A stretch of 64,000 nt of DNA from Sipunculus nudus. Its lineage: Eukaryota > Annelida > Sipuncula > Golfingiida > Sipunculidae. This document shows positions 1-64,000 of this stretch, piece by piece. The first letter of the stretch is position 1. Every line of letters begins with the position of its first letter. Location: NCBI GenBank assembly GCA_026874595.1, contig CM049313.1, positions 68,504,659 through 68,568,658 on the forward strand, written 5' to 3'. Under the pieces are notes generated by a model that worked only from the letters and a program-made list of their open reading frames with translations, was not told where the DNA came from and did no database searches. The position numbers and the translations under genes were made by a program.

Positions 1-2628
1 GCTTCATATTGCTACCAATATTTTTACATAACATCATTCAAGATGTTAAGCATCCTCCTGAAAAAACCTCCTTTGAAAATAATTTCCTTTTTAATAGCCC
101 CGTGTTTTATCTCATTCTTGTTGATTTTTTTTTTTTACATTTCAGCAACGTGCCCCGCCCATTTCTTGGTCCCTTGTGTATTCTGCAGTTTTTCAAGGAA
201 GCACTGTCCATTTAAATATGTAACTCTATGATCGTCGTTTGTTTTTGTCGTTCGATGGCAATTCTCATCTCTGCATATTTTCTTCCAGTCCCGTGTAATT
301 GCATTATCCGTTTCTATTTTAAATCAGGGATGAAACTTCCTATTAAGAGAGTTCTTAGATAGTTCTTTTACATGCGTGTGCCTGACGGCGTTTCATAATT
401 ATTTTTTTAGTTCTTGAAATACGGTTCCGATAAAAAAACCCTCATACCTTTCTTCGATCTCAAGTTTTTTATTTCGTTTGAGAACAAAAAATTGAAACAT
501 TCCTTGGTGTAAATTAACAAGGTATTGCTATGTCTACAATATTCATTTTAGCTTGGGCGTTCCTAGCTTTAACTTTAAGAAATGGCCACTTCATATCTTC
601 ATATCATAAGTATTTTTTCCCGATTTACTCTAAAATGATTTTGAATGAAGCATTGATTGATAAGATCAGTTTATTTTTTTTACAAGAGTAAAGTGAACAG
701 ATCGATATTAAAAGAGATACAAGAAAATAATTCTTTAACATAATTTTTTTTGTATGGACATAGGGCGGTAGCAAAATCTGGCAGGGGACAATAAATTATA
801 TTTTGACCAACGCACACTACATCCAAGCTTTGATACCATAGGGAATTAGATTCGACCTGCTGGAACATCACCAGGTAGGTAGTAGAGTTGATTTGTGGTT
901 TCACTATTTGCTACAGCATGTTATATAATGGGCAGTACCGCAGCCCAATTAAAAAAAAAACAATAAATTGGTCAAAAATTAAGGGGATGGGGTATTTCTT
1001 AACCATAATTATCTCAAAAGTCATTAGTATGACATCAATCTATAGCCAACACATTTCTGTGATAAATGATGTATAATAGTTTTTTTACCAATGCCCTGAT
1101 TACTAAATATTTGGCATTTTTAGAATGTGTTATTACTGTTGGTTTACAGTTAATCTTATTTCTGTTCTTGTCGTAGTAAATGCAGTTTGTTTTCTTATTG
1201 TTTTCTGAAACTACAGGTTTCAAAGACATCAAACATTGAGTACTATACTAAAGTTACAGTACCTTGCATTGTTTTTCCGGATATGATTCTTGTGAAATGT
1301 ATATGTGCACTAACATGTATTCATGTAACATATGGCAGGCGGCTCGATACTTGACTCTCCATATTTTTTCCCGAGCTTTCTCATTTTCTGTGACTGAGAT
1401 GTTTTATTATAACAGGCCCTGCTTATATTCTATTTATCACTCCAAACTCGAGTAAATGTATGACCCTACTTGCTCATTGGATTGAATAAATTTTGCCAAT
1501 TTGGGCAGAACGCAGGAGTCAAATGAATGTCATCTCAAAGGAGGAACTGGAAAAATAACTAGGCGTTAGACCTGTAAATTAATAGAGAAAGATCAACTTT
1601 GTACATTGATTTGTTTAGCAACTAAAATGCTAAATTGGTATTGTTAAGTAGAGTGTAGTTGGAGTGGTCCATTTGGCTTTCCATACAAAACATTTTAGCA
1701 TTTATGTGATGAAAAACTGTCTTTAGCTGTCAACTTCACTTGATTGGGTAAAAGTCTGTGTAGTGAAGATTCACTACTTCATTAATCTGGTAAGTTTTAT
1801 TCACTCTGTTAGAAATGGTAGTTTGTTTCAATGGTAGAAGAAAATTTGGAATGGGTCACTTAATAATTTTCTTGCTCAATGAAGGTTCAAACCAATGCAC
1901 TTGACTCATGTTACCAAGAGCACAAGGCTTGGGAGGTAGCTAGAGGTCATGACTAGCTATACGTACTAAAACTATGCATAGGTTTATTATAAAAATACTG
2001 CTGAGAATAAAGCATCAGAATACAGTTATCAGTTAATGTTTCTATATGATTATATACATACTTATAAGACTATATATGAACAATTTCATATAAGATGAGA
2101 TGTCACAAATGAAAACATGAATTCATAAGCTTACATGAGGATCTCCTGCCTGATGGTTAAACTACGTAAGGCTTTATCAGACATAATTAACTGTGATCAT
2201 AAACATTAAAATATCAGATATAGTTAACAAATGTCAAGTTATATTATAGGAAGTAAGAGATTCAAAAAGGCTTGATATATTTAATTATTGTTTTTATTTA
2301 CTCTCAATTTGTTATCAGGTATATAGGCCTACATTGACTAAACAAGGAGGTGAGAACCTGCTTAGAACTTAGTACAATTGATAAGACTGTGTGAAAATCA
2401 GTGTTGATGGGGGAATTAGTGTTTTTGTCAAACATCTTTAAGGGTTTCCTTTGAACTGGTCAGTTAGTAAAGTTTAACTGTAGGAATACTGATCTGTCAT
2501 TCAGTTTTGTCTTTCAATATATTTCATTTTCAAATGCATTGTTTCTGTTTGTCTATACAATGATGTTTACCTACTGTTAGTGATATCTTACTCCACACTT
2601 ATCGGTTGACAATATGCATTTATTTCAG
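1..2628. other. No recognisable feature
   Basis: AT-rich DNA with scattered stop codons in all frames. The longest open frames are under 75 codons and show no domain, periodicity or codon pattern that I recognise. I see no repeat shared with the rest of the window. Confidence 0.5.
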
Positions 2629-2729
2629 ATTACTGCAAAAGATGGCTGTTTAATGAAGGTGAAGCCAAATGGGTTTCACATCTGCAGTTGATGATTTTCA
2701 ACCTTCAAGACTTGCTATAAATCTACCAG
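2629..2729 (+). other. Exon-like segment, probably non-coding or decayed
   Basis: A 101-bp segment preceded by a pyrimidine-rich acceptor (TTTATTTCAG) and followed by CCAG|GTAGTG. All three frames contain a stop; the best stays open for about 30 codons (starting YCKRWLFNEGE) before a TAA. It lies 305 bp before a second acceptor at 3034. The two may be exons of a non-coding transcript or of a broken gene. Only the splice-site resemblance is seen; transcription is inferred. Confidence 0.2.
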
Positions 2730-3034
2730 GTAGTGAAATCATTGTGTTCATGATAATACAATTTGTTAGAAGCCATGAAAACTGTCTGTAGATAAATTAA
2801 TTGGTGTGATTATTCAGACAAAAAAAACCTCTTGGGTTTAAGTGTTAAAACTTTAAACCCAAATTCCCTGCTATGTTTGTACACTATGTTGACATTTTCC
2901 AAATAATTCGTAAACGCTTTAACAGGCTTTCAGCACAGCAAGCAAATTCAACTTATTTCGCGCAATGACACACGTCTTCATTATTGAACTAACATTATAT
3001 TATTATCTTAATAAGGCCTATTTGCCATTTTCAG

Positions 3035-3485
3035 TTTCAGGTCATTCCAATAAAAACTGCTTTCGATGAAGATCCCAGTTTCTGCTACTACCATAGACAC
3101 AGAAGAGAACCAATATTAACAACTGTGTTATCTGTCAAAAAGACACCACTGAAGCACTTAGGACAGCAAGGAACACCTCTATAGAAACCTTTGTCAGTGC
3201 TCCGAGGCAAAGAGAAAACGTCTACGACCGACTACATTCCCACATAGACACACTTCATAGCATTGATATAAAATGATAACACTCATGTTATTCTAGTTTT
3301 CATAATTTAATTTCATCATGAACTAACATAGCATAAAGATTTAAATGTTGTGTCTTACCGTTTCGTATATCTATAAGTATTATAAACGCTCGAGTTAATC
3401 TTCGCGTGGATATGAGTGAGTGAGTTATCGCGCGTGTACGTTTTTGCATCGCATGCTGCTCAATAAATTACGTTTCATTAAGTAT
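3035..3485 (+). pseudogene. Exon-like segment with frameshifted CVICQ-motif fragment
   Basis: A strong acceptor (TTTGCCATTTTCAG) precedes this segment and an AATAAA lies near 3464. The frame 3097-3276 encodes about 59 residues ending in TGA: NNCVICQKDTTEALRTA, then a basic stretch, then ENVYDRLHSH. A Cys-x2-Cys motif followed by a helical 'R..V..RL' stretch resembles the N-terminal zinc-binding segment of a large, repeat-associated family of uncharacterised invertebrate proteins; this is recognised by pattern, not by search. The upstream part (MKIPVSATTIDTEENQ) is in another frame and ends in a stop just before CVICQ, which fits a frameshifted relic. No function can be assigned. Confidence 0.35.
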
Positions 3486-4550
3486 ATATGTGGACCGCGT
3501 GTAATCCATAATGCATTTCTGCATGTAATTTTGATACGATCAGGTATCAATTGAATCTCTTGATCATCTTCAGATCCAACAAAGGGGCTCCCTAATGTTA
3601 TTTATTACAGAATTCCAGGCATAACAAAAGCCAAGTTATCTCATTTGGTGGTTCTTCCTTTGCCGAGACCTGTCATATAATCTTATTGTAGCTTAACATT
3701 AATTAAGCTTTGTTGTGAGACCTCGCTTCCTTTTATACGGCTGCTTTCAAAATTGCATTAATTGTTGTATCCTCTTTGAGGGTCACTTATTGGCGGCTTT
3801 CTGGAGAGCTGCTAACGTATATTTAAATGGCTAGGTAGAGGGAAAATATCTCAACTCACAGCAGCGTAATATTCTGATTTCACAAGAATGAATGGTAATA
3901 TCGTTTATCAAAAAGAGATTACCAAAATATCTCAAAAAGTACAGAATTTTATTTACAAAGACAAATGAAATTACATGGGTCACAGTTACTTGTTTTGCCT
4001 TGAAAAATTCTTAGCTGCCTCCCATAATCTGACCAATGATTAACTTGCGACAAACATACAAATATTAATGATTAACTAATAACTTGCTCCGTTTGCTGCT
4101 GGCATGCTTAGCGACGAAAACTTACTGTTTTATTTTTATTCTGGGTAAAGCCAGCAATAATTGTATCGATTCTCGTCAGAGCAATCGGTAACTGTACGGG
4201 TCAACTTTTACGGACTGAGTTGTTGCTTTTACCAATACATCGCACCTTTCATACTGATTGTCATGTTGTGGTATACCTGTCAGTCATGTTGTGTTATACC
4301 TGTCATGTATTCAATTTACAATATATCCTGTAGACCATTGCCTTGTCTTATATTGATAGGTTACATGGTGCTGTTTTACTAAGATCGAATGCACAAAAAG
4401 TAATGAATAGCCAAATCACTTCTCTAATATCAATTTACTGAAAATCATCATATCATATTCTGGTTAATCATGAGAACGCTACCTTAGCAATCCCTGAAAC
4501 GACAAAGGTATACCAGATAAAGGACGAGTGACAGTTGTCCTAAAGGTTTT
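3486..4550. other. No recognisable feature
   Basis: AT-rich sequence without a supported gene. The 73-codon frame at 4161-4382 is rich in Cys and Tyr but has no recognisable motif, and I treat it as chance. Confidence 0.45.
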
Positions 4551-4559
4551 AAAAAACAT

Positions 4560-4980
4560 GTTACGCAACGGACCGTGTGGGGTATGCATAGCGTTTCTAG
4601 GGAGTGTATAATCTCTTACAGTTCAAACAGCTTACACTTATACAAGTGAAAGACTTTAACTACGACTGACACACATTCCTCAGTTTCAGTAACCTTTGTG
4701 AAGCCATGTATAGAGTAATAAATCTGCATTTATCAGACATCTTTGGCTTTCTAGAGGATCCTCCCCTTTGCTGCCACGCTGAGCATGTCATCATTATCCC
4801 ATTATAACGAAGCCATTAAATTTTGGTCTTAGGGAATGCAAATTTCTCACTTCGCCAATTAAGAGATGGGATGAAAATTCTGAGCTGCAGCTACCCGTGG
4901 CGATTTACCATGCAAACATGTTCACTGTTTGTTCAGTCAGGATTATTGGACACAATATGTATACATGTTTATCCCCAGGT
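4560..4980. repeat. Ancient duplicated segment, copy 1
   Basis: This segment can be aligned in patches with 7340-7860 in the same orientation. Shared landmarks, in order, are GTCCTAAAGGTTT / GTCCTAATGGTTT, CCTCAGTTTCAGT / CCTCAGATTCAGT, TTGGCTTTCT, ATAACGAAGCCATTA / ATAGCGAAGCCGTTA, GGTCTTAG.GAA.GCAAATTTC, GATGGGATG.AAAT and TTTGTTCA. Identity is low, with indels, so the duplication or insertion is old. The array of 340-bp units lies between the two copies. Confidence 0.45.
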
Positions 4981-5349
4981 TTAACACTTAATATTATGAT
5001 ATCATAGATTGATATTTCGTTCCTTTTTGTATTTTCCGCGGGCAAATGCTTCAGCTGCAGAACTCTACTTGCCCACTGAAAGCACTATCTTTATATACCA
5101 ATGCAACTGATCACGGTAAAGGAATATTTCCGTTCATCACTTAAAAAAATAGAACGGCGACCGTTCTCAGGTACATAACACACACAATGAAACTAGAGTT
5201 ATGGGGCTGTCCCACTTAAGTGACTCTACAGGCGACTACATGCGACCAGGCTGTCGCCTCATGGTTGCCAAAAACAGAAAACCTTGAAAAAGAATAGGTT
5301 ATCTTCTTCGGACTGAATTATCGCTTTATGAGATAAACCGGGTTTATCT

Positions 5350-6960
5350 TGTTCTGTAAGTCATCTGAACTTTAGCAATCACTCTTGGTCCGTCGTCGGT
5401 CCGGTCGTCCGGTCGTCCTGGCGTCTGTCCGTTAACAGGGCACAAATCGTAACTGCTGGACCTAGAATCTTCTTACTTGACATCCAGAGAGGTCCATAAA
5501 AAATCTCCTAGAAAACCATGAAATTAGGTCACTGTTACCCATATTCTTCCAGGTATGGGGCTCCAAAGTACCCCCCTCCCCAGAATAATGGCAATTTCAT
5601 AGAAAAGCTCAAGTATCTTAACAAATTATGCATTGATCACCATGATTTTTTTTGCATGGATATTGATCATGGAGTGTTCCATCAGTTTCTGCAGACTGGT
5701 GGCGCCACCTGTATTTTTTATTTGTTATGATTTTTTTTCTCTATTTTTGAAACCTTTAAAGATGCAGTCATCTGTTAACAGGACATACATTGTAACCGCT
5801 GGACCTTCAATCTTTTTACTTTAAAATCCGGAGAGGTCAATTAAAAACCTCTTTCAAAACCTTAAATTAAGTCTCTGTTACTAATATTCTTCCCGCTATG
5901 GGGCTATGTAGTAGCCCCCAGATTAGTTGAAAATTTCATAGAAAAGCTCGAGTATCTGAACACTAATGCATTGATCACCATGATTTTTTGCATGGATAAT
6001 GATCATGGAGTGTTTCATCAGTTCCTGCAGACTTGAAGCGCCACCTGTATTGTTTATTTATTTTTACGATTTTTTCTCTATTTTATAGACCTTTAAAGAT
6101 GGTGTCATCTGTTAACAGGACACAAATCGTAACCCCTGGACCAAGAATCTTCTAACTTAAAATCCAGAGAGGTCCATAAAAAATATCCTTTGAAACCTGA
6201 AATTAGGTCTCTGTTTCCCATATTCTTCCAGCTATGGGGCCCCGAAATACCCCTAGAATAATGGCAAATTTCATATAAAAGCTCAGGTATCTGAACAACT
6301 TATGCATTGATCACCATGATTCTTTGCATGGATATTGATCATGGAGTGTTTCATCAGCTTCTGCAGACAGGTGGCGCCACCTGCATTTTTTTTTAATTTT
6401 TACTCTATTTTATTAGACCTTTAAAGATGCAGTCATTTGTTTACAGGGCACAAAATGTTACTGCTGAACCTAGAATCTTCTATCTTGACATGCAAGGAGG
6501 CCCATGAAAAGTCTCTTAGGAGACCTAAAATTAGGTCTCTATTACCCAAAACCTTTGAAATACCCCCAGAGTAATGGAAAAATGGAAACAAAACCTCAAG
6601 TATCTGAACAACTAATGTATTGATCACCATGATTCGTTGCATAGATATTGATCAAGGATATGAGGTCATCTGTTAACAGGGCACAAATCATATTGACTAG
6701 ACCTAGAATCTTTCAACTTGACATCCTTGAATGTCTATAAAAAAGTCTTCAAGGAAACCTGAATTAGGTCTTTCTTACCCATATCATTTGAGCTATGGCG
6801 CTCAAAAGTGCCCTCAAAACAATTTAAAGTTTTAAACAAAAGCAGTGCACAAATCATAACCATTGGAGCTAGAATCTTCTGATTTGACATCCAGGGAGGT
6901 CCATAATAAGTCTCCTTGCAAACTAGAAATTATAGGTGTCTATAATTCATATTTTTAAAT
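5350..6960 (+). repeat. Tandem array of ~340-bp dispersed-repeat units
   Basis: The head reads AAGTCATCTGAACTTTAGCAA followed by a run of GTCCGTCGTCGG-type motifs. Units then begin with GTTAACAGGGCACAAATCGTAAC at about 5431, 5774, 6111, 6439 and 6672, with a degraded one near 6840; spacing is 343, 337, 328, 233 and 168 bp. Within each unit the order is constant: CTAGAATCTTCT, GACATCCAGAGAGGTCCAT, CCATATTCTTCCAG.TATGGGGC, TGCATTGATCACCATGAT, GATCATGGAGTGTT, CTGCAGAC.GGTGGCGCCACCTG, then a T-rich spacer. The last units are shortened. A second copy starts at 63,370 and minus-strand copies lie at 18.5-20.8 kb. Short open frames inside it are not genes. Confidence 0.8.
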
Positions 6961-7292
6961 TTATGAAGCATGTTTGAAAACCCCAGAAATTGAAATGAAT
7001 GGATCGTCCTAAAAGGTGGTCTTTGTATGCGTCTTAATTAACTTAAGCTAACTTGCATGAATGATGGTGCCACGTACATTATCTTAATTAGTTCCCTATG
7101 CACAGACATATTGTCAACATGTCAGTCGGCTGAGCGTCATGACCCATGGATCACTTGTTCCTACTTATTATGCAATCATTTCATGCTTTACAATTTCCTT
7201 GAAAAAAAAACACTGTATCCCAAAAGCAAGTGACGTATCTTAAGCAAAGCACATATGCCAACATATCGTTATTTAACATAAATAACATTTAG

Positions 7293-7640
7293 CTATAACA
7301 CCAATTGAAAACATATTGACATTAAGCTCCAGACAAACGCCCGCCAAGGTAAAACGAGAAGGGATACAATGAGAACGTACGGATGACAATATGTCCTAAT
7401 GGTTTCCTGAATAGGTAACGGTGAAGGCTGGTTCTGTTTACTATCATATCCATCAGCTGCTACTTCAGGATCAACAGTTTGGATTAAAATAACATAAACT
7501 GTAAGTAACACATCTTCCTCAGATTCAGTGCCCATCGCGCGTGAGCTATTAAGCGAAACAACATTGGCTTTCTCCGTTGCTTGCCTGTCCATGGCAAAAC
7601 CTTTGCCTGCCAGCGAATCCTGCGCCGGGGCTAACGGCAC
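7293..7640 (-). CDS. Unsupported 115-codon open frame in duplicated segment
   Basis: Longest frame in this part of the window. It starts MPLAPAQDSLAGKG, has an internal Met (MDRQATEKANVV), a mildly hydrophobic stretch (VLLTVYVILI) and a longer one near the C-terminus (YVLIVSLLVLPWRAFVW). I recognise no family. It lies in the second copy of an ancient duplicated segment; the homologous stretch near 4560-4760 does not keep this frame open, which argues against a conserved protein. Reported because it could be an exon with membrane segments; chance is more likely. Confidence 0.12.
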   Translation of the reverse strand: MPLAPAQDSLAGKGFAMDRQATEKANVVSLNSSRAMGTESEEDVLLTVYVILIQTVDPEVAADGYDSKQNQPSPLPIQETIRTYCHPYVLIVSLLVLPWRAFVWSLMSICFQLVL

Positions 7641-7860
7641 TCAACAAGTCATTATTTTCCAATCATAGCGAAGCCGTTAGGCTTCGGTCTTAGCGAAAGC
7701 AAATTTCACACCTCACCGAAACGGGATGGGATGGAAATGCCAAAGTGCTACCTGTAAGTCCTGAAAAAAATTCAATGTTTGTTCAATGAGGAAACATGGG
7801 CATTAACATATATCCCCCCCCCTAGAAAACTCATCAGCTAAAGGAATCTACTACCTATAT
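7641..7860. repeat. Ancient duplicated segment, copy 2 (distal part)
   Basis: Counterpart of 4780-4960: AGCGAAGCCGTTAGGCTTCGGTCTTAGCGAAAGCAAATTTCACACCTC matches the sequence near 4806-4855 with substitutions, followed by GGGATGGGATGGAAATG and TTTGTTCAATGAGG. A short poly-C run (7806-7812) follows. The match also continues toward lower coordinates through 7340-7640. Confidence 0.45.
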
Positions 7861-8524
7861 CGTAAGCGCTGTTTGTTATGACCTCGTATCCTGAATTGCT
7901 ACACCAGAGGGGAGCACTGTATTTTTGTCCAGTCAGATGGAAGATACAGCCTAGCGAGGAAGACGCGAAGCCAATTTTGTTCATTTCCTTTTGAAGGACA
8001 GCTCATCGCCCCGGTAACCGTCTGAGCAGGCCACAGGCTCAGAGAGAATGACCTTGGGCTAATAGGATGCCCGGCCGGTGAGCTGTAATTCAAACGAAAC
8101 GTAACAACAAAGGCTGCGTGCACACCTCGCTGGTTTGTTTCAGTTCTGCAGGCAATAGATACATGGCTACGCTAACACAGTCATAATGTCATAATCGAAT
8201 CGGTTGATGATGCTAGAATGCAGAGGGAACAATTAAAATTCGACTATAAACTGTCATCAAGCGGCGCCTGAAGCGCAGCTATTGGCGGAGCCAGGATGCC
8301 TGTCGAGTGTTTGTTTATTGGCATCTGGTTGGCTGCTTGTCATATCATACGCACGTTTTATTCAGCGGACAACGAACCGCCATCTGGTGTCTTTATGTAT
8401 CAAAAACGCTCAAAGCGGGCAGCGGAAAAATCAGTTGCCTCTTTAGAAACGCAAGATTTCCGCTGCCTCGGGAGCCTACTGAAAACTTGCATACTAATAC
8501 AAAGACAAATTTTTGAGGGGAAAA

Positions 8525-8600
8525 CATTGGGCCGATCCCGGTTTAGAACCCATGTTGGTGGCGCACAAGTCCGGCGTACCAACCGCTTCGCTAGCAAAGC
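8525..8600 (-). repeat. tRNA-derived SINE-like fragment
   Basis: On the minus strand an A-box-like TAGCGAAGCGG (8583-8593) and a B-box-like GGTTCTAAACC (8540-8550) lie at tRNA spacing. A 3-bp D-stem (GCG/CGC) is possible around the A box, but the acceptor and anticodon stems do not pair, so this is not a functional tRNA. It is best read as the tRNA-like head of a SINE or a tRNA pseudogene. The plus-strand 126-codon frame at 8296-8676 runs across it and is a chance frame. Confidence 0.5.
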
Positions 8601-8660
8601 AAGCTTCACTAGCCAGACAGTTCGGTCCACTTTTATGTCACCCCATAACAATACAAATAC

Positions 8661-9060
8661 AGTAAACTCCGGTTAATACGACCATATGCAGAACAGTCTA
8701 AGTTGGATGTTCCTGTTAGCGAGAAATACATACTGCACAATTAAAATCCTAAGGGGGCAATAAGTAATCATTTTTGCTGCAAAATAATATTCGTTTATTT
8801 TAACAGCTACACCTACCCACGTTTGCACTTCATTATTTTTTTATTAAAAATATGTATTTATTAAACGTTAAGCAGGCACATGCTGCCTAATCGCTCAATG
8901 AAGCCAAAGTTTCTAGCAGTTTGCTGCAATCAGTGTCGTGTTAGCGGGAGGAATAACATCATATTTATATTAGATATCCCCGAGACCGAAAAATTGGTCG
9001 CCTCAGCGGAAGTAAAAAATAGCGAGTTGGTCGTCAGGCGGTATTTTAGAGTACATATCC
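8661..9060. mobile_element. Decayed Tigger/pogo-like MITE remnant
   Basis: The left edge ACAGTAAACTCCGGTTAATACGACC resembles the TACAGT(A/G)AA.CCC.NTTAA.ACGACC terminus typical of Tc1/mariner-pogo (Tigger-like) non-autonomous elements. Later motifs (GTGTTAGCGGGAGG near 8938, GACCGAAAAATTGGTCG near 8983, TTGGTCGTCAGGCGG near 9026) look like the repeated 'gaccg...ggtcg' interior of such elements. I could not find an intact right terminus, so boundaries are approximate. Confidence 0.35.
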
Positions 9061-10629
9061 GCATGGTGTTCAGGAATTTATACCGCACGCTCAAATATGT
9101 ATAGGCAGTACCATAAGAAAGACTTATATACACATAAAATGATAACTAAAACGAGAGTGCAAACCTTCACCAACACAAGGATAAGTGAAAATTTAATTTG
9201 CTTTACCTGTGGCCATCCTATTTTGCAATTTTTCTTCTGATATTTACGAAAATTCTTCGAAAAGCAAACAGTTCGGCCTCTGTATTGGTTGCATTGTCGA
9301 TTTTAGATTGCAAACTACCAAAATAGTATTTCCGGTAAAGATCATATAGCCCACGGAGCGCCAGCAAATATACCAATATATTATGTTCTAACCCTAATAA
9401 CCCAGGTTTAAATTTATCTGTATCTGATCAAATAATTTGGGTAGATCCAGAGTTCTTGAATACAATATGTTTTCGTCAATGCCGCCTATTTTGTATATAA
9501 TAAGTATCGACACCATGGTCGGCACGAAAACAATCAGTTTTAAATGTAACAATTGGTCCCATACCATCACAAATCCAACATAAATATGGACAATTTAAAG
9601 ATTCATTAAAGTTATATTATCAACTTTTAATCCGGATTTTGATTCACATTATACCAAACACTAAAAATGGAAGGTTAAAGTATATTTTTAGTTTCGGTCT
9701 CTTGGGGATGATGTTATAAAGAGAAAGATGTGAATTTGGTTAGATTCAGTTGCTGATCAGCAACGTTTTTTCAGCAGTGCTTTTTATTAATGGTTCGTCC
9801 TTTCAATAAATTTAACTGAAGTGGAAACAAAAAATAATGGATATTTTAATATAAACAAACAGACAAACGGCAGTGATCGCATAACTGCGTTACGGGAGTT
9901 AATAACCCGTTTATACGGATTGCGTATTCATGTATTCAAAGAAATTTCATGGCACACCACTGACAATGATCACATTTCATTTAGCTTTCTCTTATTAAGT
10001 CCAATAAAAAAAGTTTTCGGAGAAAGTAATTTCCATTCACGATAGTCCCTTTTCATAGCCTTAGAAGGACGGGCATTGTCAGGGAAGCCTGGAATTTGAA
10101 CACGGCTTGCAGCGTGTAGAGTTACTGTCAATCCCTGTTACAATTACGTGACAACAATGAAGGGCAAACAGCATTATAAAGTCAGGGAGAAATTGCTACT
10201 GGGAGCCGTTCAGCATTGTCATCCAGTCTTTTCTTTGGGAGCTGTAAAATGTTTACTCTGTAAAACGGGAAGCTTTACGACTTCTCCATGATGCAGAAAA
10301 TGGTCACTGATTGTGCAGCACCGCCAACCGCACTAGTGGATTCAACAGCGATCTAATCTGGAATCATGAACCTGTCTCCATCTCAAAAAGCCAATTTTGT
10401 TTCCCATTACAGCTCAGCGTCATGGGTACTGAAGCTTGTCACCGGCAATTTCAATCCTTTTCGTTTACATTGTGCTAGTGTCAGAAAACGGTCTGTCTTA
10501 GAAATTATGGCGACAGTAAAATCTCAGTCTCCCAGCACCCACCTCTCCATCAGTAGAAAACCTGCTTTTCATCCCTAATTACTTTCGTTCATTTCAGAAT
10601 TCATCGCATTTTATGTGTGCGTCAAACCC
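9061..10629. other. No recognisable feature
   Basis: AT-rich sequence. Open frames of 70-74 codons at 9821-10045 and 10366-10578 show no recognisable motif. A short poly-C run at 10,631 marks the start of the next repeat. Confidence 0.4.
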
Positions 10630-11225
10630 ATCTCCCCCCCCCCAACTGTAGGGATAGTACAAGTAGTAGGGATTTGTACAACCTTTTTTTTCAAGCAACC
10701 TATAAATTAGATGATTTATTGAAACCATGGTTATAATGGAATGATATTTATGAATGTATAGAAATCAACATACCTGTAAATCCATAACGAGACGAACGGG
10801 GTCTTGACACTGGTCGTAGTGTAACCCAACTGAAAAGCTCTCGCTTTGAAAGTCATGTCCTCTTTGTTTTGAATTATAAAGCTTTACTTCCTGTTCAGGG
10901 AAGATTTGGGATCAATGGGGATTAGAGTGGACCTGTGACCTGCTCTCTGTGGCCAGTGATCTCAAAATGCAGGAAACCCCCAAGGCACCTCCTAAAAAAG
11001 CGCGACCGGCGTGGAGGTCCTTAAAGCACAGAATAAATAGGGGCATCTGTTGTTGGGAAAATTAAATTTATAAATAATGCAGCCCAATACGGCATAATCC
11101 CGAAAAAATAAAACAAACTTGTCCGATAAGAGCGCAAGAGTGACACGTGTGTTGAATTTCGAAAGCCAAGCCAGAATGGAAACAAGTAAACCATTGTCTA
11201 GAAAAAAAACCAATGCGTATTTTTT
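10630..11225 (+). repeat. Unclassified dispersed repeat, copy 1
   Basis: Nearly its whole length aligns with the reverse complement of 40,885-41,450. Shared landmarks in order are a poly-C run, GGTTATAATGGAATGATATTTATGAA, CATACCTGTAAA, TTTTGAATTATAAAGCTTTACTTCC, GGGATCAATGGGGATTAGAG, CCCCCAAGGCACCTCCT, AAAGCACAGAATAAATAGGGG, and finally AAGTAAACCATTG. The two copies differ by many substitutions and small indels. I see no terminal repeat and no coding capacity; it may be a non-autonomous element of unknown class. Confidence 0.6.
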
Positions 11226-11339
11226 ATATACATAAATAGTGTGAAAAGTGTCAAATAATATGGTTAATAATGCGGTTTAGGGTATACCGACTAATTTTTG
11301 TGCATAATTCACGAGTCTGCTGATCAAATTTTTGTCTGG

Positions 11340-11395
11340 ACCGATGGGGGGACCGTTAACCCCCCCCCCCCTTGGATCCACCACGCCTGCATGAA
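11340..11395. repeat. Possible solo MITE end with poly-C
   Basis: GACCGTTAACC followed by about ten C and TTGGATCCACCACGCC resembles the right end of the GCGGATCC-ended MITE at 11,904-12,122. No matching left end was found. Confidence 0.25.
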
Positions 11396-11903
11396 CATTC
11401 TAAATTTCAACTATTGTCTTACTGTTTTTTTTTTTTATTTTTATAAATATATCAGCGCTGTGCCTGGGTGTTTGCCCTACACTAAAGAGTTTTGATTTCC
11501 AACCGTCACGTTACCGTGGGTTACCATGGATTCCTATACTGCAAATATGGTAATACCGCTTCTGCTTTCAATGCCATGTGGTAGTGATAATCAAACCAAA
11601 CGTTGACAGGTGTATATGTTTGAGATATCTCTCGTTTAGATGAACGAACAGCCTGAATATTATCACAGCTGTTTACGGTGAATATACAGTTATTCACGTT
11701 TGCAATTCATGTTCGTGCATAGAGATACACAAAGGAGTTGTCAAGTAAGAATTACTTACATACACGATATATCTATCACGTATGGTCTCAAGATGGTTGT
11801 TTGATGTGGATGTTGTATTACTGTAACTGTTAATGAAGAACGATTTAACCTATCCCATGATTATTTGTTATGGAATTTTTGAACGTACTAGATGATATAC
11901 AGA

Positions 11904-12122
11904 AGCGGATCCGGGGGGGGGGGGGGGTCCAGGGGCTCCGGTCCCCACCGCCCCCCCCCCCCATTTTTTCATAAGAAACAACGTTTTATGAGGGCTTCAG
12001 ACAAAATTTTGCGGCCTGGACCCACCCCCTTTTCCAGACCTGCGGACCTTTTTAAGTGTTTTCATTAGTCCTCCCGGGTTGGATCCCCCCCCCCCCCGAT
12101 TTTCCTAAATCCTGGATCCGCC
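11904..12122. mobile_element. MITE with GCGGATCC terminal inverted repeats
   Basis: About 219 bp, starting AGCGGATCCGG plus a long G run and ending CCTGGATCCGCC, giving an imperfect terminal inverted repeat of about 11 bp. The interior contains GCGGCCTGGACCCACCCCC, GACCTGCGGACC, TTTTCATTAGTCCTCCCGGGTTGGATCCC. The same interior recurs at 45,037-45,212 and 60,383-60,592. The poly-G/poly-C runs belong to the element. Non-coding. No target-site duplication could be fixed. Confidence 0.6.
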
Positions 12123-14166
12123 CAAGATATATGCCATCCAATCTCAGACTCGTCCCAGTCTAATATGACCACCAGGTAGCGCTCCTTGAGTACAAGTCAG
12201 ATGTATTACCTCAAGAATCATTGCAACAGTTCGCGTTAAATTTTAAGCGAACATTGCTATCCATAACAGGACGTGCGCTTTAGAATTTTAGACCCGTCAG
12301 CAGTCCATTTTGACCGCCAGGCAGGCATGTAAGAACATCTTCCATAGCCAGCATATTTTAAGTCCCAATTATGTCATCTTCTGTGTTTTTCCTGTTTTAC
12401 GCCATTTGGCATTTACATGCGTTATTTAATAGTTTTAAACCATAACTCATCATCAAGTACACGATATTCTGCTAACAATCGCTTTACCTATTAATATAAT
12501 CTATGAACAGGATCCTTTTTAGTAATATTTAGCATACGATTCTCACACGAACATTTCTTTTTCTTATGTGTTGAGCTGAAATTCGTTGGTCGTGCCTTGT
12601 AATACAGAATATTGTTCATGAAGTTAACAGTTCGTGTCTGAGAATATACATTAAATACATTATTAAATAAATATCTCTGTTAAATATGAAGATCTCTGCT
12701 CGTTCGATGCACTTGGTATTACATGTATATATTACTTTCAACCGGGATACATTTAAAAAAGACCTGAATCGGGTTGCCTAGTAATATATATATATATATA
12801 ATGAGTAATTCTAATTATATTTTACTTAATCCGTTAAAGCTATGAATCATGGTTAAACCAGGACTGCGGTACAGTATGGGATGGATGTATGGACTCGGAA
12901 GACTGCTCCACTCTTAACATACCTCTTGCTCCGGATCTATGACAACAGCTGCACATAATTAAATAAAATAGCATTTTAATTAGTAAATGTATCTGACCAT
13001 AAAAATGCAGGAACAAAAAGAAAACAAAGATTTAGAAATAGTCTCTCTTGGTTTGCTCTGACTCATTGAATAAAAAAGAGACCAATTGTTCAAAGCCTGA
13101 CCTACTTCTCGAATGTAATAGGAGTCTGGCACAAAATAAAACACGTTAGTTCATTCCAATAGAATAAAACAGGGACGTATTGTTTCAAATCACGAGCGAA
13201 GCCCTGTGTCTGTATAAGAACAAAGCCTTTGTCATGAAGCGACGGCTCAGAATGGAATAAGATATCAGGACACGTGTATTCTGTGTACCTTGTGTTAGGT
13301 CTGCTTGTTCAATTATACAGTCGTCGGCAAACAGGATCCTCGGCTGATTATTTTCATTACATGGCAGTTACATTCAGGTTCCCAAACATGTTCCATCCCA
13401 TTTCAAGCCGAATTGGCTTTTTTTCGAGGTAATCTTCGAGTAATACGTTAAATCATTTATTTTTACCTCTAAAACAGAAAAGCGTTAGTCACAAAAAGAG
13501 TACATTTTTGAATTATTTAAAAATACAAAAAAATACATATACAGCAAGACATATTTCGAATATTAATTAATTTCATTCAGGCTTAAGCTGATGCACGTAG
13601 AATTTGACACATATATTACGCATATATGATGTTGCGATTATATTTCCGCGTGGCACGCGAGGCTATGGGGTGAACTTTCTTGCGTCACACATACGTCTGT
13701 CGTGGTAGTTCCCTGATTAAAAACAAAAACCTATGGCCAGTTCATTGGATGCCATTGGTTAATAATTTTCTTTTAAATAGCCAAGCTACACCCTGTGCTT
13801 CCAGATGAATCTTATGTGTTAATAAAAAATGAAATAACTGTCATGGGTTAAACAGAGGTGTTGAGAGTTGTTTTCGTGTGGTAACATGCATGCCCCTCAA
13901 CACTACATACTGACTGTTGGGTTGTTGAGTGTACTTGTACATCATTTCCGACCACATGCTTACGGTACAAATAAAGGATAATCTAGACTGTAGAAGATAA
14001 CACAAACAATGTACATGCGTAAGTGTATGTCATCTTGCTTAATATAATCTCAGATAAAATGATGACACTTTGGTGAAGCCAAGAATCAGATGTGTATATT
14101 GTTAGGTCAAGTAAGGCATGGGAAGTGGTTCCTAGGTGTCATGGATGCATTTTAATATAGTTTCTC
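12123..14166. other. No recognisable feature
   Basis: AT-rich DNA with a short TA run (about 12,784-12,800). No open frame over 60 codons and no repeat shared with the rest of the window that I could detect. Confidence 0.45.
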
Positions 14167-14240
14167 ATCTACCGATTTTTGTAGCGGCCAGAGATATCAA
14201 AAAGTATAATCGACCGGGGAGATCCCGCAAATAAAAGATT

Positions 14241-14462
14241 TGGTTCTCGGGCACCGCCCGCATCAATTTTTATTTTGATTTTTATCTTTCAAGAAGTTAA
14301 ATAATACAATTTATGAAGAGCTTTTACCTGTTTAGCAAAAAAATTGTTATTTTCATGCTTTTCGTTGATCATATGACATTTTAATCGAAACATACAAAAA
14401 AAGTTAAAAAATAAAATACCGCCCGCCCGCACTGATTTCTGGTAAAAAGTGCCCGAGAACCA
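14241..14462. mobile_element. MITE with TGGTTCTCGGGCAC terminal inverted repeats
   Basis: A perfect 14-bp inverted repeat, TGGTTCTCGGGCAC at 14,241-14,254 and GTGCCCGAGAACCA at 14,449-14,462, bounds a 222-bp AT-rich segment. Just inside, CCGCCCGC occurs near both ends in the same orientation. An outer imperfect inverted pair (CATCTACCGA near 14,168 and TCGGTAGATG near 14,526) suggests either a nested insertion or a longer element of about 370 bp. No coding capacity and no clear target-site duplication. Confidence 0.55.
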
Positions 14463-14539
14463 TACCTTTATTTTTTTGGCCTTACATTGTCAAGGACGTT
14501 ACATCTACCAATGCTACTGATTTTTCGGTAGATGGGAGG

Positions 14540-17500
14540 CCTGCTTTATACATCGTATAAGAAGTACAATTATGAACAGTCGCCAACATGTTGCAAGAGA
14601 GAACCATAGAAGGTTACTTAGATAATTCACTAATTTAACATTTTTTGTGACAAAAAAGTTCATTAACTTAATTACTGTTATGAGTTAAGGAAGTGCTACG
14701 AGTAAAGATTTCATACTTGTAAGACAGTGAAAACAGCTGTAGATGACCAACCAATCAATACCTGGGAAACACGCCACGGAAAGTTCCGTGTTAACATCTG
14801 GTTTGAGTATCAATAGGTGGTAATCAGAAAATATATTCCAGAAATCAGACAACAATGTATTAGATTTTGTATACTAAATCCTCACTGATGAGTGTCATAT
14901 CATTGCGGACACAGATCTAGTTCTGCAGCTAGTATGAGGATCTGTCAGCTGAGCTAATTTTAGTGCCACGGTGGATTTTCTTTACTCAGGGTCCCAAAGT
15001 TTTCGACCGTTGCCTGGCAACGACACCATTCATCGGAACTGCTTTTATTCCAGACTAAGCGCATAAGAACAGGTAATAAAGCACGAGGAAGGACAATTTC
15101 ACAGGCAGGAGCTTCCTCTTACCCGCCTGGCTTCATATAAAACAAACAAGACGCTTGGCTTGCATTAAATTCAACATTCGGTGGGGTCTTTATCTTCATT
15201 AATGTGTCAGCCACGCTTTACAAGGCCAGCCTGCCATAACTAACGGAGGCACCTTGGGCCATTCAGGAAATGAGCTCTCTGTTATACCTCGCTACCGAAT
15301 GTAATTTGGTTTATCATGTCATTTTTGTAGCAGTAATATCCCGCTTATGCTACCCAGTTTGGTTTATGACGAGAGTGGGATTATACATGAAGTTTATGTT
15401 ATAGGGATCTTTTACAGGAAATTAAATCCATTCAGTACCACAATATATGCAACAAGCTGATCGAATGTGCTCAGAATACGGTAAGCGAACTGCTCCAGGA
15501 ACCAGAGAATTGAAGTTGCTATTCGAAATATCGGGAAATGGGAAAAAGTGGACTTTTCTAACTTTACTTACTCTGACGTGTCATATTTTAGAATGCGAAC
15601 GTTTAATTGTCATCGATATTACGATTTTATAAAGTTGAAACGAGGACGATCGCCACAGCTGGGGTTTCTAACATGTAATATTTTGTCGTGTTTGGAAGTC
15701 TTTTGATGGTGTGCAGTTTGAGTCTGAATAACACAAACAGTATATTTGACCAATTAATGTACGGAGTTCATCAGATCGAATCAAAGGGAGGTCGAACAAT
15801 TAGTAACAGGTGCAATTTTCAACATTTACGCAACTTGACAAGTTAAGTATCTAGGATTAACGAATTTATTTTAGCCCTCTGTTCTAAAAGTCTTCAGCAG
15901 TTGTCAAGCAACAACATAAATTTATGGACCTGTTTTACCCAGGCTTTTGTCCAACCAAACATTCTTCATATAAAATATTACTTTCAACAGCCATGAAATG
16001 AAAAATTCGGTTTTTGAACTTTATCTTAGAGAGGGCCTGACGTCTAACTGAAAATTTCTTAACCGTTTACTTACAATGCCACAAGCACATTGTCGAAACA
16101 ATTGACGGCATCCTGAATTTGTATAATTAAAAAGCAAAGGAAAAAAAATTAATTTAACAAAAAGAAAAAGTGGGTATTCTAAAGAAAATTTTAGCAATAT
16201 GATTAAGATAAATATATAGGAAACGATTCCTATAACCCGGCAGCTACAGTTTGACATGGGAGAGCTCTACTTGGTATGTCTGCTGAGCAAAAAAAAGTGA
16301 TCCTTCGCGAGAATACCTTTTTTCTTCTCGAGGATATCGGTTTTCCTCCGAATGTCTTCTTTCATTAATGATTAAAATGTGGGGACAATATTGTGCTTAT
16401 ATAACCAGCCAGCGGAGGAAGTTTTCCTAAATTCATACTCATGATCAATATAAAACATAATCATGTTTTATTTGTAGCAAGGACTGGTAAGTCCACCTTT
16501 AATTAAATGTAAAATTTTCATTACATATGTAAAAAAAATACCACTGTAAAATTCATGTCGACCGAGGAACGCAAGTGAGCATGGCATTTAAAAAAATAAA
16601 ACTGAACATTGATACCACATTAAACATAATGAATGAATAAGAATTGACAGGTCTATCCACTAGATCGCGGAAAATTGCTGAAGTCTCGCCCTCCAAATCT
16701 ATTCTAAATACTGAGTGTATAAATTCTAGTCCTTTGGAATGAATATTTACGGCCATATTCCTTGGCGGTTGACATGACCTCAGATTGGGATCATGAAGTA
16801 GCTAATAAAGTACAACAAAACGCGAGACTTCCTGACACATCTCATAAGAGTCAACGAGAAACACAGTAATAGCAACCATGAAAAATAGCTTATTGTTTTG
16901 AAAGCCTGCGAATTTCTTATTGTAATACAGGATTTCCTTGCCAGCTGAGTAAATGCGAGAGTTGTCCTGGAAAATCATTTCCGTTTAATTTTCCTCAATA
17001 CAATCTTTCAATTAACCTCGGTGCCTTTATGCAACTGTAACGCTGCGTTAACGCTTTATATTCACATCGGATAGAGCTCGTGATAGAGGTGTACACTGTT
17101 GACTTCCTCATGTTCTTTTTATTTAATTTACCAAAAATATGGACGTTAGTAGCACACTCAAAATCATTTTATAACCGCATCACATACGGTTTTTAACTAA
17201 TAGAGGATCAAGGGAGCCTACGGTGTACCCTATCACGAGCTCTAAATGAGTGTGCTATTGACGTCTGTATTTTATTTTGAATAAAAAGGAACCCATTGGT
17301 CATGGCGCTCAGCTGGACTTTGTAACATTTAGCAAACGCAGATTGTGCTTAAATCTATTTTTGTCACATATTAGCATTTAAAAAAACAAGAGGAAATGGT
17401 CTTGCTATTTGGAGATAACCAAATACTAAATATATGAAGGCCAGAGAAGTACGACATGTGCACACTGAAGAAGCCTCTTATGATCAAATATTGGTAAAAC

Positions 17501-18550
17501 TATCTGTATTTCAACTATGTGAAAGTAATAGGTGTTCAAAATGCCCGTTGGAAATATAAAAAAAAACTATAAAAATAGAATAAGGAAGAAAGTGGAGATG
17601 AGCTGTTGTATAATAATACTTTTTTAATTTATTAACTGACATAAAATACTGTAGAAAAATAGAATTGTACACCTTCAAATGAGCATAAGCTAAATCTCAT
17701 AAATATTTATTGTACTGTGTAAAATATATACATGAAACCATTTAATCATGCAATGAGGGAAAACGGGGAACTTATAACATTCATATGCTTATGGATACTA
17801 TCGGGGGGGTGGACCAAGTTAAAACCTGGCTCAGCCAGATGACTTAAAGTCAGCTTCCTGGAGTGTACAGTGAATACATAGCACAGGTGAGGACTCCATC
17901 ACCCACTACACAACACTGTTAACCTAGGCTGGCCTGATGTAAACAATACTTGACATGGTGTCTAAAGACTTAAATAAACGCTACTCTTTTCAACTGATTT
18001 CTTTGTAGTTTCAGATTTTAATATATTAAAAATCCCTATGTATACATGCTGTGAAAATTAAATCAACAGCGTTATTTCGAAAAAGGGGCCGTGGCCAAAA
18101 TTGGAAAAAATTAAGGTATTGATTTTTTATTTATGCTTATAACTTAAAAAAATAGCAAAATTCATATCTTATTTTAGATACACAATTGAATCCTGATTAA
18201 ATAATATTAAATCCTTGAATTAAAGTCTCTAGCTTTAGCGATTCTCATGTTAAGTGAATAAATATATTTCCTGACTTATTTACAAGGTGCAATATGTTGG
18301 GGCCCATAACTTCTAGAAAATAAACAGTACTAACCTAATTCTGATATTTTCATAGGATATGTATAGAGGAATATGTTTATTCAAATTGATAAAAAAAAAC
18401 AGATCAGTGGTTTTAATATCAGGCAGTCTGGAAGTGTTACAAAGGTTTTAATTAAAAATTTGGGGCTTTTTTTATTTATATATAAGAAACGAAGTCCTAG
18501 TGGCCCAATTTTTGATATGGTAGCTAATTGTGGGACAGCTAACTGTGTGA
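14540..18550. other. No recognisable feature
   Basis: Four kilobases of AT-rich sequence without a supported gene. Frames of 61-78 codons occur but show no recognisable domain. A 26-bp stretch near 17,299 (ending GGCGCTCAGCTGG) matches motifs at 7,130 and 19,200 that sit at the ends of the GTTAACAGGGCAC repeat family, so a short fragment of that family may lie here. Confidence 0.4.
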
Positions 18551-18559
18551 GGAATTCTG

Positions 18560-19220
18560 GATTCATAGGTCTAACGGTTTCAGAACATGCCCTGTTAACG
18601 GACGCATGGACGTCGGGATGGACAACAGGCAAAGGTCCATGAATATTGCTCAGATGACTTATATTCAGGTGAGCTGAATATGCGTTAAATAAGAAAAAGT
18701 ATAGGTGGCATCACCTGTCTTCAGGAAATGATGAAACACTTAGATCAATATATATGGAAAGAATCATGGCAAACAATGCATTAATTATTCAGATGTAGCA
18801 GCTTTTGTATCAATTTTTTTATTATTCTAGGGGGTATTTTCGGGACCCATAGCTTGGAGTATATAGGTCAGAGTGATCTAATTTCAAGTTTCAAATGAGA
18901 TTTTGTATGGATTTCCATGCATGTAACATAAGAAGATTCTAGGCTTGGCAGATACAATTTGTGTCCCCTCTGGTCAAAATTAATGTTTTCAGCCTGTAGT
19001 TAACAAAATATAGTTTACCATGGCCTATTTTTTGGTTTCCAAGGACATTGGCCTAGGACAACCCTAGCTAAACAGTATGAAAGTTTTAAGTCTGACAGTT
19101 ATGATTTGCGCTCTGTTAAAGTAAGAACTGATTCATCTGAAAAAAAAATAGAAAATAGAAAAAATAGTAAAAATTAGAACAAATGACCCATGGGTCATGA
19201 CGCTCAGCTGACAAGCATGA
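18560..19220 (-). repeat. GTTAACAGGGCAC-family repeat, minus orientation
   Basis: On the minus strand this region carries the family's head (CATCTGAGCAATATTCATGG, then CCGTCGTCC-like motifs) near 18,620-18,660 and a unit at 18,700-18,985. The unit contains, in the order of the plus-strand array, CTAGAATCTTCTTATG, ATGCATGGAAATCCAT, AGCTATGGGTCCCGAAAATACCCCC, TGCATTG and a GGTG.TGCCACCT end. It ends with AGCTGAGCGTCATGACCCATGGGTC near 19,186-19,212, the same motif found just after the plus-strand array at 7,130-7,155. Confidence 0.65.
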
Positions 19221-19499
19221 GATAATGGCCTTATTTTTACAACTGTTGTCTTATTTAGAAGAAAGTGATTGCAAATGATGTGAAAATTTTTGGGGAGGGG
19301 CAGGAAGATTTGGACCCACATTACTTTATGATTCAGGTCACATTAGTGATGTTATGCATCTGAGCAGTGCACCTGCCAGCACAATTTAATTTTTTATTTG
19401 CCCCTGTAAGTGGTCTCTTGTAAATATTGATATTATCAAAGGAGAGCACCACTGAAACACATATATGAAAGTAAATACATTCAATAGTATAAATAAATG

Positions 19500-20045
19500 T
19501 GTTTAATGAAAAAGAACTTCAAGTGGTACCACCAGTCTTTTTTTAACTAGCAAAACAATAAATTTTATTTATCAAAATAGCACCCCATGCTTTAGACACT
19601 GGATGAAAGTACAGTTGAAAAACTGACACCATTGATTGATTGAAGTTTGTTAGTGAAAAAAAGCACATGTACGTGTACTTTGAAAGAAATAAAAAATACA
19701 AAAGACACCACATGTCCTCAGGAACTGACAAAATTAGTCATGATCAATAATCATTTATGATGTTTCAGGACACTAGATGAAACCATTTAAGAAACTAATA
19801 CAACCGCTGTCATTTGACTTTATCAATGTTAGAGGTAAAAATGCGTGGAAAATACAAAGTGGCGCCACTAGTCTGTAGGAACTGATAAAATTAGCCATGC
19901 ACAATAAAAGTATGAGGTTTCGAGACAATATATGGACCCACAGCTGAAAAACTGATACAACTGTTGTTATTTGGCAGTTTCAAAAATAAAGGTGAAAATG
20001 TGTGCAAATTAGAAAAAAAATACAAAGGGCATCACCACTGTTTAG
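19500..20045 (-). repeat. Tandem ~165-bp subunits related to the same family
   Basis: On the minus strand, segments ending in CAGTTCCTACAGACTAGTGGCGCCACTTTGTATTTT-like sequence recur near 19,524, 19,700, 19,860 and 20,030, spacing about 160-175 bp. Each also contains TCATGGCTAATTTT.TCAGTT and an A-to-C-rich TGACAGCGGTTGTATTAGTTT-type stretch. The GGTGGCGCCACC motif links them to the 340-bp units elsewhere, so they look like an internally amplified variant. Confidence 0.55.
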
Positions 20046-20049
20046 TAAC

Positions 20050-20560
20050 CAATGTTGCTGTGACCTTGACCCTTGGCCTTGATACCTAAAAATCAACAGG
20101 TGTCTTTCCCTATTGGTAGGTGAGCTGCAGGCTGACACAGATGAAAGGTGTGGGAAAGGGTCATGTGACCTTGATTTTGACCTTATGACCAGGATATCTC
20201 TATGATCCCCCCCCCCCAACTATTGATTGGCGAGGTGTATGTGATTGATGGCAGAGTTTGGACACGTGATTTGGCATAAAATTTGTCCAAAAGCTATTTA
20301 AACAAGTGAGTCCTGTGACCTTGGTCTTTGACCTTGTGATGTGAAAATCTGCAGAATTCTTCATCCAGTTATAGGTGAGCCATATGTGAAAGATGGAAGT
20401 TATAGGATGATAGGTATGGCTTAAAATGCATCTCCAAGCTTTTCAAAGAAGTGGTCCTGTGGCCTTGACCTTTCATCCTGTGACTTCAAAAAATAAAATT
20501 CTTCCCCTGTTGGTAGGTGACCCATATGGAATATATGGAAGGTTTGGGATGATAATTTTG
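20050..20560 (+). repeat. TGACCTTGACCT-rich tandem repeat
   Basis: Diverged units begin with TGTGACCTTGACCCTTGGCCTTGA near 20,056, TGTGACCTTGATTTTGACCTT near 20,164, TGTGACCTTGGTCTTTGACCTT near 20,315 and TGTGGCCTTGACCTTTCATCC near 20,456. Each is followed by ..TTGGTAGGTGA.C.AT-type sequence. Unit length is about 110-150 bp. This kind of repeat is, to my knowledge, common in bivalve genomes. TGACCT is also the reverse complement of the nuclear-receptor half-site AGGTCA; any regulatory role is inference. Confidence 0.55.
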
Positions 20561-20574
20561 GCTATAAGAATTTA

Positions 20575-20830
20575 TTCGGGGGGGGGGGGGGGTAGCAAAC
20601 ACGGCCCGTTTCTAGAGGAATATAGGTGGCAGTAACCTAATTTCAGGTTTCCAAGGAGATCTTTTCAGAACCTCTAAGGCTACAAAGGGTTCATGATCCT
20701 AGCCCTTGCGGCTACGATTTGTGCCCTGCTAACTGATGGCCGGACTGCTATACGGCACGACGGAAGACGACGGACAATGATTTATCACTATAGCACAGCA
20801 TGGCTGAAAGTCAGCTGTTAATAAGACATA
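20575..20830 (-). repeat. Partial GTTAACAGGGCAC-family unit, minus orientation
   Basis: After a run of G (20,579-20,592), the minus strand reads CAGCTGACTTTCAGCCATGCTGTGCTATAG, TCCGTCGTCTTCCGTC, GTTAGCAGGGCACAAATCGTAGCC and CTAGGATCATGAACC. This is the family head followed by the start of one unit, lying upstream (on the minus strand) of the other blocks at 18.5-20.5 kb. Confidence 0.6.
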
Positions 20831-21274
20831 TCATCCGTTCACGCCCCTACGTTACTATTCAGTATAACGCATCTTAAACCCATTATTCTTTGTACATTCA
20901 ATAAAACAGAAAATAAAATATCTATCAATTACAGATATAATGGTCTAATATTTAATTTATCATATTAAATATCAATGATAAACACACGGATCAGCAGATC
21001 GTGAGTACAGACAAGCATTAAAAAACCTATCTTCAATCAGTTATAAAACTTCTAAAAATTATGTAAACTTTTATTGATATATCAGAGGCTTACACGAATT
21101 AAAATTGTCATTTGTAAAACGTGGAAGATAATTGCAAAATTATACTACTCTCCATAATTACCCAAGGCAGCTGCCATGGCACAAATGACGAAATATATAA
21201 TTAACTATATTAGAGAATTATTTTTGCGTATATTATCTAAAAATAAAAGGGTTGTGCCGGTGTAAAGATTTCAG

Positions 21275-22325
21275 TTTACCCCCATTTCAGATTACCCCCG
21301 GGGATAAGAAATTGATTTCAGATATCCTCTGGTGCCTGAATCTAAATTCAGGTTACCCTCGCCTTGTTAAGATTAACGTTAGATGTTTGAAATAAAAGAT
21401 AAATTGTTATTCTTTAACACATGATATATTGTATCAATAAACAACGTGAAGGATAGATTTAAAAGCTGGGATAAACCTTTCAATAATAAAATTGTTGCAA
21501 AGTGTTAATTATATTATTGTTTTATTTATTCATCAGAGCACGTGATGTGTACAAATATTTAAACTATAGTCCATTCCACCACCCCTGTCCACCTGTTTTT
21601 ATATCCACGCAATTATTTGTTTGGGTGTTAAAGATTGCAAAAACCTTTTGTCCCTAGAGCAAAAAGAGGAAAATGCGTAATTAAGTAATAAGGAAGAAAT
21701 GACCTACGGTATTAACTATTTTACTGTAAACAATTTAAACCCATTGTTGAGATATTAGTCCATTCCGTAGCGACATCTTGCCACCAAAGTCATCTAGTCA
21801 TCATAGATATTAAGCTAAAAAGAGGCGCCCCATATTCAGGGGACCAATATAATCAGGAGCTGTTGACCCCTGTTTACAGCAAAACTTTTTTCTCCTCATG
21901 CAAGCTCTTCACTGTCAAGTTACAATTTTTTATGTCATTATCCAAGGAAGATAAACAAAGGTCGCTTGTTAGGAACGCCATTAACCACGGATATATATGA
22001 TACATATTAACCAGGCCGTAAAGTGAATAATATTTATATCGTCAGCAGGTAGTAGGGTACCAAAAATTATTCATTTTGCCCTTTCTGCCATTGATGCAAG
22101 TTGTGTTTGGCAAGTTTGCCTTGTGTGGAGTTAATCGGGAAAAAATAGGTGGACAGGGGTGGTGGTACGGTCTATAATTTGGGAAATAAAAGAGATAATT
22201 TATATGAATGTCAAATGAATAAACATAAAGGAATACATGTTTTTGAAGTGTTAATCTGAAAGTGTAGAGGTTAAACTGAAATGGATTTCAAGTGACCTCC
22301 GCGGGAAATCTCAAATCTATTCAAG
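21275..22325. repeat. Long imperfect inverted repeat (foldback-like)
   Basis: Strongest arms: ACTATAGTCCATTCCACCACCCCTGTCCACCTGTTTTTAT at about 21,563-21,602 and its near reverse complement at about 22,137-22,183 (shared core CCACCACCCCTGTCCACCT). A weaker outer pair matches AATTCAGGTTACCCTCGCC...TTAAGATTAACGTTAG near 21,350-21,395 with the reverse complement of 22,240-22,300. The loop of about 530 bp has no long open frame. This could be a non-autonomous TIR element with extended arms; boundaries are approximate. A further stretch of CCGGTTACCCCCGG near 23,450 looks related to the outer arm. Confidence 0.45.
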
Positions 22326-24040
22326 TCGGGCACAGTGTTTAAATATATGGGAAAAAATCGGCTTTTTTCCTCGCCTATGACAAGAGCTTGCTATTTTATT
22401 CCTTTGGCTCTAAACCTAGGAATTTACGCTTGACATCCAAGCAGCTCTCGAGTGACAAATATATTAGCCCATAAGCTCCTGAAATCCCTATTTATATCAT
22501 CATCATAAAATAACACAGGTGACCCCATCATTATTTTAGAAACGAAATCATCAAATTTGACACAGAGTTCTTAAACAGGCACAAAAGACAATCCATTAAT
22601 GGAAAAACCAAGCTGAGCCACATCTGTAAAACTAAGCTTACTTTGACAACAAAGTGCAGACACATTCCCTGATGTCAGTTTTATACAGGTCGCAGAATAC
22701 AGTATAGCCATTTTACGCCATTTTAAATAAATATGGTTTGTTTTTATCATCCATTATTTAATTTAAAATTCTGTAAAAAAATTATAAAACGCCTGGAGAT
22801 ATTTGTATGTACTTTTATATACGACTACTTTTTTGCTATGCTTTGTCAAATGTGAGACTTATCGCGTTTGAAAAATGATTCAAAGTTTTAAAAATTAAAA
22901 CCAAAACTGAGACACCGTTCATATATCTCTCATCGTACAGATAACATTCTAAGAATACCAATATTCTACTATAGAATTTAAAGCTAGATTAAAACAAGGT
23001 AGTTTGACGATCACTAGGCCTTAATCACCTAGTTAAATAATATCGAATGATCAATTGTCCTAAAGACGTCAGCACAAGAAGCAACATTTACGGGCACGGA
23101 TGTACAATGTTTTCCTTCATGACATGGAGATACACCTGGCGTGGATACAATACAAAACTGATCTTATTTTCAAACAAATAAAATGGTGGATTTTTTAATG
23201 ATAGATTGTGATATATTGCACATAGGCACTGGAAGAAATGGACAGTCAAAGAGACATACAGCCGAGGTAGCTCACCATAGCTAGGTAACGTTCCCAGACA
23301 GACACGATGGAATAAATTGCGATCTTCAATTGATATTTGAAGATCTATTCCAGCTCAGACAATACTGTAGTGAAGACAATTTATCTGCCTATGTAAAAAC
23401 TTCAATCTATCCCATTTCACTCTACGTCCCTCCTGTAGTTTGATATCAATTTCCGGTTACCCCCGGCAGCCACTCAGAATTATGTAGATTACCACCCGTA
23501 ATTGTTTAGCTTAATGATAAATGTTTGTGTTTTTCTCCTGATATGCCATTTGAATAGATACACGTGGATAATACAAGATATGCAGATAGAACCAATAAAT
23601 GAACAATAATGAAATAGCATATTTTATTTTTTATATTGATTATATCTTTATTGACTTAAATCTTTATTCTTTTCAAAGTGCATGACAATACACACACACA
23701 CAGACACACAAGACATAGAAAGACTCTACCTTATTTGAGACATTCAATAATCATAAGTGAACAAATAAAAAAAAAGTCGGTGGAATAACATAAAATGGTA
23801 GTGGCTATAATTAAATAGATTTTAAGCTGTCCTCCAGGTAGAATGAAAATCGATTAACACCCCCCCCCCCCCCATTTACGTTATTGAGGCTTAACTTAAG
23901 CAGGGGTAATTTGACTCGCCACACTGGTGATTCTGATCCCGACTTTTAATAATAACCTTGTTTTAAATTGAGTTTGATGATGCATTAGAGATGCCGTTGC
24001 CATTCTCAGAAACTATACTGACACTAAAAAGGTACTGGAC
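22326..24040. other. Mostly unannotated; possible second related element
   Basis: TTTCCGGTTACCCCCGGCAG near 23,450 and GGGGTAATTTGACTCGCC near 23,903 resemble, in opposite senses, the outer arm of the inverted repeat to the left, with a poly-C run (23,861-23,874) between them. A short (CA)n lies at 23,690-23,703. No supported gene. Confidence 0.3.
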
Positions 24041-24179
24041 ACTAGTTCCTTTAATCTCACGCCTGGACGATTATACCTTACATTTCAGCTCAACTTCGCT
24101 TTTTAATGCTGCTTTTTACAGCCATATACTCGGGGTATCAACACAGGGCCAAGAATTGTAATCAGAACCATGAAAATGG

Positions 24180-24400
24180 TGCATCAAACCCGTAAGAGCG
24201 GGAAGTAGCGGTTGAACCTTGAATGCTTAATGCGATACCACGCTCATATTGGTCCAATTTCATTTTTTCAGTGTGCCAGGCCTATTAGTGAAACCACGGA
24301 AAATCTTGCTGTACAAAGCAGCGGGTAAAGCGAAGGAGATCTAAAGCGTCTGCAGTGTATGATGATGCGTGAGGAGTTCACTGGCATATTTGCCCTAGGA
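24180..24400 (+). repeat. Unclassified dispersed repeat, copy 1
   Basis: Shares GCGATACCACGCT, CGGAAAATCTTGCTGTACAAAGCAGCG and CTGCAGTATAT-like motifs in the same order with 46,490-46,620, where they read GCGATACCACGCT, CGGAGAATCTTGTTATATAAAGCAGCG and CTGCAGTATATAACC. Two copies in the same orientation; class unknown. Confidence 0.45.
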
Positions 24401-26090
24401 TAGTGAAGCCTTTTAAAAGTCTGTATCACTGCTTATATATCGTTTACTATGGCACGGCATGTCTAATAAATGTCAACAAAAATAATGTAAAAAAGAGCGT
24501 TGCAAAATGTGTTGTCACAGGAATATTTACATTAATTGCCAAAACTAGAATTTTCCCTTGATAAAGCGAAAACTGTATTATGTATATTGATATTTTTCCC
24601 AAAACACGGAAATAATACTTAAAGTAGTAATATTTTCGAAGATTCAATAAAATCAGTTGTACTTTGAGTCTACCAGAAATATTTCAATTTTCTCATAGTA
24701 TTTTAAAATAATACACCATATGTCGCTAACAATGGATATTCATTCTAAATTCCCCGAACAAATATGTGTACTGCTTAATAACCCTTCATCGGCATTTGTC
24801 TTGGTAACACCATATAAAAACAACTGTCCCTGATTGTCCATTTCAGTTTTTGTACACAGAAACCCTGACGAAATTATTATTATTTCATTGAACCAAGGTG
24901 ATTTTAAGCCGTCTAATATCCACAAAAACGAGTAGGTCCGACAATTGATACATGGACAGGTTATTCTGTAATTTTCCTATCAAGGGTATAACCTATCAAG
25001 TCAGGCAAATGTGAATTCGAGAATACTTTGGTCTTGTATGCACAAAGGAATTATCATTTAATCAATGTAAAGGAAATTATAACATTATTAAGCTATGAAC
25101 TCATTTTTAAACAAATAGAATAGGGGACACCCCTGATTGTTTTGGATACGCCATGGTAGAACAATGGATAAAATCACTATCTATAGGTCGACCTTTATGA
25201 CGCAATGGGTTTAATTTTCCAATATATTCTAAGAATGGCGAGGACTGTAATTCCAGGCATACCAATTAAACTTGCTAAATACAGCCACGCATAAATAGTT
25301 TAATTCAGAGTATTACGTAATTACTGATTTCCTAGTATTTTGTCTGCCCGAACAGCCTATGGCATGTTAATTACGCTATGGTGGTATGCAATACTGCATG
25401 ATAAATTGCATAAGGCCACACGTTAACAAAATAGAAAGGCCGGACCGCTGGACAGCCTGACGGCTATTTTTAGCCTCTACCCGGTATGCCAACTGCCTGA
25501 AGTATCATTTTGTTAGAGAAATCTCCCCGAAGATAGCGTCCATCGAAGGCATATTCTGGTAATTCTGAAGTAAGACAATAAATTCTGAAGTAAGACGAAG
25601 AAGTAAACGAAGCCTTGGCGACGTTCAAATTACCAAAATGCATGAATTGAAATGTATCAATATGTGGATACCCCGTCATTTCAGTATATCATTTTTCTGT
25701 GAACGACCTGCGAATGGTGCTGTTATTTGGCGAGAATTTTGTTGGTATCTTGATGCAAGCAAAATAATGTAAGAAGATGATACGGTTACTGACATGATGC
25801 GGAAAGACTGTACTGTTACCGAGACACAAGTCCGAGATATAAGGTTGCCTTTAGGTTTGCCTTAATATTTCCATCCGTCAGGAGGGTATTCGCTCATCCC
25901 AGTTTGTGTTTGTGTTTGTGAGGGTGTGTCTATGTGTTTGCACACAATATAATTCGTGCAATCATGAACAAAATCTCCTGACATGTTCAGGGCATATCGG
26001 GAATGGACCGATGAGAAATCGATAAGATTTTGGTGTGGATCCATTACATTCTCCGGATTCAGGAGCGTCCTCAAGGATTATCACATAAGG
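24401..26090. other. No recognisable feature
   Basis: Frames of 60-70 codons occur on the minus strand but show no recognisable family. A segment near 25,990-26,060 (ATGGACCGATGAGAAATCGA then GTGTGGATCC) resembles 28,905-28,965 in the same orientation. Confidence 0.35.
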
Positions 26091-26095
26091 TCATT

Positions 26096-26269
26096 AACAA
26101 ATGTACCTGTAGACACTTATGCACTAACGAACATTTGAATATATCACTTAAAGTCTATAACAAATGTACCTGTAGACACTTATGCACTAACGAACATTTG
26201 AATATATCACTTAAAGTCTATAACAAATGTACCTATAGACACTTATGCACTAACGAACATTTGAATATA
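26096..26269. repeat. 63-bp tandem repeat, 2.8 copies
   Basis: Units start at 26,096, 26,159 and 26,222 with AACAAATGTACCTGTAGACAC; the third differs by one base (CTATAGACAC) in the part retained and stops after about 48 bp. Near identity implies recent amplification. Because 63 is a multiple of three, an 85-codon plus-strand frame (26,030-26,287) shows a 21-residue protein repeat beginning KCTCRHLCTNEH. I regard this frame as a by-product of the unit length. Confidence 0.9.
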
Positions 26270-26289
26270 GACCAAATAAGTGAATGAAA

Positions 26290-27630
26290 ACACGGACTTA
26301 GGAGCATCCCCCCCCCCCCCACACACACACACATACAGGGCGAAGGCTTGCATTCCTTTGAATACATATACTAGTATTTACTGTTATAAATGGAACTGGT
26401 TGTCGGTTATGCTAAAACGCACTTTGTAAATGTTTACAGCGTTATTTTTATTTTGCTACACTTATTGTCTTGAGAAAGATCCAGTGGGCCTTTGAGCAAC
26501 TAGAACCCACATCCTAAACTATAACATATTTTTTTGGCGGAATTTTCTCCAAAATTATTTTAGGGCTTATATAGAACAAAACCTGTGCACCAGAGGTCAG
26601 CCCCAGCGATTCTAAATTGCTGACAGGCGGTTAACAACCTTCCAAAATTGATCATAACCCCAGCCCCAGAGGTCGACTCTTCTATGTCCAGGTGGGCCAA
26701 TACACATTCAAGCTATATTTATGGTACAAACTCCATGCAACCAATGTCTTTATTGGTCAGACTATATTACAACCTCTCTTCGCTGCTGAACTGGTGAGCG
26801 ATATATACATTCAATATACAGTATTCGACACACAGTATTCGGTGCTCTGCACTAGAATTTTGTACCATATAAAAATAAAAAAAAAAACATTCAATGCACT
26901 CCACGTGTACCCACTGGGTATGTTAAGAATAGGATACGTCTTCATGCAGTTATAATAAAGCATACAGTTAAATATTCTATTGTGCATGCATTGCCGGAAC
27001 AACAGTGGGCACGCATACTTTATGTGTGATTAATTGCCAATAAGCTTGAAGCAAAACTATTCGACTTGTCGGACATTGAACTCGTAAGAGCCATGATAAA
27101 AGCAAACATTAAATATAGACAACATGAATTTTTCGGACACACACACAGTATAGCTGCTTACTGAATGAGGCTACTCCTATCGTCATGCAGTCAAGGATAA
27201 TCCTAAAAGAAATATATTGGTTATTGTCTAATATCGCATTTATAACCTGTTTTTTATTAAACTATTGAATGTTGTTTCGATTTATTTTTCAAGATTATAG
27301 ATTTGTAATCGGTAATGCTTTTGTATTACTTCTAAATTGATATTTGGAATGCTTATATTAGCTTTGACGGAGAAAAAATATGTTAACAACAACAGCTCTA
27401 TGCGACATATGTTATTACTAGTTATATTACAACTTTTCTGTTTGACTGGTGGGTGATGTTTACGTATTTATGTTTCCTTGTCTAAGGACCAATACCTGTA
27501 CTAGATTAAAACCTATTGCATTGGATGCATGTTTAAAAAAACAATAAACCAGCAAAAAAAGAAAGATACCGCCATAGTAAGACAGATGTAAATATAATCT
27601 CCCCTCAGTTTAGCTTTAAGTTGTACAGTA
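26290..27630. other. No recognisable gene
   Basis: Contains a poly-C plus (AC)n run at about 26,309-26,333. A short stretch near 26,762-26,805 (TATATTACAACCTCTCTTCG, GGTGAGCGAT) resembles 27,422-27,465. No supported coding region. Confidence 0.4.
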
Positions 27631-27633
27631 GAA

Positions 27634-27635
<2 letters not shown>

Positions 27636-27698
<63 letters not shown>
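27636..27698. repeat. (TA)n microsatellite
   Basis: About 62 bp of uninterrupted TA dinucleotide. It creates an artificial Ile-Tyr run in both strands' open frames. Confidence 0.97.
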
Positions 27699-27699
<1 letters not shown>

Positions 27700-29540
27700 C
27701 ATTGATCCTTCATTATTTAATCAGGCACATTATAGGAATATAAATGGGGTTGGTGTGGGAGTGTTATCCTGATGAAACAACAGGGGTCTTGGCACTGTGT
27801 GACTCTTTGTGTTTGCCAGGGCTATAATTTCGGGGGAATATATCCGGATGTTAATTAACCTGCTGAGAATGCCCATATGACGGAATAACACAGTAAGCCC
27901 TTGCTTTACAATAATAATATGAGCCACAAAGCGTTTCTGTATGATGCACCGTGCAGGTCTGTGTCACGTATCAATATAATTATTGGGTATGAGTGAATTA
28001 CATGTTTACTTGATGTTGTAGCACGTCGTTATCAGTAGACAGAAATAGAATGTATTACACATAGATCAATACGGTTCTAAATGCACCAAACGATCATGAA
28101 GTGCCTGCATCAACGCGAGCAGAAATATTGATATACACATGACCTGCATGGAAGGAAAATATCTGCGGTCAGCAAGTCAGTGTGCATGTGTTAATTGGCT
28201 TGTTATGTTCCCGTGTCAGTAAGCCGTCATCACACGACTATATGTTGGCGTTTAAGATATAAATACAACCACTTGTTTGTCCATTATTAAAAGACATTAC
28301 TGTCATATTTGATATTTAACTTCACATTTCAGACTTGACCTCAGCCAACGCGGTTTTTTTTCCTTTTCTAGCGGTCAGTATTGATTATGCAAAACTATTG
28401 ATCTGATATCGATTGATGGGACCTTTTCCGATATCTGACGTCGAGTATCTGAAGATAATACCTTGAACATTTCATTAAAATGCAAAAAAAGCCGTTCTCA
28501 TAATACATAGGCTGGTTGTTTTGTTTATATCCACGTGTTTATAACATGTGGGGGCCCGCAAAAATAATCCATACACATTCAATAAGTACATCTGGCAACA
28601 AGTAAGACTAACCAGATTTTTGCAAAGAGGGACCTTTAAGCTTCCACACAGATGCAGCCAACCACTTTCAGTAACATGATTTATTTTTGTTTGTCAACTT
28701 GGGCACATGTATGTTGTGTTTATAAACTACTTGTAGATAACCATGGTCGCCCACAGACCATGGTCACAGAGGCTTAGGAACCTTCCTAACCAGAATTAAC
28801 CTAGATCTCATTAATATGTATGCAGAGTACACCAGAAATCACATAAATTCTATAAGATAAGGCGAGTGAATAACTAGTTTTAACTTACATTGTGGTAGGT
28901 TGAGAAACGGACCAATGAGGATCGAGGAGAGAATTTGGTACGGATCCAGAGGAATGATTGGATTGAGTAGGATTATCGTGCCTTAGAGGTGTGTTACTGA
29001 GTGTAACTCAGTTTGTTTGTCAGTAATACTCTATTGAAGAGTTTCCCACGACAACTGATCGACGGGCGATACAAAAGCCAAATATTAAAGATGAAAGACT
29101 TTCGCGCAGATCACTGGGGGGAAAATAGCATTTTTGGTTGAGCGGTCAATCTTTGACAGAGGTATGCGCTCTTTTGAGTGCCAATCAAGATATTTTTGTC
29201 AACCTACTTTCTATTAATAAACACATAAACGCGAGTAAATCAATGTTCAGTAAATCGCTGTGGGTCATGTCAAAAGGTCATGAAAATGAATTTAGTTTAT
29301 AATTCTAAAGCAATGTCTGCCCTGTATTACCCGACTCATAATATAATGGCGGTCTTTCTGACATGGGGTTTTGTCAGAAATGTGCAATTGCGTTATTTAA
29401 AAATTAAAATGACCACAAATGATGATTGGTGTTGCGAGGTTGTTCGAGTTTCACTTATTCACAAGAGTACATTGTTCACAGGTGAATGCCTGATTGAGAT
29501 GTAACTATCATGCACAGTACGAACATACAGCTACCGCACA
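27699..29540. other. No recognisable feature
   Basis: AT-rich sequence with frames up to 74 codons and no recognisable domain. GAAACGGACCAATGAGGATCGA at 28,905 begins a segment weakly repeated at 25,997. Confidence 0.4.
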
Positions 29541-29545
29541 TATGG

Positions 29546-29546
29546 T

Positions 29547-29584
<38 letters not shown>
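29546..29584. repeat. (TA)n(TG)n microsatellite
   Basis: Short TA run passing directly into about 30 bp of TG. Confidence 0.95.
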
Positions 29585-29586
<2 letters not shown>

Positions 29587-29684
29587 CATTTCAAACCTGT
29601 CTATATGGAAGTTCAAAGAAGGCAATATTAAATATGCATGTTACGTTTAGATTATAGGGTTTGATTGTTGGATTATCAGATTAT

Positions 29685-29748
29685 CAGATATATATATATA
29701 TATATGAGCGGAGAGACTGAGATAGAGAGAGAGAGAGACAGAGAGAGA
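29685..29748. repeat. (TA)n and (GA)n microsatellite pair
   Basis: TA run at about 29,689-29,705, then imperfect GAGAGA/GACAGA sequence to 29,748. Confidence 0.9.
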
Positions 29749-32700
29749 TGGGATCTTGTGATATTCCTCAATTTTAAAAAGTCACTAAAGACTCAACACC
29801 AGGTACACTGTGCGTCTGTGGCCTTGCAAAAAAAGTGCAGATCTGGCAGATTTTAACAAACTGACGCGGAGACCATAGGCGCTGTCTCAACATAGCAACA
29901 CTCACGGTTGCTAAGGGACGAAGTGGTTTTCCTTTGTCAGCTCTCGTCTGTCTGGGAACGATAATATGATGCCTCAAATGCCCTAATTCTTAGGAGCCTC
30001 CTGCAGTAGGAATTATGGAGTTAAAACATTTTGTCTTGAATTAAATCCAAAGGCAAATTAAGGCCGTTTTAAATCTTCCCTTACAACTCATCGAGTTTTG
30101 TATAATTTTGATGCGTGTCTCTGTCGCTAAAGGAGGCAGTGCCAGGTATATATCCTCACGGCGATTCTAAATTAGTTGTTTTCTATACATGCAGGTAAAG
30201 TACCTGTATCGTTAAAAAGGATACTATTAAGTGGTTGTATTGTTGAAAAGAAATCAATAAGAAATTATAGAAGCACTTAAACAAGGATACCAACGCTAAC
30301 ATTTATTGCAATTTCAAACATTTTTATAAACGTATCGGTGCCGTATGAATTTATGTTTGGACATATGTTAATGTTTGTATAATATAGGTGCCATTTCAAG
30401 GGTACGGTAACCGAACACTAGGTTTGGTGTGGCAGTGCTTTGGTCAGTGAATATAAATATACCCAAATAATAGATAATAATAAAAACCTAAATATAATTA
30501 TATCACAGAACAGGTACAGACACCACCTGCGCTCAACCACTATTGTCTTTATATGGCAAGAAATTGCTCGAAATTCTTTAAGATACTATTCACCATAATC
30601 TGATGTTTTACTGGTGCACATATGACTTGTTCTACAATAATAAATACAATATCTACCTTATTAGAGGCATACATCGATAGATGGACAATTTTTCTCGAGC
30701 AAAAACGTCTTCACAATTGACCCTCTTCAGGAGGATCTTGAAGTTCCGGAAATTACGTCTACGTCTTCTTGGTTCATTGACCTTGTTTGATGAGAAGATA
30801 TGAGGAGGAAAAGCCAGAGGAGTGAGGAACTATATACCTGAAGTCGCCAGCCGAGCACTGGAATCCTCCTTCAAGTCTAACAAACCTATTCCAATTCTCA
30901 TTATATTATCATATAACACAAATGCCTATGAAAAGAACATTAATATAGATTTTACACAAACTGAACACAGTTCCCCAGGAAAGAATTTGTCCTTACTGGT
31001 TGTTCCGTAAAATACAGGAGTTTGTTTGATTTGTTCAAAAACTCATTACACATCTATGACCACTGTCAAATCGGGAGAGACGTCACCCACAGGGAAATCC
31101 GCTTTGACTAAATTTCTAGATCTCAACAAAAGCTTAGTATTTCTGACACTGTCTACCCGAAATTTCCAGGGAAGAATTGCTTAATTTAGCCTGTGACGTC
31201 AAATTTTGCACCAGCCAATCACATCTTGGCCCAGCCTCTGTTCTGGGTGAAAAGCTCAATACACATAACACCACCACGTGTTATTGTGTTAACCTAACCT
31301 CTATCATCCAACTGAGCGATAATGTAGAATCGGCTATGGCGTGTACGACCTATGAAAATATGCCAAGGTAAAAATAAATAGCTGGTGCAAATCTTTCTCC
31401 TGTGACTTTTTGTTGTGCCTAAAGGTCGGTTTTTTTTAAATATCAGCCATATTAGTGATCTAGCAAAAACACGGACAGATGAAAGGGGGAAAGAATAAAA
31501 AACTAAATTTGTAATCGAAAGTTTTGGAGTTGGATGGACCCAAAAATTCGTTCACCTACATGTATGGATAAGAAATATAGATATAGAAAGAAACACTTCA
31601 ATATAAGCCTTACCACTCCTGAAATAAAGATCCACGCTAAAATCGCCTCGAACATATCTCTGGCGATGACACCCCATCTGCATTAAATCCTTCACCCGAG
31701 CCCAGAATGCAATACAGATGAGGTTATCACAGTGACAGACTGATTTTCAGTATGTCTCATAAAACACATCGGAATAACCCAACTAATCATAAAAACCAAT
31801 ACTAGTAGTGTAACTTATAAACAACCGTCTAGTTTCTACCAATCCATCTAAATTGCCTTTTACTGGCGCTAATGTTATCAACCTATCATCTTGCTACATT
31901 CCTTTTTAAATGGGGCTATAGGAAATGTCTCCTAGTCCCAAAACGAACTATCTTGCATCAACGGAAATAATATGGTTAAAAGACGATACTGCCCATAACA
32001 AAAGTTCACATACGTGTGCGACCTCGAGGCAGGGTTAAGTTATATTGTGTACAAGAATAAACCCTGCTGTCAATGACGTATTTAAACATATTTGACCTGA
32101 CATTTGACCCAGTCACTGACCCACCTCGCATGATCAGTGAATATTATGATTCTCGTTCCCTTGACACTCTTGTCTTACGTCAGCATGCTATAATGGCCGA
32201 TACCCCAGGTCATGCAGGTAATCCTTTTGCATAATCCTGAAAAGACCACACCAAGGCACGCTGCACCTTCACTTTGCATGAACATCGTCAACAATTCTTG
32301 AAACAGTTGTATAACGTAAACTGTCCAAGGAACAATAAGTTTCTGTTAGGTGTAAGTAAGCCCATCTGTCTCGGTATAAAACTTTGGAATTTGACAATAA
32401 ATTGTTGCAAAGTAGAAGCAGTTGTCACTTGTTTTTCCATACAGTAAAACATGTGTAAAATAGAAAAAATAAATAAAAAATATCCAGTACGAAGAAGTAA
32501 TATTTTAATTAAAATGAATGTTAGCTGATATCAATGAAAGATCTGCAAATAGATTGCGCCACCAGGCTCAAAGCCTGACAATTTTCTGACCGAGCTGGGC
32601 CTCTGTATGTATTAAATATACCTTATATGTACACTGTGTGATGCACGTGTATATGAATAACACAGAGGGCCAACTTGGTCACAGGCAAGAGGTGAATACA

Positions 32701-33170
32701 CATTTCAAGTTTGTATGATTTTCAATTCTCTTTGTTATCTTTACATGCATCTACCAAAGGTACTTCTAATTTTCTTACATGAGAGAATGTGTGTGTGTTT
32801 ATGCGCATGAGTGTATATTGTGAACAGTATTAATTTGTCACCTGGAGCAATGAAACAGGGCTTCCAGTGTTATATGTGACACCTCCCATATCTGAAAGTG
32901 CTCAGTGAATCGGACAGCAAATTCTACTTCGCCTTCCAATATTTAAAACATGTATGGTGAGAAAACACTCAGAGCTGCTCTGCAAAAGGATATGTAACTT
33001 TAGCCGTGTCATTGTGGATGCTGGTTCCATCATTAGGGCGCAAAAACTTAAAAGGCCTACCTTTAAAACACTCTGATCAGAGTTTTAGGTTCTTTTCCTC
33101 TAGTGTTAAACGTGATTAAAAGGTATCCTTCTTCTATTACGTAACAACCTTAAACTTAAACCATCATTAA
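29749..33170. other. No recognisable feature
   Basis: More than 3 kb of unique-looking sequence. Frames of 62-67 codons occur, none with recognisable domains. I found no splice-consistent exon set and no repeat partner elsewhere in the window. Confidence 0.4.
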
Positions 33171-34424
33171 AATAAACCAATATATATATATATATAGATT
33201 TTTTTTTTAATTATCTTGCAGGGCTATTTTGTATATATGAGAACATTATAATTAAAAAGATGGGGTTTTAGAACACGTTTACCTTTCCTTCTGCACATGA
33301 CAGTTTAGTGCCATGAAATGGGCTGCATATAAAGAGTGATTGTTAAGCAATATATACACACAATTTTTACATTCCATTGTACTTTCTGTATTGCTCAATC
33401 CAAAGTATATTGAGGCGTATCATGGACCTGACTACCGCCCTTGTCAGAATAAGATAATTACAGTATTTCAAAGAATCGTCAAAGCATAAATGATTTGGGT
33501 TAAAAAAATAAAATCTCCCTTTTGAAGCAAAACAGTTTTTTTCAAACTTATTCATCATGAGACATAACTTAGTTCCCCCCCCCAAAAAAAACAGTTTTAT
33601 CTTTAAACCCATATTTATTCACTGAGGCTCACATTTGAAGTTTTTTTTTTAATTTCCTCAAGGCCTCAATGATATTATTCTATACTGGGATTACTAGTCC
33701 CATTGTATCGAACTCATGCGCTGCCATCTGGCTTTCATCTTCAAACCCATTGATCTACAGCCGCGTTACACAAAGTGGCTTTTGACACCACTGGCCATGT
33801 CAATCCTATTTCACCAGATTTCCACCAGAGGTAGTAAAACTCGGATTCATCTCATGTCAGCACAGGTGATATATTCGACAGATGTACCGGAAAGCTGAGA
33901 CTTACTAGCGCCAGAGGCGGATACAGTACTTATGGTACTGTGTTATGGTACTGCACTGTATGGTATTATACTGTTACGTGCATCTCCTAAGTGCAGGGCT
34001 GCAATCAAAGTCCTGACGAAATACAACAGTTTTTTTTGAGTACTGAGAAAAAAATATAAAGGAATTTATTGTGATTTTCAGCCAGAAATAAAGGGCGTTA
34101 TAGGAGTTTCATTACACAATAATGCTTTATTTGCTTACTTCCGAACAAAGGTTCTCCATGTTCTTTTTAATATTCGGTTTAATTAGTTCTAATTATACTT
34201 GTATGACTTCAACACATAGAGGCACATTTCTACAAAAAAAAGGCTATATGCTTCCATTAATACCAGACCTATATAACAAAAAGTATTCAGTATTAACAGT
34301 TATATTGGAAACATGATGGGGCAGAAACAAATAGGACAGTATCTTAGATCAAGGCCTAAATGCTGGTATATATATATCACATAGGGGCAGTTTTTCAATA
34401 GGAAAATAGGAAAATACAGCAATG

Positions 34425-34428
<4 letters not shown>
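33171..34428. other. No recognisable gene; short TA run
   Basis: TA run at 33,180-33,196 followed by poly-T; poly-C then poly-A at 33,575-33,590; a short degenerate TATGGTACTG repeat near 33,930-33,970. No supported coding region. Confidence 0.45.

Positions 34429-34504
<76 letters not shown>
34429..34504. repeat. (TA)n microsatellite
   Basis: About 75 bp of uninterrupted TA, the longest in the window. Confidence 0.97.
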
Positions 34505-34507
<3 letters not shown>

Positions 34508-37500
34508 TCGATCGAAGCTCTGTGAGTGACTATAAAATATTTACCAACCTTTCAGATTTATCGCAAGCGCAAGTGAACTCTTACTGGCATATCTGCTAAT
34601 ACTCATTGTAAACGAACAGTTTGTGCCTTCTACAGGGAATTCCCAAAAATCTGTAGCAAACACGCGAGGTGTAAATATTGATCAAAATACTGCAATCCCT
34701 TGTAGAAGGCAATGCACAGGCACCCGTCGGCACGTCGCTTGTTTCTGGCTGTGCAACAAAACACCAAATTTCTATTTCTAGATAGCCTGGATTTCGTGCT
34801 CCTGTTTAAACAGATGTTTACCCGAAATAAAGTTGCTGCTAAAATTAGAAACAGAACTTACCTACCTTCTGTACAAAGCAGGTGGTTCTTCTGGCTATAA
34901 CCATTGGCTATTCCAATATTTAGTGACAGTGGTCGATCAGCCACTAGACTGTCGACGGCGTGGGGGTAGCAGCCTTTTGTACGGCTGCATGGCCGGTTGT
35001 TAATATGTACGTTTCCATATTGTATACATCGATTAACACTATAATGATGCCGATCGAAAACAGAGCCAAAGCAATAGTAACGCTTAATGGTATTAAGTGT
35101 ATCTATCTATACAGCCTAGGAAGACTCGATCTCCATGCTGAGAGGTGCTGATTGTGAGTATGACGACATCCAGCGCTGCCTCTAGCTTAATGAGCCCTTT
35201 TCAGCGACACCTAGGAGACGCGGCGTTCCTGTCACTGGACTAATTGAAAACCGAGGATTCGACCATGAAGCAACTGCTGCTGTCACCGGCGGTACAATCC
35301 GGGCTTATTTTTTTAAATGACATTTGCAAAGTGATATGAATTATTCTACTTTCTCCTCTCTACAGTTACTACTTTTGCCTATTGTAGCCTTACTTCATCA
35401 TCTTAAAGACCACTATTTTCGTGAAACATAGAATTTTAAGGTTTGGCGTCCTTAAAAATGCCTGAAAATATATTAAGACTCTGTTATCTTAAAGCGACCG
35501 TCTGATGTTGGCCGGTGTAGAAACTGTTCGCTTAAGGTCTTCCATGTGGTCAAAGGTTCTTGCCTGTTTTATGACCAGATAGTAAACAGTCTGGATAAAT
35601 CGATTGTGACACAGCCTTGCTACTTATAATAATTATATCAACTCCAATGATTGTTCTGGTAAAAATGAGAGTGAAAATAGTAATAATCAAAGCATATACC
35701 TAGGCCAACGCTGCATTTAAAATATGCTTCCATTTTCCAAATGTCCTTTTCACCCCCCCCCCCCTCAAATTAGAACCAAATCACAGGGGAAGAACGTCAC
35801 ATTAATTTTGCTATATTGATCAAGACGTTTGATCTTAAGGTCCAAGGTTCGATGCTGCAGGAGCCTTAATGGTACAATAGTTCATCTGAATAGATTTTAA
35901 GCCTGGTCCTCGCTCTCACGTAGTGACCACAGGTTATAACCTGTAGGTTATTCCTTGTCACGTGACAAATTATATATCCGGAGATCTAAATAATATAACA
36001 TTCTTATCGTTATTTAAAGGACGTCCCTTTGCAAGGCCACCGTCACCATCAGGTTATTGTCATGTCCTTTATAGATATAAAAACCGAAGCTCCATCAATG
36101 TCGGAAAAATCCATGATGAGCAACAGATGTACAAAATGAAATGCAATATTCGGTGTCCACAACTTGTTCTGGATCAAAATCCTTTTAATGTCATGCAACC
36201 TTATTCAGTTCTCACTGAAATCATCAAACTTCTTTAATTCACTAGCGGTAATCCTATTATTTTGACAAATGACCCGTGACATTCTTGTTTGTGTGTGTAC
36301 GCAAAATGGCAGCCCCATGAGCGGTTTCTAGAAACTCGGGGAAAAAGTGTCAGGCCGATGGTTCAATAAGGGCCCTGGGATGCACAGAAAAGTACTCCGA
36401 AAACATCGCCCAGCTCGAGACAAAAATCTGTTTGCGGAGGGAGTTTTGTGGCAGGTGGTTGTGTACCGGCAAAGTAGTGACAAAGAGACAAAGGAGAGAA
36501 CGTAAAATAATTTAAAAAAAGAGACAGAGGGTCAGACAGACATGTATATAACATTATGGCAATCCAAGTCGTTTGGTCAAGATTATGATCAAGTTCCTTT
36601 GTCAATGATATGATAACGAAAAAAAGGAACTATGTAAATGATAAGAACTATGTAAATTATAAAGCATGGCACTGCCTGTGCAACATCGTCAGGAATAACG
36701 CACCGTGGAAGGTTATGGATATCCAAGCCCCTGCTGGAAATGTCAATCACTCTGATCTAAAACTGTGCCGTTCGGTTATTGAGGGAATCCATGTGTAGTA
36801 AATTTCAGCAAGACACCCTACGTTAAAACCAGCGATAACCTTGATGACCAGGGGTTTCCCATGTGATGATAGTCTTGTGTGAGAGGGTTTGTATGTCGGC
36901 CGAATTAACCTGATTTTAATTGGATGTCATGGTTCTGACAGGATTAAATCAAGTTATTAATAAAAATATAATATCTTAATGCCCAAAGCATTATAAATTA
37001 ACAATAAGCTACCGCCATGGAATATTTTTATTTATTCATCATAATATTCTTAAGGCAAATCAGCAAATCTTAAGGAATAGGCCGGCCTACATGTAAAATT
37101 CATACAAAAGCATGAATAAAACTTTACATCACAAGGAGAATGTCTACCTCCGCTTTTGCGAGGCTTTTTATACTAATTTTCTATTTGTTTTCTTTTACCT
37201 GTAAAACATGTTTGGACATAATTGTGTGTCAACAACCTGGACATCACCATCCTGGTTCTGACACTAAACCGTTCTGACGAAACTCCTGTATGTCCATGCA
37301 GTGTCCGTTTAAGGTGAGAGAGTGTCGGAAACGATGCCAAGTGTGTCCTTAATCGGATTATGTCCTATATTATCCTATAAATCATGAGAAACTTGACATT
37401 ATTTCACGAATAGGCTATGGTCGCGCCATCTGTCACATATTACGCCAGTGAACTTGATTCGTGAGAACTCGGCTCATGGGAAAACCCGCCAAGAAGTCTC

Positions 37501-37820
37501 GCAGAATTGTTCCAAATGCAATTATTATACTCTCAATGGTAATGGAGTATTATTATTTTTTAAATTTTGTTAATAACAAATTTTTGTGAATAATTACTCT
37601 TAACCTTCAGGTTTTGTGGCATCTTACACCTGACCTGTTTTAAGATTAATGAATGAAATAAGGAAATAAGGTGAACCAAATAATATAAAGACAAACATAT
37701 TTTACATTGAACACCTATCCCTACAGTATGTCAGGGTTCAATTTTATACGTCGTTGTAATACTCGTAATTGAATCATTTATGAAATTATGCAGAATGTTT
37801 ATATGTCTGAAAACAGATTA
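34505..37820. other. No recognisable feature
   Basis: Unique-looking sequence with a poly-C run at 35,752-35,764. Frames at 35,962-36,237 (91 codons, plus) and 36,363-36,605 (80 codons, minus) are the longest; neither shows a domain, flanking splice sites or periodicity I recognise. Confidence 0.4.
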
Positions 37821-37821
37821 T

Positions 37822-37886
37822 TTAATATATATATATATATATTATATATATATATATGCATAAATATATATGCATATATATATACA
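37822..37886. repeat. Interrupted (TA)n microsatellite
   Basis: TA runs broken by ATTATA and GCATAAATATATATGCA. Confidence 0.9.
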
Positions 37887-38395
37887 TTTAAACACGAATA
37901 TAAATATTAGTACTTGTATCCTAATGATCTCATGATTGCGTTTCAGCGATTCAACCCGCATCACACGACTGGTGCTTGTAAACAGATGTCCATGTTGGCT
38001 TCATTAATCTATATAGACGAGCCTATCTTGTCATACATAATATATCAACAGAATTTTTTTACTCCGCCCACACAAATTAAGTGTATGTGCATGTTGCGGT
38101 GAGGAACCTCCTTCCATGTCGAGGTCATCATTTTAGACTTTGTTAGTTATGCAAAACTATTCGCTCCACTGTAACCGCTGCACGAAACCGCGGTTGTTCC
38201 TCAGGTAAGGCCACCAGGCGGTGCTGTCTCTTCGGAATTCCCTACTGCGTAATATTTAAACACCCCCGTTGGAATACACAGAATGCAGTCGTAACCTTTC
38301 AGGACAGTAGGTATACCAACTTGCGGGTGTGGGCTGATGTCAGTGACTTATCCGACATTGTTTGCAAAGTTCCTCTTTTTGCAATGCCGCAAAGT

Positions 38396-38518
38396 GAGCT
38401 CTGTATCGGCGCAGCTATCTTTGTTTACACATTGAGCTAGTCAGATGTTTTTATATGAGCTCCGCATGGGCGCAGTCAACTTTGTTTACACGCTGAGACA
38501 ATCAGATTTTACCTTACG
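38396..38518. repeat. 61-bp tandem duplication, diverged
   Basis: GAGCTCTGTATCGGCGCAGCTATCTTTGTTTACACATTGAG is followed 61 bp later by GAGCTCCGCATGGGCGCAGTCAACTTTGTTTACACGCTGAG, and the match continues through GTCAGAT / ATCAGAT. Two copies with roughly 80% identity. Confidence 0.8.
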
Positions 38519-39900
38519 GCGTCAGTTTGCTGTGTGTTCGGCAGCTTACCAAACCTGCAGATTCCTTCCATTTCTCACAGCGTGTGAGTGGAAGATCTCT
38601 GGGAGGTCAAGCGCTGTGTTCAGAGCTTAGGTCCTAATGAGCGCATACCCCGCCATAGCTGCAATGTTTACTTTTCAAAACCCTATTAAAGCATCAGTTG
38701 GATGGAATTGTAACGTATAACTTCTTCTGGGAACTGGGACACACTTACCATATTTATACATCCATATATAGATTTGAGCTTAAGGAATGCACGAATTTTG
38801 CCCATAGCTAAACATACTTAAGAAAGTAGACCCCACACTAGGATGACACCCAGTAATGCCCATACCTCTCCGCCAAAGCACAGCAATTCTACCGGATCTG
38901 GATTCTTGATCGAGTTCTGCTTCCAGTTTGTTGGGGTCCCCCCTTACCTACATTGAGTTTGCTCCACACCTAGGGCTCGTCACAGTTTAGGTGAAACCAA
39001 CCAATAAACAACCAGGGTGAAACATAACCTCCTCGGCGAGCGAAGAAAAGAATTGATCCTACACTGGTACACACATCAGGAACAGCTCCAGATGTACTCC
39101 GTTATCTCTCTAACATCACGTCCAAAGAGCCAAACTTAAAACATGGGGAGATACATTACCACCGTGCATCAATATGCGAGGATAATGCCTCATAGTACTA
39201 CTGTCAACAGCAGTGCGTTGAATGTCAACTGCCATTACCATTTTACGATCATCTCTGTATACATAATAGGTTATTTCCTGCGGTTTTGTGCTTTACGTGA
39301 TACCCAGAGAACTCGATAAAATTCAGTTGTGAACTGACAGAGTCAATAACCAGTCTTACCTTGTATTATTGTGCAGCCCCGCGCTGTCAGCCAGACACAG
39401 TCAGTTAGTCTCCCTGCTGGACTGTCCTCGTTATAACCACGCGATAATTGTATAACACCGATCTACCACACTGTCACATATTCCACATAGTTAAAGCGAC
39501 ACGCGTACATCCAGTGCCGACCGAAGTCGATATGTCCCCTTGTGCTTTATTAACATATCACCGAGCACTAGACCACACTATATCAATTAAACATGGATAT
39601 GTTCCTGGCAAGTTCACACTTTGGAACCGCTTGTTATCGCTGAGCTAAACATACCAGGCAGGGTTATCAGTTGTCCCGCATACCTTGACACAGGGAAATT
39701 CTGTTAACCAACTTTTTATTTGCTGTGAATTAATCACCATTACATAGAACAATAGATAGTTATGATGGTCTATATATCATTTTCACGGCCTTATTATCGG
39801 TTCTAAGATCCGTTGTGGTTAAATTCTTCTTTGCCAATAGTCCTATTAAATCATTTGAGTGACGGTCGTTGTAGTGTTTTATTGTGGTTACGTTGTAATC
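38519..39900. other. No recognisable feature
   Basis: Unique-looking sequence with no supported gene. Confidence 0.4.
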
Positions 39901-39904
39901 CTAG

Positions 39905-40090
39905 GATACCTTACTTGGAGTCAAAGCGTGATAGTGTAATGGTTAGTGGGGCTAGGCTCGTGACTCTATGGATGTGGGTTCGAGTCCAATTCTTGCAGAC
40001 TTCTGCGGTAAGATTTCCGGCCTCAAGGGTCAAGGGGGAATGGATACAAATCATGGCCGGTATGCTTATTCTCGCGACTATCATTTCTAC
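39905..40090 (+). repeat. tRNA-derived SINE candidate
   Basis: A-box-like TAGTGTAATGGT (39,932-39,943) and a perfect B box GGTTCGAGTCC (39,977-39,987) sit at tRNA spacing, as in RNA polymerase III type 2 promoters. The A-box region resembles Asp/Glu/Gly-type tRNAs. Acceptor and T-stem pairing is poor, so it is not a working tRNA. About 100 bp of non-tRNA body follows (CTGCGGTAAGATTTCCGGCC..). I see no clear poly-A tail or flanking duplication, so the boundaries are approximate. Confidence 0.55.
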
Positions 40091-40099
40091 TTAAGTTTT

Positions 40100-40700
40100 T
40101 ATATGCTCCCCGGGCTGAGAAATAATTTACAAGAATGAACAGTGTAAGGATGGATGAGGCTGACATTATAATGTAAACTCCAACACCTTTTTCATTTTTA
40201 CTTTAAGAAGCGGGCCCGGGGGTTGGGTCGTTACGATAATTATCCGGGAAGGGCGAGCTGCACTTTACTTTATTAAAGGACACTTGTTGGACCCATAAAA
40301 GACGGTAGCCATGAATTCAGTTGCCATTTACTCAGTGGGCATTTAGAAGATATGTTAGAAGAGCGTGCTTGTAAAATTTTAATCAAAACTCGAGATCATA
40401 CCCTCCCAAATCTCAAACATTTTTTTTTAGTCGGTTTAAGCTCTCGAAAAAAGGACACCTCTCTTTTACCGGCAAAGTCTGATTCTCGTTGGCAGTGTCT
40501 GAGACGAGCAGGTTCTATGCTGTTCACATACACATATATACAGGTGGGCACCGTGTACGGTGCTCGACAGCAGCCTCACAGCGATATCATTAACTGTAAC
40601 GACTGTATAATCTAAAATTGTCTCATTTCAAAGATAAACATTTGTCATAATTGTCTTTATAGAGTCATAACACTTACCGGAATAATAGTCACTGCATAGT
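40100..40700. other. No recognisable feature
   Basis: Includes a 6-bp GGGCCCGGGGG-rich spot near 40,212 but no supported gene or repeat. The 87-codon frame at 40,352-40,615 has no recognisable motif. Confidence 0.4.
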
Positions 40701-40705
40701 GTGTC

Positions 40706-40708
<3 letters not shown>

Positions 40709-40778
<70 letters not shown>

Positions 40779-40807
40779 ATATATACATATATGTGTGTGT
40801 GTGTGTT
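40709..40807. repeat. Compound (CT)n(TA)n(TG)n microsatellite
   Basis: About 30 bp of CT, then about 50 bp of interrupted TA, then about 15 bp of TG. It encodes low-complexity Ser-Leu, Ile-Tyr and Val-Cys runs that should not be taken as protein. Confidence 0.97.
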
Positions 40808-40884
40808 TGTATGTGGAATTATTTATAAATAATTTAACTCCATATAAGTCTTTGATTCAAGAATATCAGGCTTATCTATATAAT

Positions 40885-41450
40885 TAATACGCTTTTTGTA
40901 TTCTACACTACTGTTTACCTTCTTCGCTATGATATGGACTTCCCAATGCGGCACACGAATAGCCAGTGGGCTCTTCCAGGACAGTTTTTTTTTTTTCTGG
41001 ATTATTTCCTATTAAGCTGCATATTTAATATTTTTAATATTTCTCCCATAGGTACCCCTATTTTTTTGTGCTTTATGGTCCTTCCAGACCTGTCACGTTT
41101 CTTTTTCCAGAAGGCGCCTTGGAGATTTTCCTACATTTCGAGCTCACTATAGCCAAAGAGCGTATTGTGCAATTCGCGGTCACAGGCTCGCTCTAATCCC
41201 CATTGATCCCAATACTATCCCCAACAGGGAAGTAAAGCTCTATTATTCAAAACAAATCCCGCATGACTGCGTTAACAATGCGACAGCTTTTGAGTTAACG
41301 ATGTGACCACCTCGTTACACGACTTTTTTATGGTTTTACAGGTATGCTAATTGCTATACCTTCATAAATATCTTTCCATTATAACCATTGATCAAAGCAG
41401 CAACATACAACTTGAACACTGTCCGATGGTGGTTGGGGGGGGGGGGGGCA
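40885..41450 (-). repeat. Unclassified dispersed repeat, copy 2
   Basis: Reverse-complement partner of 10,630-11,225. Landmarks on this strand: GGGGATAGTATTGGGATCAATGGGGATTAGAG, CTCCAAGGCGCC, AAAGCACAAAAAAATAGGGG and, at the far end, GGTTATAATGGAAAGATATTTATGAAGG followed by a poly-C run (poly-G on the plus strand, 41,436-41,449). The inserted sequence is non-coding. Confidence 0.6.
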
Positions 41451-41984
41451 TATATGTATTTTTAGAATCCGTAATCTCAAGGGATTTGAAACATGAAAAT
41501 ATATTACCAGTACAATATTAAACTGTTTCCGATCAACCTTATGACAGTCTAAAAAAGCTCAGGACATACACTATTACTGTTGGATTCTATATTCGAGAGA
41601 CTGTCTTTCCACAATGGCAGACTTGGTACAGTATATATATGAAGAAGCATGTCAGCATCTTTTCGCAGTTTGTTAGAAGCGTTCAAAGTGTGCACAAATT
41701 AAGTTGATGGAATGATAATGATACAGTTTTATAAGGACTATGGTCCATTTAGTTATCAGTTCGGATTTGGTGGTAAAATATCATTTTATGGGAGGATACT
41801 GAAAAGATGGATATGTGAAGGTTTGGAGTGGGGTCAAACTATACTTTTAGTCGATATAAACGAAATGTTGTTAATCAAATGCTTCAATTCCATTTCAGTG
41901 TTGAGTTCCTCTATAGTGTCCAATCTCCCTGTTCTTTGTTCTATACAACAGCAACTTTCCCTGTCGCTTTGCTTCGAGAATTTA

Positions 41985-42424
41985 CAGTGGCGGATCCAGA
42001 AATTCGTGAACAGGGGGGGGGGGGGGGGCCTAAAACTGAGTTGGCGGTTGATGGATATTATTTAAACTTATTAATTTATTTTTGTGTTCACATAAAATCT
42101 GGAGCCCTGATTATATTAAAATTAATCATATGTACATTAGGGGGGGAGGGTATGGGAAGTGTTGGTAATTTTCTAAATATGCAATGTAAAGAAGACATTT
42201 CACACAAATATGAGACTTTTCTGTTCCTTAACTATTAAAGTTAAAGCTAACTGTAAACATCCTAAACTGTGGATAACGTAATCATCAAATTGCTAGAATA
42301 TAAAATAAATCTGTAAAATAAAAATTAATTTCGAATAAATAGGAAAAGAAAAAAAATGAAAGATGTTGCAGCTCAACGAGGCGGCGGGGCACTCTCTAGG
42401 ATCCCCCCTGTGGATCTGCCACTG
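41985..42424. mobile_element. MITE with CAGTGGCGGATCCA ends
   Basis: Left end CAGTGGCGGATCCAGAAATTCGTG followed by a G run; right end CTAGGATCCCCCCTGTGGATCTGCCACTG. The termini form an imperfect inverted repeat (CAGTGGCGGATCCA / CAGTGGCAGATCCA). Length 440 bp. The two overlapping plus-strand frames of 117 and 136 codons that cross it are chance frames reading through the G run. No matching target-site duplication was found. Confidence 0.6.
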
Positions 42425-44284
42425 ATATAGACTTTGCTTTGAGTATAAAGAAATGCTTGAAGTTTTAAATTTTATTTGTCATATGTGTGAAGAATCAGTG
42501 TCTATAATTTAAATATTTGTCGGTAATGTAAAAATTCAGTAACTATGATGTAAATTGAGTTTGTTGTTAATATTTCGTGTACACATTGATTGTTAGATCA
42601 TAATGAGATAGGAGGTTATAAATAAGTCAGGTATTTTTATGTTCAACAGTTATTTCAATGAAGTTATTTTTACAATTCAAATGTTTCAGGGATTCATATC
42701 TATTGCCATTGCCGATTCAAAGCTGGGTTATTTTAAAAGCATATTTTTTCTAGGATCTAAAATCATTACATTCCATGTTTTAAATTCAACTATGCCGTTT
42801 AGTGAGATAAAGTGAGTATAATTAGAGTTATTTATTTTCAATTTTAAATGCCCAATTATCGCAGATTTTCTGTATTTTCTGTATTCACTATTAAAAGTCA
42901 CAAAGGCGACCCAACATATGGCTTATTATTATTATTGTATTACACATTCGACGCTCTATTTTTAATGGAGATGCTTTGCGAAATACGTAAAAGTCATACC
43001 TGTGTTGCAGATATGCCCCTTTTACAGCAACATCCTGCAAACGCCACTGATTGATATATATTTCCTTCGTTCATGTGCCCATACGTCGTGGTAGTTACGA
43101 GAGATACCCTGATAATACCACTCCCTCTATAATAATTTTAAATGGCTTGCTATGTTGAATTTTCTTCCAATTTTATTTTGGATAAGTTTTATATAGATCT
43201 AGGTGGCCATCTTAACTTCAAACACAAAACATTGCTTTTGATCATTGACATTACTCATTTAGATATATCTCGCTAACAACGGACAACGAAAAATAAATTG
43301 AATTCTCCTTACCGTGTTAGATTCTTTATCAGAAGCTGAACAACAAAGTGCCCGTGCAAAGAGATCTATTATGGCAGAAAGTGGGTTTAATTTGAGTGGA
43401 TACGGAAGGCAAAAAGATTACCATTAGTTTTGGTTTAGCCAAAAGCCTAAGAGCAAACCTCTATGCATCAATTATCCAAAAGAGGTCTGAAATTCGTCTG
43501 CATTTTCCTGAATCGGGTCCATCTCTCTATTTAACTGTACTGCTTTTTAATCCAACTTATGCGCTTTTGGTTTGTCACGCTTACGGGCACGTGTATACAA
43601 ATACTAATTAATTATCCATTAAAAAGGCCAGCACTGATACACAGTTATTCCTCACCAGAATAACAGTTGTTTATAAGTAGGAAACAGAGGTACAAAAATG
43701 TCTTGATTTTGATCTCCTGTTATATTTTATCGAGTTTTCGTTGCTTCATACCCTTAATAATTTCAACGGAAATTTTATCGATATTTTTATATTTTTATCC
43801 ATTATATGAGAGGTTTTGGCTGAATGTTGTCGGGAGCGTCTTAGCAAAATGAATTATGTATGTTAGCTCAGTGTTGGAGTGCAGGGAGCAGGGCTATAGA
43901 GTAAAGTAAATATTTATATATGTCACAGTTTTACGCTTTATACCTCGAACATATTAATAATTCATTGGATGCCCAGGTTGAAAAAAATTGGTAACATAAT
44001 AATATGCCAATACCAATTTTATAGCTAATGTTATTTTCATTTGATATTACATACAGACTGTTTGACTGTACAAACATATTTATGCCAATGTAACATTGAG
44101 ACGCCAAGATATATACGTAAAGCTACACATATTGTCCATTAAAGTTTACCTTCATTTCTAGGCCTGAGGGCAACCTGGTATAAAGACAATCAACCACATT
44201 TCATTTATCACACACTAACTGATAAACCCGGTATACCGGGCTTTTTACCTCGATTTGGGAGATATATTTACTGAGATATTGAAT
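42425..44284. other. No recognisable feature
   Basis: AT-rich sequence with frames up to 71 codons and no recognisable domains. Confidence 0.4.
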
Positions 44285-45108
44285 GTTGGCTCATTTTTTA
44301 TTATAAAAGTTAAAAGAAAATATAGATTTTTAGTGGGATACTCTCGGAATACGATATGTACAAATAATTTTCTACTGTTATTTTGTGGCAAAAATCATAT
44401 CCCGGTATGTTTACCTTGAAGACCTGGTCAGTGATGGTTTACATTGCGAACCGGAATGAGACGCGGAGGTATACAGTGTTTCGTTGATATTTGACTGGTT
44501 CCTATCGTTGGACATATAAAGAATAGGTTGATGTGAGGAACACATGAAAGATTAATTAAATGTACGTTGCAAGGAAACTGTTCCTGAAGAAGGAGACAGA
44601 AGTATGCATACATCTTAAGTAGCAGAAGCGGACCCAGCGGGACTCCATGCAGTGGGTCCGGATCCCATTTTCAGCCACCGCAACCTTTTTTTCATCGTTG
44701 GCTCATTTTTTATTATAAAAGTTAAAAGAAAATATAGATTTTTAGTGGGATACTCTCGGAATACGATATGTACAAATAATTTTCTACTGTTATTTTGTGG
44801 CAAAAATCATATCCCGGTATGTTTACCTTGAAGACCTGGTCAGTGATGGTTTACATTGCGAACCGGAATGAGACGCGGAGGTATACAGTGTTTCGTTGAT
44901 ATTTGACTGGTTCCTATCGTTGGACATATAAAGAATAGGTTGATGTGAGGAACACATGAAAGATTAATTAAATGTACGTTGCAAGGAAACTGTTCCTGAA
45001 GAAGGAGACAGAAGTATGCATACATCTTAAGTAGCAGAAGCGGACCCAGCGGGACTCCATGCAGTGGGTCCGGATCCCATTTTCAGCCACCGCAACCTTT
45101 TTTTCATC
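44285..45108. repeat. 412-bp tandem duplication, apparently identical copies
   Basis: GTTGGCTCATTTTTTATTAT begins at 44,285 and again at 44,697. The two 412-bp copies (44,285-44,696 and 44,697-45,108) read the same base for base as far as I can follow by eye, including identical 61-codon minus-strand frames at 44,428-44,613 and 44,840-45,025. The duplication breakpoint falls inside a GCGGATCC-type MITE, whose left part is in both copies but whose right part follows only the second. Either a very recent event or an assembly artefact. Confidence 0.92.
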
Positions 45109-45212
45109 GTATTAGACAAATTTTGAGGCCTGAAACCGCCGACACCACCCCCGCCCTCTTCCTGAAATTGGGACTTGAATCAGGTTTTGTCATTAATCCT
45201 CCTTGGTTGAAC
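45037..45212. mobile_element. GCGGATCC-family MITE, interrupted by duplication
   Basis: AGAAGCGGACCCAGCGGGACTCC, then GGGTCCGGATCCCATTTTCAGCCACCGC, AGACAAATTTTGAGGCCTG, and GGTTTTGTCATTAATCCTCCTTGGTTGAACTC match the MITE at 11,904-12,122 in order. The left part is also present at about 44,625-44,696 because of the 412-bp duplication. Confidence 0.5.
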
Positions 45213-45214
45213 TC

Positions 45215-45883
45215 TCCATTTCATAAAACGAGAAACATGTGTTTTTCTCTTTTTACTGACCACGCACGTGGGTCAAATCCCTCATTGAAAGCAAGCGTTA
45301 TTCATATGAACAATAGTCCTTAGTGTTAGAGGTTAAGTGACCACGATGCACGCATTACGGTGATTGCCGAAGGCAGTTCGGCTGTGCTCGGTAATAAAAC
45401 GGTTAGATCACTAAAAATTATATGTATATTAAAAATCATTTATTTTCATATCGCCTATGTCACTGCGGGGATAATAAACTTTAAAATGATGTATGGCACA
45501 ATATTATACACACACGTCTCTTAACATATCCAGTTTCATATTAAATTTTTTTATTGTTCCAGAGTTTTGCAGATCATTTTATCACCACATACATGTAAGT
45601 GCAATGACAGTTATAGAAACCAACGATCTTACACGGCTATCTAAAGCTGCTCTCCCAATTTTCGACGTGTCCGGTAATTTGAAATTCCTGCTATCGAACC
45701 GGCTGTTTAAGTTATCCGAAATCCTCGCTTTCTCTCTCGTTAATGTGTGTATATATTGATTAACATGAACAATTTATTATCTGACAAATCAGACCATACT
45801 TTTCATTAGAAGGTCTTGTATAGTACTTTATACTACCTATTTCTTCTAATGTCTACTAATTTATTCGCATGTACACCTTCGCT
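45215..45883. other. No recognisable feature
   Basis: The 88-codon plus-strand frame at 45,493-45,759 has no recognisable motif. No repeats detected. Confidence 0.35.
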
Positions 45884-45891
45884 TTAACCAC

Positions 45892-46369
45892 CAGGATTGG
45901 GGTCAAATACAGTGTGCCATATACAAACATAAATACGATAGTTGGCCCCGTCCATATACAAATACGGGTGACTGAAGATAAGTACAAATACAAATACAAA
46001 TACATAACATCAAATACAAATACAATTACAAATATGCAAATGTATTGGTTATACAGAAAATTTATTAATTTTCAGCACCATAAATATTCATAATGTCTCA
46101 TGGAATAGTGAAACATTTGACTTGATGCTTTCTTTTGGGTTGTTCAGAAGTAGTAGGTAGTAGTATATTTTTTTTAATTATGGAAGATATGAATATGTAT
46201 TTATACATATGAATTTGTACAGTATTTGATCAAATACATCAAATATTGAGATCAAATATATAAATACAAATACAAATAATATCATTCTGCACAAAACTAA
46301 TACAAATACAAATACATACTTTGAGTGTTTTTAAATACAAATACAAATACGTATTTGATCCCAACCCTG
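45892..46369. mobile_element. hAT-type MITE with internal ACAAAT runs
   Basis: Left end CAGGATTGGGGTCAAATAC and right end GTATTTGATCCCAACCCTG form an imperfect terminal inverted repeat of about 19 bp, consensus CAGGRTTGGGRTCAAATAC. Flanking 8-bp sequences TTAACCAC (45,884-45,891) and TAGACCAC (46,370-46,377) match at 6 of 8 positions, fitting a decayed 8-bp target-site duplication, the size hAT transposases make. The interior of about 440 bp is rich in TACAAA/ACAAAT repeats in both halves and encodes no transposase. Confidence 0.7.
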
Positions 46370-46489
46370 TAGACCACTGTTTCGATTGTTAAATTTTGGG
46401 GGTTCTGACACCAGGGCTGGCACAGTGCCAAGAAGCAGGCCAACGAGAAAGGGGTCACGCGTTTTCAAACTCGTAGCTGAATTCACAAC

Positions 46490-46625
46490 GCGATACCACG
46501 CTATTATATATCATTGCTCTGATTACAATTCTTTACAATAACCCGGAGAATCTTGTTATATAAAGCAGCGTTTAAACCCGAGACATATTACGACTGCAGT
46601 ATATAACCGCTACGTGGGAGTCGCA
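46490..46625 (+). repeat. Unclassified dispersed repeat, copy 2
   Basis: Same-orientation partner of 24,225-24,400; see the shared motifs given there. Confidence 0.4.
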
Positions 46626-46709
46626 GATATCCTGTAATCTCAATAGCTATCAATTACTTCTTCGGGTCTTCGAGTGTCGCTTTAAAATCGTGGACATCCA
46701 TTGAAAAGT

Positions 46710-46825
46710 ATGGAGCCCCTTAAGTGACATACGTATTATTTTTTTCCCGGGGTAAATATCGCGTTTCCTCGCGATGTTTTCGCGTTCCCTTGCGATCTTA
46801 CAAGTGATCACTAGGCTGGTTCCCT
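46710..46825 (-). repeat. Repeat with CGCGAGGGAACGCGAAA minisatellite, short allele
   Basis: On the minus strand: CCAGCCTAGTGATC, then about two and a half units of ATCGCRAGGGAACGCGAAA, then a linker TTTACCCCGGGAAAAAAATAATACGTATGTCACTTAAGGGGCTCCATA. The copy at 51,471-51,775 has the same flanks but about eleven units. The 118-codon minus-strand frame at 46,650-47,006 crosses it and is not credible as a gene. Confidence 0.75.
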
Positions 46826-47134
46826 GCTCCCCTATATCTAGCATACAACATCTAGCATACAAAGAATTGGACGCGGGAACCAGTACAACAGTTATCTGTG
46901 TCTCGTTCTGTGTCTTTAACACCACCATGCTCCACCTCTTAGATATACACTCGATGTAGGTTAACAAAGCGATACTTGAATAAGAGAGATTAGACTTTTT
47001 TGCCATGTTTCTGATATATGTTATCTATTCCCCATTTATTCATTTTTAATTTTTTTTGCAGACCTCTTTTTATTTTTTTAGCAATTAGATTATCTAATTA
47101 CTCGTTTCTATCTCTTTGTTTATTTGCAGTCAGA

Positions 47135-47335
47135 CCCAACAACGGATCAACAATGTCAACCTGGAACAGGCTCATATCCCGATGTAATTTACTGAAATTG
47201 ATAATATTTTTCACGTCAATTATTGGTTCAGACCCACTTTAAGATGGGTCAGGCCAAATTACCAATCAACAATATCAACTGTGCACATGCCTATCTTCCT
47301 ATGTTCATTTACTGATATTGGTAATATTTTATACA
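47135..47335. repeat. ~118-bp tandem repeat, two diverged copies
   Basis: GGATCAACAATGTCAACCTGG.ACAGGCTCATATCCCGATGTAATTTACTGAAATTGATAATATTTTTCAC at about 47,143 is echoed at about 47,262 by AATCAACAATATCAACTG..CACATGCCTATCTTCCTATGTTCATTTACTGATATTGGTAATATTTTATAC. Confidence 0.65.
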
Positions 47336-47647
47336 CTTTTGTTATCTATAAAATAATACAAAAAAATAAAAAAAAATACACATATTAAAATTCATTTAAA
47401 TTTATTTAAAAAATAAAAATCATTGTACAGGGTATAGAACCTTTGCAGGTTTATACTTTTCCACCCATCAGCTACTTTCCACACATAATACCATAAAATA
47501 TACAAATTATAATACTCTTAGATGAGAAACTATTATTTATTCCATCTTTTTTTTTCTTTCTTTTAATTCAAAGCTGCAGGAATGCATCGGCAGATAATGA
47601 TCGGATATTGGGTCGGTCCTTCTTAAGATCGGAAGATGGCGCGCGAC

Positions 47648-47648
<1 letters not shown>
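47336..47648. other. A-rich sequence, no gene seen
   Basis: A-rich stretch (AAAAAATAAAAAAAAATA near 47,360) and otherwise featureless sequence. Confidence 0.4.
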
Positions 47649-47702
<54 letters not shown>

Positions 47703-47735
47703 TATACATATATATATAAACACACACACACAAAA
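47649..47735. repeat. (TA)n/(CA)n microsatellite
   Basis: About 45 bp of TA, interrupted TA to 47,718, then a short CACACA run. Confidence 0.95.
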
Positions 47736-47784
47736 ACTTAAATGCGCAATTTAAGAACTTTATTTTAATCATACCAAGTATTGC

Positions 47785-47830
47785 CCCCCCCCAAGCCTAA
47801 ATTCTGAAATTTCTGGATCCCCCACTGGTT
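47785..47830. repeat. Possible solo end of CAGTGGCGGATCC MITE
   Basis: A C run, then AAATTCTGAAATTTCTGGATCCCCCACTGG; its reverse complement (CCAGTGGGGGATCCAGAAATTTC) matches the left end of the MITE at 41,985. The rest of the element is not evident. Confidence 0.35.
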
Positions 47831-48800
47831 TGAATTTATCATTCTGACATGTTCTGAACGTTTGATGCCCTATGTTGTGCTATATTATCATATTACAAGA
47901 TATGGAAAGTGCGACGCGAAAGAGACCGATTTGTGCTCGGACGGACAAGGGGTGATCACTATTGCTCTGATGACCTATGGTCAACTGAGCTTAAAAAAAA
48001 TGCATGCATTGTCTGTCCAAGAAGCATGCGGAAGGTCCAATTTGGTTTGGTCAGATTCACTGAAATATTTTACTTTACCAATTAATTCTGTTTTACGTTA
48101 ACGGCTAGGGAAATCTGTTACATTATCGTTTGATTTCGCATTACATTATTGGTTAGTGATACGTTGTCGGTCATTTATTTATTACGTTATCAGTTGGTTT
48201 TAAATTATCAGCTGAACAGTCCCATAATTATTTTGGTAGTTCTACAGAAGGCCTTAGGCCACATCTTTTCTTCTTCTTCTGATACTAAACACTAGTATGC
48301 ACATATTCCAGTGTCCAGAGGGTTATTTTACCCTGGATCATTTTCATACCCACCTTGTCTCATTAATGTATTTTGGTAAATGTGGTTCTCCATTAAGAAA
48401 GAGAAATACGTGTATTTAACTTATTTGCCGACCCCACATCAGTGAATACAAAACCACAAGTGTGCCCTCGGAGGACCAACACATTCTTCAATTGCCAGTC
48501 GATAAACAAATGAAGCATAGAACCGACCTTTAGAGAATGAGAATAAAAACTGCTAATTTTATATCTAGGCCCTGTTTCTTGACTTTTAATTAGTACTAGC
48601 CAGGTGAACATTTTCCTGGATTGTTGTGCCTCCTTTCGAGTTTGACATTTGCAAAATTTAATTTTGGCATTTACAATTACTCTTTTATTAAAGATTTTTT
48701 TGGTGAAGGTAACCGCCACCATTTTCAATATTTTAATATTAACATCTGCAGAATTCCATTCCGCGTTCGGATTACGTGACACGGCATTATCGCACGCTTC
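47831..48800. other. No recognisable gene
   Basis: The 178-codon minus-strand frame 48,393-48,929 is the second longest in the window but its N-terminal third reads through a SINE and the rest shows no domain; I do not accept it as a gene. Confidence 0.4.
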
Positions 48801-48806
48801 CTCTGA

Positions 48807-48935
48807 TTTTTTTTTTTCCTGGCGGTAACCAAGCCCAGTGACCACTGCACCTGAAAACCCTGGGTGCGTAATCATTCCCATTCCTGGGTCGAACCCCCGA
48901 AGCAGGGCCGGCGAGCACGATCTCCCCATTAAGTC
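48807..48935 (-). repeat. SINE with tRNA-like B box and poly-A tail
   Basis: On the minus strand: GCTCGCCGGCCCTGCTTCGG, a B box GGGTTCGACCC (48,886-48,896), a body of about 65 bp (GGAATGGGAATGATTACGCACCC.., CAGTGGTCACTGGGCTTGG, TTACCGCCAGG), and a poly-A tail of 11 (48,807-48,817). The A box is unclear, so the 5' end is approximate. Tail and B box together support a retroposed SINE. No convincing flanking duplication was found. Confidence 0.6.
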
Positions 48936-49359
48936 TATTTTAGTCTCTTACACCATCTTCAGAGAGATATTACTCACAAACCATCAATTAATAATAATGG
49001 TTAACATTTTGTTTCATAGAATTATTTTACGGAGCCCGGGAGACGACATGGTGAAAAATATTTATTAATTCGTGCGCACGAATTACTAATCCGTGCGCAC
49101 GAATTACTAATTCGTGGCCACGAATTACTAATCCATGCGCACGAATTACTAATCCGTGCGCACGAATTACTAGGTGTGAAAAATATATTTGCAAGGTGGG
49201 AAAATATTTATTTCAATAGGATAACAAAGTAGCCGATAAGGCTAATGCAACTGCTCTCCTGCATCTAAATTAAAAGAAAGTGAAAAATTAACATGAATAT
49301 ATATATATGTATATATAAATGATCAAATTTGAAAAGTGCACATATATTCACACACGATT

Positions 49360-49361
<2 letters not shown>

Positions 49362-49437
<76 letters not shown>
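49362..49437. repeat. (TA)n(GATA)n microsatellite
   Basis: About 48 bp of TA followed by about six GATA units, inside the foldback element. Confidence 0.95.
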
Positions 49438-49438
<1 letters not shown>

Positions 49439-49615
49439 CATGATATACGTTAATACAGATTGATATTCCACATAAACTGATATTTATACATATATTATTA
49501 CTGGTAGGCGTAATACAATAAAAATAAACGTCTCAGTCCATATCGAGCATATAAATTAGATTATAACCATCAGTCTTTCCAATTGAAAATAGGTATTGAT
49601 TTAAGTAACTGGCAC

Positions 49616-50210
49616 CTAGTCGTAACCGAGTATGGATAATTTTTCACGTTGACGATGTTTGTCGCAATAATAACTGTATATTTCTGGAGAGGCAGGGTTT
49701 AAATTGTCACGAACATTTTCCTTAAAGGAATCGATTGAAGTAGACTGAATTATAGGAAACTGTTTAAAAGTTTGCAGGCTATTGAAAGGAAAGAAAAGAA
49801 AATTGGAAGGAAAGAAAAGCGACAGTCGTTCCGTGTGAACCTCGGTATCTTTAGCAATTGCGAGTTGCGCGGACTGTATAGGGCTGAGCATGAGACAGAG
49901 TTTGAGTTAATATATTAGCAGATAATCTGGAGCTAGTCCGTTAATCATTTCATAAAATATGGATTGTATAGCCAGCTCTCTTCTTATTTTTATACTTGAC
50001 CCTTGTAGCTCGTTTACCATAGCTCCAGTGCTGGAAGTCGAGAGTGCTCCAGTACATGTTAAACATGCTTTCCGTTGTATACTCTCCAGCTGGTATGACT
50101 GTCTGACAGAACAATTGTTAAATATTAAAGCACCACACTCCAGTACTAAACGTATTAATGATTTGTACATACGATCTAAAACTTTCATAGAGAAATGGAA
50201 TTTATAATTT
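49616..50210 (-). pseudogene. Non-LTR reverse transcriptase C-terminal fragment
   Basis: The minus-strand frame 49,907-50,188 reads FSMKVLDRMYKSLIRLVLEC, then GALIFNNC, LESIQRKACLTCTGA and INGLAPDYL. This is the conserved stretch that follows the palm in CR1/L2-type and related non-LTR reverse transcriptases ('L..iYKsfIrPvLEYg..iw.nc', 'le.iQr.aa...tGa', 'ngLaP.yL'). After a frame change the downstream frame (49,616-49,891) continues with QSTSIDSFKENV and a YYCDKHRQ..LSILGY end, also typical. The catalytic YxDD domain is absent and at least one frameshift is present, so it is a dead fragment. It lies wholly inside the foldback element. I could not classify 50,210-50,700 upstream. Confidence 0.8.
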
Positions 50211-50735
50211 TTTTCAAAATTTCCAAAAGCTTATTTGCTTTCAAACATATCATGTTTATGTGTTCCTGTCAGGAAAGCGAATTCCAAATATGACATGAGA
50301 AGTTCTGTGAAGTTCATTTCACCTAGTTTATGTGTTATTTGCAATTTAGCATCATCGTCAATGGCGGTTGAGAACTGTAACTGTAGTTACTTTGTGAAGC
50401 AAAATAAGTGTTAAAATTTTCAGCCTGATCGGCTTTGTCTATAATAATGTGCCCATTATGCCCCAACGATTATAAGGTTTGTTGTTGTTTTGTTTTACCA
50501 GAGAAAGCCTTACTTAGAAATTTTCCACCATGCACGGCAACTGGGTCTGTGAGTTTTATATTTATATTCTTTAAGAATCGCTTAAAGCCCTTTCTATTTT
50601 CAATATACAGAGTTCCAAATTTTCCAAGGTAGGAAGTCATGGAATTGTCGGAAGGCGCTGGGCTCCATTTTGACAACCGTGTGTGCCCGCTAATAATGCC
50701 GGCCTGTGCCTAGACAGAGTCGATGTGTGCTTGCT

Positions 50736-50950
50736 TCTCATTGGCTAGTAATTCGTGCGCACGAATTAATAACTCGTGCGCACGAATTAATAGCCAATGA
50801 GCATTGAGCCAGCAACATAAGAGAGCTGTTCTCATTGGTCACTAATTCGTGCGCACGGATTAGTAATTCGTGCGCACGGATTAGTAATTCGTGGCAACGA
50901 ATTAGTAATTCGTGCGCACGGATTAGTAATTCGTGCACACGAATTAATAA
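50736..50950. repeat. Inner palindromic arrays of the foldback element
   Basis: Two units of the 21-bp palindromic repeat at 50,745-50,797 are themselves bracketed by CTCATTGGCTA and TAGCCAATGAG. A five-unit array follows at 50,848-50,950, whose third unit carries a GTGGCAAC variant. The spacer holds CTCATTGGTCAC. Confidence 0.75.
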
Positions 50951-51222
50951 ATATTTTTTCCACCTTGGAAATATATTTTTCACACCTATTAATTCGTGCG
51001 CACGGATTAGTAATTCGTGGCCACGAATAAGTAATTCGTGCGCACGGATTAGTAATTCGTGCGCACGGATTAGTAATTCGTGCGCACGAATTAATAAATA
51101 TTTTTCACCATGTCGTCTCCCGGGCTCCGTATTATTTCATGCGAAATTATAATAGAGAATCATTTGTTAACTTTCCACAATTGACCGAGGACCCATAATA
51201 GTAGCAGATATGTTGGGCATGA

Positions 51223-51225
<3 letters not shown>

Positions 51226-51279
<54 letters not shown>
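51226..51279. repeat. (TA)n microsatellite
   Basis: About 52 bp of TA. Confidence 0.95.
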
Positions 51280-51281
<2 letters not shown>

Positions 51282-51373
51282 TTGACAGTGGAAGTATCAA
51301 TTATTTGATAGAATCTGGCCTAATATTGATTTCATGTCAGATAAAAGAAAAAGATATAAAATATTAATGAAAC

Positions 51374-51374
51374 C

Positions 51375-51411
<37 letters not shown>
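51374..51411. repeat. (TA)n(TG)n microsatellite
   Basis: Short TA run followed by about 23 bp of TG. Confidence 0.95.
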
Positions 51412-51470
51412 TATTAGACTATTTGAGATCATCAAGAATAATTGTAGCAAGGTACTTATAATTATCAACA

Positions 51471-51775
51471 ACCAGCCTAGCCAAACAGATCGCGAGGGAA
51501 CGCGAAAATGATCGCGAGGGAACGCGAAAAGATCGCGAGGGAACGCGATATTATCGCGAGGGAACGCGAAAGATCGCGAGGGAACGCGAAATGATCGCGA
51601 GGGAACGCGAAAAGATTGCGAGGGAACGCGAAAAGATCGTGAGGGAACGCGATATTATCGCCAGGGAACGCAAAAAGATTGCGAGGGAACGCGATATTAT
51701 CGCGAGGGAACGCGATAATTACCCAGAAAAAAAATATCACGTATGTCACTTTAGGGGCTCCATAGAGAAGGGCAG
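51471..51775 (+). repeat. Repeat with CGCGAGGGAACGCGAAA minisatellite, long allele
   Basis: Starts with CAACCAGCCTAG, holds about eleven units of GATCGCGAGGGAACGCGAAA (19-22 bp; 51,488-51,720) and ends with ACCCAGAAAAAAAATATCACGTATGTCACTTTAGGGGCTCCATA. Both flanks match the reverse complement of 46,710-46,825. Where units are 21 bp, an open frame repeats the heptad IAREREK and looks like coiled coil, but the flanking linker is in a different frame in the two copies, so conservation is at DNA level. Confidence 0.85.
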
Positions 51776-52990
51776 CGGAAAACACAAATAACTAAAAACT
51801 TTGCTCGGGTTGATGCAGCCTTTTCTTGAGATAACTTTATGATATAATCAGAATATGAATTCAGATGGCAGGTTATGACTTCTGGATTAATTCTAACTCC
51901 GTGCACATAAAACCTGAAATCCAGAAGGCTTAAAATTACGTATAATTCTAATCATATGAATACCTTCATCCTCATTTAACAGACAGTGCCACCAATAGGT
52001 TACGGGCCTATCTTTATTAAAACCTTGAGACCTGTTAAGGTAAGATTCCATATGTACTAAACGCGGATCTGGCATGCGGAATGCGCATAAAAATTGATAT
52101 TTAATCATATGTAATGTAAGATTCCATATGATACGACATGCGGAATGCGCTTAAAGCACAACGAATGTAGAACTTTTGCTAGTCCCGCATGGTAACCCCT
52201 CAGCGACACAGAGAATATACTGTATGTATGTGGCCGAGCATATGAAATCTCTCGACACATATTCTGCATGCCGCATTTCGCTTGCCGCATTCAGTACATA
52301 TACAATGTTACCTTAAGTCAAAGGTACTCTTTGTTTGACACTTTGATGTCAGATGTATGCAAAAGAGCATCGTCTTGGGAAAAATAGTCGGATACATTCG
52401 TACTTTTAATTAAAATGTGTACTTTACTCGACTCAGGAAATGGTTAAACGTTGAAATATTTGAATAACTTTGCATCAAGCCATGGTTAAAGGTAAACTTT
52501 AAAAGGAATGATATGGTATATGCTTTGAAAATACGATTTAGTTAGGCAGGAAGCAATAAAAAAATTTGTCAGATAAGCAGAACTCTTTTTTTCCAAATTT
52601 ATTTGCGCTGGTGTTTGCGTTTTTTTTTTTAATTCTGGCAGGGGATCACATATATCCATTGCTGTAGCATAACGGTTAATCCAATAATAAAGTAATAATA
52701 AAAATATTTTAATTTCTACAGCGTAAAATCCACAGTGTTGTGCTCTACAACGCTACTACAAGCAAACAATTGCATAAAAATGACTATGAGAAAAAATATT
52801 CAATAAATAAAAATAAGGACAAACATTTAGATATTACTAAGGCTAGAAAAAATTCACATAATCCATTAATATACCCTGACTAAGATACCAAACCAATAAA
52901 GACATTAAACCTATAACATGTAGTTAAAATTACGGTATGGATTGAAAATCTGCACATATGCAAAATCACAGCTAATCGAAATATTGCAAT
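51776..52990. other. No recognisable gene; local direct repeat
   Basis: GTAAGATTCCATATG with nearby GGCATGCGGAATGCGCATAAA (about 52,042-52,090) is echoed by GTAAGATTCCATATGATACGACATGCGGAATGCGCTTAAA (about 52,117-52,155). No supported gene. Confidence 0.45.
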
Positions 52991-52995
52991 AAGTA

Positions 52996-53172
52996 CAGTG
53001 GAACCCCGCCTTGCGACCACCCCACAACTGTAACCCCTCCCACAATTACGACCACTTTTCTTGGTCCCGAATATACGATTCACGTAAATTACAGTTTCAC
53101 AAATACGACCAACTCAAAATTACGACCACTTTGGTTAGTCCCAAATGTGGTCGTAATTGTGGGGTTCCACTG
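52996..53172. mobile_element. Tigger/pogo-like MITE
   Basis: 177 bp. CAGTGGAACCCCGC at 52,996 and GTGGGGTTCCACTG ending at 53,172 form the terminal inverted repeat, with TA on both sides (52,994-52,995; 53,173-53,174), as expected for Tc1/mariner-superfamily insertions. The interior repeats TTACGACCAC and GTGGTCGTAATT motifs. Similar termini (CAGTGGAACC) are known from Tigger-like elements. It sits a few bases from the 3' end of the LINE copy. Confidence 0.85.
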
Positions 53173-53179
53173 TATGTCT

Positions 53180-55630
53180 TAAGCATTTTTTAAAAGTGGC
53201 TAGGCTCTCATTTTTTCTTAGTTCTAAAGGAAATGAATTCAACTAAGTGGGACCTGCCACACAAAATGCTCTTAGAGCAACCATGGAAGACTTTGTATGT
53301 GGAACAAAAAGTAAGTCATGATCGGCAATCTGAGACATCTACCGTGTATGCACGAATGAATTATATCCAATAAGCAGACCGGGGCCATGCGATGTTTGGT
53401 CTTGAAAAGTAGTATGGCCACCTTAAATTTAATACGCTGACTCACAGGAAGCCAGTGCAGCTCCCGCAATACAGGTGTAAAATGATCATACTTGTCACAT
53501 CCACTTATTATACGGGCTGCGCTGTTCTGAACTCGCTGAAGCCTCTGAATTAATGAAGACGGATACCTAAGAAATAAAGCATTTCCATAATCTAACAAGG
53601 TAGTGACAAAAGCATGGATCAGGCGCTCAAGAGAGAGTTGATCCAAATACGCTTTTATTTTATAGATGTTTTGGAGATTCATGTAGGCCACACGGCATAT
53701 GTTCACATGCTGCTCCATGGTGGAATGGGAATCAAAATAAACACCAAGGCTTCGAATCCACTGAGATGTTGGAATTTTAAGTTCGCAAATTAGACGATTT
53801 GGACATTTAATCTTTGTCGCCAAGTGTTTCGGTGTAATCAGTATCACCTCTGTTTTATCATCGTTCATTTTCAAGCTGTTGTTTGCCATCCACTTACGTA
53901 CTAAACCAGCAGTAGTCTCCATATATGTGATGTTATTGCTGAGGTACTCAGGCCTGAAAGTCAAATACAAAGTAGAATCATCAGCATACATATTATAAAA
54001 ACCACGCTTATGCAGTAAAGTACCTAAGGGAGCAGTGTAAAGAGTAAAGAGGACAGGTCCTAAGGCAGAGCCCTGGGGCACACAGCAGTCCAATATTTGT
54101 AACTATGACTTAATCCCTTCAATCTGGACTGACTGGCTACGTTTACAAAGATATGATGCGAACCATTCTAGGGCAGTGCCAGTAACTCCCATTGACCGAA
54201 GTGTATCAAGCAAGATCTCATGACTGACCGTATCAAAGGCAGCTGACAAGTCAATCATGACTAAAAGTACACATTAGATGTCATTATGTACTCTCAATGT
54301 GGCAGTCTCTGTGGAGTGCCCGGCCCGATAAGCTGATTGATATGGCTCCTCTAAATTATTATCTACAAGATATTTGCGGAGTCGTGAACACACGACCTTC
54401 TCATCACAACAAACGCCAAATTAGAGAAAGGTCTAAAGTTTTTTAAAACTTCAGGATCCAGTGTAGACTTCTTAATAAGCGGGTCGACGAGAGCGCTTTT
54501 GTAGTTCTGTGGAAATACACCAGTTGAAAGTGACAGGTTAACTATGTGTGAAATGACAGTAGTTAATTCCTAGGAACATGCCTTCAGATGTCTGGTCGGA
54601 AGGGGATCAAGGTCGCATTGCTTGGCGGCAGATGCTGAGATACACGCCCAACTTCGTCCACGGTGGCAGGAGCCAAATTCGTCATGGAAGTAAGTACGCG
54701 AGTGCTCGAAAATGTAAGTCCAGAGTAAGAAATGTCTGCTCGAATGGACTCCCTGATATCCTGTATCTTGAAGACAAAGAAGGAACTGAAAACTTCAACA
54801 AGGTAAGTAACTGGCTTCCTTGGAGGAAGTACCGTCTTATCCTTACCAAGCAAGGTGTTTACCACTCTGAACAGCTCCTTCGAGTTGTCTTTACACTCTG
54901 CAATCTTGTTACTATAGTAACTAGTCTTTGACAGTTTAATTTGGCGATTGACCTTCGATCTGTATTAAATGAACATGTCATGATAGACTGTAAGTCCATT
55001 TTTCCTCCACAACCGTTCCAACTGTCTACGTAATTGCTTTGCAGCCCTGACCTCATCTGTGTACCATTCAGCATCTTTTCGTATGGTAATGACTCGCGTT
55101 TTCAAAGGGGCATGGGCATCAAGCAGGGTAGACAGTTCTGTGTTGTAGAGTGAGACAAGATCATTCAGAGAGTAGGCACTGAAATCAGTAGACAGCACAG
55201 ATCTCTGAATGTCACTGGCTAGATCTGTCACATTCAAAGCTTTTAGCTTAAACAGTCTCTGAAAGCACAAAGTAGAAAACACAGGATAATGGTCTGGAAA
55301 TTCATCGTCCTGAGACTCCTCATTGCTGACCAAGTTATCATTTGATCATGAGAGGACGAGATCAAGAGTGTGGCCACGACGAAGTGTGCTCTGACATACA
55401 TGCTGTACGAAACCGAAACGCTCAATCATGTACAGTATTCCCGTGCATTTCTGTCATCATTTTTGACATGGATGTTAAAATCACCGAGGATCGCAATTTG
55501 TTTAGAACATGAGGTGATATGCTGTTGATAGTGCAGTAGCTTATGGAAAAATGTTCAAATTGTGATAAAAGCAACAAATTTGGTACAATGCTATTATCAT
55601 ACACAAGCGTTCGTTTACGAAATAGTTCCA
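53180..55630 (-). mobile_element. Decayed CR1/L2-like non-LTR retrotransposon (LINE)
   Basis: Minus-strand copy about 2.45 kb long, 5'-truncated. Order: end of the AP-type endonuclease (ILGDFNIHV at 55,465-55,491; ERFGFVQHV; GHTLDLVLS), a linker (APLKTRVITIRKDAEWY, 55,060-55,120), then reverse transcriptase with YQSAYRAGHSTETA, motif [11 protein letters not shown] (near 54,231-54,260), motif B PQGSALGPV and the catalytic YADDS (near 53,974-53,988), then RVQNSAARI and LHWLPV. The longest intact piece is 53,272-54,093 (273 codons). Several frameshifts and stops (for instance a TAG before LDCCVPQGS, and a late shift before NSFPLELRKNESLATFKKCLKT near 53,190) show it is inactive. The clade assignment rests on motif style only. 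Confidence 0.92.
53272..54093 (-). pseudogene. LINE reverse transcriptase, longest intact piece
   Basis: 273 codons from the B motif region through the thumb and C-terminal segment. It starts mid-domain (DCCVPQGSALGPV), so the apparent start codon is not biological. Both active-site aspartates of YADD are present; the third catalytic aspartate (in DLSAAFD) is upstream, separated by an in-frame TAG. The natural C-terminus lies in another frame beyond 53,272. It would have copied LINE RNA at a nicked target site when intact. Plus-strand open frames over 54,578-54,931 are its antisense shadow. Confidence 0.9.
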
Positions 55631-55639
55631 CGAACTATT

Positions 55640-57020
55640 CATGGTATTTCAGGGGTGGGTCCCGCAATAACTTCGGGGGTAAGTATGACTAAATTTAAAA
55701 ATTGATAAATAATGTCCAATCTTAAAGTGTTCGATCAAGGGGCCTTTATTTTGCAGCATATGGAATACAGAAATCTGCTGATGCTCAAACTTTACTTTTA
55801 AGTGAAGTTAATTCAGTTTAACAAGCAATGGAGCAGGACGCATTTAATTATCAAGTATTGTGCAAAACTAACGCGATTTAACACGCCTTTTTAGTTTTGT
55901 TAACATGTATACATCGTACACATGTTTCATGTAAATTATAACATGGCACCCATGAGTTGTAAACATGCAGATTTAAGGAAAAGGAGCTGAATTGACCTTA
56001 TGATCCCTGGCAAACTCAGTGTGCACTCATTGAGCTCTTGACCTGTACCTGGCCTGTTGGTAAATCTGTTTACCCATACTGAGATACTTTGGCTAAAATA
56101 CTTTATTTTTTCAAGCTGACATAAAACACTCTTTATCAAAATGTTTAGAATAATAAAAGATGCAGTTATTTCATTGTTAAAGGTTCAATTATTCTGCCAA
56201 AAATCATTCAAGTAAACTTGAACAAAGGCCACTGTCGATGAAGGTGGCACCACAGAACCTCAATTTCAAACATTAGACATGTTGTGACATTTGCACAAAA
56301 CATTTATCAAGCTTATTCCCCGTAAAATGTAAAACGATGCAGGTGTAGAATAAAAGCTGTATACTAGAACATTTGATATGTGACTGATTTTTGTGTAAAT
56401 TTGTGGATGCTAGCTCCTGTTGTTCCTGATAATGGATTTATGAACTGATAACCGATGACCCCCTGCACAAGAATGGTTGATGCCCGTACAAAAAAGGTCA
56501 ATGCATGTGGCGACACCAATACCTAAATTTCAGATATGGTTTATGCGACCAACATTGGCATAAAATTTACTGACGATAACTCCAGCTGTTTCTGATATTG
56601 TAATTTTAGTATGCTTTTTTGGACAGATGACTAAGTTCAACTTCCTGTAGCTCGGCCAAAAATCACCAAACTTGAACCATTCGAACAAACCTGAGAGAAA
56701 TTGTCCAGGAATCATATCTGTGAAATATTGGACACTTTGGCCTGAACAGTTTTGGAGAAGATTTTTAAAGTTTTTAGCCTTTTCCCTATAAAATCTAAGT
56801 AAATGCAGTTAGCCAACAAATAGCAAAATCCGATAGAGTTTTTTAGATGACTAATTTTTTGCATAAAATTCGGTGATGCTAGCTCATATCGTTTTCGAGA
56901 TAGTGAGGGTAAACGTACAGACGACGGATCATCGTCACACCATCGGATAAGCTCACAGTTTCGCTAACAAACGTAGGGTTACAATTAGTTGAATAATTAA
57001 ATAAATAAAGGGTATGGTGA
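55640..57020. other. No recognisable feature
   Basis: AT-rich sequence upstream of the truncated LINE; no endonuclease N-terminus is recognisable. Frames up to 67 codons without motifs. Confidence 0.4.
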
Positions 57021-57029
57021 CTGCGGCAA

Positions 57030-57206
57030 CAGGAAAACTACCCCCCGGACAATTACCCCCCAACAATTACCTCCTGGACAATTACCCCCGGGACAATTAC
57101 CCCCCCAGGACAATTACCCCCTTGGACAACTACCCCCAGACAACTACCCCCGGACAATTATCCCCCGGTACAATTACCCCCGGACAACTACCCCCTGGAC
57201 AGTTAC
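57030..57206. repeat. GGACAATTACCCCC minisatellite
   Basis: About eleven degenerate units of 14-18 bp of the form GGACAATTACCCCC (with GGACAACTACCCCC variants). One plus-strand frame across it reads Gly-Gln-Leu-Pro and Asp-Asn-Tyr-Pro repeats by chance. Confidence 0.9.
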
Positions 57207-57209
57207 CCA

Positions 57210-60200
57210 AATGGTATAAATTACACATTTAAAGTACACGTTATATATTTAATTATATTCTGTGTTGCTAATGATTAGCACAGAATGCCAAAGAAATAAA
57301 TAAAATTAATTGCAAACAAAAAATAAAAAGAAAAAGAAAATCACTTTAGATAATAATATCATGCTGTTACTTATTATGATATTACTTACAGAGACTGGCT
57401 TTATCCTTCATTTATCTTAGTGCCGCTGTGTGAATTAATATTCTTATGCATCTGATTCAATGTTTTTCTTTACTAATTGACTGATTAATTTAAATTCGCA
57501 TTTCTTTGCCTTCAGATAATATGACAATTTACAAAACCTATCTTTTCTGTTACAAGTACTTCTGCAAGCTTTTCATCTAACCAAGAATGGTCAGTTTTAC
57601 AGCCTGTCTTACGGTCTTTCATTTCAAGGCATTTTTACCTGCTTAAAACCGATCTGAACAACTAAGAACAATGAAACTGTACATTATTTTAAAGCACAAA
57701 GCAACATATACATATGCATGATAAAATATGTAATGTTTATACAGTGTACCAATACTGCTTAAGATGTACCCCCACCCCTAAGGAGACATCGAAGAGATGT
57801 GAATTGATGAGAGTGATTTTACCTAACTTTATAAGAGAAGATTTGTCATATTTAACACTAAATTAACTTCACTTAACTACTTGTCAATGAATGGCAAATA
57901 GTCATCATTTAATTACAAATGTTCACATTAATGAGACCACAAAATAAATAAATAGAACCAAATATTCGAAAATGTTACCCAATCTAAAGGGAATGTATAA
58001 GATGTAATGTAACTCTGATGATCTTCCGAGTATTTGTCATTATAAATTGAATTGAACAGAACAGAATTTTATTCAGGAAAAAATAAATTCATTATTTTCC
58101 ACAATAAATTGAGTACCCTAATTTTAACAAAGGATCCGTCCCGTTACACTAAGAAGATTTAGTGGAACTTATAAAAAATATGAAGATATATTATCCAAAC
58201 TTCATCTCCACAAATTTGGCACTTTTATCAAAATCTGAACAAATTTTGTGTTTTTTTTTTTTTGCTGTTCACCGCTGAACTTTCAAGGAAATCAGTGAAT
58301 TCAGTTTGAAAGAGATAATAAGTAAGAACATTCTTTCGAGATGAAGAGGCCTATACACCACAAATACTCTGGCTGACTGTTTCACTGAAATATCAAAACT
58401 AAGACCTCAAAAGATGAAAACCGGCCACTGCTGTTGATAGGCACACGTTTAACATCAATAACTATCAAATGTTTCCTTCATAATAATCTCAGTTTGTTCA
58501 TTACAGCTTACATGTTGTCGATTAACCAAGGGTGTCTACTTTACAAAGGTTTAAATGCAGCATGAAATGTGCCTGGGAAAGAGAAAGTGGAAAATAGTTA
58601 ATTCAATAGTTGTATTAAAGTGCAGATTTATTATGAAAGTGAGCGACCTAAGGCCTTATTAGGTCGGTAGCTGAGTACATGCGTGTCAGCTGTGGTACTC
58701 TTGCTTCTCAAAGACCTAGTCAGCAACAAATAAACAAGTGAAACAAACAAAATTATCCTCCCATGTGTTCTTTACAAGCAGGCATTACACCAACTCAGCC
58801 AACATAGACTCGATCAATTCAGAGCTTAAAATAATTTTGTCATGTTTTGTCATTTTATTCTTCACCTTATACAGAAGCTACATGATTTGCTTCAACCTAT
58901 GAGACAAAAGCATCAAAGCTAACTTTATGACGAAATTCGAAATTCCCCTTATAGTGAATGAACAGTTGGCCCTGTTAGAAAGGCCCTGTTGTAATTCAAC
59001 TTTTGAAATACTAATCTAATAAAACTAGTGCTAAAACCTCTCTATCAGATGTTATATATCATTTCATTTAAAAATAATTCACACATCAAAGTATGTTCTC
59101 TGATTATTAATGATTTATGTACATACTTACCTTATGTTTTATCTATCATGCATTTTTACTTTATTATGACTGGCTACTGCTATTTTTATGTAAATCTTGA
59201 AACTCGGAGCACTGTTATTAATACATAGTTTATCAGTCTATCTATCTACCCCGTATTACCATTTAGGCAATACATAATGACATGCATAATGAAATGCACA
59301 TTAGCATTTCTTCTGAACGGCTGCAGTTATCCGAACAAAAGTTTATAGGCATATTGTTTTTCTCCTTGGAATGTATAATTTCTTTGAGAACACAAAGAAC
59401 CGAAGTATCTTGTTCGCCTGTAATAGGAAATACACTACAGTTTCAACTGCTCTGGTCATCACTTGCTGTTAAATTGAGTAAGGAACGTAGCTCAAAGTTT
59501 GATAGATTAACCTTTCAACTAATTCGAGGATGTCTATAGAAAGAAAAATCTTTCTAAAATCAGACATAGCAGGCGATACCAGACGCTCGTTTCATCTGCT
59601 GCCATCTGGTAAGAGACTGTGTAATTACGCATGTAAACACGGAAGAACGCTGCATCTTTTGTCCAAACTGCCATCTCCAGACAAAGTGCAATGCCTGTTC
59701 CATGAATGTCACCGTAGACGCTTTTTAACATTTTAGGCATATTTCCTGTTTATAAGTAACATCACATACCACCCTTATTGTCATTCTTACTGGCATATTG
59801 CCTTATTGTCAGATAGGATCGGTCCTAATATTCCAGCATAAGATAAATTCAATATGCACATAAAATGTTCAGGAATTCATTTTGCCATCGGCGCAATAAG
59901 ACTAAATAAAGACTAATAATGATCCTAATTGGGCCCAATGATTAGAAGAGTGGTTATGATGTAAATTAAAAACAAGTTGTTTGTCTAAAATGGACTTACT
60001 GCGCAGTGTAACTCTGCATTTGACAGAGGGTAGTCTAAATAAGCTAAACGACATGCATATCCGGTGACTGTATTTTTTTCCCATTTACAATGATAATCAA
60101 TTCAAATGTGCCACCATCTCTACATTGCATCCCTACCTGAATATACCTCGATCGGAATTAAATATGTTTGTCATTTATGCGTTACCTTTTGCTTACATAA

Positions 60201-60380
60201 GCGTGATTGGCTGAGAGGGACAAAATTTATACCAGAAATGTACGTATACATTCAAATTTATTTAAATAGTTCAGTGGATCATATAAAAATGTTAATATAT
60301 CAATTTTGAACTAAATTTGGAAAACAAAATAACTAAAATTATCATAAACTAATTATAAAAATCACTTTTGTATTAACCAT
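57210..60380. other. No supported gene
   Basis: Three kilobases without recognisable repeats. Two overlapping frames at 59,530-59,740, one per strand (68 codons each), are candidates for an exon: the minus frame reads KSVYGDIHGTGIALCLEMAV, the plus frame SFHLLPSGKRLCNYACKHGR. The plus frame faintly recalls the extreme C-terminus of some LINE reverse transcriptases. Neither is convincing. Confidence 0.35.
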
Positions 60381-60382
60381 CT

Positions 60383-60592
60383 ATGGCAGGTCCATACTAT
60401 TGGTACTTCCATTGTTCAGCTGTGCTCCCCTTAGGTCTATTCTTACATTTTTATGGGTTTCAGATCATTTTTTTGCAGCCTGGACCCCCTCCCCCTTTTT
60501 CTCCGGACCTGAGGACCTTTTTTTCAGGTTTTGTCATTAGTCCTTTGGGTTGGACCCCGCTTTTTCGTAAATCGTGGGTCCACCCCTGATAT
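60383..60592. mobile_element. GCGGATCC-family MITE, diverged copy
   Basis: Shares GCAGCCTGGACCCCCTCCCCC, CCGGACCTGAGGACCTTTTTTTC and GGTTTTGTCATTAGTCCTTTGGGTTGGACCCC with the copies at 11,904-12,122 and 45,037-45,212. The right end reads GTAAATCGTGGGTCCACCCCTGATAT; the left end (GGCAGGTCCATACTATTGG) is diverged. Confidence 0.6.
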
Positions 60593-60840
60593 CAAACAGA
60601 CAGATTAAGAGTATTTAGCCCTTTCTTCTAACTCTGCTGGAAACAGACATTTTTATCAAACATTTTTTTCATCATTCATGAAAGTTTGTATTCACCTTGA
60701 TTATCTTTAATACTCCTCACTTTAACAAATTAAATTTTAAATTATGCAATTTCATAAGCACAGTGAGTTAATGTACCATTCGATATTTTGTAATAATGGT
60801 AGAACATGGTTGTGAAATGGTTGTGAAAAAGCCATATATT

Positions 60841-60845
<5 letters not shown>

Positions 60846-60884
<39 letters not shown>
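60846..60884. repeat. (TA)n microsatellite
   Basis: About 38 bp of TA. Confidence 0.95.
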
Positions 60885-60886
<2 letters not shown>

Positions 60887-61140
60887 TAAATATATTATAT
60901 ATATCTGATTGTCAGCGTTAGGCACTATATCATTCATAAGTTATTACTCAAATATGCAGAACCATATATCCTCAAGTTCATTATTATTTCAGCACGACCT
61001 ATTCCTTTATACATGTGTATTTTTAGATTGAGTCTCACAAATACCTTGACTTCTAAAAGACGATGGAGCATTTAATGAATAATTTGGCGGGTTTGATTGA
61101 AACGAATCGAACGGAAGTAAAGCCTCAAACATGTACTTAC

Positions 61141-62473
61141 CCTTATGAGAAGATGGGAATTAGGATGCAGAGAATGGCGGTTAAAATGATAGTGTACATA
61201 TTGAAGGAGAAACCTGAAAGAAAGAAAATTGTCGGATATCAGTTTATCAGAATAATGTTTTTCACTAATACCGGTACACTTAGCAACAGGATACCTTTAG
61301 AGGAGTAATAGTATAAAGAAGAATATTATAAATTAATGAGTTAAGGTTAAATTCATGAATCTCAGACCGTCGGCATGATTGACTACTGAAATTGCAAATT
61401 ACAACGTACCTGCTAAATGTTTCTAGCGATTTCATCACGACGGGGTTTTTATATATGTTGTACATGTGATGTTTACGCGGCTCGTCTAAGATCCATTCGG
61501 GGATAAAAAAAAGTGGCACCCGTTGCCTACCCCACAAATCTTATTGTATAATCTTACCTTGACATTATCTATATTTAACTTCTAGTTCGAATGTCCTAGT
61601 CCCATGAAACGCAACCATTATAAACTGAGTACATTTTGCCAACGTGCAGGGAATCATCCTTATCACCTTTGCTAGGTGTGCGCTTCTTCCGATTCTAAAC
61701 AAGTAATTAAGGGAAACAGCATTTAAATTACATGTCTATTGTAATTTATAGTATGCCTTTCAGTGTATACATCGGTGTTGGGCAAGATGATTATGACATG
61801 TGCAATATAATGCAAATCCCGTCTTATTTCGAAAAGTCAGCTTCAAGGTTGAAGAAAGTTAGAGGACTCAGCTAGTTACATACCATGTTTTAAAAAAAAT
61901 ATAACAAGGCTCATGGAAAGTGATAGGCTGCTATATAAGTTAAATGAAATTATATTATCTCCATTGATTTTCTTATTTACTCTTGGTCTGTAATGTACTA
62001 ATTTAATTATGAAGGTTGCGTGTCCGAGTCATATGTTCGAAAACTATGAATGAATTTGATAAACGTTTGTAGAAGGATAGGTTAAATCAAAAAGTCAGGT
62101 TTTTTTTGCCATAGATCAATACATTTAAAATGCTGATCTGGATCCGGTCAATTCTACTTGCAGTAGTCTTTGTTTATTTCAACATAAACGGAGACGCCTA
62201 AAAATATAACCACATTTTTGGCCACTGTACCTCAAAATTTCAATATGCCTCTGTCAACCTAATTTAAATTAAAGCACTATTTGCTTGTAAAATGTGGGTT
62301 CATCGCCTCCGAGTAAAAATACAATTTCTTGTAATGAGGGTAAGCAATTACTTCGGTAATGATATAGCACTGCTATTTCTACTTTCCAACTAACCTTCAG
62401 GGTAATCTTCCCAACAAGCGGCGATATCAGAATCATCAATAACGGCAGGATCTCCACCACCGTAACCAGCCAT
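61141..62473 (-). CDS. Candidate multi-exon gene of unknown function
   Basis: Three minus-strand segments have canonical splice signals and matching phases. A, 62,395-62,473: acceptor-like CATTCACTCAG, then ATG-initial MAGYGGGDPAVIDDSDI, ending EDYPE plus one base before GTTAGT. B, 61,410-61,539: open throughout (VPLFFIPEWILDEPRKHHMY..), donor CAG|GTACGT, but a weak acceptor. C, 61,141-61,213: strong acceptor TTTTCTTTCTTTCAG, donor AAGG|GTAAGT. A-B-C keeps one open frame. Alternatively A-C alone keeps frame and gives about 49 residues: an acidic N-terminus and a C-terminal hydrophobic run (MYTIILTAILCILIPIF) ending in TAA, like a small tail-anchored membrane protein. I recognise no homologue; both models are inference. 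Confidence 0.25.
61676..62300. repeat. Segmental duplication, copy 1
   Basis: Aligns with 62,505-63,131 in the same orientation over about 620 bp, offset about 812-829 bp. Landmarks: TTCAGTGTATACATCG, GTGCAATATAATG, ATCCCGTCTTATTTC, TATAACAAGGC, GAATTTGAT.AACGTTTGTAGAAGGAT, CTGGTCAATTCTACCT-type sequence, CGGAGACGCCTAAAAAT, TTCAATATGCCTCTGTCAACC and AAAATGTGGGTTC. I judge identity at roughly 75-85% with indels. Confidence 0.85.
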
Positions 62474-62504
62474 CTGAGTGAATGCCTTTCGAGTCCTAGT
62501 TCGC

Positions 62505-63131
62505 TTCGTCCAATTCCAAACATGCAATTAAGAGCAATAAAATTACGTCTATTGTATTTAATAGTACGCCTTCAGTGTATACATCGATGTCGATGTCGAG
62601 GCATGAGGATTATGATACGTGCAATATAATGTTAATCCCGTCTTATTTCAAAACGTCATCTTCGTGAAGAAGAATGGGTATGTGGACTCAGCCATAGTTA
62701 CATACTATATTTTAAAAATCTAATATAACAAGGCCTATGGAAGGTGAAAGGTTTCATATAAAAGTTTAATGTATTTATACAATGTAGTCTTGGTGTGTTA
62801 TGTATAAATGAAAATATGAGGGTTGCGTTTCCGAGTCACATGTTCTAAAACTCTGAATGAATTTGATGAATGTTTGTAGAAGGATGGCCCATAGGTCAAA
62901 GCAAAAAAAAAAACATATTTTTGTGATGGATCAGTATTTATAAAAAAGGGATCTGGATCTGGTCAATTCTACCTAGAGTTGCCTTTATTTATTCGCACAG
63001 TAGATCTCAACATATACGGAGACGCCTAAAAATCAAACCACGTTTTTGGCAACTATTCCTCAAACTTTCAATTTGCCTCTGTTAACCCAGTTTAAATGAA
63101 AGCATTATTTACATGTTAAAATGTGGGTTCG
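62505..63131. repeat. Segmental duplication, copy 2
   Basis: Partner of 61,676-62,300. It ends about 35 bp before candidate exon A (on the minus strand it lies immediately upstream), so if that exon is real this copy would contain its upstream intron or promoter, and copy 1 would lie in the following intron. Confidence 0.85.
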
Positions 63132-63369
63132 GTATAGAGGGAACAATTTTCCTCTGATCAAGTGATGGTTTTCGTTTTCTGTAAATGTGATGTGATCAAG
63201 TGTGATAATTTAACGACCAGGAATTGGCCGGAAGTTCTATTGCACAGCTGAAAATTTCACTTTGTAGGCCTGTTTGCTGTTCACTGACCGATTGGCCGCG
63301 TAGGTGGTGCACCGTCTGATAAGCATCTCAATCGAGCCATGTGTTCCAGTATATGTTCCCCTGATGTTT

Positions 63370-64000
63370 TTAGCTCAGCTGACTGTAAGTCATCTGAGCT
63401 ATAGCAATCACCCTTTGTCCGTCGTCCGTCCAACCGTCTGGCCGTCCTGCCATCCGGCCGTCTGTCCGTTAACAGGCCACAAATCGTAACCGCTAGACCT
63501 GGAATCTTCGTACTTGATATCCAGGAAGGCCCATGAAAAGTCTCTGTGGAAACCTGGAATAAGATCTCTGTTACCCATATTCTTTGAGCTATGGGGCTCC
63601 AAAGTACCCCCAGAATAATGGAAAATTTAATATAAAAGCTCAAGTATGTGAGCAACTAATGCATTGATCACCATGATGCTTTCCATAGATATTGATCATG
63701 GAGTGTTTCAACAGTTTCTGCAGACTGGTGGCGGTACCTCTATTTTTTTTTTTTTTACGATTTTTTTTCTCTATTTTTAAGACCTTTAAAGATGCGGTTA
63801 TCCGTTAACAGGGCACAAAGCATAACAACTTGACCTAGAATCTTCTCTCTTAACATGCAGGGAGGCCCATGAAAAGTCTCCATGGAAACCAAATATTAGG
63901 TCTCTGTTACCCATATTCTTTAAGCTATGGGGCTCTGAAGTACCCCCCCCCCGCCCCAAGAATGATGGAAAATTTGATAAAAAAGCTCAAGTATCTGAAC
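63370..64000 (+). repeat. GTTAACAGGGCAC-family repeat, continues past window
   Basis: Head TTTAGCTCAGCTGACTGTAAGTCATCTGAGCTATAGCAATCACCC and GTCCGTCGTCCGTCC, then units at 63,468 (GTTAACAGGCCACAAATCG) and 63,804 (GTTAACAGGGCACAAAGC), spacing 336 bp, each with the same internal order as 5,431-6,840. Cut by the window end. The overlapping 124-codon minus frame is not a gene. Confidence 0.8.

Follow-up and report, generated by a model that had tools for sequence, protein, structure and literature searches.

A foldback transposon of Sipunculus nudus, probably of the IS3EU/GingerRoot type, with palindromic units at a 21-bp period in its ends and an insertion site within a related element

What kind of mobile DNA has ends that are built from arrays of a short palindrome, and do such arrays take any part in its movement? 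The question is raised by a locus in a 64-kb stretch of the Sipunculus nudus genome (the window), in which two arms of 177 nt, at 49028–49204 and 50955–51131, are 94% complementary without a gap, and thus form terminal inverted repeats (TIRs) of more than 30 bp; a chance inverted repeat was rejected as their source. A first-pass annotation had proposed a foldback transposon that extended from 49029 to 51130 and was flanked by an 8-bp duplication (seven of eight bases matching) of the kind left by a hAT-like transposase. The foldback transposon is borne out by 18 other paired copies, by target duplications and by empty sites; its true ends, however, lie one base further outward on each side, at 49028 and 51131. 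This inner element (no strand assigned) is 2104 bp long with termini TACGG..CCGTA, as defined by its inverted repeat, by a table of target site duplications (TSDs) and by the 18 other paired copies with identical ends. Its unique terminus, with the sequence TACGGAGCCCGGGAGACGACATGG, and leader together occupy 41 bp at 49028–49068 (plus strand) and again at 51091–51131 (minus strand), and the two arms agree at every one of the outer 40 nt, counting from 49029. The flanks match at seven of eight bases if the element is cut at 49029/51130, but the actual duplication is TTATTT, present 6/6 at 49022–49027 and at 51132–51137 (both plus strand), and relatives have just one TTATTT where the site is empty. 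The window copy by itself would be compatible with a 6-bp, an asymmetric 7-bp, an 8-bp (with one mismatch) or a TA duplication.

Other copies narrow this choice. A search of the host genome (1,426,538,692 bases in 153 contigs) with the segment 49029–49172 gave at least 180 matches, from the best 40 of 703 candidates scored. Twenty regions were fetched around the best matches, and both ends were found in 18 of them, L013 and L018 having one end only. The expectation that other copies would have common ends held, one base outside 49029/51130: the 18 paired copies end at TACGG/CCGTA. TACGG is present at 37 of 38 inner-family termini (at the right end of L015 the first base is different), and the 41-bp terminus has a mean of 1.1 mismatches over the 38 termini of 19 copies, a conservation that partly reflects selection by the search, since the copies were sampled by their similarity to one arm. 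At the TACGG…CCGTA boundary the 6-bp duplication is perfect in 14 of the 18 paired copies and in the window copy, that is in 15/19; it is imperfect in L026 (5/6) and in L010, L011 and L014 (2/6, 3/6 and 4/6, respectively). The asymmetric 7-bp duplication was dropped, the other genomic copies having given 6 bp.

These counts bear directly on the hAT assignment, which the window copy alone permits with its 7/8 match. Elsewhere the predicted 8-bp duplication did not hold up: at the 49029/51130-type boundary it is perfect in only three of 19 copies and 7/8 in another six, against the 15 of 19 that have 6/6 one base outward, and the outer element described below has 5/8. A hAT element with an 8-bp duplication is therefore rejected. 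The TACGG and TATGG ends are also unlike the usual ends of hAT elements, which we count against any hAT origin. That the element belongs to hAT in either form, with 8 bp or with the 6 bp of a hAT6-type element, is in our judgment very unlikely, even if hAT families with 6-bp TSDs do exist (PMC12730594).

Empty sites, which the annotation had suggested should be sought, were found. When the window flanks are joined, the product, which has a single TTATTT, aligns over the junction with five places in four loci (twice in L037, and in L038, L039 and L040); the alignments at the second L037 place, L038 and L039 have in common a 24-bp gap at some distance upstream of the junction. The sequence of the empty sites is GAATTATTTCATG or GAATTATTTCATA, and there is no TA between TTATTT and CAT. 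This matters for a further alternative, an element of a Tc1/mariner-like or PHIS lineage that would start with CGGAG and duplicate TA: as TA is self-complementary, its duplication would be indistinguishable from a TA inside the inverted repeat. Such an element would leave the flanking 6-bp repeats unexplained, although these are perfect in 15/19 inner copies and, in the outer family described below, in L037, L039 and L040, with a chance of about 0.0006 per site for a 6/6 duplication, and it would not account for empty sites without TA. Tc1/mariner, with TA as the only duplicated bases, was rejected on the extra 6-bp duplications and the empty sites, and we hold the whole TA-duplicating reading to be highly improbable. 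That the inner element is mobile is established by its many copies, together with the 6-bp target duplications and the empty sites.

The ends and duplications point instead to IS3EU/GingerRoot, a little-studied Repbase superfamily of DNA transposons. In complete IS3EU families the ends are TA..TA and the TSDs are usually of 6 bp (PMC10045372), and those of rust fungi have TAYGG..CCRTA ends, TIRs above 30 bp and a 6-bp TSD (PMC12730594); in the portions of these papers available to us the TAYGG form is documented for the rust-fungus families and TA..TA only for other IS3EU. The elements described here share this combination of ends, TIR length and 6-bp duplications (excerpts of PMC10045372 and PMC12730594; for Styx, PMC10853768), but differ in that no transposase was recognised in the fetched copies, among which the full-length transposase-coding copy that the annotation had proposed looking for was not found either. 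Since a transposase is lacking there, the superfamily is drawn from the ends and the TSD. We consider it probable that the inner element is a cut-and-paste DNA transposon of the IS3EU/GingerRoot type, non-autonomous and of foldback architecture, whose arrays would work by the phased mechanism outlined below; the four of 19 inner copies without a perfect TSD count against it. Foldback architecture, a structural class and not a clade, is present in the form of long inverted tandem-repeat ends that vary from copy to copy.

The inner element lies inside another of like plan, and this nesting is directly observed. The outer element, which belongs to a second, related family, occupies 46709–51764 (no strand assigned) with termini TATGGAGCCC..GGGCTCCATA, and was delimited by alignment, a signature scan, other genomic copies and empty sites. 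Its duplications, GAAAAG at 46703–46708 and GAGAAG at 51765–51770 (both plus strand), agree at 5/6. Its unit is TCGCG-AGGGAA-CGCGA with a period of about 21; the left array (46759–46795, minus strand) has two units of the form TCGCG-N6-CGCGA and the right one (51490–51715, plus strand) has 11, with spacings of 22, 21, 21, 20 and then 21 six times, and each arm has AACCAGCCTAG at its inner edge. The outer and inner termini have in common 9 of their first 10 bases and 15 of their first 24, and the two families share the 21-bp period but differ in the sequence of the unit. A genome search for the outer family gave at least 71 matches, from the best 40 of 235 candidates scored; TATGG is found at its paired ends, and its 6-bp duplications are 6/6 in L037, L039 and L040 and 5/6 in L038, L030 and the window. 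When the window was scanned for ends of this kind that match as inverted repeats and are flanked by a 6-bp duplication, only 46709–51764 (5/6) and 49028–51131 (6/6) were returned; the scan was designed after both elements had been noticed by eye, and among Markov controls 8 of 60 resampled windows gave one each. Since outer-family loci have the empty site, the inner element arrived second. In L037 (501–8021) two outer-family elements abut, with one 6-bp target sequence, AGAATC, common to both (6/6). The outer arrays also translate as RERE-type repeats, which are longer in other outer-family copies seen.

Between the inner element's arms lies an interior (49205–50736, minus strand) that is common to 17 of the 18 other paired copies, only partly in L011, L019 and L024, and is wholly absent in L026; identities of 90 to 99% were obtained among 15/19 copies in an alignment that omits these four. 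It consists of frame-shifted minus-strand pieces, which we take to resemble a non-LTR reverse transcriptase. A segment of 107 codons that is open in the window has one or more stops in every one of the 17 relatives, and in L012 and L028 a frame break divides it into two pieces; because it is interrupted in all 17, the interior is a broken passenger and not the engine of the element, and it may be a captured retrotransposon fragment that hitchhikes. In searches of Pfam and NCBIfam, interior pieces from the window copy and its relatives gave either no match or one below cut-off (Ephrin_rec_like, with E about 0.1); BLASTP of the interior ORF against the window's other reverse transcriptase gave no alignment, a related-locus search with a 93-aa interior ORF gave 17 pattern stretches and zero relatives, and there was no match in phage tblastn and PDB searches or in the literature for reverse-transcriptase peptide strings. 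Rfam had 0 matches in the window, and exact scans of viral and prokaryotic DNA contig collections also gave 0. Among ORFs of at least 100 aa in the 18 paired copies, in L013 and L018 and in five outer-family loci, none was recognised as a transposase; a Pfam search covered 10 of 24 non-repetitive ORFs among these and found no transposase, its sole match above cut-off being a reverse transcriptase in L013. The latter is a 485-aa minus-strand ORF (1322–2776; RVT_1, E 2.3e-24) that lies in an insert within an inner-element copy whose second end was not found. Outside the inner element, at 53272–55345 of the window, there are minus-strand ORFs that resemble the remains of a non-LTR retrotransposon, with a Pfam match to RVT_1 (E 3.4e-11) in 53272–54102 only.

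The arrays themselves are confined to the inner element: with a criterion of no more than three mismatches to TTCGTGCGCACGAA, there are 17 units within it and zero elsewhere in the window. Three of the 17 are perfect TTCGTGCGCACGAA and two a perfect GGCC variant, and in the other 12 the dyad symmetry is broken by one or two pairs. As the annotation had counted, there are five units in the left array (49069–49166, plus strand, period 21) and five in the right outer array (50993–51090, minus strand), and a comparison of the arms confirms that the variant, GTGGCCAC, is the third unit from the outside in the left array and the fourth in the right outer one; these two arrays differ at 9/105 positions. 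The right second array (50846–50943, minus strand) also has five units, with GTTGCCAC as its variant third from the outside; it is complementary at 97% over 116 nt to the left array region and has the same order of units as the left array. Further inward, at 50737–50801 (no strand assigned), is a hairpin module of CTCATTGGCTA, two units and TAGCCAATGAG, which belongs to the tandem repeat that makes up most of copy L026. The left arm continues, at 49173–49204 (plus strand), with the leader of a second module that matches the right-arm spacer. The annotation noted that the left arm lacks the second array; this is true of the window copy, but 14 of the 18 other copies carry one of one to four units there (one unit in L027), while it is absent in L016 and L017 and ambiguous in L026 and L028. 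Since the second left array is common among relatives, the window copy has most likely lost its own.

Turnover of the arrays, which had been surmised from the unequal position of the variant unit, is evident among the 18 paired copies, with arrays of one to eight units. The variant is third on the left in 15/18 relatives and fourth on the right in 7/18 (6/18 in fixed register), and the offset thus predates these insertions. Four copies (L009, L010, L012 and L022) have interiors that are 98.8–99.3% identical and right second arrays of 6, 3, 5 and 3 units, respectively, so that the arrays change faster than the rest of the element, and copies with interiors identical at about 99% make this turnover directly measurable. 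Units are probably gained and lost by unequal exchange or replication slippage. An extreme case is L026 (500–1775), which has proper ends and lacks the interior, its body being largely tandem repeats, of about 179 bp and longer, from the inner module; it is satellite-like, perhaps a satellite in the making.

What could the arrays be for? In the mechanism that we favor, a DDE transposase of the IS3EU type, produced from another locus of the genome, would bind the 41-bp terminus, and the dyad units, whose 21-bp spacing corresponds to two helical turns, would all lie on one face of the DNA and offer a dimeric DNA-binding domain additional sites in phase; they might thereby help a non-coding element to compete for transposase. 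The earlier suggestion that the arrays bind a transposase or host factor is thus plausible, and the phased reading draws on the precedent of Galileo, in which extra transposase sites inside the TIR repeats were demonstrated by gel shift (excerpt of PMC3688188). Neighboring units are spaced by 21 in 229 of 249 pairs in the 18 copies, and by 14 in 19 pairs, probably a false offset of the unit finder. When 114 units in 38 arms are taken by position, the linker is conserved at 84–97% and the half-sites at 87–95%, apart from position 2 (51%), with 75% at the two centre bases; a centre that varies to this degree is weakly consistent with a dimer that reads two half-sites around a free centre. An earlier contrast, in which half-sites appeared more conserved than the linker, was dropped, since it came in part from a finder that selects on half-sites and the recount by position disagrees; with the linker as conserved as the half-sites, the odds for a role of the arrays are lowered.

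The arrays might instead be passengers, cruciform-forming or satellite-like, propagated by recombination and by slippage during replication, without a role in mobility. The near-equal conservation of linker and half-sites would fit this, as would the range in unit number, the largely repetitive L026 and the folding of the single strands, which is far better than that of shuffles for the inner arrays (z -7 to -13) and better for the outer ones (z -5 to -6). Against it, 65 of the 114 units by position are imperfect as palindromes, 49 being perfect, and the 21-bp period is retained in two families whose unit sequences differ. We take the passenger reading seriously but rather doubt it. If the arrays are binding sites as we propose, these copies offer a natural test set for the tuning of transposition by subterminal repeats. 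A more speculative extension, which we think unlikely, is that there is in this genome a clade of IS3EU-type elements that keep the terminus TAYGGAGCCC and the 21-bp period and swap the palindromic unit between families, so that the array would serve as an address that is helically phased, can be exchanged and periodically breaks away as satellite DNA; were this true, the address would determine the transposase variant or host factor by which each family is mobilised.

Foldback elements of other animals provide partial parallels. The Drosophila FB and sea-urchin TU foldbacks have ends of short tandem repeats, as here, and differ in their repeat units and in the length of their duplications. 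The fly and sea-urchin foldbacks are named in a part of PMC4079207, which describes Tetris of Drosophila virilis; like the inner element, Tetris is non-autonomous and has long TIRs made of an outer flanking domain, tandem repeats and an inner domain, with a variable number of units and with repeats that seed satellite DNA (compare L026), whereas its units are of 220 bp, its duplications of 8–10 bp and its sequence different. Galileo, of the P superfamily, is alike in its long TIRs, which have internal repeats and additional transposase (THAP) sites, and unlike in its P-type transposase and its 1.2-kb TIRs with long repeats; 21-bp dyad units are not described in the available part of PMC3688188. 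Nor are 21-bp palindromic arrays in TIRs described for IS3EU in the portions of PMC10045372, PMC12730594 and PMC10853768 compared, and foldback IS3EU elements may have been published elsewhere; a literature search with the letters of the unit found two papers, of which neither concerns transposons to judge by its title. The oyster satellites CgiSat35 and CgiSat47 are classed as DNA/IS3EU, and the paper concerned mentions both IS3EU and foldback (PMC8268682, in part). Where a transposase group is named for a foldback in the papers compared, as far as their accessible parts go, it is another superfamily (P for Galileo, Mutator for Tm1, the latter by the title of its paper). Here, foldback architecture is paired with IS3EU-type ends in two nested, related families, the ends of both being fixed by empty sites and target duplications.

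The window has other repeats besides. A 412-bp unit is present twice, with 100% identity, at 44285–45110, which would be a very recent duplication or an assembly artefact. A tandem repeat of about 336 bp and its diverged copies elsewhere in the window occupy 5431–6965, 18686–18966, 20582–20810 and 63383–64000, and a short C-rich tandem array of TACCCCCCGGACAAT is found at 57032–57208.
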